NCBI RefSeq assembly: GCF_038049935.1
Contig: NZ_CP145886.1
Location: forward strand, 3,829,001 to 3,893,000
Length of the DNA stretch: 64,000 nucleotides
Direction of reading: 5' to 3'
Source: Rossellomorea sp. y25
GTDB lineage: Bacteria > Bacillota > Bacilli > Bacillales > Bacillaceae_B
Under the pieces are notes generated by a model, which worked only from the letters and a program-made list of their open reading frames with translations, was not told the origin of the DNA and did no database searches. Position 1 is the stretch's first letter; the number at the start of each line of letters is the position of its first letter. Position numbers and translations under genes: made by a program. Of the stretch, positions 1 to 64,000 are shown in pieces.

Positions 1-495
1 ATATAAATAGGCTTGTATAACCGTGCCGATGTTATCATACTCAGACTTTAACCGCTTGAAGATATCAATGGTCTTCCCACAACGGGAGTAGTCCTCCATA
101 TCAATGGTCACGAATACATTATGCTTGGTTGCTTCATCAAGAATCAATCGCATATTCTTCATGACAACCTCTTCGGAAATATCCAGCCCCATTGATGTCA
201 TCTTTAGGGACAGCTGAGATTTCAGGTTTTCTCTCCCGATTGCACGAACAGCCTCTACACATTCTAGTGCCATTTCGTTTGCTTCACGCTCATTGTCCAC
301 AAACTCTCCTAAATAGTCGATCGTTACAACAAGATTCTGACTATTCAGTTCGCGAATAACCTCAACTGCCTGCAGAATCGAAGACCCTGCAACGAATCGG
401 CCGGCTCCAAAACGCAGGCCATATTTCTTAGCGAGCTTTGTCATCGGCTTATTTTTTGAAAGGAATAAAAAGAAATTACGCATTGCTTGCTCCAT
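1..495 (-). CDS. Proline dehydrogenase, N-terminal 165 residues (cut by window edge)
   Basis: FAD enzyme that oxidises proline to pyrroline-5-carboxylate, the first step of proline catabolism. I translated the reverse strand: the product starts MEQAMRNFFLFLSKNKPMTK and contains the region VTIDYLGEFVDNEREANEMA and later VFVTIDMEDY, typical of the monofunctional Bacillus PutB/FadM TIM barrel of about 300 residues. The ATG at 493-495 follows an AGGGGGT ribosome site. The C-terminal half lies outside the window. A cre-like site upstream suggests repression by CcpA. Bacillus has two paralogues (putB, fadM) and I cannot say which this is. Confidence 0.85.
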   Translation of the reverse strand, partial: MEQAMRNFFLFLSKNKPMTKLAKKYGLRFGAGRFVAGSSILQAVEVIRELNSQNLVVTIDYLGEFVDNEREANEMALECVEAVRAIGRENLKSQLSLKMTSMGLDISEEVVMKNMRLILDEATKHNVFVTIDMEDYSRCGKTIDIFKRLKSEYDNIGTVIQAYLY

Positions 496-532
496 GTTGC
501 TTACCCCCTGAAAAAACATATACATCATACTA

Positions 533-546
533 TGAAACCGTTTTCT
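533..546. promoter_or_regulatory. cre-like CcpA operator
   Basis: TGAAACCGTTTTCT agrees with the cre consensus TGNAANCGNTTNCA except for the last base. It lies 38 bp upstream of the proline dehydrogenase start codon, a position suited to carbon catabolite repression of proline use. The rest of the 496-810 gap shows no gene. Confidence 0.5.
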
Positions 547-810
547 TTATTGCTAAAAAAGAAAGTGTTCGTACTATAATATATCTACCAACATTTTATC
601 ACCTTTTAAGCGTTTTGAATATACTTTCAATACGTTCTTAGTAGAATATTATCGAAATTTGTATACACGTGAATAATCATGTTGAGCATTAGGAAAAATA
701 ACCTTTGCCTTATGATTATAAAACTTTCTTAAGGGGTCGTATACAGGGTAATATTACCTATTGATCATATTAAGAAAGTCAATTGAAGGAATGAAAAGGA
801 GGAAAAGAAT

Positions 811-1074
811 ATGCAACAACAACCTCAACAAGGAAGCCAGCAACAAGCCTATACGGAGCCGCCACAGATGCTTACCACAAAGGATTCATTATATTTAAAT
901 GACATGCTTGCTTGGAATTTAAATGCTATGAAAAAGTGTCATTTCGCCGCAGCTCATTGTCAGGATGCTGAGATTAAAGCTGAGCTGGATAAGTGCGGGC
1001 AGATGCATCAGCGTCACTATCAACAACTACTAGCACATTTGAACACGACTAACCAAAACCAAAACATGATGTAG
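811..1074 (+). CDS. CotF-family spore coat protein (short)
   Basis: 87-residue protein with a Gln-rich N terminus (QQQPQQGSQQQAY) followed by a helical segment (LYLNDMLAWNLNAMKKCHFAA) with spaced His/Cys residues and an HQRHYQQLL motif, the pattern of the half-length coat F proteins of Bacillus. It is expected in the spore coat. The ribosome site AAGGAGG precedes the ATG. It is followed after 16 bp by a second coat F-like gene, so the two probably form a mother-cell operon. I found no convincing sporulation sigma promoter. Confidence 0.75.
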   Translation: MQQQPQQGSQQQAYTEPPQMLTTKDSLYLNDMLAWNLNAMKKCHFAAAHCQDAEIKAELDKCGQMHQRHYQQLLAHLNTTNQNQNMM

Positions 1075-1090
1075 AAAGGAGTTCTCTTAT

Positions 1091-1438
1091 ATGAATCAAC
1101 AAAATCAGCAAAAAATCCAAAATCCCCAGACTCAAGTACCGGCTACACCACAGATGAATGATCGTGACTTCATCACCGATGTCCTGTCTCACGAGAAATA
1201 TATGACGGCTTCTTATTGTACAGCTCTGAACGAAGCGAGTCATCAAGCACTATATCAAGACCTACTTACAATTTTTAATGAAACACAAAATGCTCAACGC
1301 GAGCTTTACAATGAAATGTTCCGCAAAGGCTGGTACAAGCTCGAGGCTGCCGACAGTCAAAAGATTCAACAATCGTATCAACAGCACCAGCAGTATTCTT
1401 CTCAATTTCCCTATGGGTATGGCGGTCAGGTTCAATAA
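1091..1438 (+). CDS. CotF-family spore coat protein
   Basis: 115-residue protein with a Gln/Pro-rich N terminus, a central helical coat F domain (DRDFITDVLSHEKYMTASYC, then EASHQALYQDLLTIFNETQN) and a Gln/Tyr/Gly-rich tail. It is second in a two-gene operon with the preceding coat F-like gene and has its own AAAGGAG site. The two proteins look like the split partners of such a coat system. A strong terminator follows at once. A third coat F protein is encoded at 56223. Confidence 0.8.
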   Translation: MNQQNQQKIQNPQTQVPATPQMNDRDFITDVLSHEKYMTASYCTALNEASHQALYQDLLTIFNETQNAQRELYNEMFRKGWYKLEAADSQKIQQSYQQHQQYSSQFPYGYGGQVQ

Positions 1439-1443
1439 TGCAG

Positions 1444-1469
1444 AAGGCAGACGCTGGTCTGCCTTTTTT
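1444..1469 (+). terminator. Rho-independent terminator of coat operon
   Basis: Perfect 9-bp stem AAGGCAGAC / GTCTGCCTT with a 4-nt loop, running into a T tract, just after the stop codon at 1438. Confidence 0.85.
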
Positions 1470-1550
1470 GTTGGGAAGTGCGTTTGGGGTGAGGCTGGTA
1501 TAGCTACGAGTTAGTAGCTTATCGGGATGAGACGGGGCATTTTTGGCAAA

Positions 1551-1632
1551 TTGAAAATAAAAGTAAAGTTTTGAAAATAAAAGTTTGAAAGTCGATAATA
1601 AGCGAGCAAATGTCAATAATAGATCCCACAAA
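1551..1632. repeat. Degenerate array of about 20-21 bp AT-rich units (array D)
   Basis: Four related units start at 1551, 1571, 1592 and 1613. The first two begin TTGAAAATAAAAG; the next two begin TCGATAATAAGCG and TCAATAATAGATC. The spacing (20, 21, 21) matches the arrays next to the two NERD genes elsewhere in the window, but there is no NERD gene here and the sequence is AT-rich, so the link is tentative. Confidence 0.4.
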
Positions 1633-1680
1633 CTCGTTTAAAACCTCCCTCTGCCTCCCTGTCCCGATCAAAATACAATA

Positions 1681-1714
1681 AAAAAGCACCCTCTTATACA
1701 AGGAAGGGTACTTC
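1681..1714 (-). terminator. Terminator of the siderophore uptake operon
   Basis: Read on the reverse strand, AAGTACCCT pairs with a slightly imperfect GGGTGCTT arm followed by TTTTTT. It lies 14 bp past the yusU stop codon. Confidence 0.65.
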
Positions 1715-1727
1715 CACATTAAAATTT

Positions 1728-1991
1728 TTACTCTTCATTCTTTTTCCTATTCATTTCAGCGCGATGAGCTTCATTCATCACTTTTATCTCTCCAACAATC
1801 CGTTTCATCTCATCTTTCCCCTCAGGATATAAAGAATTCCAATGCTTCACGAGAGCAGGCATGTTTTTCGCGATGAATGAATAAAGAGCGTACTGGGTGA
1901 CCATTTCTTTCTTGTCCGAATCGGTCTCACCTACTAATAGCTCAGTGTACTTTTCAATCAATGCATCAAATTGTTCAGGAAATTCTTTCAT
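1728..1991 (-). CDS. yusU: YusU-like DUF2573 protein
   Basis: 87-residue soluble, charged protein (FPEQFDALIEKYTELLVGET, then PALVKHWNSLYPEGKDEMK) that I recognise as the DUF2573 family, represented by B. subtilis YusU beside yusV. No biochemical role is known. A strong AAGGAGG precedes the ATG. It is the last gene of the Fur-controlled siderophore operon, which suggests an accessory role in iron acquisition, but nothing in the sequence shows a mechanism. Confidence 0.75.
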   Translation of the reverse strand: MKEFPEQFDALIEKYTELLVGETDSDKKEMVTQYALYSFIAKNMPALVKHWNSLYPEGKDEMKRIVGEIKVMNEAHRAEMNRKKNEE

Positions 1992-2019
1992 TATCTTAAA
2001 CCTCCTTGTGAATATTGAG

Positions 2020-2778
2020 CTATGTCCTTTTCACTCGACAGGTTTGCGGACATGTTTTACAGCGATACTGTTCTCCATTTTCCAGTCTATAGGAGAAGCA
2101 GCACGTTTTGCGAACACGAACGTTTTCCGTTACACCTTCTACATTTACTTTACTACTATAGTAACGGGCTAGTGGATTTCTGTGATAGCGACCGAACCAT
2201 TGGCTGTGTTCATCCAAAAGCAACTGACGGAATTGTTCATCCCTCTGCTTTCTCATTCCTTCACTTAAAAGGAAGGCATCATTCTCGTATATCCAGAAAA
2301 CATATACGGCGATGTTTTCCCACAGTATGAGATTAGATAGCTTCGTCGTTTTCTTTAACACCTGAATCACTTTATCAAGATGCTCCCGAAAAACCGACTG
2401 AATAAATGCCTCTTTTTCCTTATGAGAAGTAAATTCAGTAACGGATGCGTCTTTTATATAAAACTGGGGCATCCATAAACCATTCTTGTCTCCATCTATG
2501 AGAATAAGATTTTCCGGTTTAAGGTTTAATTTCTTATTCCAATATGTCATCGCCATCAAGCCCATTGCCGCTACGAAAGCATATCGTTTCATGAATAAGG
2601 AAGCCGCTACTTTGAGATCCTCTGTTCCAATTAATGCAACCCTTTCAGAAAGGTAAGCCTTCATCCCTTCCTCATCTAAAAATGAGCTTGCTTCTTTCCC
2701 TTTAAAAGCAGGTGACCACTCTTTATGAAAACGATATTTCTTAAGGGTCTCCCACTGTTCTTGGGTGAGAGCATTCAT
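2020..2778 (-). CDS. FhuF-like 2Fe-2S ferric-siderophore reductase
   Basis: 252-residue cytoplasmic protein that probably reduces ferric iron bound to the imported siderophore so that iron is released. The C terminus carries C226-C227, C240 and C243 plus C247, matching the CC-Xn-C-X2-C iron-sulfur signature of FhuF-type reductases (spacing here is 12 rather than the usual 10). The N-terminal two thirds resembles the helical IucA/IucC-C-terminal/FhuF fold. Its ATG overlaps the yusV stop as ATGA, indicating translational coupling with the transporter ATPase. Confidence 0.75.
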   Translation of the reverse strand: MNALTQEQWETLKKYRFHKEWSPAFKGKEASSFLDEEGMKAYLSERVALIGTEDLKVAASLFMKRYAFVAAMGLMAMTYWNKKLNLKPENLILIDGDKNGLWMPQFYIKDASVTEFTSHKEKEAFIQSVFREHLDKVIQVLKKTTKLSNLILWENIAVYVFWIYENDAFLLSEGMRKQRDEQFRQLLLDEHSQWFGRYHRNPLARYYSSKVNVEGVTENVRVRKTCCFSYRLENGEQYRCKTCPQTCRVKRT

Positions 2779-3593
2779 CCCGTCTCACCCACGGCATTCA
2801 GAATGCAACGGCCTTTACCAAATGGGATGCATAGCGGGGTTCCAAACAAAGGATCTCGGGATACCTGACAATCCATATCAAACACATTCTTCACCAGCTC
2901 ACAACTAATCACATCTTCAGGCTTCCCTTGGGCATAAATTTGCTTATCACGGATGGCAACAATATTATGAGCATAGCGACAGGCTAAATTCAGATCGTGC
3001 AGTACCATGACAATTGTTCGCTGTTCTTTCTCGTTGAGTTCGAATAGTAAATCAAGAATTTCAATTTGATGGGTCATATCGAGATAGGTAGTCGGTTCAT
3101 CCAACAAAATGATGTCTGTGTCTTGCGCTAATGTCAGGGCGATCCAGGCACGCTGTCTCTGTCCCCCTGAAAGTTCATCCACTTTCCGGTGCTGCAGCTC
3201 TTCCATCTTCGTTGCCTTCAGTGCATCCTGGACAATTTCTTCATCCTTATGGGACCACTGCTTCAGCCAGGTTTGGTGAGGATAACGACCTTGCTTTACC
3301 AGCTGCAGGACGGTCAACCCCTCAGGAGCCGTTGGCGATTGAGGGAGAATGGCCATTTTACGAGCGACTTCTTTCGTTGATAAACGAGAGATTGCTTCCC
3401 CATCTAACAGAACCGATCCTTGTTTCGGCTTAAGCAATCTGGCAATGGAACGAAGAAGAGTGGATTTCCCGCAGCCATTTCCACCGATAAAGACCGAAAT
3501 CTCCCCTTTTGGAATGTCAATATTCAATTCATCAATAATCGTTCGTTCCCCGTAAGATAGAGTCAAATCCTTCGTTTGTAAAATGTCACTCAT
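2775..3593 (-). CDS. yusV: YusV-like siderophore ABC transporter ATP-binding protein
   Basis: 272-residue ABC ATPase powering ferric-siderophore import. Walker A is GGNGCGKST (residues 37-45), the signature LSGGQ is at 141-145 and Walker B IILLDEP at 161-167. In B. subtilis YusV serves several siderophore permeases and is encoded apart from yfiYZ-yfhA; here it sits directly downstream of the two permease genes, so the complete importer is in one locus. The next gene, the ferric reductase, overlaps by 4 bp. Confidence 0.9.
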   Translation of the reverse strand: MSDILQTKDLTLSYGERTIIDELNIDIPKGEISVFIGGNGCGKSTLLRSIARLLKPKQGSVLLDGEAISRLSTKEVARKMAILPQSPTAPEGLTVLQLVKQGRYPHQTWLKQWSHKDEEIVQDALKATKMEELQHRKVDELSGGQRQRAWIALTLAQDTDIILLDEPTTYLDMTHQIEILDLLFELNEKEQRTIVMVLHDLNLACRYAHNIVAIRDKQIYAQGKPEDVISCELVKNVFDMDCQVSRDPLFGTPLCIPFGKGRCILNAVGETG

Positions 3594-3608
3594 TAATGGC
3601 CAACTCCT

Positions 3609-4664
3609 TTAAGAATTTCTTGTTTTAAATAAAAGATAGATAAAATATGGTGCTCCGATTGCTGCTGTAAATACTCCGGCTGGAACTTCCAGCGGCAGGA
3701 ATAGAGTTCTGCCTATCAGATCTGCTACCATCACGAGGATTCCACCGATAAAGGCAGCAGTCGGAAGTAACGCACCGAAAGAAGATCCAACCATTCTTCT
3801 TGCCATATGAGGAGCCATCAAGCCTACAAAGCCAATTCCTCCTGCAAAGGCAACCGCCCCCCCTACTAAAGCCGTTGACATCAATAGAAGCAAAAAGCGT
3901 TGTCGCTGAACGTTCCCTCCAACACTTGTAGCAATTTCTTCCCCAAGTTCCTGGATATTCAATTGACGGGTTATAAAGAAGCTTAACAGGATAAAGACCA
4001 GGCTCCACGGAAGCAGAATCCATACGTCCTGCCAATCCGACCCGTTCACGGTACCTGTAATCCAAATGTTTGCCTGGCTTGCTCTATAAATAGGGCCAAG
4101 TATCATAAGAAGTGTTGTCAATGCTTGTGTCAGAGCTGATATCCCGATTCCGATCAACACGAGCCTGACAGGAGATACACCTTTTCTCCATGCCAAGAAA
4201 TAAACTAAAAAGGCAATGACTGCCGCCCCTATAAAAGCAGCAACAGGAAGCCATTTAATACTGACCATCAATGTATTATCATCATTGCTGAAAACGGTCA
4301 GAAAAGCGACGACAGCTGCTCCTGCCCCTCCAGTTATCCCGATAATGTCGGGAGATGCCAAAGGGTTTCGGATCATCCCCTGTAAAATCCCCCCTGCCAC
4401 GGCCAATGCCATCCCGGCCAGCAGGGCAATGATAATCCTTGGAAGTCGAAAAGACGTAACAACAAGCTGTTCTAAACTTGTTCCGCCTCCAAAGAAGACG
4501 CTAACGACCTTCCAAGGTGCTATTTTCAAATCGCCTATTCCAGTACTCATTATCAGGACGAGTAAAGTGATGACCCCTAATATCATGATTTTTTTCATGG
4601 CTGATAAATCAACGAGCATAGAAACCCGGTCCTGAAGCCAACGTTTTCCTATAAATCTATTCAT
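3609..4664 (-). CDS. yfhA: FecCD-type siderophore permease (YfhA-like)
   Basis: 351-residue integral membrane protein with about ten hydrophobic helices and the FecCD/BtuC-family motifs RLPRIIIALLAGMALAVAGG and PLASPDIIGITGGAG. It should form the transmembrane channel with the YfiZ-like partner encoded 3 bp upstream. The order permease-permease-ATPase is typical of iron-siderophore importers. By similarity to B. subtilis YfiZ/YfhA the substrate could be a hydroxamate such as schizokinen or arthrobactin; the sequence alone does not prove specificity. Confidence 0.85.
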   Translation of the reverse strand: MNRFIGKRWLQDRVSMLVDLSAMKKIMILGVITLLVLIMSTGIGDLKIAPWKVVSVFFGGGTSLEQLVVTSFRLPRIIIALLAGMALAVAGGILQGMIRNPLASPDIIGITGGAGAAVVAFLTVFSNDDNTLMVSIKWLPVAAFIGAAVIAFLVYFLAWRKGVSPVRLVLIGIGISALTQALTTLLMILGPIYRASQANIWITGTVNGSDWQDVWILLPWSLVFILLSFFITRQLNIQELGEEIATSVGGNVQRQRFLLLLMSTALVGGAVAFAGGIGFVGLMAPHMARRMVGSSFGALLPTAAFIGGILVMVADLIGRTLFLPLEVPAGVFTAAIGAPYFIYLLFKTRNS

Positions 4665-4667
4665 CGG

Positions 4668-5654
4668 TTAAAACCCCTTCCTTGCAACGTACACGAAGAA
4701 TGGTGCACCAATAATGGCTGTCATAACACCAACCGGCACCTCCTGGGGCATGATGATGTAACGGGCTCCAATGTCAGCGGCTAATAGTAAAATCGCTCCG
4801 AGTAATCCTGAGTAAGGGATTAACCAGCGATGATCTACACCAATGATTTTCCTGGCAAGATGAGGGATGACAATTCCGATAAAGCCTATTGGACCGGCAA
4901 CGGCAACAGAACCTCCAGCCAGCAGTACGACAACAAGTAATGCGATAAATTTAATCAAGGCTGTTTTAAGGCCCAACCCTTTGGCAACATCTTCTCCCAT
5001 GGCAAGTATATTCATTTTACCTGCTAACATGAGCGCAAGGATCCAGCCTGCCACAATATAAGGAAATACTCCGGATAAAATATCAAGGCTTCTCCCTTGA
5101 ACAGAGCCTGCAAGCCAGAATAATACCTGCTCTAAGGCTGCTTCATTCAGTACAAGCAAACCTTGTGTGAATGACGAAAACATCGCAGTGATGGCTGCTC
5201 CTGCTAACGTCAGCTTCATGGGAGTCAAGCCTTTATTCCCGACTGAGCTGATGACATACACTCCGACAGCGGCTAAACCAGCCCCTAAAAACGCCAGCCA
5301 CGTAAAGGATTGAAGATTGGTTACCCCAAATAACGTAACCGCCACTACCACCATAAAGGCACCACCGGCATTGATCCCGAAAATACCGGGAGATGCTAAC
5401 GGATTCTTCGTCAAGGTCTGCATCAGGACTCCTGAAATTGCGAGGGATGCCCCTACTGTCGCAGCGATAAGTGCCCGCGGTAAGCGGATTGTCTGGAGCA
5501 CAATATGCTCAGTCGATCCATCCGGGTTGATAAACGCTTCAAACGCTACTCTCCATGACGTATCCGTATACCCGAAGACAATGCTGACTCCTATACACAA
5601 TACGAGAAATAGAATGGTTCCTATAAACAGAATAAATTGTTTTTGAATTTTCAT
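4668..5654 (-). CDS. yfiZ: FecCD-type siderophore permease (YfiZ-like)
   Basis: 328-residue multi-helix permease with the family motifs RLPRALIAATVGASLAISG and KNPLASPGIFGINAGG. First gene of the five-gene reverse-strand operon; the partner permease starts 3 bp after its stop. A sigma-A promoter with a Fur box just upstream of the -35 element lies in the divergent gap, so iron limitation should induce it together with the binding protein gene on the other strand. Confidence 0.85.
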   Translation of the reverse strand: MKIQKQFILFIGTILFLVLCIGVSIVFGYTDTSWRVAFEAFINPDGSTEHIVLQTIRLPRALIAATVGASLAISGVLMQTLTKNPLASPGIFGINAGGAFMVVVAVTLFGVTNLQSFTWLAFLGAGLAAVGVYVISSVGNKGLTPMKLTLAGAAITAMFSSFTQGLLVLNEAALEQVLFWLAGSVQGRSLDILSGVFPYIVAGWILALMLAGKMNILAMGEDVAKGLGLKTALIKFIALLVVVLLAGGSVAVAGPIGFIGIVIPHLARKIIGVDHRWLIPYSGLLGAILLLAADIGARYIIMPQEVPVGVMTAIIGAPFFVYVARKGF

Positions 5655-5738
5655 TATGTGTTAACCTCTCTATCCCTTATTGAAATTCAATAAGGAAAGG
5701 AAAATCTATTAATGCTCACGTTCTTTTCTTCTTTTACT

Positions 5739-5767
5739 ATTTTAAAGAAGAATGAAACAACCGTCAA
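5739..5767 (-). promoter_or_regulatory. Sigma-A promoter of the permease/ATPase/reductase operon
   Basis: Reverse-strand -35 TTGACG (5762-5767) and -10 TAAAAT (5739-5744) with a 17-bp spacer, about 85 bp upstream of the yfiZ-like start. Confidence 0.6.
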
Positions 5768-5773
5768 TGACTT

Positions 5774-5788
5774 TGAAAATCATTATCA
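5774..5788. promoter_or_regulatory. Fur box 1
   Basis: TGAAAATCATTATCA matches the Bacillus 7-1-7 Fur consensus TGATAATNATTATCA at 14 of 15 positions. It abuts the -35 of the reverse-strand operon and lies just upstream of the forward promoter. Confidence 0.8.
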
Positions 5789-5796
5789 TTTAGATG

Positions 5797-5825
5797 TTGA
5801 CAATGAAAACCTTCTCAACTAATAT
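5797..5825 (+). promoter_or_regulatory. Sigma-A promoter of the siderophore-binding protein gene
   Basis: -35 TTGACA (5797-5802) and -10 TAATAT (5820-5825) with 17-bp spacing. The perfect Fur box lies just downstream, over the expected transcription start. Confidence 0.65.
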
Positions 5826-5837
5826 AAAAAGTATAAA

Positions 5838-5852
5838 TGATAATCATTATCA
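5838..5852. promoter_or_regulatory. Fur box 2 (perfect)
   Basis: TGATAATCATTATCA is an exact match to the 7-1-7 Fur consensus and sits at the start region of the binding protein transcript. Confidence 0.9.
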
Positions 5853-5885
5853 ACCACAAATTATTTTTCAGGAGGATTTATACAT

Positions 5886-6851
5886 ATGAAATTAAGAAGT
5901 TTTATGTCTTTATTACTCATCGCTTCCCTTCTACTTTTAGCAGCTTGCGGGAATAAGGAAGAGGAAAAAGAAGAATCTGCAAGTAACGATGATAAGAAAG
6001 AAGAAACCTATACAGTAGAACACGCAATGGGTACGACTGAAATCGAAGGAACTCCTAAGAAAGTTGTCATCCTTACAAATGAAGGAACAGAGGCTCTTCT
6101 CTCTATGGGCGTGACACCTGTTGGTGCAGTACAATCCTGGACAGGCGATCCTTGGTACGATCATATTGCCGACGATATGAAAAATGTTGAAGTCGTCGGA
6201 ACTGAAAGCGAATTAAATATGGAAGCCATTGCAAAACTTCAACCGGACCTGATTATCGGGAACAAAATGCGTCAAGAGGAACAATACAATCAGTTGAAGG
6301 ACATCGCTCCAACGGTCATGGCGGAAACACTTCGCGGTAACTGGAAAGAAAACTTTGAATTATACGCTAAAGCAGTAAACAAAGAAGAAAAAGGTCAAGA
6401 AGTCTTAGCCGAGTATGACCAACGAATTGAAGATCTTAAAGGAAAACTTGGAGATAAACTTAACCAGGAAGTATCTATGGTACGCTTTTTAGCAGGTGAC
6501 GTACGTATCTACCATAAAGATTCATTCTCAGGTGTGATCCTGGATCAATTAGGATTTGCCCGTCCTGAAGGTCAGGATGTTGATGACTTTGCTGAAAAAG
6601 GTGTGACGAAAGAGCGAATCCCTGCGATGGATGGAGATGTGTTATTCTACTTCACATATGAAACGGGTGATGGGGAAGCGAACAAGCTTGCTGAAGAGTG
6701 GCTGAACGATCCTCTATTCCAAAACCTTGAAGTAGCAAAACAAGATAAAGTGTATGAAGTAAGCGATGCTATTTGGAACACTGCAGGTGGCGTTATGGCA
6801 GCGAATGCCATGCTTGATGATATCGAGAAGTTTTTCCTGGAGCAGGAATAA
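5886..6851 (+). CDS. yfiY: Ferric-siderophore-binding lipoprotein (YfiY-like)
   Basis: 321-residue extracytoplasmic substrate-binding protein. The N terminus is a lipoprotein signal with lipobox LLAAC and a charged EEEKEES linker, followed by a periplasmic-binding-protein fold of the FepB/BtuF class (EGTPKKVVILTNEGTEALLS, LQPDLIIGNK). It captures the siderophore at the outer membrane face and delivers it to the YfiZ/YfhA-type permeases encoded divergently. AGGAGG precedes the ATG. Regulation by Fur is indicated by two operators in the shared 231-bp gap. A terminator follows the stop. Confidence 0.9.
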   Translation: MKLRSFMSLLLIASLLLLAACGNKEEEKEESASNDDKKEETYTVEHAMGTTEIEGTPKKVVILTNEGTEALLSMGVTPVGAVQSWTGDPWYDHIADDMKNVEVVGTESELNMEAIAKLQPDLIIGNKMRQEEQYNQLKDIAPTVMAETLRGNWKENFELYAKAVNKEEKGQEVLAEYDQRIEDLKGKLGDKLNQEVSMVRFLAGDVRIYHKDSFSGVILDQLGFARPEGQDVDDFAEKGVTKERIPAMDGDVLFYFTYETGDGEANKLAEEWLNDPLFQNLEVAKQDKVYEVSDAIWNTAGGVMAANAMLDDIEKFFLEQE

Positions 6852-6858
6852 CCAAATG

Positions 6859-6896
6859 AGACTGGAAAAGAGACATTCCTTTTCCAGTCTTTTTTT
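6859..6896 (+). terminator. Terminator after yfiY-like gene
   Basis: 12-bp perfect stem AGACTGGAAAAG / CTTTTCCAGTCT, 8-nt loop, then seven T residues. Confidence 0.9.
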
Positions 6897-7058
6897 GACC
6901 TTTTTTAATGGTTCTTTCGCAGAGATTGTTGTTATAAAAACAGAAGCTGCCAAAGCTCTGTCAACCAGTATGCGCTGGATGGTGAGGAGAAGTGGAACTG
7001 CTCCCGTTAAAATGTGTAGGTATGTATATTTATCTTCATTAAGAAACTCATGCATAGT
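6897..7058. other. Intergenic stretch with no recognised gene
   Basis: Between the yfiY terminator and the long palindromic repeat. Open frames on both strands run through the terminator or the repeat and lack ribosome sites, so no gene is called. Confidence 0.5.
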
Positions 7059-7184
7059 GTTGATTCTCGCTGCAGGTGCTCGACTCCTGCGGGAATAGCG
7101 GGAAAGTTGAGACCCCACAGGGCAAAGCCCGAGGAGGCTCAACTCACGCCCCGCGGAAAGCGAGCACCTGCAGCGGAAATCAAC
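7059..7184. repeat. 126-bp Bacillaceae-type palindromic repeat
   Basis: The ends GTTGATTCTCGCTGCAGGTG and its near-complement ending GCGGAAATCAAC form a long imperfect hairpin. The GC-rich interior contains GACTCCTGCGGGAA, GAGACCCC and GAGGAGGCTCAACTC, a structured repeat I recall being dispersed in many Bacillaceae genomes. It lies between the yfiY-like gene and the germination operon. A shortened copy is at 58806-58862. Confidence 0.75.
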
Positions 7185-7340
7185 CAGCACTTTCCTTTTA
7201 AAAGCAACGAAGTCTACGAAAACGCCTTTCATATCCAGCAGACCTTAACTTTTTTTCCCACTTCCCCCATCCTTTTTCATAATTCTCCTATTTTCGGAAA
7301 CACTACAGGATAGACCATACATCGAACATGAGGGATTAGT

Positions 7341-8846
7341 ATGTTTCCATTCTTTAAGAACAAGAAAAACGCCGATAACACGAAGAAAAAACAGACCTAC
7401 GAAAACTTTAAGCAAGAAGCTGAGAAATCGGCTGACTATAAACAAGCCTTTTATCAAAACCCTTATACAGGGACCAAATTCAGTTTGCATTTCATTACCA
7501 CTCTGATTGATGGAAAGATTCTGCAGGAGGATGTTCTCCCCTCCCTGCTTTCAAAAGATTTTCACTCCTTTGATGACCTAAAAACCTTGGTTCCTGTATT
7601 GGATATTCAAATTTCAAAAGATGAAGCGGATATCGAACAGAAGCTTTTTAATGGGTACACATTATTAACGATGGATGCCTCCAACCGGAAATTTGCCTTC
7701 ATTGCAACGAAAAATGAAATGGGTAGAAAAGTTTCTCAACCAGAAGTGGAATTCAGTGTGGTTGGTCCGAAAGAAGCCTTTGTTGAATCTCTCAGTGACA
7801 ACCTTAACCTGCTCCGCAAACGTCTCCCAATTAAAGAGCTGTTAGTGGAAGAATTCAACATTGGAAAACTGACACACACGAGAGTCGCTTTAGTCTATCT
7901 TGATGGATTAGTAGATGAAGCGAATGTGAATACGTTGCGTCAACGTTTGCGATCCGTGGATTTTGATCAAATCATGGATAGTTCATTTATTGAACAGCTC
8001 ATTGCCGATAATAGCAATTCCCCTTTCCCCCAGTTATTGGATTCAGAACGACCAGATCGAGTCGCTTCTGTACTGGTGGAAGGGAAGGTGGCCGTGATGG
8101 TGGATGGATCGCCTCACGCATTGATTGGACCCACGACCCTTGTTGAGTTCTTTAATGCCTATGAGGATTACTTCCTGAATTTCTCGATTGCTTCATTCCT
8201 CCGTCTAGTGCGTGTTTTCGCAGTAGCATTCTCGATATTGATTACACCCGTATATGTTGCTGCGTTGACGTATCATTATGAACTTATCCCAAAGGATTTA
8301 ATGGCCACTCTTGTCACATCCAGACAAGAAATTCCTTTGCCTCCTATATTAGAGGCGTTATTTCTCGAATTAACGATTGAATTATTGCGCGAGGCAGGAG
8401 CGCGCCTTCCAACCAAAGTTGGTCAAACCATCGGTATCGTTGGGGGGATCGTGATCGGGACTGCATCCGTTGAGGCAGGGATCACGAGTAACGTCCTGCT
8501 CATTTTAGTTGCCCTTGCTGCGCTTGCTTCCTTTACGACTCCCGTGTACCGCATGGGCAATACGATCCGCTTGCTCCGATTCCCCTTCTTGTTGTTCGCA
8601 CAACTTTGGGGATTATTAGGAATCGTTTTCTGCTTCTGCTTGCTTATGGGACATCTCTTACAATTAACCTCCCTGGGCAGACCGTTCCTGGAGCCACTCT
8701 ATCCACCGAGAATGAAGGATCTGAAAGACGCTCTGATCCGGTTCCCTTTTAGTAAACAAGCAGGTCGTCCAGAATATTTAAGAACAAAAAAACCATACAG
8801 GTTCCGTCCATCGGAAGGAAAGAAAAAGCTAGATATAGATGAATAA
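7341..8846 (+). CDS. GerA-family spore germinant receptor subunit A
   Basis: 501-residue A subunit of a germinant receptor in the inner spore membrane. A large hydrophilic N-terminal domain (about residues 1-285) is followed by several membrane segments (FSIASFLRLVRVFAVAFSI, VGGIVIGTASVEAGITSNVL) with the family motif EAGARLPTKVGQTIGIVGG. It is first in an A-B-C operon, the arrangement of gerA, gerB and gerK. The germinant cannot be inferred. Expression in the forespore (sigma-G) is expected from the family; I did not find a convincing promoter. Confidence 0.92.
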   Translation: MFPFFKNKKNADNTKKKQTYENFKQEAEKSADYKQAFYQNPYTGTKFSLHFITTLIDGKILQEDVLPSLLSKDFHSFDDLKTLVPVLDIQISKDEADIEQKLFNGYTLLTMDASNRKFAFIATKNEMGRKVSQPEVEFSVVGPKEAFVESLSDNLNLLRKRLPIKELLVEEFNIGKLTHTRVALVYLDGLVDEANVNTLRQRLRSVDFDQIMDSSFIEQLIADNSNSPFPQLLDSERPDRVASVLVEGKVAVMVDGSPHALIGPTTLVEFFNAYEDYFLNFSIASFLRLVRVFAVAFSILITPVYVAALTYHYELIPKDLMATLVTSRQEIPLPPILEALFLELTIELLREAGARLPTKVGQTIGIVGGIVIGTASVEAGITSNVLLILVALAALASFTTPVYRMGNTIRLLRFPFLLFAQLWGLLGIVFCFCLLMGHLLQLTSLGRPFLEPLYPPRMKDLKDALIRFPFSKQAGRPEYLRTKKPYRFRPSEGKKKLDIDE

Positions 8847-8863
8847 AGGTCGGAGGTGATCAG

Positions 8864-9952
8864 ATGCAAACCATTCCAGATAGAAGAAAAATATCCCCTT
8901 TCCTTGTTTTCTTTCTCATTCATTCCATTCAAGTCGGGGCAGGGGTTCTTGGGTTCCAACGAATCATTTCCATGAATGCGGGGTATGATGGATGGATTTC
9001 TGTTATCCTGGCAGGTATCCTTACTCATGTTCTCATGTTCCTTATGTACCTTATTTTAGGTAAATCTGGAGGGGACCTTGTATCTGCTCATACTTTGGTT
9101 TTCGGGAAGTGGATTGGTAATATATTTAATTTATTATTCGCTCTCTATTTTAGCCTGCTGGTCATAACGATTATGAGGACGTATATCGAGGTGTTGCAAG
9201 TATGGATGTATCCCCGATTAAGTACGTTTATGTTTGCGTTGTTCTTCTTGATTCTTGTCTACTATATTGTGAATGGGGGAGTCCGTACCATTGCAGGTAC
9301 AGCATTTTTTGGAACTGTGCTGCCCAGTTATCTGATTTTAACCTTTGCGTTTACGTTTAAATACGCAGATTTCCGAAATATTTTACCAGTATTTGATCAC
9401 ACCATCAAAGATATATTGATTTCCACAAAAAATATGTCACTTACCTATCTGGGATACGAATCCATACTGATGCTCTATCCCTATATTAAAGATGCGAAAA
9501 AGTCTCAAAAATATGCTCATTGGGGGTTAATTACAACAACGATAATATACACCCTGATTGCCATTATTTCTTTTGCATTTTTCAGTCAAAAGCAATTAGA
9601 AAAGACTGTCTGGGCCACCCTTTCCATGTGGAAGATCGTTGAAATGCCCTTTGTTGAACGTTTTGAATATATCGGTATCGCCAATTGGTGCTTAGTGATT
9701 CTGCCCAACGTGTGCATCTCTCTCTGGTGTGCCAGCAGGATCATTAAGCGAATGACTCCTTTGAGACATCGTCATGCACTGATCATTATTTGTATCCTCT
9801 GTCTATGCGTCTTAACTTTTATCACTGACAGAAAACAGGTTAATTTCTTGAATACGGTTTCAGGACAAATCGGTTTTTATTTCAACTTTTTTTACATACC
9901 TGCTCTCTTAGTACTGGTGACTATCATGAAGAAGGTGAGACAAAAACAATGA
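8864..9952 (+). CDS. GerAB-family spore germination permease-like subunit B
   Basis: 362-residue integral membrane protein of the APC-like GerAB family, with about ten hydrophobic segments (start KISPFLVFFLIHSIQVGAGV). The B subunit binds amino-acid or related germinants in characterised receptors. Ribosome site CGGAGGTGA precedes the ATG; the stop overlaps the start of the C-subunit gene as ATGA, so the operon is translationally coupled. Confidence 0.92.
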   Translation: MQTIPDRRKISPFLVFFLIHSIQVGAGVLGFQRIISMNAGYDGWISVILAGILTHVLMFLMYLILGKSGGDLVSAHTLVFGKWIGNIFNLLFALYFSLLVITIMRTYIEVLQVWMYPRLSTFMFALFFLILVYYIVNGGVRTIAGTAFFGTVLPSYLILTFAFTFKYADFRNILPVFDHTIKDILISTKNMSLTYLGYESILMLYPYIKDAKKSQKYAHWGLITTTIIYTLIAIISFAFFSQKQLEKTVWATLSMWKIVEMPFVERFEYIGIANWCLVILPNVCISLWCASRIIKRMTPLRHRHALIIICILCLCVLTFITDRKQVNFLNTVSGQIGFYFNFFYIPALLVLVTIMKKVRQKQ

Positions 9953-11046
9953 AACAACTTTCCTTGATCATATTACTCATTTGTTCTCTGTTCCTATCTG
10001 GATGTGTAGAAAAGGAAATTCTTGACGATTTATATGTTGAAACCGGAAAAGCCTATGATTATGGAGGAGAGAATAAAATAAGAGGGACAGCCCTGTTCCC
10101 CATTTATTTATCCGATAAATCCATCCAAAACGGAACGCTGTCTGCAGAAGCATCATCCACTCGGGAAGTGTTGGAGAAATTAGAAAGAAGGGCGCAACAG
10201 CCCCTTGTAAGAGGAAGCTTGGATGTCGTGTTGATAGGAGAAAAACTGGCCAAAAAAGGCATTATCGATATTGGAGACTCCCTGCAAAGAGACGCCAGTG
10301 TTGGGGCAAGGGTATATATAACGGTAACCGAAGGCGAAGCAGGGGAACTCATCAAAGGGAACTATGGCTTAAGAGGAAATGGAACGTATCTTTCTAACTT
10401 GATCACCCACAATATCACCCGAAGGGAATTGCCGGAAACAAATCTACATTTATTTCTATTCGACTATTTTCAAGAAGGACAGACACCGTATCTCCCCATA
10501 TTAAAGAAGCTAACGAATGAAAGTGTAGCCATTACAGGTGTTGCCCTCTTCGATAAAGACAAAATGGTCAAAAAGATTCCCGCTGAGGAAATGTTCTTCT
10601 TTAAATTATTAGTGGATAAACTTGCTGAAGGAAGCCATGTCATCAAAATGGGGAAAAAGCCTGGCGCTGCCGAAAAAACGGTTGAGGCTTCTGTAACGAG
10701 TCTAATCACTAAGCACAAAATTATGATTAAACATAAAGCTGATCCTGTTGAAGTGACAATGAGAATCAAGGTTAGGGGAATTGTCAGAGAGTATACCGGA
10801 AAAAAATTGACACCTGATAAAGTGGGAGAAGTTGAGAAAAAAATGGAAAAGGATATAGAAGAAACGTGCTTAGCCATGCTGAAGGAGTTTCAGGAATTAG
10901 GCATCGACCCTGTAGGCATCGGACAAAATCAAAAACATGGAGTACGTGGCTTCGATATTAAGGAATGGGAAGGAAGCATCTACCCCAGGGTGAAATTCAA
11001 TGTGGAGGCAAATGTAAAGATATTAGAGGCCGGTACTGTGGAATAA
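9949..11046 (+). CDS. GerAC-family spore germination lipoprotein subunit C
   Basis: 365-residue lipoprotein with signal peptide and lipobox LFLSGC, then the GerAC domains (GGENKIRGTALFPIYLSDKS; later MLKEFQELGIDPVGIGQ). Third member of the germinant receptor complex, anchored to the outer face of the spore inner membrane by lipidation via GerF/Lgt. It overlaps the B-subunit gene by 4 bp and ends at a strong terminator. Confidence 0.92.
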   Translation: MKQLSLIILLICSLFLSGCVEKEILDDLYVETGKAYDYGGENKIRGTALFPIYLSDKSIQNGTLSAEASSTREVLEKLERRAQQPLVRGSLDVVLIGEKLAKKGIIDIGDSLQRDASVGARVYITVTEGEAGELIKGNYGLRGNGTYLSNLITHNITRRELPETNLHLFLFDYFQEGQTPYLPILKKLTNESVAITGVALFDKDKMVKKIPAEEMFFFKLLVDKLAEGSHVIKMGKKPGAAEKTVEASVTSLITKHKIMIKHKADPVEVTMRIKVRGIVREYTGKKLTPDKVGEVEKKMEKDIEETCLAMLKEFQELGIDPVGIGQNQKHGVRGFDIKEWEGSIYPRVKFNVEANVKILEAGTVE

Positions 11047-11053
11047 TAGCAAG

Positions 11054-11089
11054 AGAAAGGCTCCCCTGGGCGGGAGCCTTTCTTTTTTA
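11054..11089 (+). terminator. Terminator of ger operon
   Basis: 12-bp stem AGAAAGGCTCCC / GGGAGCCTTTCT followed by TTTTTT; it may also serve the convergent oxidoreductase gene. Confidence 0.9.
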
Positions 11090-12127
11090 ACTCAGATAAA
11101 TAACACGTTTACTTTCCGCGCTATCTTTACATGCTTCAATCAATTCTATCACGCCTAAAGCATCTTCAGGTTTTACAGGAAGAGATTTGCTCTCTCTTAA
11201 TGTCTTATATATCCCTTTGTAGTATTGAGTATAATCTCCCTTTTCAGAAGGAATGACTTCTGAGGTCACTTCGTCATCAGAAATGGTTGTCAACGTACCC
11301 CAGTTTTCTTCATCTTCCATACCCCAATCTTCAATAAGAGGATTTTTCTCAGCTTTTAAATCATCTTCCTGACGATCCATTCCGTGCTTCACGAAGCTTC
11401 CTTTTACTCCATGAACCTGATATCGCGGTCCTGGATCAAGGACGATAGAACGAGAGTACAACTGCACCCTCAATACGTCATACCCGAGTGTAATGTGGAA
11501 ATAATCTTCCGCTTTTTCCGGATTTCTTTGTGGAAACACATCTGCCTGCACCCAATGTGGTGTACCAAACAGGGCCAGTGCTTGATCCAGGAGGTGTGAG
11601 CCCAAGTCATATAGCACACCGGCTCCCTCGATTTTATTTTCTTTCCAACGGTCTTTAATAGTCGGGCGGAAACGGTCGAAGTGGGCTTCATATGTATAGA
11701 TTTGTCCTAGAGCTTCTTCTTGGAGTAATTTTTGGATGGTTAAAAAGTCGGCATCCCATCGTCGGTTATGGAAGACAGAAAGATGCAAGCCTCTCTCTTT
11801 CGCTAAAGCTATCAGCTCTTTTCCTTCGACACTATTCGTCACAAATGGCTTCTCTACCACGACATGTTTATCAGCTAGTAAAGCCTGCTTAATCATGGCA
11901 TAGTGAAGATGGTTCGGCGTTGTGATCACCACTAATTCGATGTCTTGTTGAAGTAAATCTTCAAGGGACGACACCACTGTTGTACCCTCAATGTCTTTCA
12001 ACACTTTCTCTTCATCAGATGAAAGCACCGCTTCAATATGAAACTCCTCCAAATGTGAGAGTAACGGGCGATGAAAACTTTGTCCTGAAAAACCGTATCC
12101 TACTAATCCAACTTTGATCGGTTGCAT
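11087..12127 (-). CDS. Gfo/Idh/MocA-family NAD(P)-dependent oxidoreductase
   Basis: 346-residue sugar or cyclitol dehydrogenase-like protein. The N-terminal Rossmann motif is GLVGYGFSGQSFHRPLL and the catalytic-domain motif is VVVEKPFVTN with the EKP lysine. Length and order (Rossmann fold, then the beta-sheet domain) are normal. I place the start at the ATG at 12125-12127, preceded by AAAGGTGA; an upstream extension of 84 codons is open but runs through the thioredoxin gene's promoter. Substrate unknown. Confidence 0.85.
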   Translation of the reverse strand: MQPIKVGLVGYGFSGQSFHRPLLSHLEEFHIEAVLSSDEEKVLKDIEGTTVVSSLEDLLQQDIELVVITTPNHLHYAMIKQALLADKHVVVEKPFVTNSVEGKELIALAKERGLHLSVFHNRRWDADFLTIQKLLQEEALGQIYTYEAHFDRFRPTIKDRWKENKIEGAGVLYDLGSHLLDQALALFGTPHWVQADVFPQRNPEKAEDYFHITLGYDVLRVQLYSRSIVLDPGPRYQVHGVKGSFVKHGMDRQEDDLKAEKNPLIEDWGMEDEENWGTLTTISDDEVTSEVIPSEKGDYTQYYKGIYKTLRESKSLPVKPEDALGVIELIEACKDSAESKRVIYLS

Positions 12128-12197
12128 AATGTCACCTTTTTCTTTCAAAATGTATTCCCATATTATCATGTACAAGTTCAGACGAAAAATGATTCGT

Positions 12198-12227
12198 TTT
12201 ACAATTGATTGTTTGTTTGTATAAAAT
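12198..12227 (+). promoter_or_regulatory. Sigma-A promoter of the thioredoxin-like gene
   Basis: -35 TTTACA (12198-12203) and -10 TAAAAT (12222-12227), 18-bp spacing; an overlapping TATAAA gives 16 bp. Confidence 0.5.
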
Positions 12228-12251
12228 AATGTAGAAAGGGAGGTTAACAAC

Positions 12252-12566
12252 ATGCAATCAATCAAAAACAAAGAAACCTTTGAAGATTTAATCACTTCGG
12301 CAGAGCCGGTGATCGTGAAATTCCATGCAGACTGGTGTCCTGACTGCCGTCGTATGGATATGTTCATTGATGAGATCATGGAAGAGTTCGGTCAATATAA
12401 ATGGTACGACATTAATAAAGACGAATTTCCTGAAATCGCCGAAAAATATGACGTCATGGGCATCCCCAGCCTGCTGGTTTACAAAAACGGCGAAAAAATC
12501 GCTCACCTGCACAGCGCCAACGCCAAAACACCAGAACAGGTAACAGAATTCCTTGGCGCACTATAA
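12252..12566 (+). CDS. Thioredoxin-family protein with WCPDC active site
   Basis: 104-residue cytoplasmic thioredoxin-fold protein. The redox motif is C29-P-D-C32 instead of the CGPC of TrxA, and the cis-proline loop is MGIPSLLVYKNGE. It resembles B. subtilis YdbP. It is expected to carry out thiol-disulfide exchange with an unknown partner. GGGAGG precedes the ATG; single-gene transcription unit ending in a GGGACGGACC-type hairpin. Confidence 0.85.
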   Translation: MQSIKNKETFEDLITSAEPVIVKFHADWCPDCRRMDMFIDEIMEEFGQYKWYDINKDEFPEIAEKYDVMGIPSLLVYKNGEKIAHLHSANAKTPEQVTEFLGAL

Positions 12567-12571
12567 TCCAG

Positions 12572-12605
12572 AGGTCCGTCCCCGTTTATGCAGAGGGACG
12601 GACCT
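12572..12605 (+). terminator. Terminator hairpin of the GGGACGGACC family, copy 1
   Basis: AGGTCCGTCCC pairs with GGGACGGACCT across a 12-nt loop. The same 11-bp arms recur at 32403 and 40083, with single arms at 39991 and 43151. Confidence 0.7.
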
Positions 12606-12628
12606 TTCATTTAAGTCACCTCAAACCA

Positions 12629-14053
12629 TTAATTGATATTCCCCTTTCCATCTACATAAACGGTTTGAATAATCGTTCTCTGAAATTTGTTTCCCTCCTG
12701 GGTTTCTCCTTCTATATCGATGGTGATGTTATGGACTCCTTCTTCAAATTCAGCTAAAGGCAAAGAAGATAGATCTTCAGTTGTAATGAGGGTGGTTTGC
12801 TTTTTGTTTCCGCTCTTCATTGGGATATGGTGAATGGTATATGTTTTCTTCACAGGTTTGTCGAGTATATTCCATGAACCCATTAAAGATTCTCCATCAC
12901 CCGTCAATTGATTCCCTCCTTTACTAACCCCTTTCTGAAACAGAATGGTCAGCATGTATTTTTCACTTTGACTATTATGTGCCCTCATTTCCCACTGTCC
13001 CAAAAGGGGCTTGGAAATGATAATGGAATGATGATAAGCGCCTGGGAAAAAGCCTGTCGCATCTTCCGTAATCATGAACTGTTTATACACTTGCCCGTTC
13101 GGACTAATGAGCTCATAGAGCGTAAACTGTTGATCACTGATCCAGTCCACCGAGATTTTCTCTACCTCTTCCTCGACAGAAAATTTCTCCACTCCAATAC
13201 CCATAAATGCCCCGCCTCTATGGAGGACCGATGTTTCTCCCTCTTTTGCATGCTCGCTCACGGCAGCATAGGATATCTCTTGCACCTCTTCTGTTAAGAG
13301 ATCCTTTAAATAAGGGAAGATCTCCCCGCCCTCTTTTATCGTCGTATGAGACCAATCCCGGACCTGCACCTCACCCCCATACGGAAGGCGTGAACTTGTT
13401 ACCAGAACCGCTCCATCACTTTGTCCAAATCGGCTTAAGTATAACCCGCCCCAAAACAATTCAGAATTCACCCCTCCCCATCCTGTACCACCGAATGTAT
13501 AGAATGGGGTGGCTTTGGCGAGATCAAGTTCGTCCGTCTGGGAACGAAAAGATTTCATATATCCCGTTTGCAAGGAGAACACGGCATTATTTTTACTCTT
13601 TAAAGCATCCGTTAACCAGCCGGCCCATTTACTATAGGCAAGGTCTGCAAGCTCTGATCCATGATGAGGAGACGAAAGAGTGATGACTCTCTCTACATAG
13701 GGTCCGGCACCATAATGAACCAATGCGGTTTGAACATCGATCCCTCCCTTACTATGCCCCACAACCACTACCTTCCTCTTAAAATAGTCGTAAATCTCAC
13801 GAAGCTTCCCCTCTAAAATCTGCCCATTTTTCCACATATCTTCGTCTGGATGCAAATCAATGAAAACGGCTTGGTGCCCATATTTCCGTGTGAATTCCTG
13901 TAGATCGTTTTCTCTAATCCACGTGTCTGATGAGGCATGAATTCCATGAATAAATAAAATCGGATAGCCCTCCGACCCTTCTGCCATTTCATCCACAAAC
14001 CACCTGCCCGGTATTCCAGACGCATTCTTCATCCCTTCCATTTTCTCATGCAA
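12629..14053 (-). CDS. Lipase-like alpha/beta hydrolase with C-terminal accessory domain
   Basis: 474-residue serine hydrolase. The oxyanion segment is PILFIHGIHASSDTW, the nucleophile elbow is GHSKGG (Ser101) and LSSPHHGSELADLAYSKW follows, all as in bacterial lipases and PGAP1-like hydrolases. The region after about residue 290 is predicted beta-rich (SVDWISDQQFTLYELISPNG), possibly Ig-like. No signal peptide is visible, which is unusual for a Bacillus lipase. GGGAGG lies 11 nt before the ATG. Substrate unknown. Confidence 0.75.
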   Translation of the reverse strand: MHEKMEGMKNASGIPGRWFVDEMAEGSEGYPILFIHGIHASSDTWIRENDLQEFTRKYGHQAVFIDLHPDEDMWKNGQILEGKLREIYDYFKRKVVVVGHSKGGIDVQTALVHYGAGPYVERVITLSSPHHGSELADLAYSKWAGWLTDALKSKNNAVFSLQTGYMKSFRSQTDELDLAKATPFYTFGGTGWGGVNSELFWGGLYLSRFGQSDGAVLVTSSRLPYGGEVQVRDWSHTTIKEGGEIFPYLKDLLTEEVQEISYAAVSEHAKEGETSVLHRGGAFMGIGVEKFSVEEEVEKISVDWISDQQFTLYELISPNGQVYKQFMITEDATGFFPGAYHHSIIISKPLLGQWEMRAHNSQSEKYMLTILFQKGVSKGGNQLTGDGESLMGSWNILDKPVKKTYTIHHIPMKSGNKKQTTLITTEDLSSLPLAEFEEGVHNITIDIEGETQEGNKFQRTIIQTVYVDGKGNIN

Positions 14054-14212
14054 TTCTATTACCTCCCTCTAGATTCCTATCTTCATTATCGTTTAGAAGA
14101 ATCAAAATATCAGCAGGAATGTTAAATATAGGCATATAGATACAAGCTCCATGTTCGCAGTGCATCTTATCCAGAAGTCCAGTTTCATAATTTGTCATCA
14201 ATACGATAAACT

Positions 14213-14249
14213 AAAAAAAATCCAGGCGCGTTCATGCGCCTGGATTTTT
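14213..14249 (-). terminator. Terminator of yciC-like gene
   Basis: Stem AAAATCCAGGCGC / GCGCCTGGATTTT; on the reverse strand it is followed by a run of eight T residues. It lies 7 bp after the yciC stop. Confidence 0.85.
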
Positions 14250-14256
14250 CCATCTA

Positions 14257-15447
14257 TTAAACTTCCACTGTAAAAGCAGGGATCGGGTCTTTAAATCCAG
14301 TCCAATCCTCTGTCATTTCTTTTTCTGTTAGCAAGCAGCTATCCAATGACTGCTCGATTTCTTCCCTGTTCATCTCAAGACCGATAAACACGATTTCATT
14401 CATTCGATCCCCATAAACAGGGTCCCATTTCTCTGCTAATTCCACTTCTTCAGCAAGGATTTCTTTTCTCTCATCTTCAGGATAAGCAGCTACCCATTCC
14501 CCTGCTCCCTGGATGATGATCGATGGGCCTGCCTGGGACAATAAGCCCGTCATGTCGTTACGGGTCGGCAGCCAAAAGAAGCCCTTTGCACGCACGATGT
14601 CTACCGGCCAATCCTCCATCCAAGCCATGAAACGTTCTGGGTGAAAAGGCTTGTTACGGCGATAGACAAAAGAAGAAATTCCATATTCCTCAGTCTCGGG
14701 TGTATGTTCTTCTTGTAATTCTTTTATCCACCCGGCTGCCTGGCTTGCTTTTTCAAAATCGAATAGTCGGGTGTTCAGTACGTAATCTAATGAAATCTTA
14801 GAATGTGAGGTTTCGATGATTCTCGCTTCCGGGTTCAACTTATGAAGAACAGCTTTTAATTCTATTACATCCACTTCTTCCACTAAGTCTATTTTATTTA
14901 ACACAATCACATTCGCAAACTCTATTTGATCAATCAGCAAATCCACTACTTCCCTTGTATCCCCTTCGTCTGTTGCCTCAGAGCGATCCAGCAACGTTTC
15001 ACCACTTGCAAAATCATGCCAGAATCGATTGGCATCCACAACCGTCACCATTGTATCCAGTCTTGTGTTTCTTGTTAAATCAATGTCCATCTCCTCATCC
15101 ATATATGTGAATGTTTGAGCTACAGGAATCGGTTCCGAGATCCCGGTAGACTCGATCACAATATAATCGATATTCCCCTGATCGACCAATCGCTGGACTT
15201 CTATCATTAAATCTTCCCTTAAGGTGCAGCAAATACAACCATTTTGAAGCTCGACTAGTTTTTCTTCTGTTCTAGTGAATCCGCCACTCTTCACGAGGGA
15301 CGCATCGATATTCACTTCACTCATATCATTCACAATAACCGCTATTCGCTTATCTTCCCGATTATGTAAAATATGATTTAATAATGTCGTCTTGCCTGAT
15401 CCTAAATAACCGCTTAATACTGTTACTGGTACTTTCATAATAAACAT
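14257..15447 (-). CDS. yciC: YciC/CobW-family zinc metallochaperone GTPase
   Basis: 396-residue P-loop GTPase. Walker A GYLGSGKT is at 13-20, the metal-binding CICC motif at 72-75 and the NKID base-recognition motif follows. Very similar to B. subtilis YciC (also called ZagA), a zinc-starvation protein that delivers zinc to client enzymes. A Zur box with 14 of 15 matches lies 17 bp upstream. The start is uncertain by three codons: MFIMKVP at 15447 (close to GGAG) or the internal ATG at MKVP. Terminator directly downstream. Confidence 0.9.
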
Positions 15448-15463
15448 TCATCTCCTTTTAAAT

Positions 15464-15478
15464 TCGAAATCATTACGA
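15464..15478. promoter_or_regulatory. Zur box A
   Basis: TCGAAATCATTACGA differs from the Zur consensus TCGTAATNATTACGA only at position 4. It lies between the yciC-like start and the stop of the upstream flavoprotein gene. Confidence 0.8.
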
Positions 15479-15479
15479 T

Positions 15480-16637
15480 TTAAGTTGTATGGTTCACTAT
15501 TCTTTCTGCTGCTTTCCTTGCACCTGAAATATTACGCGAGGGCGGCCCGATTTCTAACTCAGCCAGTGGTCCCGTAACAAATAAATGATTACACCATGAC
15601 AAGTCCTCTTTCACTATCGGAAAACCACATTTCGCACACGCTAACTTTTCTTTTTGAATGAGTTTTTGCAGCCAGTCCACTTTCATGACCTCTCTTGAAA
15701 ATCCGGTGGCAAATAGTATCGTCTTTGCTTTTACACTCGACTCTGCCTTCGTTAAATGCAGTATAATCTCATCGCCTAATACATCCCATGATTGGATTTC
15801 ATCTTGGATAAAGGTGAACGTGTTGCTTCGTTTCAAATTTCTCAACTTATTAGCTAATTCACTTGGCATAGACCCTTTATGACGGGCATGATCAATGACC
15901 TCTCTTCTGTGTTCGTACCTGTGAATATTTACAAATCCATTCATGTATTTAGGTCCAAGCCAGCCTGGATCACTATCAAAATCGTTTACTCTATAAGGGT
16001 GACGGGCTATTTGATATACATGTCCGGGGAATTGTTTGCTTAGCTTAACCACCATGTGGGCAGCGGAGATCCCTCCACCTATCACGACGATTGGTGGCTC
16101 TATTCTCAGAAGGGACTCAGCAAATAAATGTCCAACTTGTTTTGGGCGTGACGCAACAAGAGCACTTCCCCAAGAGGGATAAGCCAATTTATTATTCATT
16201 CCCGTTGCAATCACAATGTTATTCCCATGAAAATGGTCCAAACTACTGGTTCTTACTATCCAACCGTTATCTCCTTTCTCAACGTGGTCCACCTTTCCCT
16301 GAAACCAGGCTTTAGATATTTTTATTCCTTCCAAGACAGCGTTACTATGCTGATTGAATAGAGTAAGAGCCGGCCGCTTATATGGTCCGTAGAAATTTTC
16401 TCCTCCACCCTTCTTAAAGGATTTCAGACTAAATGGATGTGTATCCAAATGGTGGACAAAAGGTGAACGCAAATACGGCATGTCAATTAAACCAGTCAGC
16501 CTTTTCCATTTAAATAATGGCCCTGGGTAAGGATCAATTACACATATCTTATGAATTGGCACCTTTTTCTTTTTCACAAGATACGTAGCCACGGTGCATC
16601 CATGGATACCTCCACCGATTATGATCCATTCATACAT
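15480..16637 (-). CDS. FAD/NAD(P)-binding oxidoreductase under a Zur-type operator
   Basis: 385-residue flavoprotein with an N-terminal FAD dinucleotide motif (IIGGGIHGCTVATYL), a second NAD(P) motif (VVIGGGISAAHM) and an ATG-type motif (LFATGFS), the plan of N-hydroxylating and related class B flavin monooxygenases. A CAKCGFP segment near residue 335 may bind metal. A Zur-like box lies about 30 bp upstream and yciC follows, so induction in zinc starvation is likely. I know of no characterised function. Alternative: a SidA/IucD-like monooxygenase acting in metallophore chemistry. Confidence 0.75.
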   Translation of the reverse strand: MYEWIIIGGGIHGCTVATYLVKKKKVPIHKICVIDPYPGPLFKWKRLTGLIDMPYLRSPFVHHLDTHPFSLKSFKKGGGENFYGPYKRPALTLFNQHSNAVLEGIKISKAWFQGKVDHVEKGDNGWIVRTSSLDHFHGNNIVIATGMNNKLAYPSWGSALVASRPKQVGHLFAESLLRIEPPIVVIGGGISAAHMVVKLSKQFPGHVYQIARHPYRVNDFDSDPGWLGPKYMNGFVNIHRYEHRREVIDHARHKGSMPSELANKLRNLKRSNTFTFIQDEIQSWDVLGDEIILHLTKAESSVKAKTILFATGFSREVMKVDWLQKLIQKEKLACAKCGFPIVKEDLSWCNHLFVTGPLAELEIGPPSRNISGARKAAERIVNHTT

Positions 16638-16666
16638 ATTCTCACCACCTGATTATGCCTATTAAA

Positions 16667-16681
16667 ACGAAATAATTACGA
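16667..16681. promoter_or_regulatory. Zur box B
   Basis: ACGAAATAATTACGA matches TCGTAATNATTACGA at 12 of 14 defined positions; it lies 30 bp upstream of the flavoprotein start. Confidence 0.65.
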
Positions 16682-16733
16682 TTTATTGATTATGAGAGAA
16701 TCCTTACTTACATAAAAGTAAGGATTCTTTCGT

Positions 16734-17636
16734 TTATTCAATTTTAATAAAAAACTCTTCTACATAAGGATTAGCAGGCGGGTCGATTACTTCAAACACC
16801 GGATTCTTTATTACAGGCATTTCCTGACCATTAAAATCTACCTTATCAATCACGCCACTCACATTAATCCATGTATCTGGTTCCAGTTTACTCAGTTCTG
16901 AATCACGTGCCAATAAACCATAAACCGAGGCATCGGCTACGCAGCATGTAACGGTGAAACGGGAAATGACCAATTCTTCCTCTGCAAATCCTTCATCTTT
17001 ATAAACAAAACCTGTAAGCTGAATTTCTTTACCGACGAAGTTGTCAAGATTTTCATCCACAATACTTAATGTTTGAATATATTGTTCATCTCTTACGAAT
17101 ATTTTTTCTTTTTTATTTACTATCTCTTTCAACTTGTCGAAATCCTTTTCCACAGGAAACTCATCATACGGTCCGAGGGTAGGCTCAGTTGCAAACGAAT
17201 TTTTTTCTGCACTCTCACCTTGATTTACTCCGTTTTGTTCACTGGATGGGGGTGTTGAGAATAGACTATTCCCCACTTTCACCCCTCTCTTAGCCGCAAC
17301 GGAACTATCCAATAAGTTATCTGGCAGGAGGAATCCCACCACAATTGGAAAAATAAATAGAGCATATACCATGCTGGACCTGATGAACCCTTTAGGCAGT
17401 TCATGACCTTCGCAACCACAATGGTGTTCTTTTGCAGAGGCTGAAGATGTACCCCGGATGATTTGAATCGCCCCCAGGAGAATGAAGACCCCCAGAGCAA
17501 AATACATATAACCATGCATTTTGGGTGCGACAAAGTTTTGCAAATTAAACGTTAAAAATAGTTTCAATACCAAGAGAGCATAACCAATTAAGATGATCCC
17601 TCTGATGAATGTATGGAATTGGATGGATTGTTTCAC
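16734..17636 (-). CDS. TIGR03943-family membrane protein (YcgQ-like), permease partner
   Basis: 300-residue protein with several N-terminal membrane segments, a Cys/His cluster (KEHHCGCEGHELPKG) between helices, and an extracytoplasmic C-terminal domain. Start is GTG at 17634-17636: AAGGAGG lies 8 nt before it and overlaps the stop of the upstream permease gene, whereas the longer frame has no ribosome site. Its partner is encoded directly upstream. The Zur box before the pair and the His/Cys cluster suggest zinc or another transition metal; transport direction and substrate are unknown. Confidence 0.8.
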   Translation of the reverse strand: MKQSIQFHTFIRGIILIGYALLVLKLFLTFNLQNFVAPKMHGYMYFALGVFILLGAIQIIRGTSSASAKEHHCGCEGHELPKGFIRSSMVYALFIFPIVVGFLLPDNLLDSSVAAKRGVKVGNSLFSTPPSSEQNGVNQGESAEKNSFATEPTLGPYDEFPVEKDFDKLKEIVNKKEKIFVRDEQYIQTLSIVDENLDNFVGKEIQLTGFVYKDEGFAEEELVISRFTVTCCVADASVYGLLARDSELSKLEPDTWINVSGVIDKVDFNGQEMPVIKNPVFEVIDPPANPYVEEFFIKIE

Positions 17637-17650
17637 TCCTCTAGCCTCCT

Positions 17651-18649
17651 TTACACAAATACTTGGAATACAAGCGTGCAAATATATACTACGATTGTCA
17701 CGATTCCAATAAAGATCAACACGAATTTTTTATTAAAGTAAGCAAGCATCAATAATGTATTCTTGAAATCAATCATCGGCCCATACACTAAAAATGCCAA
17801 AAGGGATGATGCAGAAAAGATACTGCCGAAAGACGAAGCCACGAATGCATCTGCTTCTGAACATAGTGAAATAATATAGGCAAACCCCATCATAACAGCC
17901 GGTGCAAGAACCTCATTCGTCCCAATCCCCACTAACAATTCTCTATCAAGATATGTCTGAAATCCCGCTGCAACAAATGCTCCGATGATAAGGAATTTGC
18001 CCATGTCAAAAAATTCATCACTGGCATGTACAATTGTCTGCATTAGTTTATTGGATGAGTGATCGTGATGATGCTCTTGGACACGCGCTTTCTGTATTAG
18101 CGGGTTTCTCTTTCCATAAAACCTGTACAATAGAGCCCCAATGATTAAGGCAGCTATTAAAGCAATACCCATCCTCCCCCAGACAACCGTCATATTATTT
18201 TGGAACGCATAGTAAGTAGATGCGAAGACAATCGGATTTAAAATAGGGGCTGTAACCATGACGACAATCGCAAGATGGGCAGGCATCCCTTTTTTAATTA
18301 ACCTCCTGGCCACCGGTACAATCGCACATTCACATACAGGAAGCAATGCCCCTACTACAGCTGCAGGAAACAAAGCCAGGTAGGGGAACCTCTTCGGAAT
18401 GATTTTTTGTAATAACCTCTCAGACACAAATACTTGAATAAGTGCTGATGCGAAGACACCGATTAAGATAAAAGGGATCGCTTCTAAGAGGATACTCAAG
18501 AATATGGTAATGACATTCGCCATCGAAGAGGTAAGAAACTCTTCCGGGACATAGACTTTCACCCAATCTCCCGCTAAAAAAAGAACAATGAATAACAAAA
18601 ATAATAGTATCCCTGTCATCTCTTGACTAAAGCTCCTCAAAGAATTCAT
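17651..18649 (-). CDS. Permease of the YcgR/UPF0718 family
   Basis: 332-residue membrane protein with about eight helices and the family motif LPVCECAIVPVARRLIKKG; the central cytoplasmic loop holds EHHHDH, a probable metal-binding stretch. I choose ATG 18647-18649 (AAAGGAA 10 nt upstream); an ATG at 18679 has no ribosome site and would put the Zur box against the start. Paired with the TIGR03943 protein 14 bp downstream. Confidence 0.8.
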   Translation of the reverse strand: MNSLRSFSQEMTGILLFLLFIVLFLAGDWVKVYVPEEFLTSSMANVITIFLSILLEAIPFILIGVFASALIQVFVSERLLQKIIPKRFPYLALFPAAVVGALLPVCECAIVPVARRLIKKGMPAHLAIVVMVTAPILNPIVFASTYYAFQNNMTVVWGRMGIALIAALIIGALLYRFYGKRNPLIQKARVQEHHHDHSSNKLMQTIVHASDEFFDMGKFLIIGAFVAAGFQTYLDRELLVGIGTNEVLAPAVMMGFAYIISLCSEADAFVASSFGSIFSASSLLAFLVYGPMIDFKNTLLMLAYFNKKFVLIFIGIVTIVVYICTLVFQVFV

Positions 18650-18686
18650 TCGTTTACGTTTCCTTTCTTTAGACTGCATTTATTAA

Positions 18687-18701
18687 TCGTAATCATTTCG
18701 C
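18687..18701. promoter_or_regulatory. Zur box C
   Basis: TCGTAATCATTTCGC matches TCGTAATNATTACGA at 12 of 14 defined positions and lies about 40 bp upstream of the permease pair. Confidence 0.7.
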
Positions 18702-18838
18702 TTTACATTATACCTTATTCTTGTCCCAAAAAACTATGCTAAATTATTTTTAATCTTTCTTTAACATTTCAATTCTGCATAACCTAAAGTTATTCTTCAA
18801 AAACTAAAGATGAATTGAATAGATTGGAGGGGATTCAT

Positions 18839-18979
18839 ATGACGAAAAAGGTCAACAAAGGCAGTGAAAATCAAAATTCACCCAAGCGTGGCACAACAGA
18901 GTTTGCTACTGAAATCACGAGTGGAGACAACAGTAAGGGAAATAAACATAATAAAGATCAGCGTAACAAAACGAAATAA
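18839..18979 (+). CDS. Small SASP-like spore protein (46 aa)
   Basis: 46-residue hydrophilic protein, MTKKVNKGSENQNSPKRG then TTEFATEITSG. The TEFATE segment resembles the EFASE sites in gamma-type small acid-soluble spore proteins that the germination protease GPR cuts. GGAGGGG precedes the ATG and a strong terminator follows. It has only one such segment, so it would be a minimal SspE-like protein; assignment is by motif and composition only. Confidence 0.55.
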   Translation: MTKKVNKGSENQNSPKRGTTEFATEITSGDNSKGNKHNKDQRNKTK

Positions 18980-18980
18980 C

Positions 18981-19015
18981 AAAAACCTGTCCGATGGAAA
19001 ATCGGGCAGGTTTTT
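18981..19015 (+). terminator. Terminator after SASP-like gene
   Basis: 15-bp stem AAAAACCTGTCCGAT / ATCGGGCAGGTTTTT (one G-T pair), 5-nt loop; probably bidirectional, serving also the convergent small gene. Confidence 0.85.
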
Positions 19016-19048
19016 GTTATTTATAGGTAAAGGATTCAGCTGGTACTC

Positions 19049-19204
19049 TTACTCATCATCACCGGTAATCTTTACCGCGGCTGTATTATTTTGAATATAA
19101 GTGGGCGGCGCCGGATCAGCTTCTTTTTCATTACTTCCATAAAATCTTTCATTCAATTCCATATTTGCTTCTGTAGTCGATGTTCTTTCATCCTGTTTCT
19201 TCAT
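19049..19204 (-). CDS. Small charged hypothetical protein (51 aa)
   Basis: Reverse-strand frame starting MKKQDERTSTTEANMELNER and ending KITGDDE. AAAGGGTGA lies 6 nt before the ATG. No cysteines, no membrane segment, very acidic/polar. It sits between two small spore protein genes, so a spore role is possible, but I do not recognise the family. Confidence 0.5.
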   Translation of the reverse strand: MKKQDERTSTTEANMELNERFYGSNEKEADPAPPTYIQNNTAAVKITGDDE

Positions 19205-19318
19205 GTCATCACCCTTTCACTATTAGCGTATCGGATTCAAAATGAAATATACGCTCATTTTTCTCTAAAAAAAGGACAAACTAACCAATGAAAATAGACT
19301 ATAAGGAGGAAATGAAGA

Positions 19319-19498
19319 ATGGATTATAATCGTGCAAAACAGATATTATCTTCTTCAGCTGATATTGAAGTAAAATATAAAGATGCATCTGTCTGGATCG
19401 ACTCTGTTAATGAAGACGGTCAAACAGCCGTTGTTCATCTTCGCGGACCATTAGAAGAACGTTCCGAAGTAAGTGTTTCAGATTTAGAAGAAGCATAA
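19319..19498 (+). CDS. sspH: Small acid-soluble spore protein, H type
   Basis: 59-residue protein MDYNRAKQILSSSADIEVKY...VWIDSVNEDGQTAVV...EVSVSDLEEA, matching the H-type SASP pattern (RAKxI, IEVxYxxxxVWIxxV, VxVxxLEE). A minor spore core protein made in the forespore. AAGGAGG lies 9 nt before the ATG; an out-of-frame ATG 7 nt earlier is a dead end. Confidence 0.85.
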   Translation: MDYNRAKQILSSSADIEVKYKDASVWIDSVNEDGQTAVVHLRGPLEERSEVSVSDLEEA

Positions 19499-19504
19499 TC
19501 GTAG

Positions 19505-19550
19505 AAAAGACCATGCAGCCCTCCCAAAAAGGAAGGAGAAGCATGGTCTC
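19505..19550 (-). terminator. Terminator of alkaline phosphatase gene
   Basis: AGACCATGC pairs with GCATGGTCT, with inner CTCC/GGAG pairing; on the reverse strand TTTT follows. It lies 17 bp after the phosphatase stop and may act in both directions. Confidence 0.55.
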
Positions 19551-19566
19551 ATCATCTGTCTTAAGC

Positions 19567-20946
19567 TTATTTATCGTCTTTGATTTTCCCTTTGTTTTTA
19601 AGAAGGTCAAAAATCATTTTTGCTTGATCTGTGTTATCGATCATGCCCGAGAACTTCTCTTTTTGAGGACCAAATGCATACACAGGAACGTCATCTCCTG
19701 TATGTCCATCCGTTGTCCAGCCAGTACCTGAACGTTTGTCGAAGATTTTCTCGATGGCATTATCGATTTCGGTTTGATCGCCTTTTTCTGCTGCTTTTTT
19801 CACAGAAGCGATTTCCTCTTCCGTTAACTCAAGGTCGATGTTTTCGGCTAATGTTTCTTCCACTGAAGCACCGTTCACAATTTGTTCAGCCATGAAGTCT
19901 GGTGTTTTCTTTGCAGCTTGAATCGGTGCCGGATCCCAATTATATTCACCGTCTGCCCCGATCGAGATTCCCCCTGTAGAATGGTCTGCTGTAACAACTA
20001 CCAATGTTTCACCATTTTCTTTTGCAAAATCCCTTACTGCTTCAAGTGCCTTCTCAAAGTCTCTCATTTCACTCAAAGCCCCGACCACATCATTATCGTG
20101 ACCAGCCCAGTCGATTTGGCTGCCTTCCACCATAAGGAAGAATCCGTCCTCGTCCCCTTTTAAACGGTCGAGTGCAGATGTCGTCATATCCGCTAAGCTT
20201 GGCTGTTCTTTATCACGGTCGATCATCTTGTCCATTCCCACTTCAGAGAAAAGACCAAGAACTTGTTTGTTGTCGTCATTTTTCAGTTCTTCGGCGGATT
20301 TTACATAGCTGTAGCCATCCTTTTGGAACTCCTCAGCAAGGTTACGGTCATCACGTTCGAAGAAGTCCGTCCCCCCACCTAACATGACGTCTATCTTATG
20401 TTCTCCATTAATCATTTCATCATAGTAGTCATCCGCAATCGCATTTTCGCTTTTACGCTGCTCTTCATGCGCACCATAAGATGCCGGAGTGGCATGGGTG
20501 ATTTCTGATGTTGCTACGATTCCTGTAGACATGCCGTTTTCTTTCGCCTGCTCTAATACCGTTTTAACATCTGTTTTATCATTATCGACTGCAATCGCAT
20601 TATTGTAAGTTTTGACTCCGCCGCTCATTGCTGTCGCAGCAGCTGCTGAATCTGTCACGTTTTCTTTCTCATCCTCTGGATAAGTGGATTGTAATCCGAC
20701 AAGGTAAGGATCGAATGCCGTTTTTTCCATCTCAACTGTTTCAGGATTGTCATTCATATAGCGAAGTGCCGTTGTATAAGGAACGCCCATTCCATCACCG
20801 ATCATAAAGATGACGTTTTTGGCTTTGCCGTTCTTGGATTCCTTCGCTTGTGCTTCTGTGTTGTCTTGATTCATTCCTATTACACTTCCAAGAGCTAATG
20901 TTGACACAACCGCTAACGGAAGAATCTTCTTCATTGATTTCTTCAT
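19567..20946 (-). CDS. Secreted alkaline phosphatase (PhoA/PhoB family)
   Basis: 459-residue zinc/magnesium phosphomonoesterase that scavenges phosphate outside the cell. Sec signal peptide (KKILPLAVVSTLALGSVIG), metal ligand segment FMIGDGMG, and the nucleophile Ser100 in TDSAAAATAM; later HSTGG and TDGHTGDDVPVYAFGP hold further metal-binding histidines. Length equals the B. subtilis enzymes. Two TTTACA repeats spaced 11 bp apart upstream could be part of a PhoP box, consistent with phosphate starvation control. Confidence 0.93.
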   Translation of the reverse strand: MKKSMKKILPLAVVSTLALGSVIGMNQDNTEAQAKESKNGKAKNVIFMIGDGMGVPYTTALRYMNDNPETVEMEKTAFDPYLVGLQSTYPEDEKENVTDSAAAATAMSGGVKTYNNAIAVDNDKTDVKTVLEQAKENGMSTGIVATSEITHATPASYGAHEEQRKSENAIADDYYDEMINGEHKIDVMLGGGTDFFERDDRNLAEEFQKDGYSYVKSAEELKNDDNKQVLGLFSEVGMDKMIDRDKEQPSLADMTTSALDRLKGDEDGFFLMVEGSQIDWAGHDNDVVGALSEMRDFEKALEAVRDFAKENGETLVVVTADHSTGGISIGADGEYNWDPAPIQAAKKTPDFMAEQIVNGASVEETLAENIDLELTEEEIASVKKAAEKGDQTEIDNAIEKIFDKRSGTGWTTDGHTGDDVPVYAFGPQKEKFSGMIDNTDQAKMIFDLLKNKGKIKDDK

Positions 20947-21028
20947 TTACCCTACCTCCTATAAGTTCGACTACATATGTAGAATAAAGGGGAAATATGA
21001 AGAACCATTTGCAAAAGGACTACAGGAG

Positions 21029-21045
21029 TGTAAAGCTTCTGTAAA
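21029..21045 (-). promoter_or_regulatory. Possible PhoP-binding repeats
   Basis: On the reverse strand TTTACA-N5-TTTACA, matching the TT(A/T/C)ACA-like PhoP repeats with 11-bp periodicity, 83 bp upstream of the phosphatase gene. Only one clear pair is visible, whereas PhoP sites usually have two. Confidence 0.4.
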
Positions 21046-21050
21046 ATGAA

Positions 21051-21080
21051 GAAAAACAGGTATAAAGCCACCTGTTTTTC
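21051..21080 (-). terminator. Terminator after DDAH-family gene 1
   Basis: GAAAAACAGGT / ACCTGTTTTTC stem of 11 bp with an 8-nt loop; T-rich on both strands. Confidence 0.7.
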
Positions 21081-21117
21081 ATTAATGAATCTATTCAGTT
21101 CATAGTCAATAAGACTT

Positions 21118-21975
21118 CTATTCTCTAATCAGGGGAAGCGTACAACAACGGAATGAGCCCCCAGACTTGATGATTTCGGATAAATCCAGTTCAATCACGT
21201 CAAAACCTTTTGATCTGATTCGTTCATTCAAATCTTGATTTAGAGTAAGACTGATGATTTTCCCATCACCGATTGCTAATACATTGGGTCCCATTTGAAA
21301 TTGTTCATCATCCGTTACAGTGATGATATTGTAATGCAACTTGATCTTCTCAAGATCCTCTTTTGAAAAGGCAGGTGGATACACAAGGGCCCACCCCTCT
21401 GATATGATCGTAAATACACAATCCAAATGAAGAATTCCTTCTTTTAAAGGTAACTCATGAACGGTATATTGGGGGAGCTGATTTCGTAACGATTGGATGG
21501 CCAATTGGTTCGTCCGTCCACTCACTCCGATCCAAATATTCTGCTCATCAACGAGCACATCCCCTCCTTCAATGGAATGGAGAAGTTCATGATAAGGCAC
21601 GTCATTCGTTTCCAGCCAATTCTTCAGCGTTTTCACTTCGCCCCGCCTGACATCGGTATTCATCGATGCAACGAAGAATTGATCATGAATCGTGAAACCG
21701 ATGTCCCTTGTGAAGACTTGTTCATTAAACTCTGGTGATGGTTGAAGGTGAATGACCTCTGAACCATTTTTCTCTAACGTATCAACAAAGTTTTTATGTT
21801 GCTGTACCGCATTATCTATATTGATATTTTCCTTTAGGAAATGCTTTTGAGTCTCATTTATGATTTCATTTATTTGCATATTTTCAGGTGAAACAACAAC
21901 CACTTTCTTTAACTTTCCATACTCATTGGAACAATGGGTTTTAGATTTTGGAACCAACGGGGAATTTAAACTCAT
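21118..21975 (-). CDS. DDAH/arginine deiminase-superfamily hydrolase (YkgA-like)
   Basis: 285-residue guanidino-group-modifying enzyme. Superfamily motifs are FTRDIGF (substrate Asp), SIEGGDVLV, LHLDCVF (catalytic His) and the C-terminal catalytic cysteine in SGGSFRCCTLPL. Similar to B. subtilis YkgA. Substrate may be a methylated or simple guanidino compound; not proven. Start chosen at ATG 21973-21975, where GGAGGG is 8 nt upstream; the longer frame would begin inside that ribosome site. A second superfamily member is at 52249. Confidence 0.82.
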   Translation of the reverse strand: MSLNSPLVPKSKTHCSNEYGKLKKVVVVSPENMQINEIINETQKHFLKENINIDNAVQQHKNFVDTLEKNGSEVIHLQPSPEFNEQVFTRDIGFTIHDQFFVASMNTDVRRGEVKTLKNWLETNDVPYHELLHSIEGGDVLVDEQNIWIGVSGRTNQLAIQSLRNQLPQYTVHELPLKEGILHLDCVFTIISEGWALVYPPAFSKEDLEKIKLHYNIITVTDDEQFQMGPNVLAIGDGKIISLTLNQDLNERIRSKGFDVIELDLSEIIKSGGSFRCCTLPLIRE

Positions 21976-22164
21976 CTTTACGCCCTCCATTTATATACTC
22001 TTAAAAACTGCTTTTCCCTGTTATTATGCTGATAAAACTTCCTTTTTATAATTTATGCTGAAGAAGCCTAAACAGGGACGACAGGTATAGTTAATGGGTG
22101 TTATATGGGCTACTGTGCACTTCAATTAAAAAAGGACTCAGCTAAGCCCTTTTCAGAATGCCTT

Positions 22165-22449
22165 CTATTGTTCTTCTGAGGCTTTATCGTCCTTATCCAC
22201 CTCATCGTCATTCAATGTTTCACCGGAAGGATCTTCATTAAGCGTACCCTCATTATCTTCTTCATCTGCTTTGTCTTCATTCATGGAATCTTCGTTATTC
22301 GACTCTTCATTCATAGTGCTTTCATCTTGAGAAGTATCCTGCTGTTCCACGTTATTAGCTTCATCTTCGGCACCTTCATCATTTCCACAACCAGCTAAAA
22401 CCAAGCCTGCACTCAGCGGTAAAGTTAGTAATAAATTTCTTATTTTCAT
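22165..22449 (-). CDS. Small acidic lipoprotein
   Basis: 94 residues: signal peptide MKIRNLLLTLPLSAGLVLA with lipobox LAGC, then an extremely acidic, low-complexity Asp/Glu/Asn/Ser tail with loose repeats of TMNEESNNEDSMNEDKAD and TLNEDPSGETLNDDE type. Likely membrane-anchored on the outer face. No fold or function recognised; the tail could bind cations. ATG at 22447-22449 has AAAGGAGA upstream; a TTG two codons earlier is less likely. Confidence 0.7.
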   Translation of the reverse strand: MKIRNLLLTLPLSAGLVLAGCGNDEGAEDEANNVEQQDTSQDESTMNEESNNEDSMNEDKADEEDNEGTLNEDPSGETLNDDEVDKDDKASEEQ

Positions 22450-22562
22450 TAACAATCTCTCCTTTGAAGTGTGTCTGTAAGTGCTTAGTTCTTGTTTACC
22501 ACGAATAGATTATGATAAACAAATGAGTGAGATTTTGGAAATAAACCCTTTGTTATCCAATG

Positions 22563-22584
22563 AAAAAAGCGTGCTGTCGCACGC
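22563..22584 (-). terminator. Terminator of acyl-CoA synthetase gene
   Basis: GCGTGC-4 nt-GCACGC followed on the reverse strand by TTTTTT, 15 bp after the stop. Confidence 0.75.
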
Positions 22585-22598
22585 CAAAATAATACTTC

Positions 22599-24179
22599 CT
22601 AATGAACCATCCGGTCATGATCCTTCCAGTATTCTTTTCGGAGCACAACCTTTTGGATTTTTCCTGAAGCGGTCTTAGGTAACTCCTTTGCAAAGGTAAT
22701 ACTCTTCGGTGCTTTGAAGTGGGCAAGCTTTTCTCTGCTGAATTCGATAAGATCCTTTTCCGTTAAGCTGTGACCTTCCCTGATAACAACGACTGCATGG
22801 GGCACTTCTCCCCAACGCTCATGGGGGATGGCTACGACCGCTGCTTCGAGGACACTGTCATGTTCATAGAGAGCCCCCTCTACTTCAATGGAAGAGATGT
22901 TTTCTCCTCCGCTGATGATGACGTCTTTCATCCGGTCGACAATTTCAATGAAGCCATTCTCGTCGACCGTCGCCATATCACCTGTATGCAGCCATCCATC
23001 TCGAATGGCTTGATTGGTTGCTTCGGGGTTTTTAAAATATCCTTCCATCACGGTATTCGTTCTTGTCACGATTTCTCCAATCGCATTCCCGTTACGGGGC
23101 ACTTCATTACCGAGCTCATCCACTACTTTTACCTTGCTGCCAATCATACTGTAGCCGGCTTTCGCCTTTAACCGGTATTTTTCTTCCTTTGGTCGGTCCT
23201 GTTCGGAAGATCTCAGGATGGATGTAGTGATAAGTGGTGATATTTCAGTCATTCCGTACACCTGGATAAACTCCCACTTTAGATCCTCTTCTACCTTTCG
23301 GACAAATGCTGGTGGAGGAGCCGAACCCGCAATGACAACCCTTACATCTTGTCCGATCGTCCGCTCCCTGTTCGGATAGTTCTCCAGAAGCATATTCAGA
23401 ACAGTCGGCGCCATATGCATAACCGTTACGCCGTGCTTCTCGACTTTATCTAAAATCATCTCAGGGTCTACTTTTCTGAGCATCACCTGGGTCGCACCGT
23501 TGGCAGTATAATAGAAAGGTGAACCCCAGCCATTCACATGAAACATGGGCAGGACATGTAGTAACGTGTCGCGATCCGAAACCCGTAAATGATGCATGGA
23601 TGATAGAGCATGCAAATAATTGGACCTGTGGGTGAGGAGCACTCCCTTCGGATCTCCTGTCGTCCCACTCGTATATAATAAAGAAGCGATATCGGTTTCT
23701 TCCAAGTCTACGCGATCGAAAGCTTCGTCGCTGAATGAACCGCGCCACTCGTCATAGCCGGGATGTCCATCTATTGACTCACCATGGATCACAATATGCT
23801 TTAAATCCGGCACATTAGACAGAATCGGCTGCACCAGCGGATAAAGTTCCTCATCCACAAATAATGCTTTGCTCTCACTATGAGTCAGGATAAATAGATA
23901 ATCCGCAGGTTTTAAGCGCGTATTAAGTGGTGTCATGATCCCTCCGACACTATAGACCCCATAGAACCCCTCCAGCATCTCTGCGGTATTGGGAGCTAAA
24001 TACGCAACCTTGTCCCCTTTTTCAATCCCAAATTCCTGTAGCCCCCGGGATAGTTGATTCACGCGGGCATTCAGCTGCTTATACGTCAAACGCTTCACAT
24101 CATCAATAATCGCTATCTTCTCTCCATATTGTTCGACTGCCCGATCTAAAAAATCCGTTAACACTAAAGGTACATGCAT
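22599..24179 (-). CDS. AMP-forming acyl-CoA synthetase
   Basis: 526-residue adenylate-forming ligase that activates a carboxylic (fatty) acid to acyl-CoA through an acyl-AMP. The P-loop motif LLYTSGTTGDPKGVLLTH, YGMTE (A5), WLHTGD (A7), DRMKDVIISGGENIS (A8) and the catalytic lysine in PKTASGKIQK near the C terminus are all present. Resembles medium/long-chain fatty acid CoA ligases; exact chain length unknown. Single gene. Confidence 0.88.
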   Translation of the reverse strand: MHVPLVLTDFLDRAVEQYGEKIAIIDDVKRLTYKQLNARVNQLSRGLQEFGIEKGDKVAYLAPNTAEMLEGFYGVYSVGGIMTPLNTRLKPADYLFILTHSESKALFVDEELYPLVQPILSNVPDLKHIVIHGESIDGHPGYDEWRGSFSDEAFDRVDLEETDIASLLYTSGTTGDPKGVLLTHRSNYLHALSSMHHLRVSDRDTLLHVLPMFHVNGWGSPFYYTANGATQVMLRKVDPEMILDKVEKHGVTVMHMAPTVLNMLLENYPNRERTIGQDVRVVIAGSAPPPAFVRKVEEDLKWEFIQVYGMTEISPLITTSILRSSEQDRPKEEKYRLKAKAGYSMIGSKVKVVDELGNEVPRNGNAIGEIVTRTNTVMEGYFKNPEATNQAIRDGWLHTGDMATVDENGFIEIVDRMKDVIISGGENISSIEVEGALYEHDSVLEAAVVAIPHERWGEVPHAVVVIREGHSLTEKDLIEFSREKLAHFKAPKSITFAKELPKTASGKIQKVVLRKEYWKDHDRMVH

Positions 24180-24328
24180 ATGTACAACCCATCCCTTCTG
24201 TTCGTTAATGACTATTTATATTCATTATTTTAGCAGATCCGGGATATTAATTGGGAATATTCTGAAATTTTATATAATGAGATACTGATTTATAGGGGAG
24301 GGCCGTATATTGATGAAAGATGTTCTAT

Positions 24329-24366
24329 AAAAAAAGCATGACGACACATTGGTCACCATGCTTTTT
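24329..24366 (-). terminator. Terminator of RNA helicase gene
   Basis: AAAAAGCATG / CATGCTTTTT arms 16 nt apart, with T-rich 3' side on the reverse strand. Confidence 0.65.
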
Positions 24367-24369
24367 GAG

Positions 24370-25821
24370 TTAGCGGCCTCTTCTATTTAAAGAGGATTTA
24401 CCCTGGCTGTTTCTTTTACCGCTGGAGTCGTTTCTTCTTGGTTTGCCGGAATCACTTGATCTGGATTGTCTGCCTCTTGAGGGACTGGCGGAGTCTCCTC
24501 CACGTCGGGATGATGATTCTTCCCTTCTCGATCGACGACTGCGTGGCGAATCACCACCGTCACTGTTACGAGACCGGCCACCACGTGGAGACCTTGCTTT
24601 ACGCTCTTTATTCGCTTGGATATTCTTTTCACGTCTATCCTTCGCACTTTCATTTGATCCCTTATGGACATCGGCGGTTTCCTTAGAAGGAGCCACCTCC
24701 ACGACACGACGAGGCAATGAACGGCCAATGCCTTTTTCAATCATCTCAAGATCCTGCTTGTCCTTCAGTGCAACAAAGGTAATGGCAAGTCCATCTTTTC
24801 CGGCACGACCTGTACGTCCGATTCTGTGAATATAGCTTTCCACATCTTGAGGGATATCATAATTGAACACATGAGTGACTCCTTCAACGTCAAGACCACG
24901 AGCCGCCACGTCGGTCGCGATAAGAAGCTGAAGTTTCGCGTCCCTGAACTTCTTCATCACACCTTCTCGTTTCGCTTGAGATAAGTCACCGTGTAGTTCA
25001 TCCACCAGAAATCCTCTCGTTTTCAGATCACCCAGAAGCTTGCTGACCCTTCTTTTCGTTCGGCAGAAAATGATGCCTAAAAACGGTTGAACGTCAAGAA
25101 TCGTTTGACTGAGGGCATCTAATTTCTGACGATCCGTCGTTTCTACGATTTCCTGCTGTATTTCCTGTACAATCTTTTCTTTTTCGCGAATCTGTACATT
25201 ATGAGGGTTATTCATATAGCGCTTGCCGATTTTTCGGATATCCTTTGACATCGTCGCAGAAAATAGAGCGGTTTGACGGGTAAACGGAGTCTCGCGAATA
25301 ATCGCTTCGACTTCATCGAAAAATCCGATATGAAGCATTTGATCCGCTTCATCCAGTACAAGGAACGATACGTTTGAAAAGTCCACAGTCTCCCGACGAA
25401 CGTGATCAAGTAAACGACCAGGTGTCCCAATCACGATATGAATCGCTTTATTCTTCAGTCGCTTGATCTGCTTCTCAACATCTTGGCCGCCGTACACAGC
25501 TAACACATTTATGTCATCTTCCGTAGAAGAAAGAATCTGATTCAACTCCGCGGTTACTTGAATTGCGAGCTCCCGCGTCGGAGTCACAATAAGAGATTGG
25601 ATCTCATCTCTCGCTGGATCAATTTTGGAAAGCATAGGCAGGAGAAAAGCCATCGTTTTTCCCGTTCCTGTCTGTGCTTGCCCGATCACATCTTCACCAT
25701 TTAATAAAACAGGTATGGTTTCGCTCTGGATCGGTGTTGGTTCTGAAATCGATTGTTCTTTTAACGCATTGACGTACTTAGGTTGGATTCCTAAGGAAGT
25801 AAAATCATTCAATGGGGTCAC
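24370..25821 (-). CDS. DEAD-box RNA helicase with basic RS/RG-rich tail
   Basis: 483-residue ATP-dependent RNA helicase. Q motif [11 protein letters not shown], motif [20 protein letters not shown] box [11 protein letters not shown], and motif [12 protein letters not shown] are all present. After about residue 385 comes a disordered tail rich in Arg, Ser and Gly ([20 protein letters not shown] type), like CshA-class cold-shock/degradosome helicases. I do not assign a specific Csh name. Confidence 0.9.
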
Positions 25822-25851
25822 CTCTTTGTTCCCATTATACCCTTATCTCTC

Positions 25852-25879
25852 TTTGGAAAATAGGGCACTGTGTTATAAT
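25852..25879 (+). promoter_or_regulatory. Extended -10 sigma-A promoter
   Basis: TATAAT (25874-25879) preceded by TG at 25871-25872 and a weak -35 TTTGGA (25852-25857), upstream of the gene at 25911. Confidence 0.55.
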
Positions 25880-25910
25880 GGGAAAATCGTAAAATGAAAT
25901 GAGGAATATG

Positions 25911-26366
25911 ATGTTACCATTTGAAGATAAATTAACCATTATAGAAGAGTTTCCTGAGCTTACACGTAAAAACGTTTCATTGAATAGGGTGAATTTCCAC
26001 TTTGAAGAAAGTCTCTATGAAAAGACGACTGTGGTATATCACCTGCATCCGAACGGAAACGGTTTTGTTTATACGGGGAGTCTTCCTGACTATAAAGCCA
26101 ATCAAAAAGGACTCGTGAACATCCGTGATTTCTCGGGTGACGAACTGCGTGACATCATTCGGGCATCCATTGATCATCTGGCTACGGAAGAAGAAATCGT
26201 GCCGCCCGTCGAACAGATGTGGAAAGATACTGAAGGTCATTCCCTCATGCTGATCGAAGAAGATGACCGCTGGAATATTTATGCCGGTGATAACCTGGAA
26301 GACAGCTTTGGCGGGTATGATGAAGCTGCGTTGTATTTGCGTGAGGAAGGGTTTCGCAGACGGTAA
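25911..26366 (+). CDS. Conserved hypothetical protein (151 aa)
   Basis: Soluble acidic protein starting MLPFEDKLTIIEEFPELTRK, with aromatic-rich segments (NFHFEESLYEKTTVVYHLHP, GNGFVYTGSLPDY). No catalytic motif seen. I take the second of two adjacent ATGs (25911), 6 nt after GAGG. It is divergent from the helicase gene and has a good promoter and terminator, so it is probably a real single-gene unit. Family not recognised. Confidence 0.65.
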   Translation: MLPFEDKLTIIEEFPELTRKNVSLNRVNFHFEESLYEKTTVVYHLHPNGNGFVYTGSLPDYKANQKGLVNIRDFSGDELRDIIRASIDHLATEEEIVPPVEQMWKDTEGHSLMLIEEDDRWNIYAGDNLEDSFGGYDEAALYLREEGFRRR

Positions 26367-26392
26367 TAAGAGGCAGCTTCACGCTTTTCTTG

Positions 26393-26428
26393 AAAAAGGA
26401 CGGATTCTTTATCGATTCGTCCTTTTTT
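26393..26428 (+). terminator. Terminator after hypothetical gene
   Basis: AAAAAGGACGGAT pairs with ATTCGTCCTTTTT (one G-T pair) and runs into T residues. Confidence 0.8.
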
Positions 26429-26476
26429 GATGGATTATTGCGCTGCATCTGTCATGGGGGAGCGTCCACTTGTGAG

Positions 26477-26745
26477 AATACAGGTGAAATGGGGGTGAAT
26501 CCGGCTTGGTTTTTGTGAGAATACAGGTGAAATGGGGGTGAATCCGGCCGTTTATCGTGAGAATCCAAGTGATTGGTGAAGAATCAAGCCGGTTTTTGTG
26601 AGAATCCAGGTGAATGGTGAAAAATCCAGCCAGTTTTTGTGAGAATGCAGCCGTTATTGTGAAGAATCCGGCCGTTTTCTCTCATAATCCAGCCGGTTTT
26701 GCTAATAATCCGGCCGATTCCGGGAAAAATCCAGCCACTTTACTA
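26477..26745 (+). repeat. Array A: 13 units of about 21 bp, AATCCRGCCG type
   Basis: Unit starts: 26477, 26498, 26520, 26541, 26562, 26582, 26603, 26623, 26644, 26665, 26686, 26707, 26728, a step of 20-22 bp. Consensus AATCCRGCCGTTTTTGTGAG; the AATCC(A/G)GCCG part is best conserved. A 35-nt block (26471-26505) is repeated exactly 43 bp later (26514-26548), showing growth by two-unit duplication. Same unit type as array B. Confidence 0.9.
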
Positions 26746-27044
26746 TTATTACCAAATAGTACTCCATCTCTTATCCCCCCTGTCGATCGTCGTTTGGGAA
26801 TCATCTCTGTTGCTCGGATATGCGTATATGCATGTGTATGCCTCATCAAGAATCGCATTTACCTTCTCTTATCAAAAGGTGGCATCCAAACGGTTTATTG
26901 CTGTAAACTCTAACTATAGATGACTATTGGCAAACAGGATCTATAAGAAGGATCGCAGTCACCGTGGCATCCATTGTCTTCATGTGGAATGCTAAAAAAA
27001 ACGACTCAAACAATACATTTGAATTCATAGAGGAGTGTTGATAA
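26746..27044. other. Intergenic, no gene recognised
   Basis: About 300 bp between array A and the flavin reductase gene. No open frame with a ribosome site, no clear hairpin; an alternating purine-pyrimidine patch (ATGCGTATATGCATGTGTATG) occurs near 26820. Confidence 0.5.
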
Positions 27045-27581
27045 ATGAAAGTATTAGCCCTTTTAGGAAGCACACGAAAAAACGGCAACTCAGAATACCT
27101 TGCAAAAAAAATCGTAGAAGGAACCGATCACACTGTCGTATCTCTTACGGACCTGCATATTGAACCGATTGAAGACTTAAGACACTCTGAAGGTGGATTC
27201 TCTCCAGTCGATGATGATTACGAAAAACTCGTTCAATTAATAGAAGAGCATGACGTATTACTATTTGCTACACCTCTTTATTGGTACGGAATGAGCGGTC
27301 CCATGAAAAACTTCTTCGACCGCTGGAGTCAGTACCTGCGCGATGAGCGCTTTAACTTAAAAGAAGAGCTTACGAAGAAGAAAGCATATGTAGTGATTAC
27401 CGGTGGAAGCTCAGCAAAGATTAAAGGCCTTCCCCTCGTACAGCAGTTCAATTACATCTTTGAATTCGTGAACATGGAATTTGCAGATTATATGATCGGT
27501 GCCGGAGTGAAGCCTGGAGAGATTGTGAATGACATAGCAGCCCTTGAAAAAGCTGAGCGTTGGAATGCATTATTTAAATAA
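27045..27581 (+). CDS. ywqN: NAD(P)H-dependent FMN oxidoreductase (YwqN-like)
   Basis: 178-residue flavodoxin-fold protein: FMN phosphate loop LLGSTRKNGNSEYLAKK and the second FMN contact ATPLYWYGMSGPMKNFFDRW. Likely reduces quinones or other small acceptors. Matches B. subtilis YwqN in length and motifs. GAGGAGTG precedes the ATG. It lies between repeat arrays A and B together with the next two genes; nothing in it points to a link with the arrays. Confidence 0.8.
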   Translation: MKVLALLGSTRKNGNSEYLAKKIVEGTDHTVVSLTDLHIEPIEDLRHSEGGFSPVDDDYEKLVQLIEEHDVLLFATPLYWYGMSGPMKNFFDRWSQYLRDERFNLKEELTKKKAYVVITGGSSAKIKGLPLVQQFNYIFEFVNMEFADYMIGAGVKPGEIVNDIAALEKAERWNALFK

Positions 27582-27584
27582 TGG

Positions 27585-27612
27585 ATGATCCCTTTAAGGG
27601 GTCATTTTTTTT
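27585..27612 (+). terminator. Terminator after ywqN-like gene
   Basis: ATGATCCC / GGGGTCAT stem (one G-T pair), 5-nt loop, then eight T residues. Confidence 0.8.
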
Positions 27613-27668
27613 GTTAATTTTACCTGATAAGGAAACATTATAAGCAAAATTCTTTATGGAGGCGCTCT

Positions 27669-27956
27669 ATGGATTTTCCGACAATACACACAAACGTCTG
27701 GGACGCTGTCATCGCGATTCCTGTGATTATCATCCTCACCCAGCTCATTAAAGTTTTCTTTAAACCTCATGCCTTTTTAGTACCGAATATTGCCGTTATT
27801 CTTGGCTTGCTTATCTCTATTTTCATCAGTCATAAAGGACACCTTGCTACGGGAATTTTCATGGGGTTCTTCTATGGGTACGCTGCGATCGGGAATTATA
27901 CTTCATTGAAGACTTCACTATTGACTTTCCGGGGGGAGAAGGAGGATGCTCCATGA
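27669..27956 (+). CDS. Small membrane protein with holin-like layout
   Basis: 95 residues with three hydrophobic segments (WDAVIAIPVIIILTQLIKVF; VPNIAVILGLLISIFI; ATGIFMGFFYGYAAIGNY) and a charged C terminus, the general layout of small phage-holin-like proteins. GGAGG lies 6 nt before the ATG. Its 3' end overlaps the convergent NERD gene by 98 bp. Function not known. Confidence 0.6.
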   Translation: MDFPTIHTNVWDAVIAIPVIIILTQLIKVFFKPHAFLVPNIAVILGLLISIFISHKGHLATGIFMGFFYGYAAIGNYTSLKTSLLTFRGEKEDAP

Positions 27957-28914
27957 GGGGCGTTAAGTCGTATCTTTTATCTTTGGTTGAGCCAGTTGTT
28001 GATAGGTTCATTTTCTGTAAAATCTTACGAGTCGCTGAAGGGGATTCCAATTGTAAAAACTCCCTCGCTTCCCTGTTCGTAATAGAAGGCCGGATAAGAA
28101 AAGCATAATCTCTTAACGAATAAACATGAGCATCTTTTTGTACTGATTTACAGCTGCGGCATCTCCAAGTACCACCCATTCTCTCCATTGGTGCGGATTC
28201 ACACTGAACACAATAGACACCACAAATAATATCTGTTTGTGAAACGTTAAATTGATGAAGAACATCATACGTTTGAGGTGTATGGTGTTTAAGAAGAAGC
28301 TTGGTCATTTTGGATAATTCTTTAGGAGTTAATGAAGGGATTGGATAAAAGTGTGTGTAGCTTTCAATTTTGAAGGGAAGCTTCGCACTTCTTACCAGCC
28401 TTTGAGTCACCTGCTCTTCCGTGGTGTTTTTTATTTGAGTATGGGGATTCGTAAGTACTACCAGGTGCTCTATTGGTACAGTAGGACATTTATTTTCCAT
28501 TAACCATCTTTCAAGCTCCACCTTCTGTCTGTACGCTTGCAGGATTGGATCTGGAAACACTTCTGTTTTACCATTTAACGTTCGAATCATTTGATTGAAG
28601 TTTGTATCGATATAGATATCTCCAGCAATGTTTTTCACTTCTAAAATAAGAATAAAATGTCTATGAAGGATTAACGTATCAATTTGAATGAAGGAAGATT
28701 TGATTTGTAGACGAAGATCATGAAGGATAACATACTCTTTATCAGGAAGATTGTTCAAATAAAAGTCTAATGATAACTCACCACTATATCCAGCCTTGAA
28801 TTTACCTAGTTGAGACTCTATTTCAAGTCTTCTCACAAAGTATTTTGACAATCGCCTTAAAAGGGCTTCAAGCTTTGAGATGATAACAGGGGGTTGATGT
28901 TCTTTTCCGATCAA
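27859..28914 (-). CDS. NERD nuclease-domain protein 1 with zinc ribbon and C-terminal HTH
   Basis: 351 residues. N-terminal NERD domain, a PD-(D/E)XK-like nuclease fold: E46 (GYSGE), D79 (QID), E92-x-K94 (EVK), and a conserved FNQMI segment. Then a zinc ribbon (C235/C238, C252/C255) and a C-terminal helix-turn-helix-like region (TNREAREFLQLESPSATRK), ending in a basic tail. I choose TTG at 28912-28914: AAAGGAGTG is 6 nt upstream, and MIGKEHQPPVIISKLEALLR then aligns end to end with the paralogue at 41864, with all four catalytic positions identical. Array B begins 63 bp upstream. Probably processes DNA; target unknown. Confidence 0.85.
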   Translation of the reverse strand: MIGKEHQPPVIISKLEALLRRLSKYFVRRLEIESQLGKFKAGYSGELSLDFYLNNLPDKEYVILHDLRLQIKSSFIQIDTLILHRHFILILEVKNIAGDIYIDTNFNQMIRTLNGKTEVFPDPILQAYRQKVELERWLMENKCPTVPIEHLVVLTNPHTQIKNTTEEQVTQRLVRSAKLPFKIESYTHFYPIPSLTPKELSKMTKLLLKHHTPQTYDVLHQFNVSQTDIICGVYCVQCESAPMERMGGTWRCRSCKSVQKDAHVYSLRDYAFLIRPSITNREAREFLQLESPSATRKILQKMNLSTTGSTKDKRYDLTPLMEHPPSPPGKSIVKSSMKYNSRSQRTHRRTP

Positions 28915-28977
28915 ATAGATCACTCCTTTAGGTGAATGGGAAGAGTTTCAGTGGGTGACAGAGGTGCTGTTGAAAAA

Positions 28978-29300
28978 GATCCAACGGTTTTAGGAGACGA
29001 CGCTGTTTTTGAAGAATTTCAGCCGTTCATGAGGTGGGCAAAGTCTTTCACGGGATTGATCGGGCCGTTTCTGAGGTGGGACGGGGTAATTCAAGAGAGA
29101 ATCCAGCCGTTTTTGAGGTAGAACGCAGCTTTCAAGAGATCATCCAGCTGTTTTTAAGATAGAACGCAGCTTTCAAGAGATCATCCAGCCGTTTTTCCGG
29201 AAAATCCGGCCGTTTCTGAATAAAATCCGGCCGAAACGTGGAGAAAACCAGCCGTTTTTAAAAGTAATCCGGCCGAAATCACGAAAAATCCAGCCTCTTA
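28978..29300 (+). repeat. Array B: about 15 units of 21 bp upstream of NERD gene 1
   Basis: Cores CAGCCG/CGGCCG fall at 28982, 29000, 29020, 29062, 29104, 29125, 29145, 29167, 29186, 29207, 29228, 29249, 29270 and 29291; two further positions (29041, 29083) keep the phase but have decayed. The best units read AATCCRGCCG followed by TTTTT or GAAA. A 30-nt block at 29119-29148 recurs at 29160-29189 (41-bp, two-unit duplication). Same orientation and consensus as array A. Confidence 0.9.
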
Positions 29301-29343
29301 CCAAATTATAACAAATCCACAACCATGATTCTACAATTTTCTC

Positions 29344-29368
29344 AAAAAAAAAGATGACCAAAGTCACC
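29344..29368 (-). terminator. Terminator of ohrR
   Basis: Reverse strand GGTGAC-TTTG-GTCATC then nine T residues, 7 bp after the ohrR stop. Confidence 0.65.
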
Positions 29369-29374
29369 CCTACT

Positions 29375-29815
29375 CTACTCTCTTCTCATACCTTGCAGTC
29401 TTCCCAATATCGTGGTTAACGTCTGATCCAACCTCTCCAACTCTTCCCCATCCATCTCTAATCGTTCGAGCAATCGAGTCGGAACACAAGCAGCCTTTTC
29501 CTTCATGGCTTCTCCTTTTTGTGTAAGAGAAATCACGACGCTCCGCTCATCTTCAACTGACCGGTGACGCTCGACAAGCCCGTTCGCCTCCATTCTTTTA
29601 AGCATCGGAGTTAACGTTCCCGAGTCTAAGAACAATTTACGCCCCAATTCTTTTACAGATGCCGTCCCATCTTCCCAAAGCACTAACAATGCAAGGTATT
29701 GAGGATAAGTCACACCGATTTCTTCAAGCAGCCCACGATATAACTTTGTTATCTCCCGCTCTGCTGTATAGATCTTAAAACATATTTGATTTTCTAATAA
29801 TAATGGATCTTTCAT
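29375..29815 (-). CDS. ohrR: OhrR, organic peroxide-sensing MarR repressor
   Basis: 146-residue winged-helix repressor. The sensing cysteine is C12 in ENQICFKIYTAERE, the position of Cys15 in B. subtilis OhrR; the DNA-binding region is SGTLTPMLKRMEANGLVERH with the wing DERSVVISLT. Oxidation of the cysteine by organic hydroperoxides releases the operator. Divergent from ohrA. Start at MKDPLLLENQ (29815) with AAAGGA upstream; the longer frame is unlikely. Confidence 0.9.
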   Translation of the reverse strand: MKDPLLLENQICFKIYTAEREITKLYRGLLEEIGVTYPQYLALLVLWEDGTASVKELGRKLFLDSGTLTPMLKRMEANGLVERHRSVEDERSVVISLTQKGEAMKEKAACVPTRLLERLEMDGEELERLDQTLTTILGRLQGMRRE

Positions 29816-29880
29816 ACATGTCGATTCCTTTCTTGAACAAACTAACTTTAGATTATCATACAAAAAAAGATATCAATTAT

Positions 29881-29964
29881 CAAATTTAATTGTACACAAC
29901 TTAATTGTTGACAACTAAAACCAAAGCCGTTAATATTAGTTTTGTAATATTAAATTACACACAA
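29881..29964. promoter_or_regulatory. OhrR operator region and ohrA promoter
   Basis: ohrA sigma-A promoter: TTGACA (29908-29913), 17-bp spacer, TAATAT (29931-29936). AT-rich inverted repeats suited to OhrR flank it: AACTTAATTGTT near 29899 and TGTAATATTAAATTACA (29943-29959) over the expected start site. Confidence 0.6.
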
Positions 29965-29993
29965 CCAAAACAAGAAAATGAGGAGTGAAAGAA

Positions 29994-30416
29994 ATGGAAG
30001 CATTATACACAGCAAAAGCAACAGCAACAGGTGGACGCGCCGGAAAAGTAACAAGCAGTGACGGAGTATTGGATGTCGGACTGGCAATGCCTAAATCACT
30101 TGGGGGTTCTGGAGCAGAAGGGGCAACGAATCCTGAACAATTGTTCGCAGCTGGATATGCGGCTTGTTTCGATAGCGCTCTTAACTTAGTGGCTCGTCAA
30201 GAAAAGAAAAAGATTGAATCGAAAGTAACAGCTGAAGTTTCCATTGGAAAAGATACAGACGGTGGATTCAAACTCGGCGTTGTGTTATCAGTAGCAGTAA
30301 GTGGTGTTGAATTAGATGAAGCGAAGCAATTGGTCGAAAAGGCACATGGAGTTTGCCCATATTCTAAAGCAACAAGTGGCAATATCGATGTTGAATTAAA
30401 TACTGAATCACTTTAA
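29994..30416 (+). CDS. ohrA: Organic hydroperoxide resistance protein Ohr
   Basis: 140-residue Ohr/OsmC-family thiol peroxidase that reduces organic and fatty acid hydroperoxides. Both active-site cysteines are present: C58 (FAAGYAACFDSA) and C121 (GVCPYSKAT). ATG at 29994 chosen, with GAGGAG upstream; a GTG three codons earlier overlaps the ribosome site. Divergently paired with its repressor gene ohrR. Confidence 0.93.
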   Translation: MEALYTAKATATGGRAGKVTSSDGVLDVGLAMPKSLGGSGAEGATNPEQLFAAGYAACFDSALNLVARQEKKKIESKVTAEVSIGKDTDGGFKLGVVLSVAVSGVELDEAKQLVEKAHGVCPYSKATSGNIDVELNTESL

Positions 30417-30424
30417 ATAATCGC

Positions 30425-30459
30425 GGATAGGCAATTAACTGCCTATCCCTTTTTTTTTC
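30425..30459 (+). terminator. Terminator after ohrA
   Basis: GGATAGGCA / TGCCTATCC stem, 6-nt loop, then a T tract of ten. Confidence 0.9.
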
Positions 30460-30468
30460 TATAAAAAA

Positions 30469-30511
30469 CGAACGTTTGTTCTTGTTTTATTCCAACGGTT
30501 TGGACTATAAT
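30469..30511 (+). promoter_or_regulatory. LexA-like box over a sigma-A promoter
   Basis: CGAACGTTTGTTCT (30469-30482) matches the Bacillus SOS box CGAAC-N4-GTTCG at 9 of 10 fixed bases and abuts the -35 TTGTTT (30482-30487); -10 TATAAT is at 30506-30511 (18-bp spacer). Confidence 0.55.
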
Positions 30512-30552
30512 GAAGAGGTATTAAAATTCATGTGAACCGGAGTGGAGAAATG

Positions 30553-30963
30553 ATGAAACATCAGGCTGCACCTTATTTTAGTTTTAGTGGCGAAGCGAAA
30601 GAAGCATTAGACTATTACAAAGAAGTGTTTGAAGGAGAAGTATTGGCCGTTCAGACTTTTGGTGAGGCCGATTACCCAAGTCCACCGGAGATCGCTGATC
30701 AAATCATGCATGCTCACTTTAAAAAAGGAGAGCTTTCCTTTATGATGTCAGATAGCTTTCCCGGTCATCAGCCAACGGTAGGAAACAATATATCCCTTGT
30801 CCTTGAGCTGGAAAGCGAAGAGGAAATCGATACTTATTACCGTCGGTTAACTGAAAAAGGAACTGTAGTAATGGAACTTCAAGACACGTTCTGGGGCGCT
30901 AAATATGGTAAGGTAAAAGATCCTTATGGCATCTGTTGGGACTTGAATTACACGAAAAAATAA
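30553..30963 (+). CDS. PhnB-like VOC-superfamily protein
   Basis: 136-residue vicinal-oxygen-chelate fold protein with the PhnB/YdhG-type motifs PYFSFSGEAKEALDYYKEVF and the C-terminal KDPYGICWDLNY. Such proteins are often metal-dependent dioxygenases or resistance proteins, or lack activity; no substrate can be assigned. Start at the second of two adjacent ATGs (30553), 5 nt after GGAG. The promoter carries a LexA-like box, so DNA-damage induction is possible. Confidence 0.78.
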   Translation: MKHQAAPYFSFSGEAKEALDYYKEVFEGEVLAVQTFGEADYPSPPEIADQIMHAHFKKGELSFMMSDSFPGHQPTVGNNISLVLELESEEEIDTYYRRLTEKGTVVMELQDTFWGAKYGKVKDPYGICWDLNYTKK

Positions 30964-30969
30964 ACCAGT

Positions 30970-31012
30970 GGCTACTGCATCCTCACCCTGAATAAATGCA
31001 GTAGCCGTTTTT
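30970..31012 (+). terminator. Terminator after VOC gene
   Basis: GGCTACTGCAT / ATGCAGTAGCC, 11-bp perfect stem, followed by GTTTTTA. Confidence 0.8.
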
Positions 31013-31206
31013 ACTGATGCATTTCGATTGAATTTCTTCCGACTGAAATATTTCTTTATCCTCATACAAATTAAATCCACTTTACTTATATGATGCTGGA
31101 ACCCACTAAGACCCTGCGGTACAAAAATATATGTTTTATCCATGACTCTTAAAGGGAATGGAATATGAACATAATTTAAATATCGCTACTTATTGGGGGA
31201 ACCAAA

Positions 31207-32397
31207 ATGGATCTGCATAATGGCCGCTTGTATTGGCCAACTACATTAAAAGATAAAAAAAGAAGCTTTGATAAACATTATGATGTAGCCATTATCGGGG
31301 GAGGAATGTCCGGGGCATTATGTGCCTATTCACTTACAGAAGCGGGTTTGAACGTTGCAATCATTGAAAAGCGGAGTATGGCTTCAGGGAGTTCATCCGC
31401 TAATACAGGATTACTGCAATTTTCCAACGATATCATGCTACATGATCTGATTGATCAAATTGGAGAAAAGAAAGCTGTCCGTTTTTATAAGCTATGTATG
31501 GAAGCGATCGGAAACCTTGAACAAGTGGCAATGAATTTACCAGTGTCACCTGAATTTATAAGGAGAAAAAGCATCTACTATGCGAGTACTACCCGACATG
31601 TATCTAAACTAAAAAAAGAATATAAAACACTAAAGGAACATGGCTTTCCAGTAGAATATTGGTCTAAAAAAGAAATCAAACAGCGATTGCCTTTTTCAAA
31701 ACCGGGAGCTTTGATTACCCTTGGAGATGCCGAGGTAAATCCTTACCGATTTGTGAACGGCATAATCGACTATTTAAAGGCAGGTCAAAAGACAACAATC
31801 TTTGAAAATCTTGAAGCTGGCTGGGTAGAAGAGGATGCTGACGGTGTCAACATTCATACTTCTGAAGATATTATTCAGGCATCCCACTTGGTCCATGCAA
31901 CCGGGTATGAAACCCCTCCGATCGATAAGAAAATTGGCACTGATATCAATCGATCTTATGCCATTGCCACTGAACCCATTGAAGATTTATCCCAATGGCA
32001 TGAACGAGCTCTGATTTGGGAGACAAAACGTCCTTACTTATATATGCGCACCACAGTGGATAACCGAATCATCGCAGGAGGATTGGATGAAGATCCACCT
32101 CACGCACCTCAAAGTGAGAAGAAAATAGAAAAACGCGGAAAACAAATTGAAAAAGAGGTTCAAAAACTATTTCCTGACCTCACTATCAAAATGGACTTTG
32201 CGTGGGGAGCAAGCTTCGGAGAGTCATTGGACAACCTCCCTTATATCGGTAAGCATCCTGAAAAAGAACGAACATATTACTTATTAGGATACGGTGGGAA
32301 CGGCACGGTTTATAGTATGCTTGGGGCTCACATCCTCCGTGACCTCATATTAAACCGTCCAAACCAGGACGCAGACATCGTTAGATTAGACAGGTGA
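31207..32397 (+). CDS. DAO-family FAD-dependent oxidoreductase
   Basis: 396-residue amino-acid/glycine-oxidase-like flavoprotein. FAD-binding Rossmann motif DVAIIGGGMSGALCAYSL at about residues 26-43, then IEKRSMASGSSSANTGLL, the flavin-contact segment typical of the family; the C-terminal GYGGNGTVYSMLGA closes the FAD site. Probably oxidises an amino or imino acid. Single gene followed by a GGGACGGACC hairpin shared with the convergent regulator gene. Confidence 0.82.
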   Translation: MDLHNGRLYWPTTLKDKKRSFDKHYDVAIIGGGMSGALCAYSLTEAGLNVAIIEKRSMASGSSSANTGLLQFSNDIMLHDLIDQIGEKKAVRFYKLCMEAIGNLEQVAMNLPVSPEFIRRKSIYYASTTRHVSKLKKEYKTLKEHGFPVEYWSKKEIKQRLPFSKPGALITLGDAEVNPYRFVNGIIDYLKAGQKTTIFENLEAGWVEEDADGVNIHTSEDIIQASHLVHATGYETPPIDKKIGTDINRSYAIATEPIEDLSQWHERALIWETKRPYLYMRTTVDNRIIAGGLDEDPPHAPQSEKKIEKRGKQIEKEVQKLFPDLTIKMDFAWGASFGESLDNLPYIGKHPEKERTYYLLGYGGNGTVYSMLGAHILRDLILNRPNQDADIVRLDR

Positions 32398-32402
32398 AAA
32401 TA

Positions 32403-32430
32403 AGGGACGGACCGTTAAAGGTCCGTCCCT
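32403..32430. terminator. Hairpin of the GGGACGGACC family, copy 2
   Basis: AGGGACGGACC / GGTCCGTCCCT, 11-bp perfect stem with a 6-nt loop, between convergent genes; the stop codon of the Crp-family gene lies within it. Confidence 0.75.
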
Positions 32431-33050
32431 CCCATCACAAGATAATGCTTATCTTTTTTTTGGAGGTGTCCTTCTGTTATCAGCTCTTTTGTGAGACTGG
32501 TGACCGTTTCTCTTGTAGAGCCAATGAAGCTTGCGATGTCCTGGTGGGTAAGGGGGACCGTTATTTTCATGAATCTCCCCTGTTTTTCTCCAAAGTTCTT
32601 CATGAGGAATGACATGAGATAAAGGATCCTTTCTTTGACGGGTGCGTGCATGATGCGTTCGAGGAACATGTTTCGTTGTTTCATATGTTGATTGAAGGTG
32701 AAGAAGAGCTCTGCAAGAAAAGCAGGTTTCGTTACACTTAAGCTATCCAGTTGTTTATGGGAGATGACTGTTAAGATCGTGTCATCGCTAGCTTCTGCAT
32801 AAACTCCCTCGTCGTCTAAGCTGAAACACGCTATGTTACTGAAGAATTCTCCCTCACCCAGCATGGTGAGGATGATTTTACGTCCATCCTCACTGTTTTT
32901 ATATAGCTTTACTTTCCCTGTTTGAATCCTGTACAGATTTTTACTAAGTGAAAAAGGTTGAAAGATTACTTCTTTTATTGAGTAGTTTACGAGCTTTCCA
33001 GGAAGATCACTGATGGCTGAAGCAGATCGTACTGAGGTTGCTCTATTCAA
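32415..33050 (-). CDS. Crp/Fnr-family transcription regulator
   Basis: 211 residues: cyclic-nucleotide-binding-like beta barrel ([34 protein letters not shown]), dimer helix, and a C-terminal HTH_Crp ([20 protein letters not shown]). No CxxC iron-sulfur motif of Fnr. Start taken as TTG at 33048-33050: it overlaps the msrAB stop (TTGA) and follows GGGGGAG, implying coupling. Last gene of a five-gene redox operon; its ligand is unknown. Confidence 0.8.
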
Positions 33051-34189
33051 GACGACTCCCCCTCCATTTGTTCAAAATGAGAAACGAACTCCCCGTAGCC
33101 TTGTTCTTCCAGCTCATCTTTCGGGACAAATCGAAGGGCTGCTGAATTCATGCAATATCTTAAACCTGTTGGCTCTGGACCATCATCGAACACATGACCC
33201 AGGTGAGAATCGGCGTGTTTACTCCTTACCTCCATCCGCACCATGAATAGCGTGCGATCTTCCACTTCAACAATGTTCTCCTCAACTAGGGGCCTAGTGA
33301 AACTGGGCCAGCCGGTCCCGCTTTTATATTTATCTTTTGAGCTGAAAAGAGGCTCTCCTGAAACGATATCCACATAGATCCCTTCTTCTTTGTTGTCCCA
33401 GTATTCATTATCAAATGCTTTCTCGGTCCCGTCTTCCTGGGTCACTTTGTATTGGATATCTGTAAGTCTATCTTTTAATTCTTCGTCTGTGTAGGAAGGA
33501 TAAAGGGGCTTCGTATCCAGCTTGATGTTCCGGTCTTCTCCCCAAGCTTCATCAAGGAAGTCATCCCTTCCTGAGTTGTTTCGGTAAAACTTATAGCTTA
33601 ATTCATTTTTCTTATAATAATCCTGGTGATATTCTTCCGCTTTGTAAAAGGTTTTAGCAGGTTGGATTTCTGTGACGATTTCTTCTTCAAAGCGCCCAGA
33701 GTCTGCTAATTCCTGCTTTGATCGCTGTGCTATATTCTCCTGTTCTTCATTATGATAGAAGATACCACTCACGTATTGTGGGCCCCGATCGACGAATTGG
33801 CCACCGTTATCGGTAGGATCGATTTGTCTCCAGTAAACTTTCAATAGCTGCTCATACGTAATGACTTTAGGATTATATTCAATTTGAACGGCTTCCACAT
33901 GTCCTGTCTGTTTCGTAGATACTTCATCATAGGTTGGATTCTTTTCCTCACCGCCTGTGTATCCGGAAATGACGGAATACACGCCATCCAGTTTTTCAAA
34001 AGGTGGTTCCATACACCAGAAGCATCCTCCTGCAAAGGTCGCAACCGCATGTTCTTCATCCACCATATCCAGCTTTACCGGCTCACTTCCCAATGACTTC
34101 TGGGTCATGCTTGCATACAGTTTAGGACCGAAAAAAGCCGCCAGACTCAATAGGAGTACCAGGCCGATTCCCATCATCACTTTTTTCAT
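33047..34189 (-). CDS. msrAB: Membrane-anchored MsrA-MsrB fusion, methionine sulfoxide reductase
   Basis: 380 residues: N-terminal signal anchor ([20 protein letters not shown]), MsrA domain with GGCFWC (C56, C59), then an MsrB domain with catalytic C346 in [11 protein letters not shown]. Repairs both S- and R-methionine sulfoxide in proteins outside the membrane. The two CxxC zinc-binding pairs of many MsrB proteins are absent. Overlaps the sensor kinase gene by 4 bp, so it is made together with a two-component system, suggesting control by envelope oxidative stress. Confidence 0.93.
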
Positions 34190-35238
34190 CGTCTCTCCTC
34201 CTTACTTATTTCTAAAGGTAACCTGAACCAAAAGGTGCTGCCCGACTTACCATCACTTTCGACTCCGATATCCCCACCATGAAGTTCAACAATTTCTTTG
34301 CAGATGGAAAGTCCTAATCCAGACCCTCCACTTGCTTTATTTCGAGACTTCTCCACCCGGTAAAAACGTTGAAAAATCGATCCCTGCTCTTCAAGAGGAA
34401 CTCCTTTTCCTTCGTCTGTAACCGAAAACCTCATCATCCCCCCACCTTTGACAGCCCTAATATACAGCGTCGTTTGGTCAGGCGAAAAGGATAATGCGTT
34501 TTGTATTAAGTTGGTCATCACCCTTTTTATTTGAACAGGCATTAAAGAAACAAGGGGCAAAAGGTCATCATATTCCACTTTCACTTCAACATGCTTCTCT
34601 TGTAAAACCCGTTCAAACTGCTGAATGGTTTCGATCAGGAGTTTATCGATTGGTGTCGGATGTGGATTCCATGGCAACTTCCTGTTTTCCAACTGTGAAA
34701 ATTCCAATACCTCTTCAATTAAATGACCCAGTTTTTCTGTTTCTGACAAAATGGTTTCGTAATATCTCTTTCGCGCTTCCTGATCTTCGATAATGTCATC
34801 GTTTAAAGCAGCAACAAAGGAATGAATCGATGATAAAGGTGTTCTGAGATCATGGGAAACATTCGCGATCAGTTCACTCTTGAACTTCTCTGATTCCCTT
34901 ATTTCGTCGAACATTGCTTCTATTTTAGTGGACATATGATTAAAGTTAGCAGCGAGCTCTTTGATTTCCTGAGGTCCGCCTTCTGTCACCTTCACATCAA
35001 AGTCACCTTTAGCCATCCGCTCTGCTTCTTTGCTCATCTGCTTTACAGATTTTAACAAAGGCGATGTGATCATCAAATTCACTGCAAAGGAAAGGATCCC
35101 CGCCCCAAGTGTAATAAGGGAAAGCAGGATGATGATATTGGTTGAGATAAACATCTGAACATACGAGATTGTGAGAAATACTAAGATTACGGAGAGAGAA
35201 ATCGTGTTGGCTAAAATAAGGAGGGTTCTAATTTTCAT
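34186..35238 (-). CDS. Sensor histidine kinase with HAMP domain
   Basis: 350 residues: two membrane helices close together ([18 protein letters not shown] and [16 protein letters not shown]) with almost no extracytoplasmic loop, HAMP linker, HisKA with phospho-acceptor in [16 protein letters not shown], then HATPase (N box [34 protein letters not shown]). Intramembrane-sensing type. ATG at 35238 lies inside the end of the response regulator gene (11-bp overlap), preceded by GAGGGG. Signal unknown. Confidence 0.9.
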
Positions 35239-35935
35239 AGTGCTGCTGCCCCTCAAACTTATAACCTATTCCCCACACGGTTTTTATCCATTGCGGCTCA
35301 GAAGGATCTTCCTCTATCTTTTCTCTTAACCTGCGAATATGAACATTGATCGTATTGGCATCACCCAGATATTCATACCCCCATAAGGTTTCGAGCAGTT
35401 GGGACTTGGAGAACACCTGTGAAGGATGCTCTGCTAACAGGGTTAATAAATCGAATTCTTTCACAGTCATGTCAATTTCTTTCCCGGCCGCGACTACTTT
35501 TCGTTTATCTCGATCAATAAGTAAGTCTTTCCACTTAAGAACTTCCCTTTGAGCTTCCCGTTTTGGAGTGGAATTGGTCCTTCTTAATACGTTTTTGACA
35601 CGGAGCAATAATTCCCGTGGACTGAAAGGTTTGGTGACATAGTCATCCGCACCTATGGTCAACCCATAAATCCGATCCTTCTCCTGTCCCAGAGCTGTCA
35701 GCATGATGATGGGGGTATCACTGTCTTCCCTGATCTTTTCAGCTGCCTGCCACCCATCCATTTCAGGCATCATAATATCCAGGATCACGATGTCCGGTTG
35801 GAATGTATGGTACCGTTGGATAGCTTCAATACCGTTAGAAGCAGTACTCACTTCATACCCATCCCTCATGAGATACCGAGCGCATACATCCACAATATTT
35901 TCTTCATCATCTACTAACAGGACTTTGTTTACCAT
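35228..35935 (-). CDS. OmpR/PhoB-family response regulator
   Basis: 235 residues: receiver domain with acidic pocket D9/D10, phospho-acceptor D53 in VILDIMMPEMDG, conserved K in YVTKPFSP, then a winged-helix effector domain (KEFDLLTLLAEHPSQVFSKS, NTINVHIRRLREKIEEDP). Cognate partner of the kinase encoded with an 11-bp overlap. It probably controls its own operon, including msrAB. Confidence 0.93.
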   Translation of the reverse strand: MVNKVLLVDDEENIVDVCARYLMRDGYEVSTASNGIEAIQRYHTFQPDIVILDIMMPEMDGWQAAEKIREDSDTPIIMLTALGQEKDRIYGLTIGADDYVTKPFSPRELLLRVKNVLRRTNSTPKREAQREVLKWKDLLIDRDKRKVVAAGKEIDMTVKEFDLLTLLAEHPSQVFSKSQLLETLWGYEYLGDANTINVHIRRLREKIEEDPSEPQWIKTVWGIGYKFEGQQHYEN

Positions 35936-35948
35936 GGTTTACTCTCCT

Positions 35949-36467
35949 TTACATCGCCTTACCTAATTCAGCACGACCGAAATCCACATTAAATTGTTTA
36001 CACCATATCACAATCTCCATTCCTGATGATGCAGAATGATCTCCTGGAATCTCGTAATTTTGATTGCCTATGTTCCCCTTCAATTTACCCAGGGAAATTC
36101 CTTCTTTGGTTTTCTGACCTTCCTCTACTAAGTAAACGTAAAGATCCGGTCCATTGGTCACTTCAAAATTTTCCAATCGGATATTTTTATCTGATATACT
36201 CACTATCCCTTTTGCCTCGTGATTTTCATCTGCTCCCTGAAAGGTTCCGACTAATTCATTTATTTTCATTGTATCGTTTGTCATTTCGTCTGGCGAAGAT
36301 GAATCGGTTTCTTTCATAGTATGCTCTCCCTGGTCTTTCATAATGGATCCGGAAGACGATGAAACTGGCTCTTCGTTCACGACCTTATCCATAAACAATG
36401 GGGAGATCAGCCACCATCCTACTCCCAAAGCTCCTGCTATAGCTATTCCCATCATCCATCTTTTCAT
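35949..36467 (-). CDS. DM13-domain exported protein
   Basis: 172 residues with an N-terminal membrane anchor (KRWMMGIAIAGALGVGWWLI), a Ser/Met/Glu-rich linker and a C-terminal DM13 domain (GTFQGADENHEAKGIVSISD, FEVTNGPDLYVYLV, with a cysteine in VIWCKQFNVDFG). DM13 domains are proposed to have redox or electron-transfer roles. First gene of the operon with the two-component system and MsrAB, so it may be the extracytoplasmic redox sensor or repair partner. Confidence 0.82.
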   Translation of the reverse strand: MKRWMMGIAIAGALGVGWWLISPLFMDKVVNEEPVSSSSGSIMKDQGEHTMKETDSSSPDEMTNDTMKINELVGTFQGADENHEAKGIVSISDKNIRLENFEVTNGPDLYVYLVEEGQKTKEGISLGKLKGNIGNQNYEIPGDHSASSGMEIVIWCKQFNVDFGRAELGKAM

Positions 36468-36630
36468 TGAATCATCCCCTCACTATGATTAACGATAGTT
36501 TACTAAACAAACCTTATGGATTTTTAACGGAAATCTTAATTATTTCTTAAATGTGGCGCCGACTTCATTTTGGACAGTCACAAGCTAATCTGAGATAGTT
36601 AAAGATATCGAATGAAAAGGAGCAAAATCC

Positions 36631-37719
36631 ATGCTACTATTTATATTTTTGCTGATCGCTATGATTGTGATTGCCTTCCTGGTTCTCCGATTCTACCCCG
36701 CATTTGGCAAGAAGCCTTCCCTTGAACGCGTTCAATCATCACCTCAGCATTCAAAAGGCTCATTTAAAAATCCCATTCCAACCTCTATGGATACCAGCTT
36801 TTCCACGTCTCTTACAATGATTCGGGATCTTATGAAAAGAACTGGTAACCGTAAACCTGATCGCGATATTCCAAGTGTTGGATTTCCGTCCTTTGACCAT
36901 CCTCATTCCGTCACGAATGTAACCTGGTTTGGACATTCAGCTTCTCTCGTTGAAATGGATGGAAAAAGACTACTTCTTGATCCAATGTTTGGTCGTGCGC
37001 CATCCCCGTTTCCATGGATAGGAGGAAAACGGTATAGCAAAGAGCTTCCTTTTGAAAAAGATGAACTGCCTTCCATCGATGCTGTAGTTTTTTCCCATGA
37101 TCATTACGATCATCTCGATTATGGCACCATTCGAAAGCTTCGAGGCAAAGTGAAGCAGTTTTTTGTTCCCATCGGAGTAGGGAGTCATCTTGAGAGATGG
37201 GGAATCCATTCTGATCACATTACAGAGCTTGATTGGTGGGACGAGGTTGAGTGGAATGGTCTTACTCTGGCTTGTACCCCGGCAAGACATTTTTCCGGCA
37301 GAAGCTTACATGATCGTAATGCTACCTTGTGGTGTTCATGGTGTCTCATCGGGAACTCCTCCAAAATCTTTTTCAGCGGAGATAGTGGATATGGACATCA
37401 TTTTAAAGAGATTGGCAGTGTATACGGGCCATTCGATTTGACCTTGATGGAATGTGGTCAATATGATCCCAGGTGGGCACCGATTCATATGCTCCCAGAA
37501 GAAACTGTACAAGCCCATATTGATGTGAAAGGGAAGCAGCTTTTACCCATTCATTGGGGAGCATTCACGTTATCCTTTCATGAATGGACCGACCCGATCA
37601 AACGTGTGACAAAATGCGGTGCAGAACACGGGGTTCCTGTTGTTACTCCAAGGATAGGGGAAACCTTTCTTGCTGGAAATGATTCTTACCCTACATCCAA
37701 ATGGTGGGAAACAACTTAA
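36631..37719 (+). CDS. Membrane-anchored metallo-beta-lactamase-fold hydrolase (NAPE-PLD-like)
   Basis: 362 residues: one N-terminal membrane helix (LLFIFLLIAMIVIAFLVL), then an MBL fold with the metal motif SHDHYDHLD, further ligands in TPARHFSGR, FSGDSGYG and PIHWGAF. The layout resembles the N-acyl-phosphatidylethanolamine phospholipase D-like group, so a lipid phosphodiester is a plausible substrate. AAAGGAG precedes the ATG. Divergent from the DM13 operon. Confidence 0.82.
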   Translation: MLLFIFLLIAMIVIAFLVLRFYPAFGKKPSLERVQSSPQHSKGSFKNPIPTSMDTSFSTSLTMIRDLMKRTGNRKPDRDIPSVGFPSFDHPHSVTNVTWFGHSASLVEMDGKRLLLDPMFGRAPSPFPWIGGKRYSKELPFEKDELPSIDAVVFSHDHYDHLDYGTIRKLRGKVKQFFVPIGVGSHLERWGIHSDHITELDWWDEVEWNGLTLACTPARHFSGRSLHDRNATLWCSWCLIGNSSKIFFSGDSGYGHHFKEIGSVYGPFDLTLMECGQYDPRWAPIHMLPEETVQAHIDVKGKQLLPIHWGAFTLSFHEWTDPIKRVTKCGAEHGVPVVTPRIGETFLAGNDSYPTSKWWETT

Positions 37720-37788
37720 ATGCATCATGAACAAACGATCGCCTAGTTGTATACACTATCTAAGAACCGTAAAGTAGGCGATTATACT

Positions 37789-38331
37789 ATGAGCAAAGAA
37801 CAAAAAGCCACATTCGGAGCATGGGTTGCTGCAATCGGAACGGTCATTGCCGCTGTTGGCAGTACCCCTATTAAGAGCATTCCAGAAGATACTTTAAACT
37901 CGTTCAATCTCGTAGGAAATGAACTGCAAGCAACAGGAAATGCTTTAGAGGCAGATGCAATAGATGACTTTACCCTGACGAAAGCAGGGAATCAAATTCA
38001 AGCTATTGGAAACGTAACCGTTATAGCCGGCATACTCATTAAGTTTAACGATATTACGAAGCAAGAGCTGAACATTAAAGGAAATCTTCTCCAGGCATTA
38101 GGGGGAGGGGCTGCACTTGCCGATTCATTTGATGAAGAACATACGTTAGAAGAGCTATATTCTATATACGGTAATCTTCTCCAGATTATTGGTAATTCCC
38201 TTCAGGCCATCGCTGGAATCCTCGAATTAAATGAAAGAGACAGCGGTAATATTAATGTGGCGGGAAGCTGGATCCAAGCAGTCGGTGCGATCATTTCCGC
38301 ATTAGTTCAAACAAAAGAGTCATCCTCATAA
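37789..38331 (+). CDS. Repetitive GNxLQA-motif protein (DUF6944-like)
   Basis: 180 residues built from about five imperfect repeats with the core G-N-x-(L/I)-Q-A-x-G-N: GNELQATGNALEA, GNQIQAIGNVTV, GNLLQALGGG, GNLLQIIGNSLQAI, GSWIQAVGAI. Amphipathic, alanine/glycine-rich and without a signal peptide or cysteines. ATG at 37789 chosen (weak AGTAGG upstream); a TTG 14 codons earlier is possible. Probably structural or self-associating; function unknown. Confidence 0.65.
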   Translation: MSKEQKATFGAWVAAIGTVIAAVGSTPIKSIPEDTLNSFNLVGNELQATGNALEADAIDDFTLTKAGNQIQAIGNVTVIAGILIKFNDITKQELNIKGNLLQALGGGAALADSFDEEHTLEELYSIYGNLLQIIGNSLQAIAGILELNERDSGNINVAGSWIQAVGAIISALVQTKESSS

Positions 38332-38368
38332 AGTTGTTTTACATACTCATTATTTGTTATTTGAGATG

Positions 38369-38393
38369 TAGAGCAACTAGGTTAGCTGCTCTA
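38369..38393 (+). terminator. Possible terminator after repetitive-protein gene
   Basis: TAGAGCA / TGCTCTA stem with an 11-nt loop; only a weak T stretch follows. Confidence 0.4.
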
Positions 38394-38540
38394 TATTTAG
38401 ATAAAGAGGAATTGTGTTCCTCCTACTCAAAAAATCCACATAGGCCTATTTACCTAAAATCTCTCTATATAGGTTAATGCCCATACCTTTTTGTTTGAGG
38501 GCGAATATTCATAACCATAGATAGAGAGGAGGTTTATGCT

Positions 38541-38813
38541 ATGAATGATTTTCACAATACCGGTTATGAAACATTTGTGGATTACAATGATATACGCCGC
38601 CCCATCGGACGCGTGGGGTTTGGAAGACCTGGATTCGGCTTCGGGGGATTTGGAAGACGCCCGTTCGGATTTGGATTTAACCCGTTTTTAGGAGGACTTG
38701 CTGGTGGACTGCTGGGAGCCGCCCTTTTAAGTCCTATCGGTTATGGTTATGGTTATGGATACGGATATCCACCACCTTATTATGGTTATCCTCCTTATCC
38801 CTATTATTATTAA
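38541..38813 (+). CDS. Gly/Tyr/Phe/Pro-rich small protein, spore-coat-like
   Basis: 90 residues: a short polar start (MNDFHNTGYETFVDYNDIRR), then GFGRPGFGFGGFGRRPFGFG, one hydrophobic glycine-rich stretch (LGGLAGGLLGAALLSP) and a tail of GYGY and YPPYPYYY. Composition resembles coat and other spore-surface proteins of Bacillus. GAGGAGG precedes the ATG. Localisation is inference. Confidence 0.65.
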   Translation: MNDFHNTGYETFVDYNDIRRPIGRVGFGRPGFGFGGFGRRPFGFGFNPFLGGLAGGLLGAALLSPIGYGYGYGYGYPPPYYGYPPYPYYY

Positions 38814-38829
38814 TAAATTCATACCAAAA

Positions 38830-38872
38830 AGGAGCCAGTGCACTTATTCACCGTACACTGGCTCCTCTTTAT
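38830..38872 (+). terminator. Terminator after Gly/Tyr-rich gene
   Basis: GGAGCCAGTG / CACTGGCTCC, 10-bp perfect outer stem, followed by TCTTTATT. Confidence 0.75.
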
Positions 38873-38924
38873 TAAAACCTTGATTATTCCTATATTGGAG
38901 TAGTCACTGCAGATTTTTTGAAGC

Positions 38925-39902
38925 CTAAAGGACAGCCTCAGCAATGAGCTCATATGATCTTACTTTATCTTCAAACTTGTATACATTGGTAATAATCATA
39001 AATTCATCTGTCTGATAGATTTCACTCAGCATATGAAGCTCCTCCCTCACTTTTTGAGGTGTCCCTATAATGGCTCGCTTTCGATTTTCCTTCACTTTTT
39101 CTTTTTCCAACTCTGACAGCGTTCTTGCTTTTACTTCTTCCTTGGAGGGAATTCCCGTGTCTCTTCCCTTTTCTACCGATAACAGCCACAAATCTTGAGT
39201 GAGGGCAATTTCTTCAGCTTCTCCTTGCGTTGGAGCACAGACGATAAAGATACAAACATTGCTCTTAGGTTGGGATAAAGACAGGGAAGGCTGAAAATGA
39301 GAATGATAATAGTCCAGAGCCCTTTTCCCATTTACAGGATTGATAAAGTGACCATATGTGAAAGCGGTACCCTGCTCAGCAGCCACGCGTGCTCCCCTAT
39401 GGGTGATTCCTAATATCCAGGGAAGCGGGGGCCTCGTCACTTTTGGATAAGCCTTGACTGCTTGCTCATCCGAGTGATGTAAATAAGCTTGAAGCGCTTC
39501 CACCTGACCCGGAAACTCATTCATACTCTTCTTCAATCCATCCGTCAGAGCCAGACGTGTCTCATACGAACCACCAGGCGACCGGCCGATTCCGAGATCG
39601 ATTCGATTGGGAAAAAGGGTCTCCAATACATTAAAGTCCTCCGCGATTTTGTAAGGGCTATATTGCGGAAGAAGTACGCCACCGGATCCGACCCGAATCG
39701 AACTCGTCATAGAAGCAATATGAGAAATTAACACTTGAGGAGCAGAACCGACAATCCCATTCGTATTATGATGCTCTGCGACCCAAAAACGTGTATACCC
39801 GAGCTCCTCGGTTCGCTGCGCAAGAGTCACCGTATTTTGAAACGCCGTCCGCGCATCCTCCCCCCTCGAAATCACAGACTGATCCAATACACTCAACTTC
39901 AT
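38925..39902 (-). CDS. LLM-class flavin-dependent monooxygenase
   Basis: 325-residue luciferase-like TIM barrel: VLDQSVISRGEDARTAFQN, FWVAEHHNTNGIVGSAP and RVGSGGVLLPQYSPYKIAEDF are the standard FMN-site segments of the group that includes B. subtilis YceB. Oxidises an unknown substrate with reduced FMN and oxygen. No obvious reductase gene adjacent. Confidence 0.85.
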   Translation of the reverse strand: MKLSVLDQSVISRGEDARTAFQNTVTLAQRTEELGYTRFWVAEHHNTNGIVGSAPQVLISHIASMTSSIRVGSGGVLLPQYSPYKIAEDFNVLETLFPNRIDLGIGRSPGGSYETRLALTDGLKKSMNEFPGQVEALQAYLHHSDEQAVKAYPKVTRPPLPWILGITHRGARVAAEQGTAFTYGHFINPVNGKRALDYYHSHFQPSLSLSQPKSNVCIFIVCAPTQGEAEEIALTQDLWLLSVEKGRDTGIPSKEEVKARTLSELEKEKVKENRKRAIIGTPQKVREELHMLSEIYQTDEFMIITNVYKFEDKVRSYELIAEAVL

Positions 39903-39990
39903 TAGATGCCACTCCCCTGCAATCTAGATATCACTTAGTATGTCCCCATCATTATCACACGAATTTCCCATCAAATAAAAAACCTTGCCT

Positions 39991-40004
39991 GAGGGACGGA
40001 CCTT
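39991..40004. repeat. Single arm of GGGACGGACC hairpin family
   Basis: GAGGGACGGACCTT without an adjacent partner arm; the complete hairpin of the same family lies 80 bp away at 40083. Confidence 0.5.
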
Positions 40005-40082
40005 GGAACATAAGAGTGCAAACGAATTTTCGTGTTGCAGGATGGATTTAACGCTTTGGAATAAGGCTTTCGATGATAATGT

Positions 40083-40122
40083 GCAAGAGGGACGGACCTC
40101 ATTTGAGGTCCGTCCCTCTTGC
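40083..40122. terminator. Hairpin of the GGGACGGACC family, copy 3 (19-bp perfect)
   Basis: GCAAGAGGGACGGACCTCA and its exact complement separated by two T residues, immediately after the catE stop. Probable terminator for catDE on the reverse strand, though T tracts are short. Confidence 0.75.
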
Positions 40123-40123
40123 C

Positions 40124-40972
40124 TTACAAGCTTAGATAGATTCGGTTGCCTGATGGGTCTTCGGTCAGGAGTTTTCCTCTTTGTTCCTGGATGGTTGCTC
40201 CTATGGATTCCAACTGGCGGATGATGGTTGTTCGTTTTTCTTCTGATGGAAAATGTAAGGTGAACCAGTTAAGACCGACACTGTTTTCAGCTGGTCTCGG
40301 AGCCCCGACCCCGTTCCAGGTGTTCAGTCCGATATGATGATGGTATCCACCTGTTGATATGAATAGTGCCTGATTTCCAAATCGACTGACTACATCGAAG
40401 CCAAGTCCCTCGCCGTAAAATTCTTCAGTTGATTTTAAATCTGAAACATGCAAATGGATATGCCCCATAACGGTGCCGGTAGGAAGCCCATCCCACGATT
40501 GTCCATCGGCCTCAGCCAATATTCCCCGTGCATCGATCGGATCGACGGTCATCTCTACTTGATTTCCATTCCATTTCCAGTCAGATGAAGGACGGTCCCT
40601 ATAAATCTCAATTCCATTTCCATCAGGATCTGATAAATACAGTGCTTCACTAACAAGGTGGTCAGATGACCCCAGTTGTATATTCAGCTTAATAAAATGT
40701 TCTAATATTTTTCCAAGATCTGTTCTATTCGGCAACAACAGGGCAAAGTGGTACAAACCTGTTGTTCTGGCCTGCTTAGGTGTCACATCTTCAGGTTGCT
40801 CCAGAGATAATAGTGGGTGTATGCCATCTACCGTGAGAGTCGCTCTTTTATCTGTTCCTTCCAACAATTTAAATCCAATTACTTCTTGGTAAAAGTCAAG
40901 AGATCGCTCCAAGTTTTCGACTTTTATATTTACTTCCCCAACAAATGTATGTGGTTCTTTATGAAAGTTCAT
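40124..40972 (-). CDS. catE: Catechol-2,3-dioxygenase CatE
   Basis: 282-residue two-module VOC extradiol dioxygenase. First module FVGEVNIKVENLERSLDFYQ with SDPDGNGIEIYRD; second module TVMGHIHLHVSDLKSTEEFY, FISTGGYHHHIGLN and the closing EDPSGNRIYL, giving the 2-His-1-Glu iron site. Opens the ring of catechols and detoxifies quinone-type stress in B. subtilis. Start at ATG 40972 (GGGAGGA upstream). Downstream of catD in one operon. Confidence 0.9.
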   Translation of the reverse strand: MNFHKEPHTFVGEVNIKVENLERSLDFYQEVIGFKLLEGTDKRATLTVDGIHPLLSLEQPEDVTPKQARTTGLYHFALLLPNRTDLGKILEHFIKLNIQLGSSDHLVSEALYLSDPDGNGIEIYRDRPSSDWKWNGNQVEMTVDPIDARGILAEADGQSWDGLPTGTVMGHIHLHVSDLKSTEEFYGEGLGFDVVSRFGNQALFISTGGYHHHIGLNTWNGVGAPRPAENSVGLNWFTLHFPSEEKRTTIIRQLESIGATIQEQRGKLLTEDPSGNRIYLSL

Positions 40973-40987
40973 CTTTATTCCTCCCAT

Positions 40988-41389
40988 TCATTCTGACTGT
41001 GAAAACTTCTGATCTATTGAGAACAATGACTCCTTAGCCACGACAAAATAGATTGAGATCGCAAGCAGGGCTAAATCCAATTCATATCCTGCCATCTGCC
41101 CATTTCCTAAGAAACCAGCAGCTAATTTCACTTTTACGATTGCTCCTGCCATGACGAACGCAAATAGTACTGCAACAATCCGTGTACCAAATCCCAGGAT
41201 CATCGCCAGTCCGCCGACCAACTCAATGATTGCGACTGCATATGCTGTAAATCCCGGCAGCCCTAAGCTATGAAAGAAACCGGCCGTATTTTCAATCCCT
41301 CCCTGAAACTTAGTCAAACCGTGAATAAAAAAGGTGCTTCCTAGAAATATTCTTAAAATAAATGCCCCTATTAAGTGATTCTGTAACAT
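40988..41389 (-). CDS. catD: DoxX-family membrane protein CatD
   Basis: 133 residues, four hydrophobic helices, DoxX motif (LRIFLGSTFFIHGLTKFQGG, IELVGGLAMILGFGTRIV). Partner of the catechol dioxygenase in the catDE operon for quinone/catechol stress; exact role unproven. A promoter with a GTTAC-N5-GTAAC inverted repeat lies upstream, opposite the divergent regulator gene. Confidence 0.88.
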   Translation of the reverse strand: MLQNHLIGAFILRIFLGSTFFIHGLTKFQGGIENTAGFFHSLGLPGFTAYAVAIIELVGGLAMILGFGTRIVAVLFAFVMAGAIVKVKLAAGFLGNGQMAGYELDLALLAISIYFVVAKESLFSIDQKFSQSE

Positions 41390-41428
41390 TGTATATTCTT
41401 CCTTCCTTTTTGTTATTTTATTAAAGTT

Positions 41429-41445
41429 AGTTACTTTATGTAACT
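41429..41445. promoter_or_regulatory. Inverted-repeat operator of catDE
   Basis: AGTTACTTTATGTAACT, 6-bp arms around TTTAT, immediately downstream of the catD -10. Confidence 0.6.
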
Positions 41446-41446
41446 T

Positions 41447-41475
41447 ATATTATTTTAATAACTATGTACTGTCAA
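41447..41475 (-). promoter_or_regulatory. Sigma-A promoter of catDE
   Basis: Reverse strand TTGACA (41470-41475), 17-bp spacer, TAATAT (41447-41452). Confidence 0.7.
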
Positions 41476-41489
41476 GTAATTAAATTACT
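41475..41489. promoter_or_regulatory. Shared operator between catDE and catR
   Basis: AGTAATT-A-AATTACT is a perfect 7-bp inverted repeat that touches the catD -35 and overlaps the proposed catR -35. Confidence 0.65.
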
Positions 41490-41513
41490 AAAATGTTGGT
41501 GATGTGGTATACT
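41485..41513 (+). promoter_or_regulatory. Sigma-A promoter of catR
   Basis: TTACTA (41485-41490), 17-bp spacer, TATACT (41508-41513). Confidence 0.55.
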
Positions 41514-41541
41514 AGTTACAAAGAAGGAGGCGCCTGACAGA

Positions 41542-41856
41542 GTGAAACAATCAGAAATTTGTCCAAGGTTCGAAAAAGCAATCGGCATCTTAAGTCAACG
41601 ATGGACAGCACTCATCATCTATCAATTGCTTTCCGGTCCACAACGAAACTGCACCATCAAAGACGCAATCGGCATCAGTGGCAGACTTCTCTCAGAGAGA
41701 TTAAAGGATCTTGAAGAAGAAGGAATCGTAAAACGAGACGTTTACCCTGAAACACCAGTGCGTATAGAATATTCTTTAACGAAAAAGGGGTACTCTTTAG
41801 AACCTTTAATGAAAGATATAGAGAAGTGGTCCCAGGAGTGGATTGAGAAGGAATGA
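41542..41856 (+). CDS. catR: HxlR/DUF24-family repressor CatR
   Basis: 104-residue winged-helix regulator. Conserved redox cysteine C7 (EICPRFEKAIG) followed by LSQRWTALIIYQLLSGPQR, SGRLLSERLKDLEEEGIVKR, as in the quinone-sensing YodB and CatR repressors. In B. subtilis catR is unlinked from catDE; here it is divergent from them, with a shared operator, which strongly supports the assignment. Confidence 0.85.
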   Translation: MKQSEICPRFEKAIGILSQRWTALIIYQLLSGPQRNCTIKDAIGISGRLLSERLKDLEEEGIVKRDVYPETPVRIEYSLTKKGYSLEPLMKDIEKWSQEWIEKE

Positions 41857-41857
41857 A

Positions 41858-41887
41858 AACTCGTCAGGTTATTGGCGGGTTTTTTTG
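41858..41887 (+). terminator. Terminator after catR
   Basis: AACTCGTC / GGCGGGTT (two G-T pairs) followed by seven T residues; overlaps the end of the convergent NERD gene. Confidence 0.65.
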
Positions 41888-42874
41888 TTTGTGTTTTCGG
41901 GGTGGGCTTTCATCGAATAATAGGATGTATTGTGTTCCTTTTTTGGTGCCTGTTGTGGGGAGATTTAGGGATTGGAGGAGTCTTTTTGCAACATGAGAAG
42001 AATTGATTTTCAAAAAATTTCTTAGTTCCGCGTTATTTATTTTAGGACCAATCAAAAGTTCATAGTCTTTGAGGGCATGGATGTGAGCATTAATCTTTTC
42101 ATTTTTACAATTCATACAAAACCATTTGCCATATTTCCTTGCTAACGGCCGATAATTGCACTCTTCACATATGACCCCCTTTAATAGCTCACCCTCTGTA
42201 ATGTTAAATCTCTCTAAGACAGAGAAATCAGGCTCTTCGTGTTGTCTTTTTAAGCTGCGAATGATTTTTTTAATTTCTTTAGGCGCGGCCTTCTCTTTTC
42301 GAAGAGAGTTCTCAATATATCTCACCTTGCCCAATAGAGAACTTCGATGGATGACGATTTTTTGAAGGGTTTTGTTATCTGGAGAGGTTTTAATGATAGT
42401 CCGATCGTTGCCCATGACTACGCAAGAGAAAACGGGGATGGAGGGCAACCCATTCTCTTTCAACCATTTCAATAGCTGACTTTCTTGTCGTTTGATTTGG
42501 ATCGTAGGGTCCGGTAAAGCTGATTCAAATCCATCTTTTGTTTGTATAAGTTGATTGAAGATAGGATCGAAGTAAGCAGTGCCAGCAAGGTATTTGACTT
42601 CGATATTGAGGATGAATTTGGTTGTAATGGGTTGGGTGTCTATTTGAAAAAAGCTATCTTTGCAGGGGATTCTGAGATCGTGGAGAATGTAGTATTTTTT
42701 AGGGTCTAAAAAGCTTAAAGTATAATCTAGTGCTTTCTCTCCTTTGAATCCTGCCATTCTTTTACCAAGTTCTTCGGATATCAGAAGGAGTTTAGGGTGG
42801 TTAAGGGGAAGTCTGCGGAGTAAAGCTTGTAACATCAGGATGATTCGAGGTATTATTCGTTCTTTTTCGATCAT
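41864..42874 (-). CDS. NERD nuclease-domain protein 2 with zinc ribbon and C-terminal HTH
   Basis: 336 residues, paralogue of the protein at 27859. NERD nuclease domain with E46 (FKGE), D79 (QID), E92-x-K94 (EVK) and FNQLIQTKDG; zinc ribbon with C236/C239 and C253/C256; C-terminal helix-turn-helix-like region (NNAELRNFLKINSSHVAKRL) and a Pro/Lys tail. ATG at 42872-42874 chosen (GGAGTG upstream); the 40-codon longer frame is translated repeat DNA. Array C starts 82 bp upstream. Role in DNA processing inferred from the family. Confidence 0.85.
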   Translation of the reverse strand: MIEKERIIPRIILMLQALLRRLPLNHPKLLLISEELGKRMAGFKGEKALDYTLSFLDPKKYYILHDLRIPCKDSFFQIDTQPITTKFILNIEVKYLAGTAYFDPIFNQLIQTKDGFESALPDPTIQIKRQESQLLKWLKENGLPSIPVFSCVVMGNDRTIIKTSPDNKTLQKIVIHRSSLLGKVRYIENSLRKEKAAPKEIKKIIRSLKRQHEEPDFSVLERFNITEGELLKGVICEECNYRPLARKYGKWFCMNCKNEKINAHIHALKDYELLIGPKINNAELRNFLKINSSHVAKRLLQSLNLPTTGTKKGTQYILLFDESPPRKHKQKNPPIT

Positions 42875-42956
42875 TTTATCACTCCAATCGGGTTTTATAT
42901 TACATGTATTCTCCATAAACTGCAGAAAATCCTGCTTCGAGATGGTGGATTTGAAT

Positions 42957-43056
42957 TTTATCAGCGAAATATTAAATTTATCAGCGAAATTCACGATTTA
43001 TCAGCGAAATTCCCATTATATCAGCGAAATCTCAATTTTATCAGCGAACGCCCTTT
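42957..43056 (+). repeat. Array C: five units of exactly 20 bp upstream of NERD gene 2
   Basis: TCAGCGAA recurs at 42961, 42981, 43001, 43021 and 43041. Unit consensus TTTATCAGCGAAATTCNCNA; the first 14 bases are nearly constant, the last six vary. Different sequence from arrays A and B but sharing a CAGC(C)G core and the two-helical-turn step. Confidence 0.92.
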
Positions 43057-43150
43057 TCCTCCAGATACCCTCCCCTTACCACACCAAAAAAAATCATTCC
43101 CATTCCCCTCCACCCATAGTATATTTAGAGAAGCGAAATAACTTGACTGC

Positions 43151-43165
43151 GAGGGACGGACCTTT
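43151..43165 (+). promoter_or_regulatory. GGGACGGACC arm forming the ribosome site of the MFS gene
   Basis: GAGGGACGGACCTTT directly precedes the ATG at 43166. GAGGG is 10 nt before the start, so the repeat arm appears to supply the Shine-Dalgarno sequence. No complementary arm lies nearby. Confidence 0.5.
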
Positions 43166-44374
43166 ATGTGGAAAAATAAAAATGTATGGATATTATTGAT
43201 AGGTGAATTTATAGCAGGTCTAGGATTGTGGTTAGGGATCATCGGTAATCTGGAGTTCATGCAGGAAAAGGTGCCTTCCGATTTTCTGAAATCGGTGATT
43301 CTCGCTTCGGGACTGCTTGCCGGTCTTGCTGTTGGACCTTTAGCCGGCAGAATTACGGATCAGGCAAATAAAAAGAAGGTGATGCTCATCTCAGGCTTCA
43401 CCAGGGCATTAAGTGTTGTTTTCATGTTGATTGCGATCAATACTGGCTCGGTGCTGTGGATGGTCGTTTTCTTAGTGAGCATTCAAATTTCTGCCGCGTT
43501 CTATTTCCCTGCTCTTCAAGCAGCCATCCCCATGGTGGTGAAAGAGAAGGAATTGCTTCAAATGAATGGGGTCCATATGAATGTGGCCACCCTTTCAAGA
43601 ATACTTGGTACGGCGTTAGCTGGAATTCTATTGGTGGTTATCTCCTTATCGATGCTCTACCTATTATCATTAGTGGCCTATTTAGCACTATTCGTCATGA
43701 CCTGGTTCCTTACAATTGAAGAAACGTCAACTTCCAAACAGCAAGGTGAAAAAACAAAAGGGGCGGGCTTCAATGAAGTATTCCCTGTCATTAAAGGGCT
43801 GCCCATCGTATTTATGACCCTTGTGATGACGTTGATCCCCCTGCTGTTTATTGGTGGATTCAACCTGATGGTTATCAACATCAGCGAGCTACAGGATAGC
43901 TCAGCTATTAAAGGTTGGATCTATACCGCCGAAGGGATTGCCTTTATGACAGGTGCTTTTGCTGTAAAGAAAATGGGTGAAAAGGTGTCACCCTACAAAA
44001 TCTTATTCTTCTTCAGTTTCGTCATCGGCATTGCGCAACTGCTCCTTTATTTTGCGACCAGCCCGTTTTTATCTGTGCTGGCATTTACTGTTTTTGGTTT
44101 TGCAGTAGGATGCTTTTTCCCGACGGCTGCCACGATTTTTCAAACGCGGGTGCCAAAAGAATTTCACGGCCGTTTCTTTTCGTTTAGAAACATGCTCGAC
44201 AGACTGATTTTCCAAGTTGTGCTCCTCTTGACAGGACTGCTATTGGATCTTGTGGGACTGCAGATCATGACCGTATTATTCGGATGTTTATCCCTCTTTA
44301 TGACAGGACTTTTTTACTCAAGATATCGACAGCTTAGAACGACCACTTTATCGGAACAGGCTGTTAATCAATGA
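43166..44374 (+). CDS. MFS transporter
   Basis: 402 residues, about twelve hydrophobic helices (start VWILLIGEFIAGLGLWLGII), with the motif-A-like loop GPLAGRITDQANKKKVMLIS after helix 2. Resembles the MFS_3/enterobactin-exporter-like drug and solute exporters. Substrate unknown. Its ribosome site is an arm of the dispersed GGGACGGACC repeat. Confidence 0.85.
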   Translation: MWKNKNVWILLIGEFIAGLGLWLGIIGNLEFMQEKVPSDFLKSVILASGLLAGLAVGPLAGRITDQANKKKVMLISGFTRALSVVFMLIAINTGSVLWMVVFLVSIQISAAFYFPALQAAIPMVVKEKELLQMNGVHMNVATLSRILGTALAGILLVVISLSMLYLLSLVAYLALFVMTWFLTIEETSTSKQQGEKTKGAGFNEVFPVIKGLPIVFMTLVMTLIPLLFIGGFNLMVINISELQDSSAIKGWIYTAEGIAFMTGAFAVKKMGEKVSPYKILFFFSFVIGIAQLLLYFATSPFLSVLAFTVFGFAVGCFFPTAATIFQTRVPKEFHGRFFSFRNMLDRLIFQVVLLLTGLLLDLVGLQIMTVLFGCLSLFMTGLFYSRYRQLRTTTLSEQAVNQ

Positions 44375-44375
44375 G

Positions 44376-44400
44376 AAGCTCACAAAAGTGAGCTTTTTTT
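44376..44400 (+). terminator. Terminator after MFS gene
   Basis: AAGCTCAC-4 nt-GTGAGCTT followed by five further T residues. Confidence 0.85.
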
Positions 44401-44434
44401 GTATAAGAATGAGAATTATTATCAATACTATATA

Positions 44435-44463
44435 AAAAGAAGACAACCACGCCTATGGTTGCC
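44435..44463 (-). terminator. Terminator after DUF1540 gene
   Basis: Reverse strand GGCAACCA / TGGTTGTC then TTCTTTTT. Confidence 0.6.
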
Positions 44464-44473
44464 TTCCCTTCCA

Positions 44474-44629
44474 TTACATACCAGGATCGAATGTTTTACA
44501 ATCTGTTTCTTCGCTATTATGGGCTTTGTTCCCTTTGTGACTGACAACGAAAATCTGGTCGGCAGAGCACTTTTTGCCTTCACGGTTGTATTTGCAGTTG
44601 CTTACTTCACATAGTACGTCTTGTGCCAT
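44474..44629 (-). CDS. DUF1540 small cysteine protein (51 aa)
   Basis: Reverse-strand frame starting MAQDVLCEVSNCKYNREGKK and ending TDCKTFDPGM. C7, C12, C21 and C44 match the four-cysteine DUF1540 pattern (CxVxxCxY, then CxAxxI, then TxCxTF), a probable small metal-binding protein seen in Bacillus, sometimes spore-associated. GGGGAGGTG precedes the ATG. Overlapping forward frames have no ribosome site. Confidence 0.82.
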   Translation of the reverse strand: MAQDVLCEVSNCKYNREGKKCSADQIFVVSHKGNKAHNSEETDCKTFDPGM

Positions 44630-44787
44630 GGTATTTACACCTCCCCTGTTAGTGTTTAGAATTCACTTTTTTTGTCCTCTTCATACTCATTTTGTCATGA
44701 AACTCCTGTTATCATTTTCTTTGACCACTATTATTGAGGTGTTTTTTATCTTACAAAGTATCTTCCTACTTATACAAAAATTTAGGT

Positions 44788-44814
44788 GCGGGGTTCCATC
44801 CCCCCGCTTTTTTT
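44788..44814 (+). terminator. Orphan terminator-like hairpin
   Basis: GCGGGG-8 nt-CCCCGC followed by seven T residues on the forward strand, with no forward gene ending before it; it lies 110 bp upstream of the peptidase gene. The rest of 44630-44923 shows no gene. Confidence 0.7.
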
Positions 44815-44923
44815 ATGTCTAAATAACTCATTTTTTCCAAAAACAGGTCTTTCGACTTTCGAATATTCTGTTTATTTGGTTTATTCTGTAAAAGAATGAC
44901 GAATAAGGTTTAGGAGGAATTTT

Positions 44924-46744
44924 ATGAAGAATGCATGGTTGAAAATGGTATTCACCACCTCACTTTCGATTCCGCTTCTGACAAGTGGATTCGCTACCTC
45001 TACTGTTGTAAATGCAACAGAGCCATCCAACACACTTCCAGAAATTAAGGTTGAAAACGGAATGACTCAGCCTGTCTTTTCCCATCAAGATGCAATCATT
45101 GAAAGAGTCTTTGTAGAAACCTCAACAGATAGTGATCGAGATGGAAAACCGGATCGCGTCCGGGCAGACATCATCCGACCGAAGGAAACAAATAACGGTC
45201 TGAAAGTACCAGTTATTTACGAAATGAGCCCCTATCGTTCAGGCATCAAGAATGTACCTGTTTATGATGTAGATGTTGAATTAAATACTGTACCACGAAA
45301 AGGGAAAGGAGAGACTGGAAAACCTCAAGCAGATCTTCGTGGCTACTATGATGATTATTTTGTACCGAGGGGTTACGCTGTTGTGTTGGCAGAAAGCGTA
45401 GGGACAGGGTTGTCTGATGGGTGTCCGACAACGGGAGATCAACATGAAATCCTTGGTACCCGTGCCGTCATTGATTGGTTGAATGGACGGGCAGATGCTT
45501 ACAATGCTGATGGTGAGAAAGTATCGGCAGACTGGTCCACTGGAAATGTAGGCATGACCGGTGTGTCCTACAACGGGACTCTTCCCAATGCTGTAGCCAC
45601 TACAGGAGTGGAAGGACTTAAAACCATTGTACCTATAGCAGCGATCAGCTCATGGTATGATTATTATCGCTCTAATGGCGCGGTCATTGCTCCCGGGGGA
45701 TACCAAGGGGAAGATGCAGACAATTTAGCCGAGGCCGTTCTCACGAGAGATACTCCCGAAGCATGCCGGCCTATCATTGAGGACTTAACCTCCGGGCAGG
45801 ATCGAACATCTGGAGACTATAACAGCTTCTGGAGTCAACGTGACTACACCAAAGACGCTGACAAAGTGGAAGCCAGTGTATTCATGGTTCATGGTTTAAA
45901 TGATTGGAACGTAAAAACAAAACATTTCTCGGACTGGTGGAAAGCTTTGGAGAAGAATGATGTTCCACGTAAAATGTGGCTGCACCAAGGTGGACATACC
46001 ACTCCTTATTATTTTAGACAAGATGCCTGGTTACCTACACTAAATAAATGGTTTGATTATTGGTTGTATGATATCAATAATGATGTTATGGATGAGCCGA
46101 TGATCGATATTCAACGTGAAGATCGATCCTGGGGCACTGAAGAAAACTGGCCGGTTCCAGGTACAGAAGAAGCTAAACTATATTTACATCCAGATCAGGA
46201 TGGAATCGGTGGAAACTTCAGCCTGAAACCTGTCCCGAATAAGAATAAGCAGAGTCAATCCTTTGTGGATAATGCCCTGATAAAAGCGGAAACGTTAGCT
46301 GAAAATCCTGACATGCATTCTGACAACAGGCTTTCCTATACTACCTCTCCTTTAACAAAGGCGGTTCGTCTGAGTGGAACCCCTGAAATATCCCTTAGGG
46401 CAAGCATCAACGAGCCAACAGCCAACTTAACCGCACTGCTCGTTAAATATGATTCTGATAACTCGGTCGAGATTGTAACCCGTGGGTGGATGGACCCTCA
46501 AAATCTTCGAAAAGACGATCGTTCAATTGCCTTGACACCAGAACGGGAATATACCTTTACATGGGATATGCAGCCCGACGATTATGTGTTTAACGAAGGA
46601 GAAAGATTAGGGGTCATCATCCTTTCAAGTGATTACCACTATACTTTACGTCCTGATCCCGGAACGATCATTACCATTGATCCCGAGAGAAGTCATATAA
46701 CCCTCCCTCTTTTAAATGGAAAAAAAGCATTAGCGTGGGAATAA
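44924..46744 (+). CDS. Secreted Xaa-Pro dipeptidyl-peptidase-like S15 hydrolase
   Basis: 606 residues with a Sec signal peptide (KMVFTTSLSIPLLTSGFATS). Alpha/beta hydrolase of the CocE/PepX (S15) family: nucleophile S215 in MTGVSYNGTL, acid in VHGLNDWNVK, His in HQGGHTTP, then a C-terminal jelly-roll domain (RLSGTPEISLRASINEPTAN). Likely removes X-Pro dipeptides or hydrolyses esters outside the cell. GGAGGA precedes the ATG; an orphan terminator lies upstream. Confidence 0.87.
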   Translation: MKNAWLKMVFTTSLSIPLLTSGFATSTVVNATEPSNTLPEIKVENGMTQPVFSHQDAIIERVFVETSTDSDRDGKPDRVRADIIRPKETNNGLKVPVIYEMSPYRSGIKNVPVYDVDVELNTVPRKGKGETGKPQADLRGYYDDYFVPRGYAVVLAESVGTGLSDGCPTTGDQHEILGTRAVIDWLNGRADAYNADGEKVSADWSTGNVGMTGVSYNGTLPNAVATTGVEGLKTIVPIAAISSWYDYYRSNGAVIAPGGYQGEDADNLAEAVLTRDTPEACRPIIEDLTSGQDRTSGDYNSFWSQRDYTKDADKVEASVFMVHGLNDWNVKTKHFSDWWKALEKNDVPRKMWLHQGGHTTPYYFRQDAWLPTLNKWFDYWLYDINNDVMDEPMIDIQREDRSWGTEENWPVPGTEEAKLYLHPDQDGIGGNFSLKPVPNKNKQSQSFVDNALIKAETLAENPDMHSDNRLSYTTSPLTKAVRLSGTPEISLRASINEPTANLTALLVKYDSDNSVEIVTRGWMDPQNLRKDDRSIALTPEREYTFTWDMQPDDYVFNEGERLGVIILSSDYHYTLRPDPGTIITIDPERSHITLPLLNGKKALAWE

Positions 46745-46756
46745 TCATTAAAACAA

Positions 46757-46787
46757 GAAAAGCAGAGGTTGTGATCCTCTGCTTTTC
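46757..46787. terminator. Bidirectional terminator
   Basis: GAAAAGCAGAGG / CCTCTGCTTTTC, 12-bp perfect stem, 7-nt loop, between convergent genes. Confidence 0.8.
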
Positions 46788-46797
46788 ACTTTCTCTT

Positions 46798-48003
46798 TCA
46801 TATCTCCAGAACCTCTGCACTTTCTTCCCTCGCACATCTTGCTTTCTTCGTAACAAATTTATAAGCCAGAACCGTCAGTAAAACCACCAAGGCGCAAATA
46901 ATATACAAAGCAGAAAATCCAAGCTGAAACGAAAAGACTCCCAACACAAACGATCCCACGGCAATCCCCAGATCGTAAAAAATAAAGAATGTTGCGGTCG
47001 CATGCCCCGTCCTTTTTTTTGGTGCGGCCTGTATGGACATCGTCTGAAAGCTTGGAAGAAGTGCCCCATATCCGAGTCCGATGAGTGTTCCAGCAATCAA
47101 TAATAGAACGACGGAATGTGTGACACTCAACAAAATCAAACCAATGGCAAAAATAAATAAGGATGGATAGATGACTGCATCCGGTCCTGATCGGTCGAAT
47201 AAACGTCCTGTAAATGGGCGTGAAAGCAACATGGCCGCTGCGAAAACAACGAAAAATAAGCTGACTGATTCAAATAAACCGATGGATTTGGCGTAGACCG
47301 AAATAAACGACATGATGCCTGAGTATGCAAATGAGGTTAAAAATCCTACAAGTGCAATCGGGATCGCTTTAACTTCCACCAAATCCTTAAAGGTTAAGCG
47401 TCTGGAGTCCATTGTTTCAACCACATCCCCCTCCATGACCTGAATGCCGAAAGAACAAATGAATCCAATGACTATGACGAATGCAAGCCCCAAGAACAAG
47501 GTCGTATATGGAATCCACTGAATAAGGGCTAACGAAATGAACGGTCCGACGACAACAGCCAAGTTCATCGACATAGCGAAGTAACCCAGCCCTTCTCCCT
47601 TCCGATGAGGGGGAATCATGTCTGCGGCGATCACGACTAAAACCGTCGAGCTGATACTAAACCAAATCCCATGAAAAAAGCGAAGCCCCATTAACAGATA
47701 AAAATCATTGACCCAAAAGTACAAGAATGAGGAGATGCCAAAAAATAAAACGCTGATGATGAGCGTTTTGCGTTTCCCTAACCATTCAATCATTTTACCG
47801 GAAAATGGTCGGACAATGATCGCTGATAATAAAAAGATGGTAGTAGCGAGTCCTGCCTCCCCTTCCGTTCCTTGAAGTTCATCGATCACGTAAAGGGGTA
47901 GGACCGTTAACAACGAATAAAATACAAGAAATATAAGAAAGTTGTTTACTAGTGCCATAAAAAATGGTCGTGTCCATATAGTTGATGGAGTTGAATGACT
48001 CAT
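46798..48003 (-). CDS. MFS efflux transporter
   Basis: 401 residues, twelve hydrophobic helices (ALVNNFLIFLVFYSLLTVLP start), motif-A-like loop FSGKMIEWLGKRKTLIIS and again RPFTGRLFDRSGPDA. Drug/metabolite exporter type. Divergent from a MarR regulator gene, with a promoter and palindromic operator between them, so it is probably repressed by that regulator until an unknown compound appears. Confidence 0.87.
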   Translation of the reverse strand: MSHSTPSTIWTRPFFMALVNNFLIFLVFYSLLTVLPLYVIDELQGTEGEAGLATTIFLLSAIIVRPFSGKMIEWLGKRKTLIISVLFFGISSFLYFWVNDFYLLMGLRFFHGIWFSISSTVLVVIAADMIPPHRKGEGLGYFAMSMNLAVVVGPFISLALIQWIPYTTLFLGLAFVIVIGFICSFGIQVMEGDVVETMDSRRLTFKDLVEVKAIPIALVGFLTSFAYSGIMSFISVYAKSIGLFESVSLFFVVFAAAMLLSRPFTGRLFDRSGPDAVIYPSLFIFAIGLILLSVTHSVVLLLIAGTLIGLGYGALLPSFQTMSIQAAPKKRTGHATATFFIFYDLGIAVGSFVLGVFSFQLGFSALYIICALVVLLTVLAYKFVTKKARCAREESAEVLEI

Positions 48004-48020
48004 AAAATTCTCCTTCGTTT

Positions 48021-48066
48021 AATTAGTTGTTATACTAATTATATCCACAACATGTATATTTGTAAA
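48021..48066 (-). promoter_or_regulatory. Promoter and operator of MFS gene
   Basis: Reverse strand TTTACA (48061-48066), 17-bp spacer, TATAAT (48038-48043). The inverted repeat AATTAGTTGTTATACTAATT (48021-48040, 7-bp arms) overlaps the -10 and start site, a likely MarR-type operator. Confidence 0.7.
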
Positions 48067-48174
48067 TGTAGTTGTTGTGACAAGTAATTTCGTTTTCTTT
48101 TATTAAACCTCTCTAAAACCCTCCATTTCATGTATGATAAAAGGAAGAAAAATTGAATGCAGTAGGTGAAAACA

Positions 48175-48609
48175 GTGACTATGTCCCGCGATGAATCTAT
48201 CGGCTTGTACACGAGCCATACAGTGAAGAATATTATTCGATTCCTTACCCTGCATCTGAAGGAATTTGATGTTACGCCCGAACAGTGGACGGTTCTAAAG
48301 CGCTTAGCGGAACAGGATGGAATCAGTCAGAAAGAACTTGCCATCAAATCAGAAAAAGATCAGCCAACCCTGACGAGAATCCTGGACATCTTGGAACGGA
48401 AAGAACTGATATACAAACAGAGGAACCTGGAAGATAGAAGGTCATTTTTAATTTTTATCTCGCAGAAAGGCATGTCTGCCAAGGATGAGCTGTCCCCTTT
48501 TATAGAAGGTTTATACGACGGAACGATTCTTAAAGGTATATCGGAGGAGAATTTAGAAGTATATAAGAGCGTCCTTTCCCAAATGAATGAGAACATTTCA
48601 AGAAAATAA
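48175..48609 (+). CDS. MarR-family regulator
   Basis: 144-145 residues, winged helix: EFDVTPEQWTVLKRLAEQDG, recognition segment SEKDQPTLTRILDILERKEL, wing DRRSFLIFIS. Start uncertain: GTG 48175 is best spaced from AGGTG, ATG 48181 and GTG 48166 are alternatives. Divergent from an MFS exporter gene that it probably represses; upstream of and maybe co-transcribed with a TIM-barrel enzyme gene. Confidence 0.82.
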   Translation: MTMSRDESIGLYTSHTVKNIIRFLTLHLKEFDVTPEQWTVLKRLAEQDGISQKELAIKSEKDQPTLTRILDILERKELIYKQRNLEDRRSFLIFISQKGMSAKDELSPFIEGLYDGTILKGISEENLEVYKSVLSQMNENISRK

Positions 48610-48636
48610 AAACCATTACTTAATAGGAGTGTGACC

Positions 48637-49392
48637 ATGAAAAAAATACCGATTGCCCTGCAAATGTATACTCTGCGAAATGAAACGGAAAAGGATTTTA
48701 CAGGGACACTTCAACAAGTGGCCGGGTTGGGATATGAGGGTGTTGAGCTGGCCGGCCATGGCGGGTTATCCGCGAAAGAACTTAAGGGCACACTCGATAG
48801 TTTGGATCTCCGTGTCGCTTCAAGTCATATTCCTCTCTCTGAACTGAGAAACGATGTCCAGAAAGTGATTCATGATCAATTGGAGCTGGGCAGCAGCTAT
48901 ATTGTCTGTCCTTATCTTCCACCTGAAGAGAGAACAGAGAAGCATTATGTTCATTTGATTGATGATTTAAATTCAATTGGGGAATTATGTTTTAACGAAG
49001 GGATCACCCTTTGCTATCACAATCACGATTTTGAACTAACCACCCTATCGACGGGAAAACCGGCACTGGAAATGATTTTGAATGAAACGAACCCTCACTG
49101 GGTAAAGGCAGAGTTTGATATTTACTGGCTGACCTTTGCTGGAGAAAAGCCGGTGGAATGGTTGAAACGATATCAGGGACGAACCCCTCTTGTACATTTG
49201 AAAGATATGACGTTGGACGGGGAACGATTTTTTGCTGAACTGGGAACGGGAGGTGTGGACCTCGCTTCTGTTCTCGACTATGGTATCCATAGTGATGTGG
49301 ATTGGTGGATCGTCGAACAGGATCAGTCCAAGATTTCCCCTATTGAAAGCGTCAGGATGAGTTTGGATTATTTGCGTCAAAACAACATATAA
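48637..49392 (+). CDS. Sugar phosphate isomerase/epimerase-like TIM barrel
   Basis: 251-residue AP-endonuclease-2/xylose-isomerase-like barrel: ALQMYTLRNETEKDF, LGYEGVELAG, CYHNHDFEL (metal His), KAEFDIYWLTFAG, LVHLKDM and EQD near the C terminus. Typical metal-dependent isomerase or epimerase of polyol degradation; substrate unknown. ATG at 48637 with GGAG 8 nt upstream. Starts 27 bp after the MarR gene. Confidence 0.8.
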   Translation: MKKIPIALQMYTLRNETEKDFTGTLQQVAGLGYEGVELAGHGGLSAKELKGTLDSLDLRVASSHIPLSELRNDVQKVIHDQLELGSSYIVCPYLPPEERTEKHYVHLIDDLNSIGELCFNEGITLCYHNHDFELTTLSTGKPALEMILNETNPHWVKAEFDIYWLTFAGEKPVEWLKRYQGRTPLVHLKDMTLDGERFFAELGTGGVDLASVLDYGIHSDVDWWIVEQDQSKISPIESVRMSLDYLRQNNI

Positions 49393-49439
49393 TGTAAAAA
49401 GGAGAGCCTGACCAACAGGCTCTCCTTTTTACATTATAT
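49387..49439. terminator. 24-bp perfect bidirectional terminator
   Basis: The stem runs 49387-49410 and 49416-49439 with loop ACCAA; core AAAAAGGAGAGCCTG / CAGGCTCTCCTTTTT. It includes the stop codons of both convergent genes. Confidence 0.9.
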
Positions 49440-50414
49440 TATTTTGGCCACTATTTTCCCTTTCACATGGCGTTCTGATAAACGGCTCAATGCTTTAGGA
49501 ACTTCTTCAGGTCGGATGGTTTCTTTCAGCATCGCATCTAATTTTCCTTGTTCCAATAAGGAAAGCATGTCATCCCCGATGACGGCAAAATCTTTCTGAG
49601 CGATGACATCATTTGATTGGTGTGCTGCCGCCAGGGCAATCTCATGGTAAGAAACCACTTTAGTGAATGATTTGATTTTGGTGAAATCAGGCGCACCAGC
49701 AATGTATACCATGTGACCCATGTATGCCAGAGCATCTAGAGAGTCTGTTGCACTCTGTCTGCTGACCGCGTCCACCACGGCATCCACTCCCCGTCCATTG
49801 GTTATTTCCAACACTTTTGCATTCACGTCTTCTTCACGATAATCGATGACGAAATCTGCCCCGAGGGATTTTACATATTCATGATTGTGACCGGAAGCAG
49901 TGGATATGACAGTCTTACCTGCAAGTTTCGCAAGCTGCACGCCAAACCCTCCTACTCCACCGGCACCGCCATGGATCAGAATTGTATTTACCTGATCGAA
50001 CGGTAATTTACGATGAAGTGCCTGATAAGCTGTGTAACCTGCCGTCGGAAGAGCCGCAGCATCTTCAAATGACACACTTTCAGGAATGCGTGAAACGGTA
50101 TGCGCATTGATAATCGCGTATTCCGCATATCCTCCTTTTTTGGTAAAGTCACCGTGGTAAACGACTCGATCTCCCTTCTTCCATTCGGTCACTCCCTCAC
50201 CTGTCTCTACTACCACTCCTGCCACATCAAGACCGAGAATATGCGGATAGGACCAGGCAGGCATCCCATTGGTCGCTGTCTTATAATCAACCGGATTCAA
50301 CCCGACTGCATGGACTTCCACAAGAAGTTCTCCCTTTTGTGGCGAAGGTGTTTCGATTTCCTCCACCTTCATGTCTTTCCATAAACCTTTATCGTGTAAA
50401 AGTAATGCTTTCAT
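49434..50414 (-). CDS. Zinc-free MDR quinone oxidoreductase/alcohol dehydrogenase-like
   Basis: 326-residue medium-chain dehydrogenase/reductase: GroES-like N domain (VGLNPVDYKTATNG, LGLDVAGVVVETGEG) and NADPH-binding domain (ILIHGGAGGVGGFGVQLAKL). No structural or catalytic zinc cysteines, as in quinone reductases and zeta-crystallins. Divergent from an HxlR regulator with a long palindrome between them, suggesting induction by electrophiles. Confidence 0.87.
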   Translation of the reverse strand: MKALLLHDKGLWKDMKVEEIETPSPQKGELLVEVHAVGLNPVDYKTATNGMPAWSYPHILGLDVAGVVVETGEGVTEWKKGDRVVYHGDFTKKGGYAEYAIINAHTVSRIPESVSFEDAAALPTAGYTAYQALHRKLPFDQVNTILIHGGAGGVGGFGVQLAKLAGKTVISTASGHNHEYVKSLGADFVIDYREEDVNAKVLEITNGRGVDAVVDAVSRQSATDSLDALAYMGHMVYIAGAPDFTKIKSFTKVVSYHEIALAAAHQSNDVIAQKDFAVIGDDMLSLLEQGKLDAMLKETIRPEEVPKALSRLSERHVKGKIVAKII

Positions 50415-50452
50415 ATCTATTCATCTCCCATTAGAGTTTATAATTAATTTTT

Positions 50453-50481
50453 GTATATGGTATATAATATATACTATATAC
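50453..50481. promoter_or_regulatory. 29-bp palindromic operator between MDR gene and HxlR gene
   Basis: Left half GTATATGGTATAT, spacer AAT, right half ATATACTATATAC: 13-bp arms with one mismatch. Position between divergent starts fits an HxlR-family operator. Confidence 0.75.
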
Positions 50482-50545
50482 TTGTTACACAAGCAGGCAC
50501 TATTTAGTATCCTAGTTACCGTTTAGAAACCAAGGAGGTACTCAA

Positions 50546-50923
50546 ATGAAACAACTAAACCCCGAATACCAATGCGCCATTGACTTGGTCATCGATGTTA
50601 TAGGAGGTAAATGGAAAGTACTCATACTGTGGAATTTAAACGAAGGGGTGAAGAGATTTAACGAATTGAAGCGTTCTCTCCCGAACATCACTCAAAAAAT
50701 GCTTACCCAGCAGCTTCGGGAGCTGGAAGAGCACGGCCTGGTCACGCGGATGGTCTATCAGGAAATCCCGCCGAAGGTCGAGTATTCTACGACAGATATG
50801 GGGAAGAAGCTGCAAACAACTCTTTTTGAAATGTGTAAATGGGGCGATGAGTATGCGGAGCAAAAAGGGATCGAGATGAATCGCTGTTGGACGACTTATA
50901 ATTTTATGGAGAATAATCAGTAG
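50546..50923 (+). CDS. HxlR-family transcription regulator
   Basis: 125 residues: CAIDLVIDVIGGKWKVLILW with the conserved N-terminal cysteine (C10), then RSLPNITQKMLTQQLRELEE and HGLVTRMVY. Likely redox or electrophile sensor controlling the divergent quinone oxidoreductase gene through the 29-bp palindrome. AAGGAGG precedes the ATG. Confidence 0.87.
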   Translation: MKQLNPEYQCAIDLVIDVIGGKWKVLILWNLNEGVKRFNELKRSLPNITQKMLTQQLRELEEHGLVTRMVYQEIPPKVEYSTTDMGKKLQTTLFEMCKWGDEYAEQKGIEMNRCWTTYNFMENNQ

Positions 50924-50929
50924 CACTAA

Positions 50930-50959
50930 AAAGGACTTGTCACAGAAGACAAGTCCTTT
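50930..50959. terminator. Terminator between convergent genes
   Basis: AAAGGACTTGTC / GACAAGTCCTTT, 12-bp perfect stem, 6-nt loop. Confidence 0.75.
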
Positions 50960-50964
50960 CATGA

Positions 50965-51873
50965 TTATTTGGATAGAATCTGCCTGAGAGCCTTTTCCAA
51001 TGTACCATATTGAAAAACGAATCCTGCTTTTTCCAACCGTTCCGGAATGACCCATCTGCTTTTCAGGACCAGTTCGGTTTCTGTTTTGATTAACAAGGCA
51101 CCTGCTTCAAGCATCCATTTAGGGGTCGGGAGCCCTATCTTCTTGTTCATAACGCTCCTTACGTGTGCCATCAATTCACGGTTGGTGACTGGATTTGGAG
51201 ATGAACAGTTAAACACTCCATTTAACTCCTTCTCTTCATTCAGAAAAAGAATGATCTGAAACAGATCTTCTACATGGATCCAACTGAATCTCTGATCGCC
51301 AGGCCCCTGCACACCTCCCAGACCAAATTTGACCAGATTCTTATATGGTGTCATCACACCGCCATCCGGCCCTAATACGATGGCGATTCTCAAAGCCGCC
51401 TGCCTGGTTGCTGGTAATGAAAAAGAGAAGAATGCTTTCTCCCATTTTTTTGCTACTTCAACAGAGAAGCCCGTACCGATATCTCCATTTTCCTCCGTCA
51501 TGGGCCGGTCCTCTGCATGACGATAAATCGTTGCAGTGCTGGAATTGATCCATAAAGGAGGTGGATTCTGACACTGTAAAAGGGCATTCCCCAATATTTT
51601 CGTTGTTTCCGTCCTGGACCTGAAAATTTCGTCTTTATTTTTTTCATTGTAACGGCAGTCGACTGATTTTCCTGCAAGATTGATGAGCATATCCGCATCT
51701 TCTAATGACTGAACAATGTCATTGGGACGATCCCAGGAAACATGGGGAGACTGTCTTGAAATGATGGTCACTTTATAGCCCTTCTCAAGGAATTTCTTCT
51801 GAAGATACTGGCCGATAAAACCTGTTCCCCCCGCTATGACGATTTTCTTTTCCACAGTATCAACCCATTTCAT
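50965..51873 (-). CDS. yfhF: TIGR01777-family NAD-dependent epimerase (YfhF-like)
   Basis: 302-residue extended short-chain dehydrogenase. N-terminal IVIAGGTGFIGQYL, family motif NLAGKSVDCRY, INSSTATIYRHAEDRPMTEE and the C-terminal DUF1731 segment (PTPKWMLEAGALLIKTETEL, ending in LEKALRQI). B. subtilis YfhF belongs here; no substrate is known. The ribosome site is weak and the start within the first few codons is not certain. Confidence 0.82.
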   Translation of the reverse strand: MKWVDTVEKKIVIAGGTGFIGQYLQKKFLEKGYKVTIISRQSPHVSWDRPNDIVQSLEDADMLINLAGKSVDCRYNEKNKDEIFRSRTETTKILGNALLQCQNPPPLWINSSTATIYRHAEDRPMTEENGDIGTGFSVEVAKKWEKAFFSFSLPATRQAALRIAIVLGPDGGVMTPYKNLVKFGLGGVQGPGDQRFSWIHVEDLFQIILFLNEEKELNGVFNCSSPNPVTNRELMAHVRSVMNKKIGLPTPKWMLEAGALLIKTETELVLKSRWVIPERLEKAGFVFQYGTLEKALRQILSK

Positions 51874-52050
51874 TTGTGAATAATTTCACATTCATCATAC
51901 CAAATCCTGTAACAAAATCAAACTGAATCTTTCCTTATTCCACCATGTACCTGAACACATGAACAACTATGTAAACTCTTTTGATAATGGAGGAATAAGC
52001 AAAATAAAACAGAATGGAATGCAGTTGGACTAATTTTTCCCCTTACAAAC
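51874..52050. other. Intergenic, no gene recognised
   Basis: No frame with a usable ribosome site on either strand. A forward terminator-like hairpin follows at 52051, so a short transcript may end there. Confidence 0.4.
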
Positions 52051-52090
52051 AAAGCCTGCGATCAGATTTAAGATCGCAGGCTTTCCTTTT
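52051..52090 (+). terminator. Orphan forward terminator-like hairpin
   Basis: AAAGCCTGCGATC / GATCGCAGGCTTT, 13-bp perfect stem, then TCCTTTTT. No forward gene precedes it; it overlaps the 3' end of the reverse-strand remnant below. Confidence 0.6.
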
Positions 52091-52241
52091 TCAATAAAAG
52101 GTCTTGAAGCAAAGGTTTGTCAACTCTATATTCCCTACAATATTCAACATCTTTTCCCAGGAAATGATGTCGGTTGACCAAGGATGGTGTCGTTAAAATA
52201 CACTTTATGTATTTTTCAGGATAACCAATATATGTGATTTT
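52068..52241 (-). pseudogene. Possible gene remnant, formyltransferase-like N terminus
   Basis: 57-codon reverse-strand frame reading KITYIGYPEKYIKCIL...VEYCREYRVDKPLL with no ATG, GTG or TTG at the front: a TAG stands where a start would fit. The opening resembles the first residues of small formyltransferase-like proteins, and CREY and DKPLL look like pieces of the same fold, but about 30 residues seem missing. Directly downstream of the DDAH-like gene (6 bp). Could be chance. Confidence 0.35.
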
Positions 52242-52248
52242 CTATCCG

Positions 52249-53190
52249 TTATCCCCGCTCGAAAGGCAGCGTCATACACCTGATCCCACCACCGCCCTTT
52301 TCAAGCTCATTCACATCCACTTCAATCAAATTCTTGCCTTTCAATTTCGGGTGATCTTTCACTATTTTTTTACTCGCTTTCGTGCTTACCAAAAGGGTTT
52401 CGGGGTCAAGATTTAAGAAATTAATATCAGCAACCGTATGCTTTACGTCATCCGTCCATAGAACCTCAAAGCCCTGGCGCTTAATAAATTCCTCCATCAT
52501 CACATACCGGCCACCCTTTTCATTGATGATTTGTACTGGGAAAAGTCTCATATAACTCTTCGCAATCATCAGGTCTGACCCGGCCACATTGCAGTTCATA
52601 TCCAAATGCATGGTTTCCCCCGTTCGAGGTAGATCGATGATTCCAATCTCAGAAAATCCTGCTTGAAAGACTTTCTGCTTTATCTTCTCTATACTTTCAA
52701 TACTTGTACGCATTCCCGTATTGATAAAGACAGCGTCTTTATTCAAAACGAATACATCACCGTTTTCCAATGCCTTCAAACCATTATTATCGCTGATTGA
52801 AAACGTCTTTTCGTCCAACCACGATTGAAACAGCTCATGACTATGAATGTATTCAGGGGCTCTCATTGTAATCCCCGCATCTCCTGGAATCACAGTATTT
52901 CCGTACACACAGGCCAAATCGCGTACAAATACCCGGTTGATCAGCTGGTGATTGAGTGCAGCATTCTCACCCGTCAGGTATTCAGAGTAATTAATGACCG
53001 TTACCCCCGCGTCTTCCATCGCCCTGATCATTCCCACGTGGTTTTCTTGAGCTTTTTCCTGGTTAACGGGCTTCTCCCATCCCACATAATCCGCGGTTCT
53101 TTGATCGGGTACATCCGATGTAGAAGGCGAACACACCAACACCGTCTTTAATTCTCCATGTTCACTCCAGCAATTCGGATTAATCTTCAA
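52249..53190 (-). CDS. DDAH/arginine deiminase-superfamily hydrolase 2
   Basis: 313 residues with the superfamily motifs FVRDLACV, ENGDVFVL, MHLDMNCNV (catalytic His) and GGGGIRCMTLPF (catalytic Cys), so a guanidino- or amidino-group hydrolase or transferase. Start is TTG at 53188-53190 with GGAGG 10 nt upstream. Divergent from an amino-acid permease gene, which suggests uptake and breakdown of an arginine-related compound. Only distantly similar to the paralogue at 21118. Confidence 0.8.
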   Translation of the reverse strand: MKINPNCWSEHGELKTVLVCSPSTSDVPDQRTADYVGWEKPVNQEKAQENHVGMIRAMEDAGVTVINYSEYLTGENAALNHQLINRVFVRDLACVYGNTVIPGDAGITMRAPEYIHSHELFQSWLDEKTFSISDNNGLKALENGDVFVLNKDAVFINTGMRTSIESIEKIKQKVFQAGFSEIGIIDLPRTGETMHLDMNCNVAGSDLMIAKSYMRLFPVQIINEKGGRYVMMEEFIKRQGFEVLWTDDVKHTVADINFLNLDPETLLVSTKASKKIVKDHPKLKGKNLIEVDVNELEKGGGGIRCMTLPFERG

Positions 53191-53319
53191 GATGATCCAG
53201 CCTCCTTAGTTTCAGTCATCCTTACTTTTTCCTTTCTCATGGAAATCATTCTGTTCGCTTCACATAATTCATGAGTCCCAATGTCAAACTATGAAGGTTA
53301 AAGGTCAGGTGAAAAACAT

Positions 53320-54639
53320 ATGAGTAAGTGTACAAATCAAACGAATCTATCATGGTGGCAGCTTTCCTTGATTGGAGTGGGCTGTATCATCGGAACAGGG
53401 TACTTCCTGGGGTCAGCCATCCCCATTCAAAAGGCGGGCCCCTCCGTTCTGATTGCCTATTTAGTGGCCGGAATTGGAACATGGATGGTGTTTCAGGCCC
53501 TTGCAAAGTTAACGGCCCATCATCCTGAAAAGGGGTCCTTCCGTACTTATGCAAAGCAGGCTTACGGATCATGGGCAGGGTTCAGTAACGGCTGGGTCTA
53601 TTGGTCGGCAGAAATGCTCATCATGGGGAGTCAACTAACCGCTCTTGCTCTCTTTGCCCAATTCTGGTTTCCTACTATTCCTCTGTGGATCTTCACCGCA
53701 GTATTTGCAGGTCTTGGATTATTGATTATCCTGATGGGTGTGCAGAAAGTAGAGCAAATGGAGAATCTGTTTGGAATCATGAAAGTAGCGGCCATCTTGA
53801 TGTTTGTCATCATCGCTTGTGCTTCCATGTTCGGGTGGCTAGGAATCGGTGGGGCGGCTCAGCAGCTTCAATCTCCATTAAAAGAAGTTCTTCCACAAGA
53901 TGGGAAAGGGCTTTGGCTCGCCCTTCTTTTTGCCTTTTATGGATTTGGAGGAATTGAAGTGATGGGTTTAATGGCTCAGGAGCTCAAGGATCCCAAGGAG
54001 GCACCAAAGTCCGGGAATATCATGCTTCTCATTTTAACGATCCTTTATCTTTTATCCTTTTATCTCGTATTAAAGCTCGTTCCTCTCGGCAGGATTGATT
54101 CGAATGAAAGTCCATTTCTTACGGCCCTTAAACAATATGACCTTCCCTGGGTCCCGCATGTATTCAATGCCATTCTGATTATTGCCGGGTTCTCCACCAT
54201 GGTCGCTTCTTTGTACGCGGTCACGACGATGCTCGTGGCATTGGCAGAAGAAGGAGATGCTCCGAAGGTTTTCGCCAAAAAAGGGAAAATGAAGGTTCCC
54301 CTGCCTGCTTTCGGACTCACTACCCTGGTTGTCGCTCTTTCGATTGTGATTGCCATGCTCCTGCCGGATAAACTATTCGAGTATGTCACTACAGCGGCGG
54401 GGCTCATGCTCCTTTACACATGGATATTCATTCTCGCTTCCTTTCACAAGCTGATGAGCAAAACCGGTTGGGACCGCATCCAAACACTCTTTGCTCTCAC
54501 TCTCATTTTATTGGCCATCAGCGGTACACTACTTGATCATGTGAGTCGCATAGGGTTCTTTGTAAGCATCGGATTCATCATGGTGATTGCGATAGCGACA
54601 TTCATAAAAGGAAAAAGAGCTAAAGCCGGAACGCTTTAA
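53320..54639 (+). CDS. ycgH: APC-family amino-acid permease (YcgH-like)
   Basis: 439 residues, about twelve helices; APC signature in helix 1 (IGVGCIIGTGYFLGSA) and the later GFGGIEVMGLMAQELKDPKE. Together with the next two genes it matches the B. subtilis ycgF-ycgG-ycgH neighbourhood. It converges with ycgG, overlapping by 4 bp. Substrate unknown; the divergent DDAH-like enzyme makes a guanidino amino acid plausible. Confidence 0.83.
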   Translation: MSKCTNQTNLSWWQLSLIGVGCIIGTGYFLGSAIPIQKAGPSVLIAYLVAGIGTWMVFQALAKLTAHHPEKGSFRTYAKQAYGSWAGFSNGWVYWSAEMLIMGSQLTALALFAQFWFPTIPLWIFTAVFAGLGLLIILMGVQKVEQMENLFGIMKVAAILMFVIIACASMFGWLGIGGAAQQLQSPLKEVLPQDGKGLWLALLFAFYGFGGIEVMGLMAQELKDPKEAPKSGNIMLLILTILYLLSFYLVLKLVPLGRIDSNESPFLTALKQYDLPWVPHVFNAILIIAGFSTMVASLYAVTTMLVALAEEGDAPKVFAKKGKMKVPLPAFGLTTLVVALSIVIAMLLPDKLFEYVTTAAGLMLLYTWIFILASFHKLMSKTGWDRIQTLFALTLILLAISGTLLDHVSRIGFFVSIGFIMVIAIATFIKGKRAKAGTL

Positions 54640-55382
54640 CTCTTGATTTTCTTTTGGCTATTTAAAAATGGACATTTCGAAAGTGAAGAATCGTCGTCAC
54701 TAAGATAATATTGTTTCCATTCGTAGTTATCTTCCTGCCCATACCATTTCAGGCTTGGATGCGGCTCTGCCTCATCATATTCAATAAGACGCTTCCGAAT
54801 GACTTTCTTTAATTTCTGTCCGAATGCAGTGGAAGAGTTAATTTCATCAAACACCCATCGGGGCTGGAAGGCTACAAGAAAGTAGGGAAAGTGACGGCTT
54901 TTCCTTACGATGTGAGCCGGTGTTGCACAGAAGGCAAAATACGGTTCACCCTCAAAACAAAACTCCCATGTATGATGATGGGGATCCTTTGCTATACCGT
55001 CCGGCCAAGGTGTTTCATCTAATTCATGTATCCTATTTAATAGAGTCCAGAATATATGTTGATACGAATCAATGGAATGGCTGTCTTCCCCTATTCCTTC
55101 TGAATTAAAAAACACGACAAGAGATGCGTAAGTCCCTGTATCCCTTGAGATTTTTCCATATTGTTTGAGCAAGCCCGCCAGCTCTTCAGATGCCGCTTCA
55201 TTCCTCGGATCATCTGCAAAGCCGAAACGTAATGTATCTGACTGAAAGCCTTGTTTTCCAGGCACACATGGATAGGGATGATGTTCGTCGGACATCACAG
55301 CCGAGAAATGATTATAGGCTGATTGCTGCCAGTTTGTAAGTTCATCCATGTGTTGATCGATCCAACTTTTCGAACGTAACAT
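54636..55382 (-). CDS. ycgG: YqcI/YcgG-family protein
   Basis: 248-residue soluble protein with the family features YPCVPGKQGFQSDTLRFGF near the start and CFEGEPYFAFCATPAHIVRK, RHFPYFLVAFQPRWVFDE in the middle, ending in KCPFLN. Conserved Cys, His and Trp suggest a cofactor, perhaps haem, but the function is not established. Downstream of the LysE-type exporter on the same strand. Confidence 0.82.
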   Translation of the reverse strand: MLRSKSWIDQHMDELTNWQQSAYNHFSAVMSDEHHPYPCVPGKQGFQSDTLRFGFADDPRNEAASEELAGLLKQYGKISRDTGTYASLVVFFNSEGIGEDSHSIDSYQHIFWTLLNRIHELDETPWPDGIAKDPHHHTWEFCFEGEPYFAFCATPAHIVRKSRHFPYFLVAFQPRWVFDEINSSTAFGQKLKKVIRKRLIEYDEAEPHPSLKWYGQEDNYEWKQYYLSDDDSSLSKCPFLNSQKKIKS

Positions 55383-55446
55383 ATAGCCGATCCCTCCTAA
55401 AGATTACACATTTATCCTATTAGGAGGGAGCCTTATGGGTGTCTGT

Positions 55447-56076
55447 CTAGCCGAACAATAAACGGCAGGCGTTCACACCAAAATAAATACCGAATCCCAT
55501 CAAGATGAATCCGGAAATGATGGAGATCAATCGCAGGATCCGGGGACTGACCAGCTTTCCCGCACCCGTCGCAACACTTGCCATCGTCAGGTCCCAAAGT
55601 GTGATCCCGAGAAATATCCCCATGCTATACAGAAATAGTTGCCCCGCTTCATAAGAGCTTGAAGTCTGAGCCAGAATAGAACCATAGATTCCTAGCCAGA
55701 ATAAAATACTTAATGGATTTGAAATTGCCATAAAAAAGCCTGTACGAAACGCTTTCCCTTTCGTTTCGTATGGATCACCACTTGAGGATGAGGTGAGGGA
55801 ACCCGACTTTAAGATGCTTTCAATCCCAGTATACGTCAGGACAAAAAAACCAAAGGCCCATAAAAATAATTTTATCAACGGGGTATCAACGAATTGAGCC
55901 AGTCCAAAATAAATGAGGAGCATAAATACTCCGTCCGCCACCATGCCGCCTACTCCCACAAGCCAGGCGTGGAAGAACCCGAAGCGAATCCCCTTGTCCA
56001 ATTGAGCGGCATTAATCGGTCCCATGGGTGCAGACAGAGATAATCCCAAAACGATATAACTCAGAAATATACTCAT
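55447..56076 (-). CDS. ycgF: LysE-family amino-acid exporter (YcgF-like)
   Basis: 209 residues, six hydrophobic helices, LysE/RhtB motif at the start (GLSLSAPMGPINAAQLDKGI) and SNPLSILFWLGIYG in the middle. Exports amino acids or derivatives. Probably co-transcribed with ycgG, 64 bp downstream; conserved grouping with an amino-acid importer. Confidence 0.85.
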   Translation of the reverse strand: MSIFLSYIVLGLSLSAPMGPINAAQLDKGIRFGFFHAWLVGVGGMVADGVFMLLIYFGLAQFVDTPLIKLFLWAFGFFVLTYTGIESILKSGSLTSSSSGDPYETKGKAFRTGFFMAISNPLSILFWLGIYGSILAQTSSSYEAGQLFLYSMGIFLGITLWDLTMASVATGAGKLVSPRILRLISIISGFILMGFGIYFGVNACRLLFG

Positions 56077-56222
56077 TCTAAGACCACCTTCAAAATGACT
56101 TCTTCCTATTGTATTCGGACAGGCCGGTGAGTATTAAACCATTCTGGGGTGAAGAAATACATAATTGACAAATATGTGGTTATTCTAATCAACGATGTCA
56201 CTTAAATAGGAGGAAAACACTC

Positions 56223-56855
56223 ATGCAAAATCAACCTAATATGCCGCCTCAACCTGGAACTCAAATGCCACCCAATATGATGAATAACCAAAGTAAAGAT
56301 CATGGTGGCCATGAACTATTTGATGCCCACGAAATTATTGCCGGGATCATCAGCATGCTGGATCAGTATCAAATGTATGATCAACACATCCAGGATCCTG
56401 AACTTAAGGATATTCTAAAGAGGCAGTCAACTTTCGTGACGACTATGTATAATACGATTGTGGGAAGCTTTTCTACAGGGCATGACCCTGCTGTACCAAC
56501 CCAACAATACAAAATGACCCAATCCCACGCCACTACTTATGGGGTAAAACCAGGAACACCCAAAAAACCAAACCAATCCGTCAATGAGCTTTCAGATAAA
56601 GGCTTGTCTGCTTATATGCTTGGACAAACGAAATCTCTGGCCACCCTGCTTGCCATGACGGCTCTTGAAATGACAAATCCCGTATTACGCCGCGTTGTGG
56701 CAGACAGTGTACCGAACTTCATTGAAATGAGTTATGAGATTTTCCTCTATCAAAACAAGCATGGCTATTATCAGGTTCCTCAGCTAAATGAACAGGATAT
56801 GACGCTTATGCTGCAAAGCTATACGACAGTTCCACAGCAGACCCCCCCTCAATAA
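56223..56855 (+). CDS. CotF-family spore coat protein, full length
   Basis: 210 residues: Pro/Gln/Met-rich N terminus, then two coat F-like halves (ELFDAHEIIAGIISMLDQYQ and LSDKGLSAYMLGQTKSLATL, ALEMTNPVLRRVVADSVPNF), ending YYQVPQLNEQDMTLML. A spore coat component made in the mother cell. AGGAGG precedes the ATG. It is the long version of the two short coat F genes at the start of the window. Confidence 0.82.
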   Translation: MQNQPNMPPQPGTQMPPNMMNNQSKDHGGHELFDAHEIIAGIISMLDQYQMYDQHIQDPELKDILKRQSTFVTTMYNTIVGSFSTGHDPAVPTQQYKMTQSHATTYGVKPGTPKKPNQSVNELSDKGLSAYMLGQTKSLATLLAMTALEMTNPVLRRVVADSVPNFIEMSYEIFLYQNKHGYYQVPQLNEQDMTLMLQSYTTVPQQTPPQ

Positions 56856-56867
56856 GCTGCTATTTAC

Positions 56868-56898
56868 GCCTGCGCCTTCTTTGGATGCAGGCTTTTTT
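56868..56898 (+). terminator. Terminator after coat F gene
   Basis: GCCTGC-13 nt-GCAGGC followed by six T residues. Confidence 0.75.
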
Positions 56899-56978
56899 AT
56901 GTCCCGGCTCGTCTGATGAACCGACTTTTTCACATGTACATAGACTAAGAAAGAAAGTGAAATTGGGAGGTGTTTGAG

Positions 56979-57473
56979 TTGGTACACACAGTAAAGACAG
57001 GAGAAACACTTAGTCAGATATCAAGGGACTACCGGACTCCCTTGGCCGTCATCCTTAATGCTAACCCAGGTATTGACCCAGATAATATTTATCCCGGACA
57101 AACGATCACCATACCGGGGATTCCTGACGCTACTGCGAATCCCTACCGTATTCAAGTCTCTGTTAACAACCGCTGGCTGCGTTTATTCAAAGACGGCATC
57201 CAAATCAAGCAGTACCCCATTGCAGTGGGTAGAGTACTCTTCGAAACCCCAATTGGGGAATTCATCATCATTAATAAAGCACCGAATCCCGGTGGCCCCT
57301 TTGGAACGATGTGGATGAGTTTATCAAAAGAGAGTTATGGGATCCATGGAACAAATGACCCCAGTTCCATTGGGAATGCCGTGTCCAGAGGGTGTATACG
57401 CATGTATAATAAAGACGTTGAGGAGTTGGCAGGCCTCATTCCGATCGGTACACCTGTGTTGATCAGTCCATAG
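56979..57473 (+). CDS. ykuD: L,D-transpeptidase YkuD with LysM domain
   Basis: 164 residues, the same length as B. subtilis YkuD. N-terminal LysM ([20 protein letters not shown]...GQTITIPG) binds peptidoglycan; the C-terminal YkuD domain has IHGTND and the catalytic cysteine in [13 protein letters not shown]. Forms 3-3 cross-links, in B. subtilis during sporulation. Start is TTG at 56979, 8 nt after GGGAGG; a GTG three codons earlier overlaps that site. Confidence 0.92.
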
Positions 57474-57475
57474 AA

Positions 57476-57503
57476 GAAGTGTATAGGGATGCCTATACAC
57501 TTC
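57476..57503. terminator. Hairpin between ykuD and lysC
   Basis: GAAGTGTATAGG / CCTATACACTTC, 12-bp perfect stem, 4-nt loop, directly after the ykuD stop; T tract weak. Confidence 0.6.
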
Positions 57504-57550
57504 TCCATTTGGGAAGTGGTGACAGTCAGATGGCATCACCACTCTTTCCT

Positions 57551-58747
57551 TTATAAGACAGCTCTCTTTGTTTCTATATAATCCAGTCCAAAGTGCATAT
57601 GAAGGACTCTGGCCGCCTTTTCCACATCCCTTTTTTCCACAAGAGCACTTAATCCTACTGAAGATTCCCATATAGACACCTTTGAAATATGGTAGTCATG
57701 AAAAACGTTGGTAACCTTCTCTTTCACCTCATGGGATGAGTTGATGCGTCCAATCACAGATACTTTAGATAGATCTTCTCTTTGTTCTATATGGGAGTAG
57801 GCCTGATTATATTGTTCGACGATTCTCTTTACTGCTTGAAAATCCTGTTCTTTAACGATGAGGACAAGGTTTTCCCCGTACTTTACTATTTCTGTCTCGA
57901 TATGGTGTGAATCGAGATCATAAAGAATCAATGACTCTCCTCCCTGGCAATCAAATATTGTGAGAACAGAGATGTCTTCCTGATGGGCCACTCCGACTAT
58001 TGAAGCATTTCTATGAGTTTTCCCACTGATCAAGGTTCCACGCCCCTCATTCAAACTGGAACAAACAACAAGCGGCACGTGATGTTCCCTCGCATGTTTG
58101 ATGGCTCTTGGATGCAGGACACCCGCTCCCATGGTGGCTAAGCGCAGCATCTCCTCATAGGAGAGGGTATCAATTTTCGATGCCAGGGGAACGACCCGGG
58201 GATCCGATGTATACACACCATCCACATCTGTATAGATATCACATCTGACGGCTTTTAACGCCGATGCAAGAGCAGCTGCCGTCGTATCCGAACCGCCCCT
58301 CCCTAATGTGGTCACCTCTCCTCCTTTCGTAATCCCTTGAAAGCCGGCTACTACGACGATTCGTCCGTCTGATAACTCCGTTTTGATCCGATGCGTATCG
58401 ATTGAGGTAATCTTCGCATTTCCGAATACTCCGTCGGTTCGGATCCCCGCCTGCCTGCCTGTCAGGGACACTGCTTCTACTCCTTGATGTTCGAGGGCCA
58501 TCGTCAAAAGGGCAATCGTCACCTGCTCCCCAGTGCTTAAGAGCATATCCATTTCTCTCTTGCTTGGCTCTGTGGAAAGTTCCCCTGCCAATTTCACGAG
58601 GGTATCAGTCGTTTTATTCATAGCTGAAACCACTACGACAACGTCATGCCCCTTTTCTTTTTCTTTCAAGACATTGAAGACCATCCGTTTGATTCGATCT
58701 GTAGAACCAACAGAGGTTCCACCAAACTTTTGAACAATAATACTCAA
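57551..58747 (-). CDS. lysC: Aspartate kinase (aspartokinase II type)
   Basis: 398 residues; phosphorylates aspartate, first step to lysine, threonine and methionine. Kinase motif KFGGTSVGS at the start, FQGITKGGEVTTLGRGGSDT, and two C-terminal ACT domains (VLTIFDCQGGE...; VSVIGRINSSHEVKE...). Same strand and 173 bp downstream of hom, so probably under the same SAM-I leader. A degraded palindromic repeat lies in the gap. Confidence 0.92.
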   Translation of the reverse strand: MSIIVQKFGGTSVGSTDRIKRMVFNVLKEKEKGHDVVVVVSAMNKTTDTLVKLAGELSTEPSKREMDMLLSTGEQVTIALLTMALEHQGVEAVSLTGRQAGIRTDGVFGNAKITSIDTHRIKTELSDGRIVVVAGFQGITKGGEVTTLGRGGSDTTAAALASALKAVRCDIYTDVDGVYTSDPRVVPLASKIDTLSYEEMLRLATMGAGVLHPRAIKHAREHHVPLVVCSSLNEGRGTLISGKTHRNASIVGVAHQEDISVLTIFDCQGGESLILYDLDSHHIETEIVKYGENLVLIVKEQDFQAVKRIVEQYNQAYSHIEQREDLSKVSVIGRINSSHEVKEKVTNVFHDYHISKVSIWESSVGLSALVEKRDVEKAARVLHMHFGLDYIETKRAVL

Positions 58748-58805
58748 GTGATCCCCCTACTTTCTATCAGACCTTTTTTTGAAGCTATTTTTCACTAATG
58801 GCTGC

Positions 58806-58862
58806 TTTCCGCTCCTGGTGCTCGCTTCCCTCGGGAGTCAAGCATCTGCCGCTCCAATCAAC
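58806..58862. repeat. Truncated copy of the 126-bp palindromic repeat
   Basis: TTTCCGCTCCTGGTGCTCGC, then CGGGAGTCAAGCATCTG and CCGCTCCAATCAAC, match both ends of the repeat at 7059-7184 in reverse orientation with about 70 bp of the middle missing. Confidence 0.65.
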
Positions 58863-58920
58863 ATCGTGATAAACATTTCCTTTAAACAACGATCGATATG
58901 ATACTTGGTTAATACTTTTT

Positions 58921-60168
58921 TTATGAAACGGCGACGCCAGTTTTCACCTCATTTTCCAACGGAATTTCTTTTAGAATAGAAACGGCTTGAATATCGTCAT
59001 GTGTCCTTAGAAGAGTTTGAAGTGTGTCTTTGCTACCTTCAACAAAAACATACAAGTAATCGTCCAGCTGAATGCGATCCTTTAATGTAAACGATGGGAT
59101 CCAGCTTTGATAATCTTCATTTTCACGGATCCTCAGAACCCATTGGTGGCTGCTCTCTTGATGAACTTCCCCGGTGCTCACTGTGCTTTGGGCAGAGTCC
59201 GTATACTTCCGTTCTATCAATGAAAGAAAATCCTCTACCATGGCGCTTCCGGTAGGTAATTTACCGGCCCCGGGACCCAGCAGGGTGATCCTGCCTACAA
59301 GGCTGCCCTTTAGCGAGATGGCATTTTCCACATCCTCCACACCGTAAAACGGATGGGTGTCATGGACAAGGATTGGTTCGACTTCACCCGTGATATGATT
59401 TGAAGAATCCCGTTCAAGGGAACCTACATGCTTAAATCGCAATCGAAATGATTCCGCTGCTTGAAGCCATTCTGCAGTCAGGTGTGATATTCCTTTTCGT
59501 CTGATATCCTTCCAGTCCGGCTGCCTGCCAAATGCCGTTTGACTTAAAATGAGAAGTTTATAGAAAGCATCATAGCCTTCAATATCACTGGTCGGATCAG
59601 CTTCAGCATACCCCTTCTCCTGGGATTGCTTTAACGCTGTCTCAAAGGAGATTCCACGTTTTCTCATTTGCGATAAGATGAAATTGGACGTCCCATTCAG
59701 AATTCCTTGAACCCGTTCAATCTCATTCACCTTAAGAAGCTGCCTGATACTGCCGATCACGGGAATCCCCCCCGCTGTCGTCGCTTCGAAACCTATGGTT
59801 ACCCCATTATTTCTCGCCTTTTCCAATAGATCCGGACCATATTTAGCAAACATGGCTTTATTTGCTGTGACAATATGAATTCCTTTCTCGATGGCTTTGG
59901 TTAAATACGTATGACCCGGTTCTTCACCTACGATTGCTTCAAAGATCACATGAAGATCCGGGATATCCAGAATTTCTTGAAAATCCGTTGTGACCTTAAT
60001 TGACGAATCAATGTTTCGTTGTTTAACAGGATCCTTAATAAGGATGGCCCTTACCTTTACCTCTTTACCGAGGACTTCCCTTATTCTTTCCTGATGGGTA
60101 TCAATGGCTTCACAGACTCCTTGCCCGACTGTTCCAAACCCCAGAAGTGCCACATTTATCGTTGACAT
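58921..60168 (-). CDS. hom: Homoserine dehydrogenase
   Basis: 415 residues; reduces aspartate semialdehyde to homoserine. Rossmann motif ALLGFGTVGQGVCEAI, VTANKAMFAKYG (active-site Lys), the family stretch GILNGTSNFILSQM and EGYAEADPTSDIEGYDAFYK, and a C-terminal ACT domain. Preceded by a SAM-I riboswitch and terminator, so it is made when S-adenosylmethionine is low. thrC and thrB, which follow hom in B. subtilis, are not here. Confidence 0.94.
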   Translation of the reverse strand: MSTINVALLGFGTVGQGVCEAIDTHQERIREVLGKEVKVRAILIKDPVKQRNIDSSIKVTTDFQEILDIPDLHVIFEAIVGEEPGHTYLTKAIEKGIHIVTANKAMFAKYGPDLLEKARNNGVTIGFEATTAGGIPVIGSIRQLLKVNEIERVQGILNGTSNFILSQMRKRGISFETALKQSQEKGYAEADPTSDIEGYDAFYKLLILSQTAFGRQPDWKDIRRKGISHLTAEWLQAAESFRLRFKHVGSLERDSSNHITGEVEPILVHDTHPFYGVEDVENAISLKGSLVGRITLLGPGAGKLPTGSAMVEDFLSLIERKYTDSAQSTVSTGEVHQESSHQWVLRIRENEDYQSWIPSFTLKDRIQLDDYLYVFVEGSKDTLQTLLRTHDDIQAVSILKEIPLENEVKTGVAVS

Positions 60169-60280
60169 GCTTCAGCCTCCTAAGTATCTTTTTTTCAATT
60201 TTTCACTTGCTTGATTCATTCCTTTGAAGATCCACCCTGAGAGTCGAAGAGAGCAATGTGGGAAAGAAAGAGGGTATACA

Positions 60281-60311
60281 GAAAAGCCCTCTTCTTTTTA
60301 AGAAGAGGGCT
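60281..60311 (-). terminator. Expression-platform terminator of the SAM-I riboswitch
   Basis: Reverse strand AGCCCTCTTCTT / AAGAAGAGGGCT, 12-bp perfect stem with a 3-nt loop, then TTTTC; 113 bp before the hom start. Confidence 0.88.
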
Positions 60312-60323
60312 AAATAATCATGC

Positions 60324-60438
60324 TCCTCCCCTTATCTTCCAGATCCGTATAGATCTGTAGGAATTGGCACCTTTACAGTCTGATCCTGTAGGTTGCCGGG
60401 CTTCATCGGGCCTATCCCTCCGCCGCTCTTGATAAGAG
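60324..60438 (-). ncRNA. SAM-I (S-box) riboswitch aptamer
   Basis: Read on the reverse strand: P1 arm CTCTTATCAAGAG, then GCGGAGGGATAGGCCCGATG, AAGCCCGGCAACC, a P3/P4 stretch AAGGTGCCAATTCC and the closing arm GATAAGGGGAG. These are the signature S-box elements. The aptamer is followed by a terminator and hom. High SAM should terminate transcription. Confidence 0.95.
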
Positions 60439-60487
60439 ATATATCGTTTCGTTTTGGTATTACTTGCTATTTGAGTATGAATTGGAT

Positions 60488-60516
60488 TATATAGGGGATT
60501 CATTCCTTCGTCAATA
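60488..60516 (-). promoter_or_regulatory. Sigma-A promoter of the riboswitch-hom-lysC transcript
   Basis: Reverse strand TTGACG (60511-60516), 17-bp spacer, TATAAT (60488-60493). A perfect inverted repeat AATACCA-TTTT-TGGTATT (60515-60532) touches the -35 and may be an operator. Confidence 0.75.
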
Positions 60517-60698
60517 CCATTTTTGGTATTTTTCAAAAATTCTTTCTAATGTCAATAGGTAGGGTAATTCCTATTGGTTTACTTAAGATTCGACTCCATC
60601 TAGAAGCCTATAAATCTAATTTGCAGAGAGACGTTTTAACATGATCTGGCAGGGAAAACTAATCCATATCCCTTGATTTGAAAGGAACCGAATCTATT

Positions 60699-62084
60699 AT
60701 GCTGAAAAAACTGCTTCCCTTATCCATCAGAAAATATCTGCTCATGTCAAAACGGCAACGAATGCGAGAGATCCGACTGACCATTTGGTATATGCCATTC
60801 TTTTATATTTGTTTTTCCATACTCCTTGTAGCACTCACCCTCTATTTAGATTTATATGCTGACATCTCTCAGTATACATTTGATTTATTAAGTATGGATG
60901 CATCTGTTACACGCATGCTTGTCAGTACACTCATCGGGGGCATTCTCACACTCAGTGCTTTCACCCTGAATTCGCTGCTTGTTGTACTAACGATGTTCAG
61001 TGGTCAATTTTCACCGAGGATGCTCCTGGATTTCATTTCGGACAAACAAACGCAGCATGCCCTTGGAATTTTCAATGGCAGTTTTGTATATGTATTGCTC
61101 CTCTTTCTATTTATCGGAAATTCAAAGGAAGAACTGTTTGTTGCTGCCCCGATCATGACGATTGGACTTGCATTCCTTACTGCAGTCACTTTTATATTCT
61201 TCATTAACCATGCCTCTACTTGGATGCAGGTGCACAATATTACGTACAATATGAAGCAGGTTTCTGAGGTGATGATCAATCAAACGCTGAAACATGACCT
61301 AGAAGCCCACCGAACTAGAAACACCGGCGATATAATGGAGCACTATAAGGAGAATATCATTCATGTGAAGTCAAGAGAGTCGGGATATATACAGTTGATT
61401 GATTTTCATGGAATGATTGAAGCGGCAAAAAATGATCAACTTGTCATACAGCTCCACTATAAAGTCGGGGATTATGTTTTGGCGGGGAATGAATTGGTGA
61501 GCATTTGGGGACCTGAAACCAAGGATATTTCTACTAATCACTATCTCGACTTTATCGAAATGGGCCATAAGGAGACGGAAATTCAAGACCTGCAAATGGG
61601 AATTCATAAGCTTGCAGAAGTAGCAATCAAATCCCTTGGAAATGATGATCCTAAAACAGCCTCCAATACGATTGATCAAATGGCCGATCTGATGATAACA
61701 GTTGAAGATCACCTATCCTTCACCCCGTATTTAATCGATCAAGAAGGAAAAATACGAGTCATTCTCCAGACAGAAGCATTTGAATACTATCTATATCGGG
61801 GATTTGGCTATATCAGGCATTATGCAAAAGAAAATCATCTCATCATTACTGACATCGTTCGGGCACTCGCTCTTATTGCAGAGTCCATTGACCCCTCTAA
61901 GCACAAAGCCATATGGGAATTCGCCTGTAATACCATTGATCATATTGAAAGGGAGGTCATTTACGAATTAGATAAAACCTTTCTTCTGCAGGAAGTTCAT
62001 AAGCTGGCACGTCTAACTGAAAACCTTAGAGAATATAAGAAAATCGAAAGTAAATTCTATCCTTCTGCTAATAAAAACACGTAA
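60699..62084 (+). CDS. DUF2254 membrane protein
   Basis: 461 residues: four membrane helices in the first 190 residues (TIWYMPFFYICFSILLVALT; LVSTLIGGILTLSAFTLNSL; GSFVYVLLLFLFIGN; AAPIMTIGLAFLTAVTFIFF), then a large soluble domain (SRESGYIQLIDFHGMIEAAK). DUF2254 family of predicted membrane proteins, function unknown. ATG at 60699 chosen; AAAGGA is 12 nt upstream. A TTG seven codons earlier is possible. Confidence 0.8.
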   Translation: MLKKLLPLSIRKYLLMSKRQRMREIRLTIWYMPFFYICFSILLVALTLYLDLYADISQYTFDLLSMDASVTRMLVSTLIGGILTLSAFTLNSLLVVLTMFSGQFSPRMLLDFISDKQTQHALGIFNGSFVYVLLLFLFIGNSKEELFVAAPIMTIGLAFLTAVTFIFFINHASTWMQVHNITYNMKQVSEVMINQTLKHDLEAHRTRNTGDIMEHYKENIIHVKSRESGYIQLIDFHGMIEAAKNDQLVIQLHYKVGDYVLAGNELVSIWGPETKDISTNHYLDFIEMGHKETEIQDLQMGIHKLAEVAIKSLGNDDPKTASNTIDQMADLMITVEDHLSFTPYLIDQEGKIRVILQTEAFEYYLYRGFGYIRHYAKENHLIITDIVRALALIAESIDPSKHKAIWEFACNTIDHIEREVIYELDKTFLLQEVHKLARLTENLREYKKIESKFYPSANKNT

Positions 62085-62119
62085 AAAGCTTCATCTCATA
62101 AAAGAGATGAAGCTTTTTT
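62083..62119. terminator. Bidirectional terminator
   Basis: AAAAAGCTTCATCTC / GAGATGAAGCTTTTT, 15-bp perfect stem, 6-nt loop. Confidence 0.9.
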
Positions 62120-62127
62120 ACCAGGAA

Positions 62128-62388
62128 TTAAATCCATGTTTCGACGATACTGGAATCTTCCCCTTGTGCTTTCGGTACTAGCGAGAAACGTTCTGGAATT
62201 TCACTTCTGATTGCTTCTAATGTAGGTCTCATCAAAATATAATGAGTGGGCTGATTGACATCGAATAGCCTTGCTACAAACATGCCTTGATAATCTTTGG
62301 GACTGGAATAAATACAGATGATGGGCATTTTATAATCACTTAATGTCACCTCATCAAATGATGAAATTAATCGATCCGGGTTTTCCAT
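62128..62388 (-). CDS. Conserved hypothetical protein (86 aa)
   Basis: Small soluble protein starting MENPDRLISSFDEVTLSDYK, with IICIYSSPKDYQGMFVARLF and a DVNQPTHYILMRPTLEAIRSEIP segment, similar in style to short uncharacterised Bacillus proteins. ATG at 62388 follows AAAGGAGAG; the longer frame lacks a site. It begins 40 bp downstream of the HTH-TPR regulator gene on the same strand. It has no signal peptide, so it is not an obvious peptide pheromone precursor. Confidence 0.65.
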   Translation of the reverse strand: MENPDRLISSFDEVTLSDYKMPIICIYSSPKDYQGMFVARLFDVNQPTHYILMRPTLEAIRSEIPERFSLVPKAQGEDSSIVETWI

Positions 62389-62428
62389 CAAATCTCTCCT
62401 TTCTGTGTCATTTCTAATCATATTACCG

Positions 62429-63658
62429 TCAGCTTAAAACGCATTCTTTTCCTTTTGCCTCTCTACCATCCATTCGATTATGATTGTAGAGCTTTTGAAT
62501 GTAATAGTTGCACTTAGCGTATTGCCCTTCTTCCTTCAATAGAGGGATGATGACATTCTCTATATATTGATAATATGCTTCTTCTCCCTCTTGGACCCTG
62601 ATCTCAAGCATCGTAAAAAAAGTTTCCATTTGGGGATTTTTCATATCTGTCACAGATGCCTGTCCTTCTTCTATTAAACTTGCATATTTTTCATTATTTG
62701 CTGAATCGTCTACATTCATGGAACTATCAATATAACCAAAGAGGCTGTTTAAATATATATCTCTATCAGACTCATGCTTTAATAATCCATATGCCATTTG
62801 AAATGCATCTCTCGCCTTTCTATCCTCCATTACGTCTCGATAAAGATTCCCTAAATTCAGATGAAGAACGGCTTTTCTTTTATGATCATGGAGATTATCA
62901 CAATGTTGGATCAACTCGTCATATTTCTCTACTAACGACGCCAGACTCGCTCCTTCGCTTCTGCCTTCCGCTACCAACTGAATCGTAGCAGCATCTACGC
63001 ACCTTGTAAAATTAAACGTTTCCTTGAAATAGTTCAGAGCCAGCTGACTATATCGTAGGGATTTGTCAAGTTGCCCAAGATCTTGATAGCCAACTGACAT
63101 GTGATAATAGGCTTCAGGATTGGAATAAATATCCCGATCTATTTTCTCCAAATACGTTATGGCTGTTTGCGGATTTCCTTTTGCAAGCTCATACATGCCT
63201 TTTATATGATAATATAACTGAAAATCATAATCGAACATATGGAAGGACAGACGTTTATTAGAAAACTGACTTAAATAGAATGCAGCTTCTTTAACCTCCC
63301 CTTTCATAATAAAGTACCTTGCTTTCAGTAGCTTAAAGGTGCCATTAAGGGTTTCAATTTTGATTAATGGATTTTGTTCAATGGTCTCCTTCAATAATTC
63401 AATCTTTCCATTTACTTGCTTAATCATGACATCATGCCACAATTCCAAATCTAAACGTAATTTTTTATACGCCTTTAACTCTTTCTCCACGTTCATATTT
63501 AGCCTTTGATTGAACAATTCGATTTTATCTTTCGTAATCTGCAAGTGTCCGCTTTCAATTTTACTGATATGGCCAGGTGTACAAATTCCATCCCCTACCT
63601 GTTTCTGGGTCATCCCCTTAAAGATTCGATAATATTTAATAAATGTCCCAATGTGCAT
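62429..63658 (-). CDS. XRE-type HTH plus TPR regulator of RRNPP type
   Basis: 409 residues: N-terminal helix-turn-helix (IGTFIKYYRIFKGMTQKQVG, PGHISKIESGHLQI), then about seven TPR-like helical repeats (AYYHMSVGYQDLGQLDKSLR; AVLHLNLGNLYRDVMEDRKA). This is the plan of NprR/PlcR-like quorum-sensing regulators that bind a secreted, re-imported peptide. No pheromone-precursor gene was found beside it. Targets unknown. Confidence 0.82.
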   Translation of the reverse strand: MHIGTFIKYYRIFKGMTQKQVGDGICTPGHISKIESGHLQITKDKIELFNQRLNMNVEKELKAYKKLRLDLELWHDVMIKQVNGKIELLKETIEQNPLIKIETLNGTFKLLKARYFIMKGEVKEAAFYLSQFSNKRLSFHMFDYDFQLYYHIKGMYELAKGNPQTAITYLEKIDRDIYSNPEAYYHMSVGYQDLGQLDKSLRYSQLALNYFKETFNFTRCVDAATIQLVAEGRSEGASLASLVEKYDELIQHCDNLHDHKRKAVLHLNLGNLYRDVMEDRKARDAFQMAYGLLKHESDRDIYLNSLFGYIDSSMNVDDSANNEKYASLIEEGQASVTDMKNPQMETFFTMLEIRVQEGEEAYYQYIENVIIPLLKEEGQYAKCNYYIQKLYNHNRMDGREAKGKECVLS

Positions 63659-64000
63659 GATTTAACCTCCAGGGTGACGTAGTATACGTTAATTCAGTAC
63701 ATCCAAATTTTTTATTTCAATATAGGTTATACTCCTATTATACTAATAAGTGATCATGAAAAAATTGGGGTTTTCAGCAGGTTTCCTAAAGTCTCAAATA
63801 AAACTATTTACCCGCTTCTTTTTACTTACACCCCTACTTTATTGACTATTAAAAGGAAATTACAAAGAAATATCGGCAATAAATCTTATATATTTGAAAA
63901 ACTTTCAATTATCTGGCTTTTTGGATAAAAATAGTTTAGGTCTTTTAGTCTATTCTATTTTCCCGATTGCTTGCACATTTTTTATGCTATTTTCCGAAAA
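63659..64000. other. Intergenic stretch at window end
   Basis: AT-rich, 342 bp. A 29-codon forward frame from 63756 (MKKLGFSAGFLKSQ...) has no ribosome site; nothing else supported. Confidence 0.4.

Follow-up and report, generated by a model that had tools for sequence, protein, structure and literature searches.

Direct repeats spaced by about two turns of the helix are familiar from the iterons of plasmid Rep systems, where they lie beside the gene for a winged-helix DNA-binding protein. Modular repeats such as the BOX and bcr elements occur between genes in many places, and we know of no cognate gene for them. In the RAYT/REP systems, as described in two papers, palindromic repeats occur with a nearby, co-evolved HUH transposase that is thought to spread them (PMC8266576, PMC3116915). 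The NERD domain is widespread, and its role in bacteria is called unstudied in another paper (PMC9040797). Searches of open-access papers, by their listings and the openings of abstracts, turned up none that connects NERD proteins with repeats.

The results below suggest that NERD genes in Bacillus relatives and their private repeats, dispersed in the three cases counted, form an unrecognised gene-repeat partnership. Set against RAYT/REP, the two are alike in that a single-copy gene lies beside repeats dispersed between genes, and in that protein and repeat co-vary (here, motif labels compared with the NERD tree). They differ in the enzyme, RAYTs being HUH enzymes that act on palindromic single-stranded hairpins and NERD being of the PD-(D/E)XK type, and in the repeat: unlike REP or REPIN elements, the NERD units are non-palindromic, 20-21 bp long and arranged in tandem arrays. 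As with iterons and Rep, direct repeats of about two turns adjoin a gene with a winged-helix-like domain, but Pfam gives no Rep domain, the NERD genes lie on the chromosome in several copies, and their arrays are scattered. NERD proteins in general (PF08378) share the domain, with the catalytic residues kept; arrays occur only at the zinc-ribbon/winged-helix subfamily, another NERD subfamily having them at 0 of 10 loci. Unlike a BOX or bcr element, a NERD unit identifies its gene.

NERD1, NERD2 and their arrays

The window is the whole stretch of DNA that was analysed, 64,000 nucleotides of Rossellomorea sp. y25 (G000:C1:3829001-3893000, where G000 is this genome, a single contig of 4.63 Mb). 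Its features are listed in window coordinates; those of the NERD domain were derived from residue numbers.

26470..26748, plus strand: array A, the second array of the AATCCRGCCG unit (strict part 26623-26748)
27859..28923, minus strand: NERD1, with NERD nuclease domain, zinc ribbon and winged-helix-like domain; 354 aa from GTG
27946..28137, minus strand: predicted winged-helix-like domain, about residues 263-326 (AlphaFold2 model and VIA-align winged-helix matches of modest Z)
28153..28215, minus strand: four-cysteine zinc ribbon, C237, C240, C254 and C257 (invariance in 56 homologues)
28450..28791, minus strand: NERD domain, residues 45-158, with E48, D81, E94 and K96 (Pfam and 56 homologues)
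28978..29307, plus strand: array B, the home array of NERD1, in strict 21-bp steps from 29182
41864..42874, minus strand: NERD2, a NERD1 paralogue about 40% identical
42957..43048, minus strand: home array of NERD2, a 20-bp unit with CGCTGATA core

NERD1 matches NERD (PF08378) with 83.2 bits against a cut-off of 22.1, its sole Pfam match at E<=1; neither a HUH transposase domain nor a Rep initiator domain was found by Pfam at that threshold. Both sets of residues on which the initial annotation relied are invariant in an alignment of 56 homologues, so that its intact catalytic site (E46, D79, E92 and K94 in its numbering, E48, D81, E94 and K96 here) and its four-cysteine zinc ribbon both stand. 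NERD1 has nuclease-like catalytic residues and is a predicted nuclease. The C-terminal region, previously described as helix-turn-helix-like, is predicted to form a winged-helix-like domain at the end of the AlphaFold2 model (pLDDT 92.3). Purifying selection acts on the NERD gene, with dN/dS of 0.16-0.36 in ten pairs. The best structural matches are Can2 and Cdn1, whose titles describe cyclic-oligoadenylate-bound CRISPR ancillary nucleases; Foldseek returned a single match below E=0.001, VC1899 (1xmx, 9.6e-4), and a PDB sequence search with the profile gave a best E of 0.049, which is not meaningful. The closest named relatives are proteins of R. aquimaris and R. vietnamensis.

NERD1 lies immediately downstream of array B, and by the ORF list a MarR-like ORF lies on the other side of the array. 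The unit of array B reads AATCCRGCCG-WWW-T-NNNN-RAW, or GGCYGGATT on the NERD strand. Between 28978 and 29287, 11 places match the core AATCCRGCCG at 7 or more of 10 positions; the last six units follow in exact 21-bp steps (29182-29307), and the first five are spaced at 38-42 bp, the intervals containing only weak units. The 21-bp array first described as about 15 units is thus real, with 11 recognisable units, the figure of 15 counting degenerate slots. The lag-21 self-match over 28924-29307 is 0.41, and the highest value at any lag from 12 to 33 in 1000 mononucleotide shuffles is 0.35; 20 shuffles of the whole window gave no array with at least three strong units. A TTG at 28914, three codons after the GTG, is an alternative start that fits the homologue consensus MIxKER, and the first recognisable unit lies 63 bp from it, the gene-array distance given earlier.

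The 127 internal units give the consensus AATCCRGCCG-WWW-T-NNNN-R-A-W. Information reaches 1.4-1.9 bits in columns 1-5 and 7-10 and at most 0.09 in columns 15-18, the core being partly strong by construction because a unit was admitted if at least 6 of 9 core positions matched. All 127 units have A or G at position 6. When 11 array pairs are compared between G000 and genome G032, differences are found at 22 of 349 core sites, 26 of 155 sites in columns 15-18 and 1036 of 8040 flanking sites; change is slower in the unit core than in the spacers. Because the core is conserved while the spacers are free, selection on a site is indicated, and not copying alone. Position 6 is the most changeable column (11 of 39 between G000 and G032), yet it changes only between A and G. 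The consensus is not palindromic, and no inverted repeat within the unit appears among the 13 pairs listed for 26500-30500.

Three other readings of the unit were set aside. A protein-coding reading (NPAVFxx heptads) was rejected, as there are in-frame stops in several arrays and synonymous positions are fixed. The unit resembles CGGCUGGAU, which we take to belong to the 3' end of 16S rRNA; pairing with it was dropped, as only position 6 is free and wobble would tolerate C to T too. A phage origin was rejected: the region of array A has no match among 50,697 phage records, and at least 120 viral stretches carry one 21-spaced unit pair, of which, among those listed, 1 of 120 had three or more units.

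NERD2 and its 20-bp array, in the same window, went unnoticed in the initial annotation. A third NERD gene of G000, at 238078, has the unit GACGCAAT, and further NERD genes with arrays lie at 228276 and 4600557. NERD genes are often paired about 10 kb apart, each copy with a different unit (G000:C1:228276 and 238078; G012:C1:232693 and 242342; G007:C10:83397 and 93101). Genomes have from 1 to 13 NERD matches each, with broken copies and a patchy distribution.

Arrays beside NERD genes and the identity of their units

Tandem Repeats Finder, run on 40 NERD loci, shows adjoining 20-21-bp repeats at many of them, differing in sequence. For a controlled comparison, the test loci comprised 30 fetched NERD loci, NERD2, 77 near-full-length matches and five loci from other families, with NERD fragments mostly outside the set. 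Placement by tblastn gave 112 loci (L402, which had no hit, was dropped), and L345 was dropped upstream, where its sequence is too short. For each locus, lags from 12 to 33 were compared over the 350 bp upstream to find the one with the best self-match, with a strict score defined as at least 38 of 63 matches at lag 20 or 21. Control genes were ORFs of at least 150 aa taken from the window, from two stretches of G000 and from 20 of G032.

The best upstream lag is 20 (57 loci) or 21 (42 loci) at 99 of 111 NERD loci, leaving 12 without; the same lags are best at 28 of 112 downstream, 21 of 110 at 800-1250 bp upstream and 41 of 300 control genes. The strict score is reached upstream at 76 of 111 loci, downstream at 6 of 112 and far upstream at 4 of 110; when lags outside 19-22 are scored instead, the corresponding numbers are 0, 1 and 0. 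Six of the 300 control genes pass, three of which are themselves NERD genes, so that 3 of 297 remain. These three are the divergent neighbour of NERD2, which shares its array; a gene with a NERD1-family array; and a G032 gene with repeats of GTCGATAA, a unit that belongs to a NERD gene at another place in that genome (L334). The NERD loci and genomes are related by descent, so these counts are not independent. Most home arrays lie 60-140 bp before the start codon. Arrays of 20-21 bp upstream of NERD-zinc ribbon-HTH genes are far commoner than at other genes, and the upstream periodicity check proposed in the initial annotation for such homologues (76 of 111 against 3 of 297) is thereby borne out.

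The chance that 20-21-bp minisatellites are simply common between genes, with NERD genes merely nearby, is very small: the arrays are indeed dispersed, and in some genomes they persist without NERD1, but the strict score separates NERD loci from other genes, unit identity follows the NERD tree and a second NERD subfamily has no arrays. A chance neighbourhood of NERD1 and its array had been considered because some array-rich genomes have no close NERD1, and was overturned by the controlled upstream test.

Units read in gene orientation often consist of a variable 4-6-nt part and an A/T-rich part; examples are GGCYGGATT, CGCTGATAAA, CGCCGTTA, GACGCAATAA, GTCGATAATA, GGATCATA and TGGCMCAA. Among 154 intact proteins, 77 were given one of 20 motif labels chosen from repeated 8-mers, and the other 77 were left unlabelled. 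On the NERD tree the labels require 28 changes (minimum 19, shuffled mean 60, with 0 of 200 shuffles as low), a clustering to which near-copies add. Neighbouring clades have similar yet different motifs, as with CGCCGWTA, CGCTGATA and CGAGCATA. The repeat unit is lineage-specific, and protein and repeat co-vary. Specificity residues in the C-terminal half were suggested by two close pairs of clades (7 of 7 and 25 of 29 positions), but this idea was abandoned: in a pooled comparison measured against clades with a common motif, the residues that distinguish sister clades of unlike motif show no concentration in either the winged helix (p=0.76) or the C-terminal half (p=0.90).

Outside the genus, NERD1 homologues are present in 38 of 52 genomes, 46 of which had been chosen as one per family of the order. 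At zinc-ribbon-type loci of other families (tblastn of at least 80 bits; one locus with masked bases left out), the best lag is 20 or 21 at 43 of 59 upstream and, downstream, at 36 of the 59 that have sequence there; 39 of 59 pass the strict score on one side or both. Another NERD subfamily gives a strict score at 0 of 10 loci, one masked locus again left out (the masked runs are in L419 and L467). Six further loci of the other NERD type (L315 and L317-L321) had no tblastn hit and stand outside that count; Tandem Repeats Finder gave no 18-24-bp array at them. At 21 loci of all families with arrays on both sides of the gene, the two flanks have a common 8-mer on the same strand in 18, on opposite strands in 1 and none in 2. 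Such sharing at 19 of 21, against 16 of 420 with the motif of another locus, indicates that a NERD gene often has its own repeat on both sides.

Among 397 genomes of the order, 25 contain an exact 21-spaced ATCCRGCC pair; 19 of the 25 fall outside the genus, and 9 of those 19 have a single pair. The ATCCRGCC core is kept in arrays of G134, G158, G286, G306, G326 and G413, in head-to-head arrangement in genus g88, and in G306 and G158 NERD genes have a GGCCGGAT-type unit next to them; distant NERD lineages thus have similar units.

Dispersal and change of the arrays

In G000 the pattern ATCCRGCC-N12..34-ATCCRGCC is matched 85 times, a genome-wide dispersal that the initial annotation did not notice, and its reversed control has no match there or in any of the 36 genus genomes. 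By eye the 85 matches form 24 clusters. One is a pair at 285741 with a letter-for-letter copy in G003 and G010, and setting it aside leaves 23 arrays, A and B included. The unit of NERD2, CGCTGATA, has 41 pairs in G000 and that of the NERD gene at 238078, GACGCAAT, has 61, each in 13 clusters by eye, with one cluster of each directly upstream of the respective NERD gene. All three units counted genome-wide are dispersed between genes. Pairs of CGCTGATA and GACGCAAT are present in 21 and 19 of the 36 genus genomes, with no match to the reversed control in any of them, and the ATCCRGCC pair count ranges from 85 to 0 across G000 and 35 congeners. A GTCGATAA array in L118 of G032 (at about 1090-1200), away from its NERD gene, hints at a fourth dispersed unit. 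Spacing in the GACGCAAT arrays of G000 often alternates between 20 and 21 bp, and one of them (G000:C1:3555366-3555968, about 600 bp) has nearly identical units, apparently a recent expansion.

Pairs are commoner in genomes where a fetched NERD gene carries the unit, for GGCYGGATT (7 vs 29 genomes, p=7.7e-5), CGCTGATA (8 vs 28, p=1.7e-5) and GACGCAAT (12 vs 24, p=4.6e-6), the p values serving as guides because the home array itself adds a few pairs, some NERD genes are unfetched and the genomes are related. At least five pairs are found in 27 of 27 unit-carrying cases against 21 of 81 others. Genomes with an intact NERD1 have ATCCRGCC counts of 85, 71, 51, 29 and 24, and those in which it is absent, broken or shortened have at most 27. 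Arrays without an intact NERD1 occur in G003, G007, G015, G019, G022 and G029 (27 matches in G019 and 20 in G003), with unit purity not clearly lower in this small, biased sample. The initial annotation's self-contained, local repeat-nuclease unit must therefore be given up, since 22 other arrays belong to the family of array B and arrays may remain where no intact NERD1 is left.

Of 49 arrays in G000, 42 could be placed among ORFs of at least 80 aa (overlapping ORFs below 150 aa were ignored): in motif orientation 35 lie between co-directional, 3 between convergent and 4 between divergent ORFs. Array B was mis-parsed in this placement, A and B being chained, and array L052 overlaps a 232-aa ORF of doubtful reality. 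In 21 arrays of the NERD1 family a recurrent edge resembling TTTGG.AA....TGT.AA.C precedes the first unit; the edge is weaker in the GACGCAAT family and absent from the CGCTGATA family.

Comparison with G032 shows how individual arrays differ. At L039, L043, L046 and L048, G032 keeps an edge or degenerate units, which indicates loss or contraction there. At L055 (G000:C1:3733763) the array is bracketed by two copies of a terminator-like repeat, GAGGGACGGACCTT...GGTCCGTCCCTC, and G032 has a single copy; this difference fits an insertion or a deletion. None of the six array loci compared, L045 included, shows a clean insertion, which in a MITE-like transposable element would come with a target-site duplication. 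Of 22 array loci fetched from ten congeners, 19 share a flanking gene with a G000 array. Since four of the six loci look like loss and flanking genes are so often shared, old arrays that are kept or slowly amplified would fit better than frequent jumping. Several arrays (L039, L048, L050 and L060 of G000; L112, L114 and L118 of G032) adjoin another dispersed repeat, GACAAGCATAAGACG...CCTCGAGCCCC, which is about 150-300 bp long.

Selfish pair, host function or defence

We lean, with modest confidence, towards a RAYT/REP-like selfish pair built from unrelated parts, a NERD nuclease and its private repeat. The initial annotation had proposed a nuclease with repeats of its own that might spread as in RAYT/REP; the upstream association, the lineage-specific unit and the dispersal of three units favour that proposal, though not its self-contained form. 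The association, lineage-specific units, dispersal of three units, conserved catalytic and zinc sites, purifying selection and slower core were computed, and we infer that the C-terminal domains bind, that the protein cuts, and how the units spread. NERD-zinc ribbon-winged helix proteins would be sequence-specific DNA-binding nucleases, each with its own 20-21-bp tandem unit, read by the zinc ribbon and winged helix. A unit of about two helical turns would put the sites on one face of the DNA, where proteins could stack and bind cooperatively. The home array would be the anchor and the other arrays of the genome its copies; if the protein cuts or nicks DNA in or next to an array, recombinational repair may then multiply units and seed or keep arrays. 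Gene and repeat would then persist jointly, much as in RAYT/REP. That the Bacillales hold a large unrecognised class of such self-spreading pairs, several to a chromosome, whose private units have multiplied and diversified together with their genes, we consider about evenly balanced.

A host-serving role in DNA binding is rather unlikely. A NERD protein would repress its own gene through the home array, the dispersed arrays would insulate transcription or fold the chromosome, and the nuclease site would be a safeguard or act on some other substrate. The typical distance of home arrays from the start codon is that expected of operators, the NERD1 model has a winged-helix-like domain, arrays keep their places in congeners while the core changes slowly, and 35 of 42 arrays lie between co-directional ORFs. 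An operator would not be expected downstream, however, where 36 of 59 loci outside the genus have their periodicity; the variable number of NERD matches, broken copies and patchiness are unlike a core regulator; and the catalytic residues are invariant.

Defence, in which the NERD protein would attack foreign DNA and the arrays would mark self or store or trigger the protein, is improbable. It would suit the rapid turnover of NERD paralogues and the CRISPR ancillary nucleases among the structural matches, but PADLOC gives only a weak PglW match (E=0.033), the NCBIfam match is far under its cut-off (29 of 460 bits), and the rarity of three or more units among the listed viral stretches indicates that the arrays are not a phage mark.

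For the NERD family, the finding supplies natural candidate substrates, with at least twenty gene-motif groups. If the pairs are self-spreading, as we favour, they would parallel RAYT/REP with a nuclease of unrelated fold and with tandem arrays of non-palindromic units; should they serve the host instead, they would reveal dispersed, helically phased intergenic sites without an assigned function. On either reading, the coupled change of protein and repeat is a natural experiment in DNA-recognition specificity.
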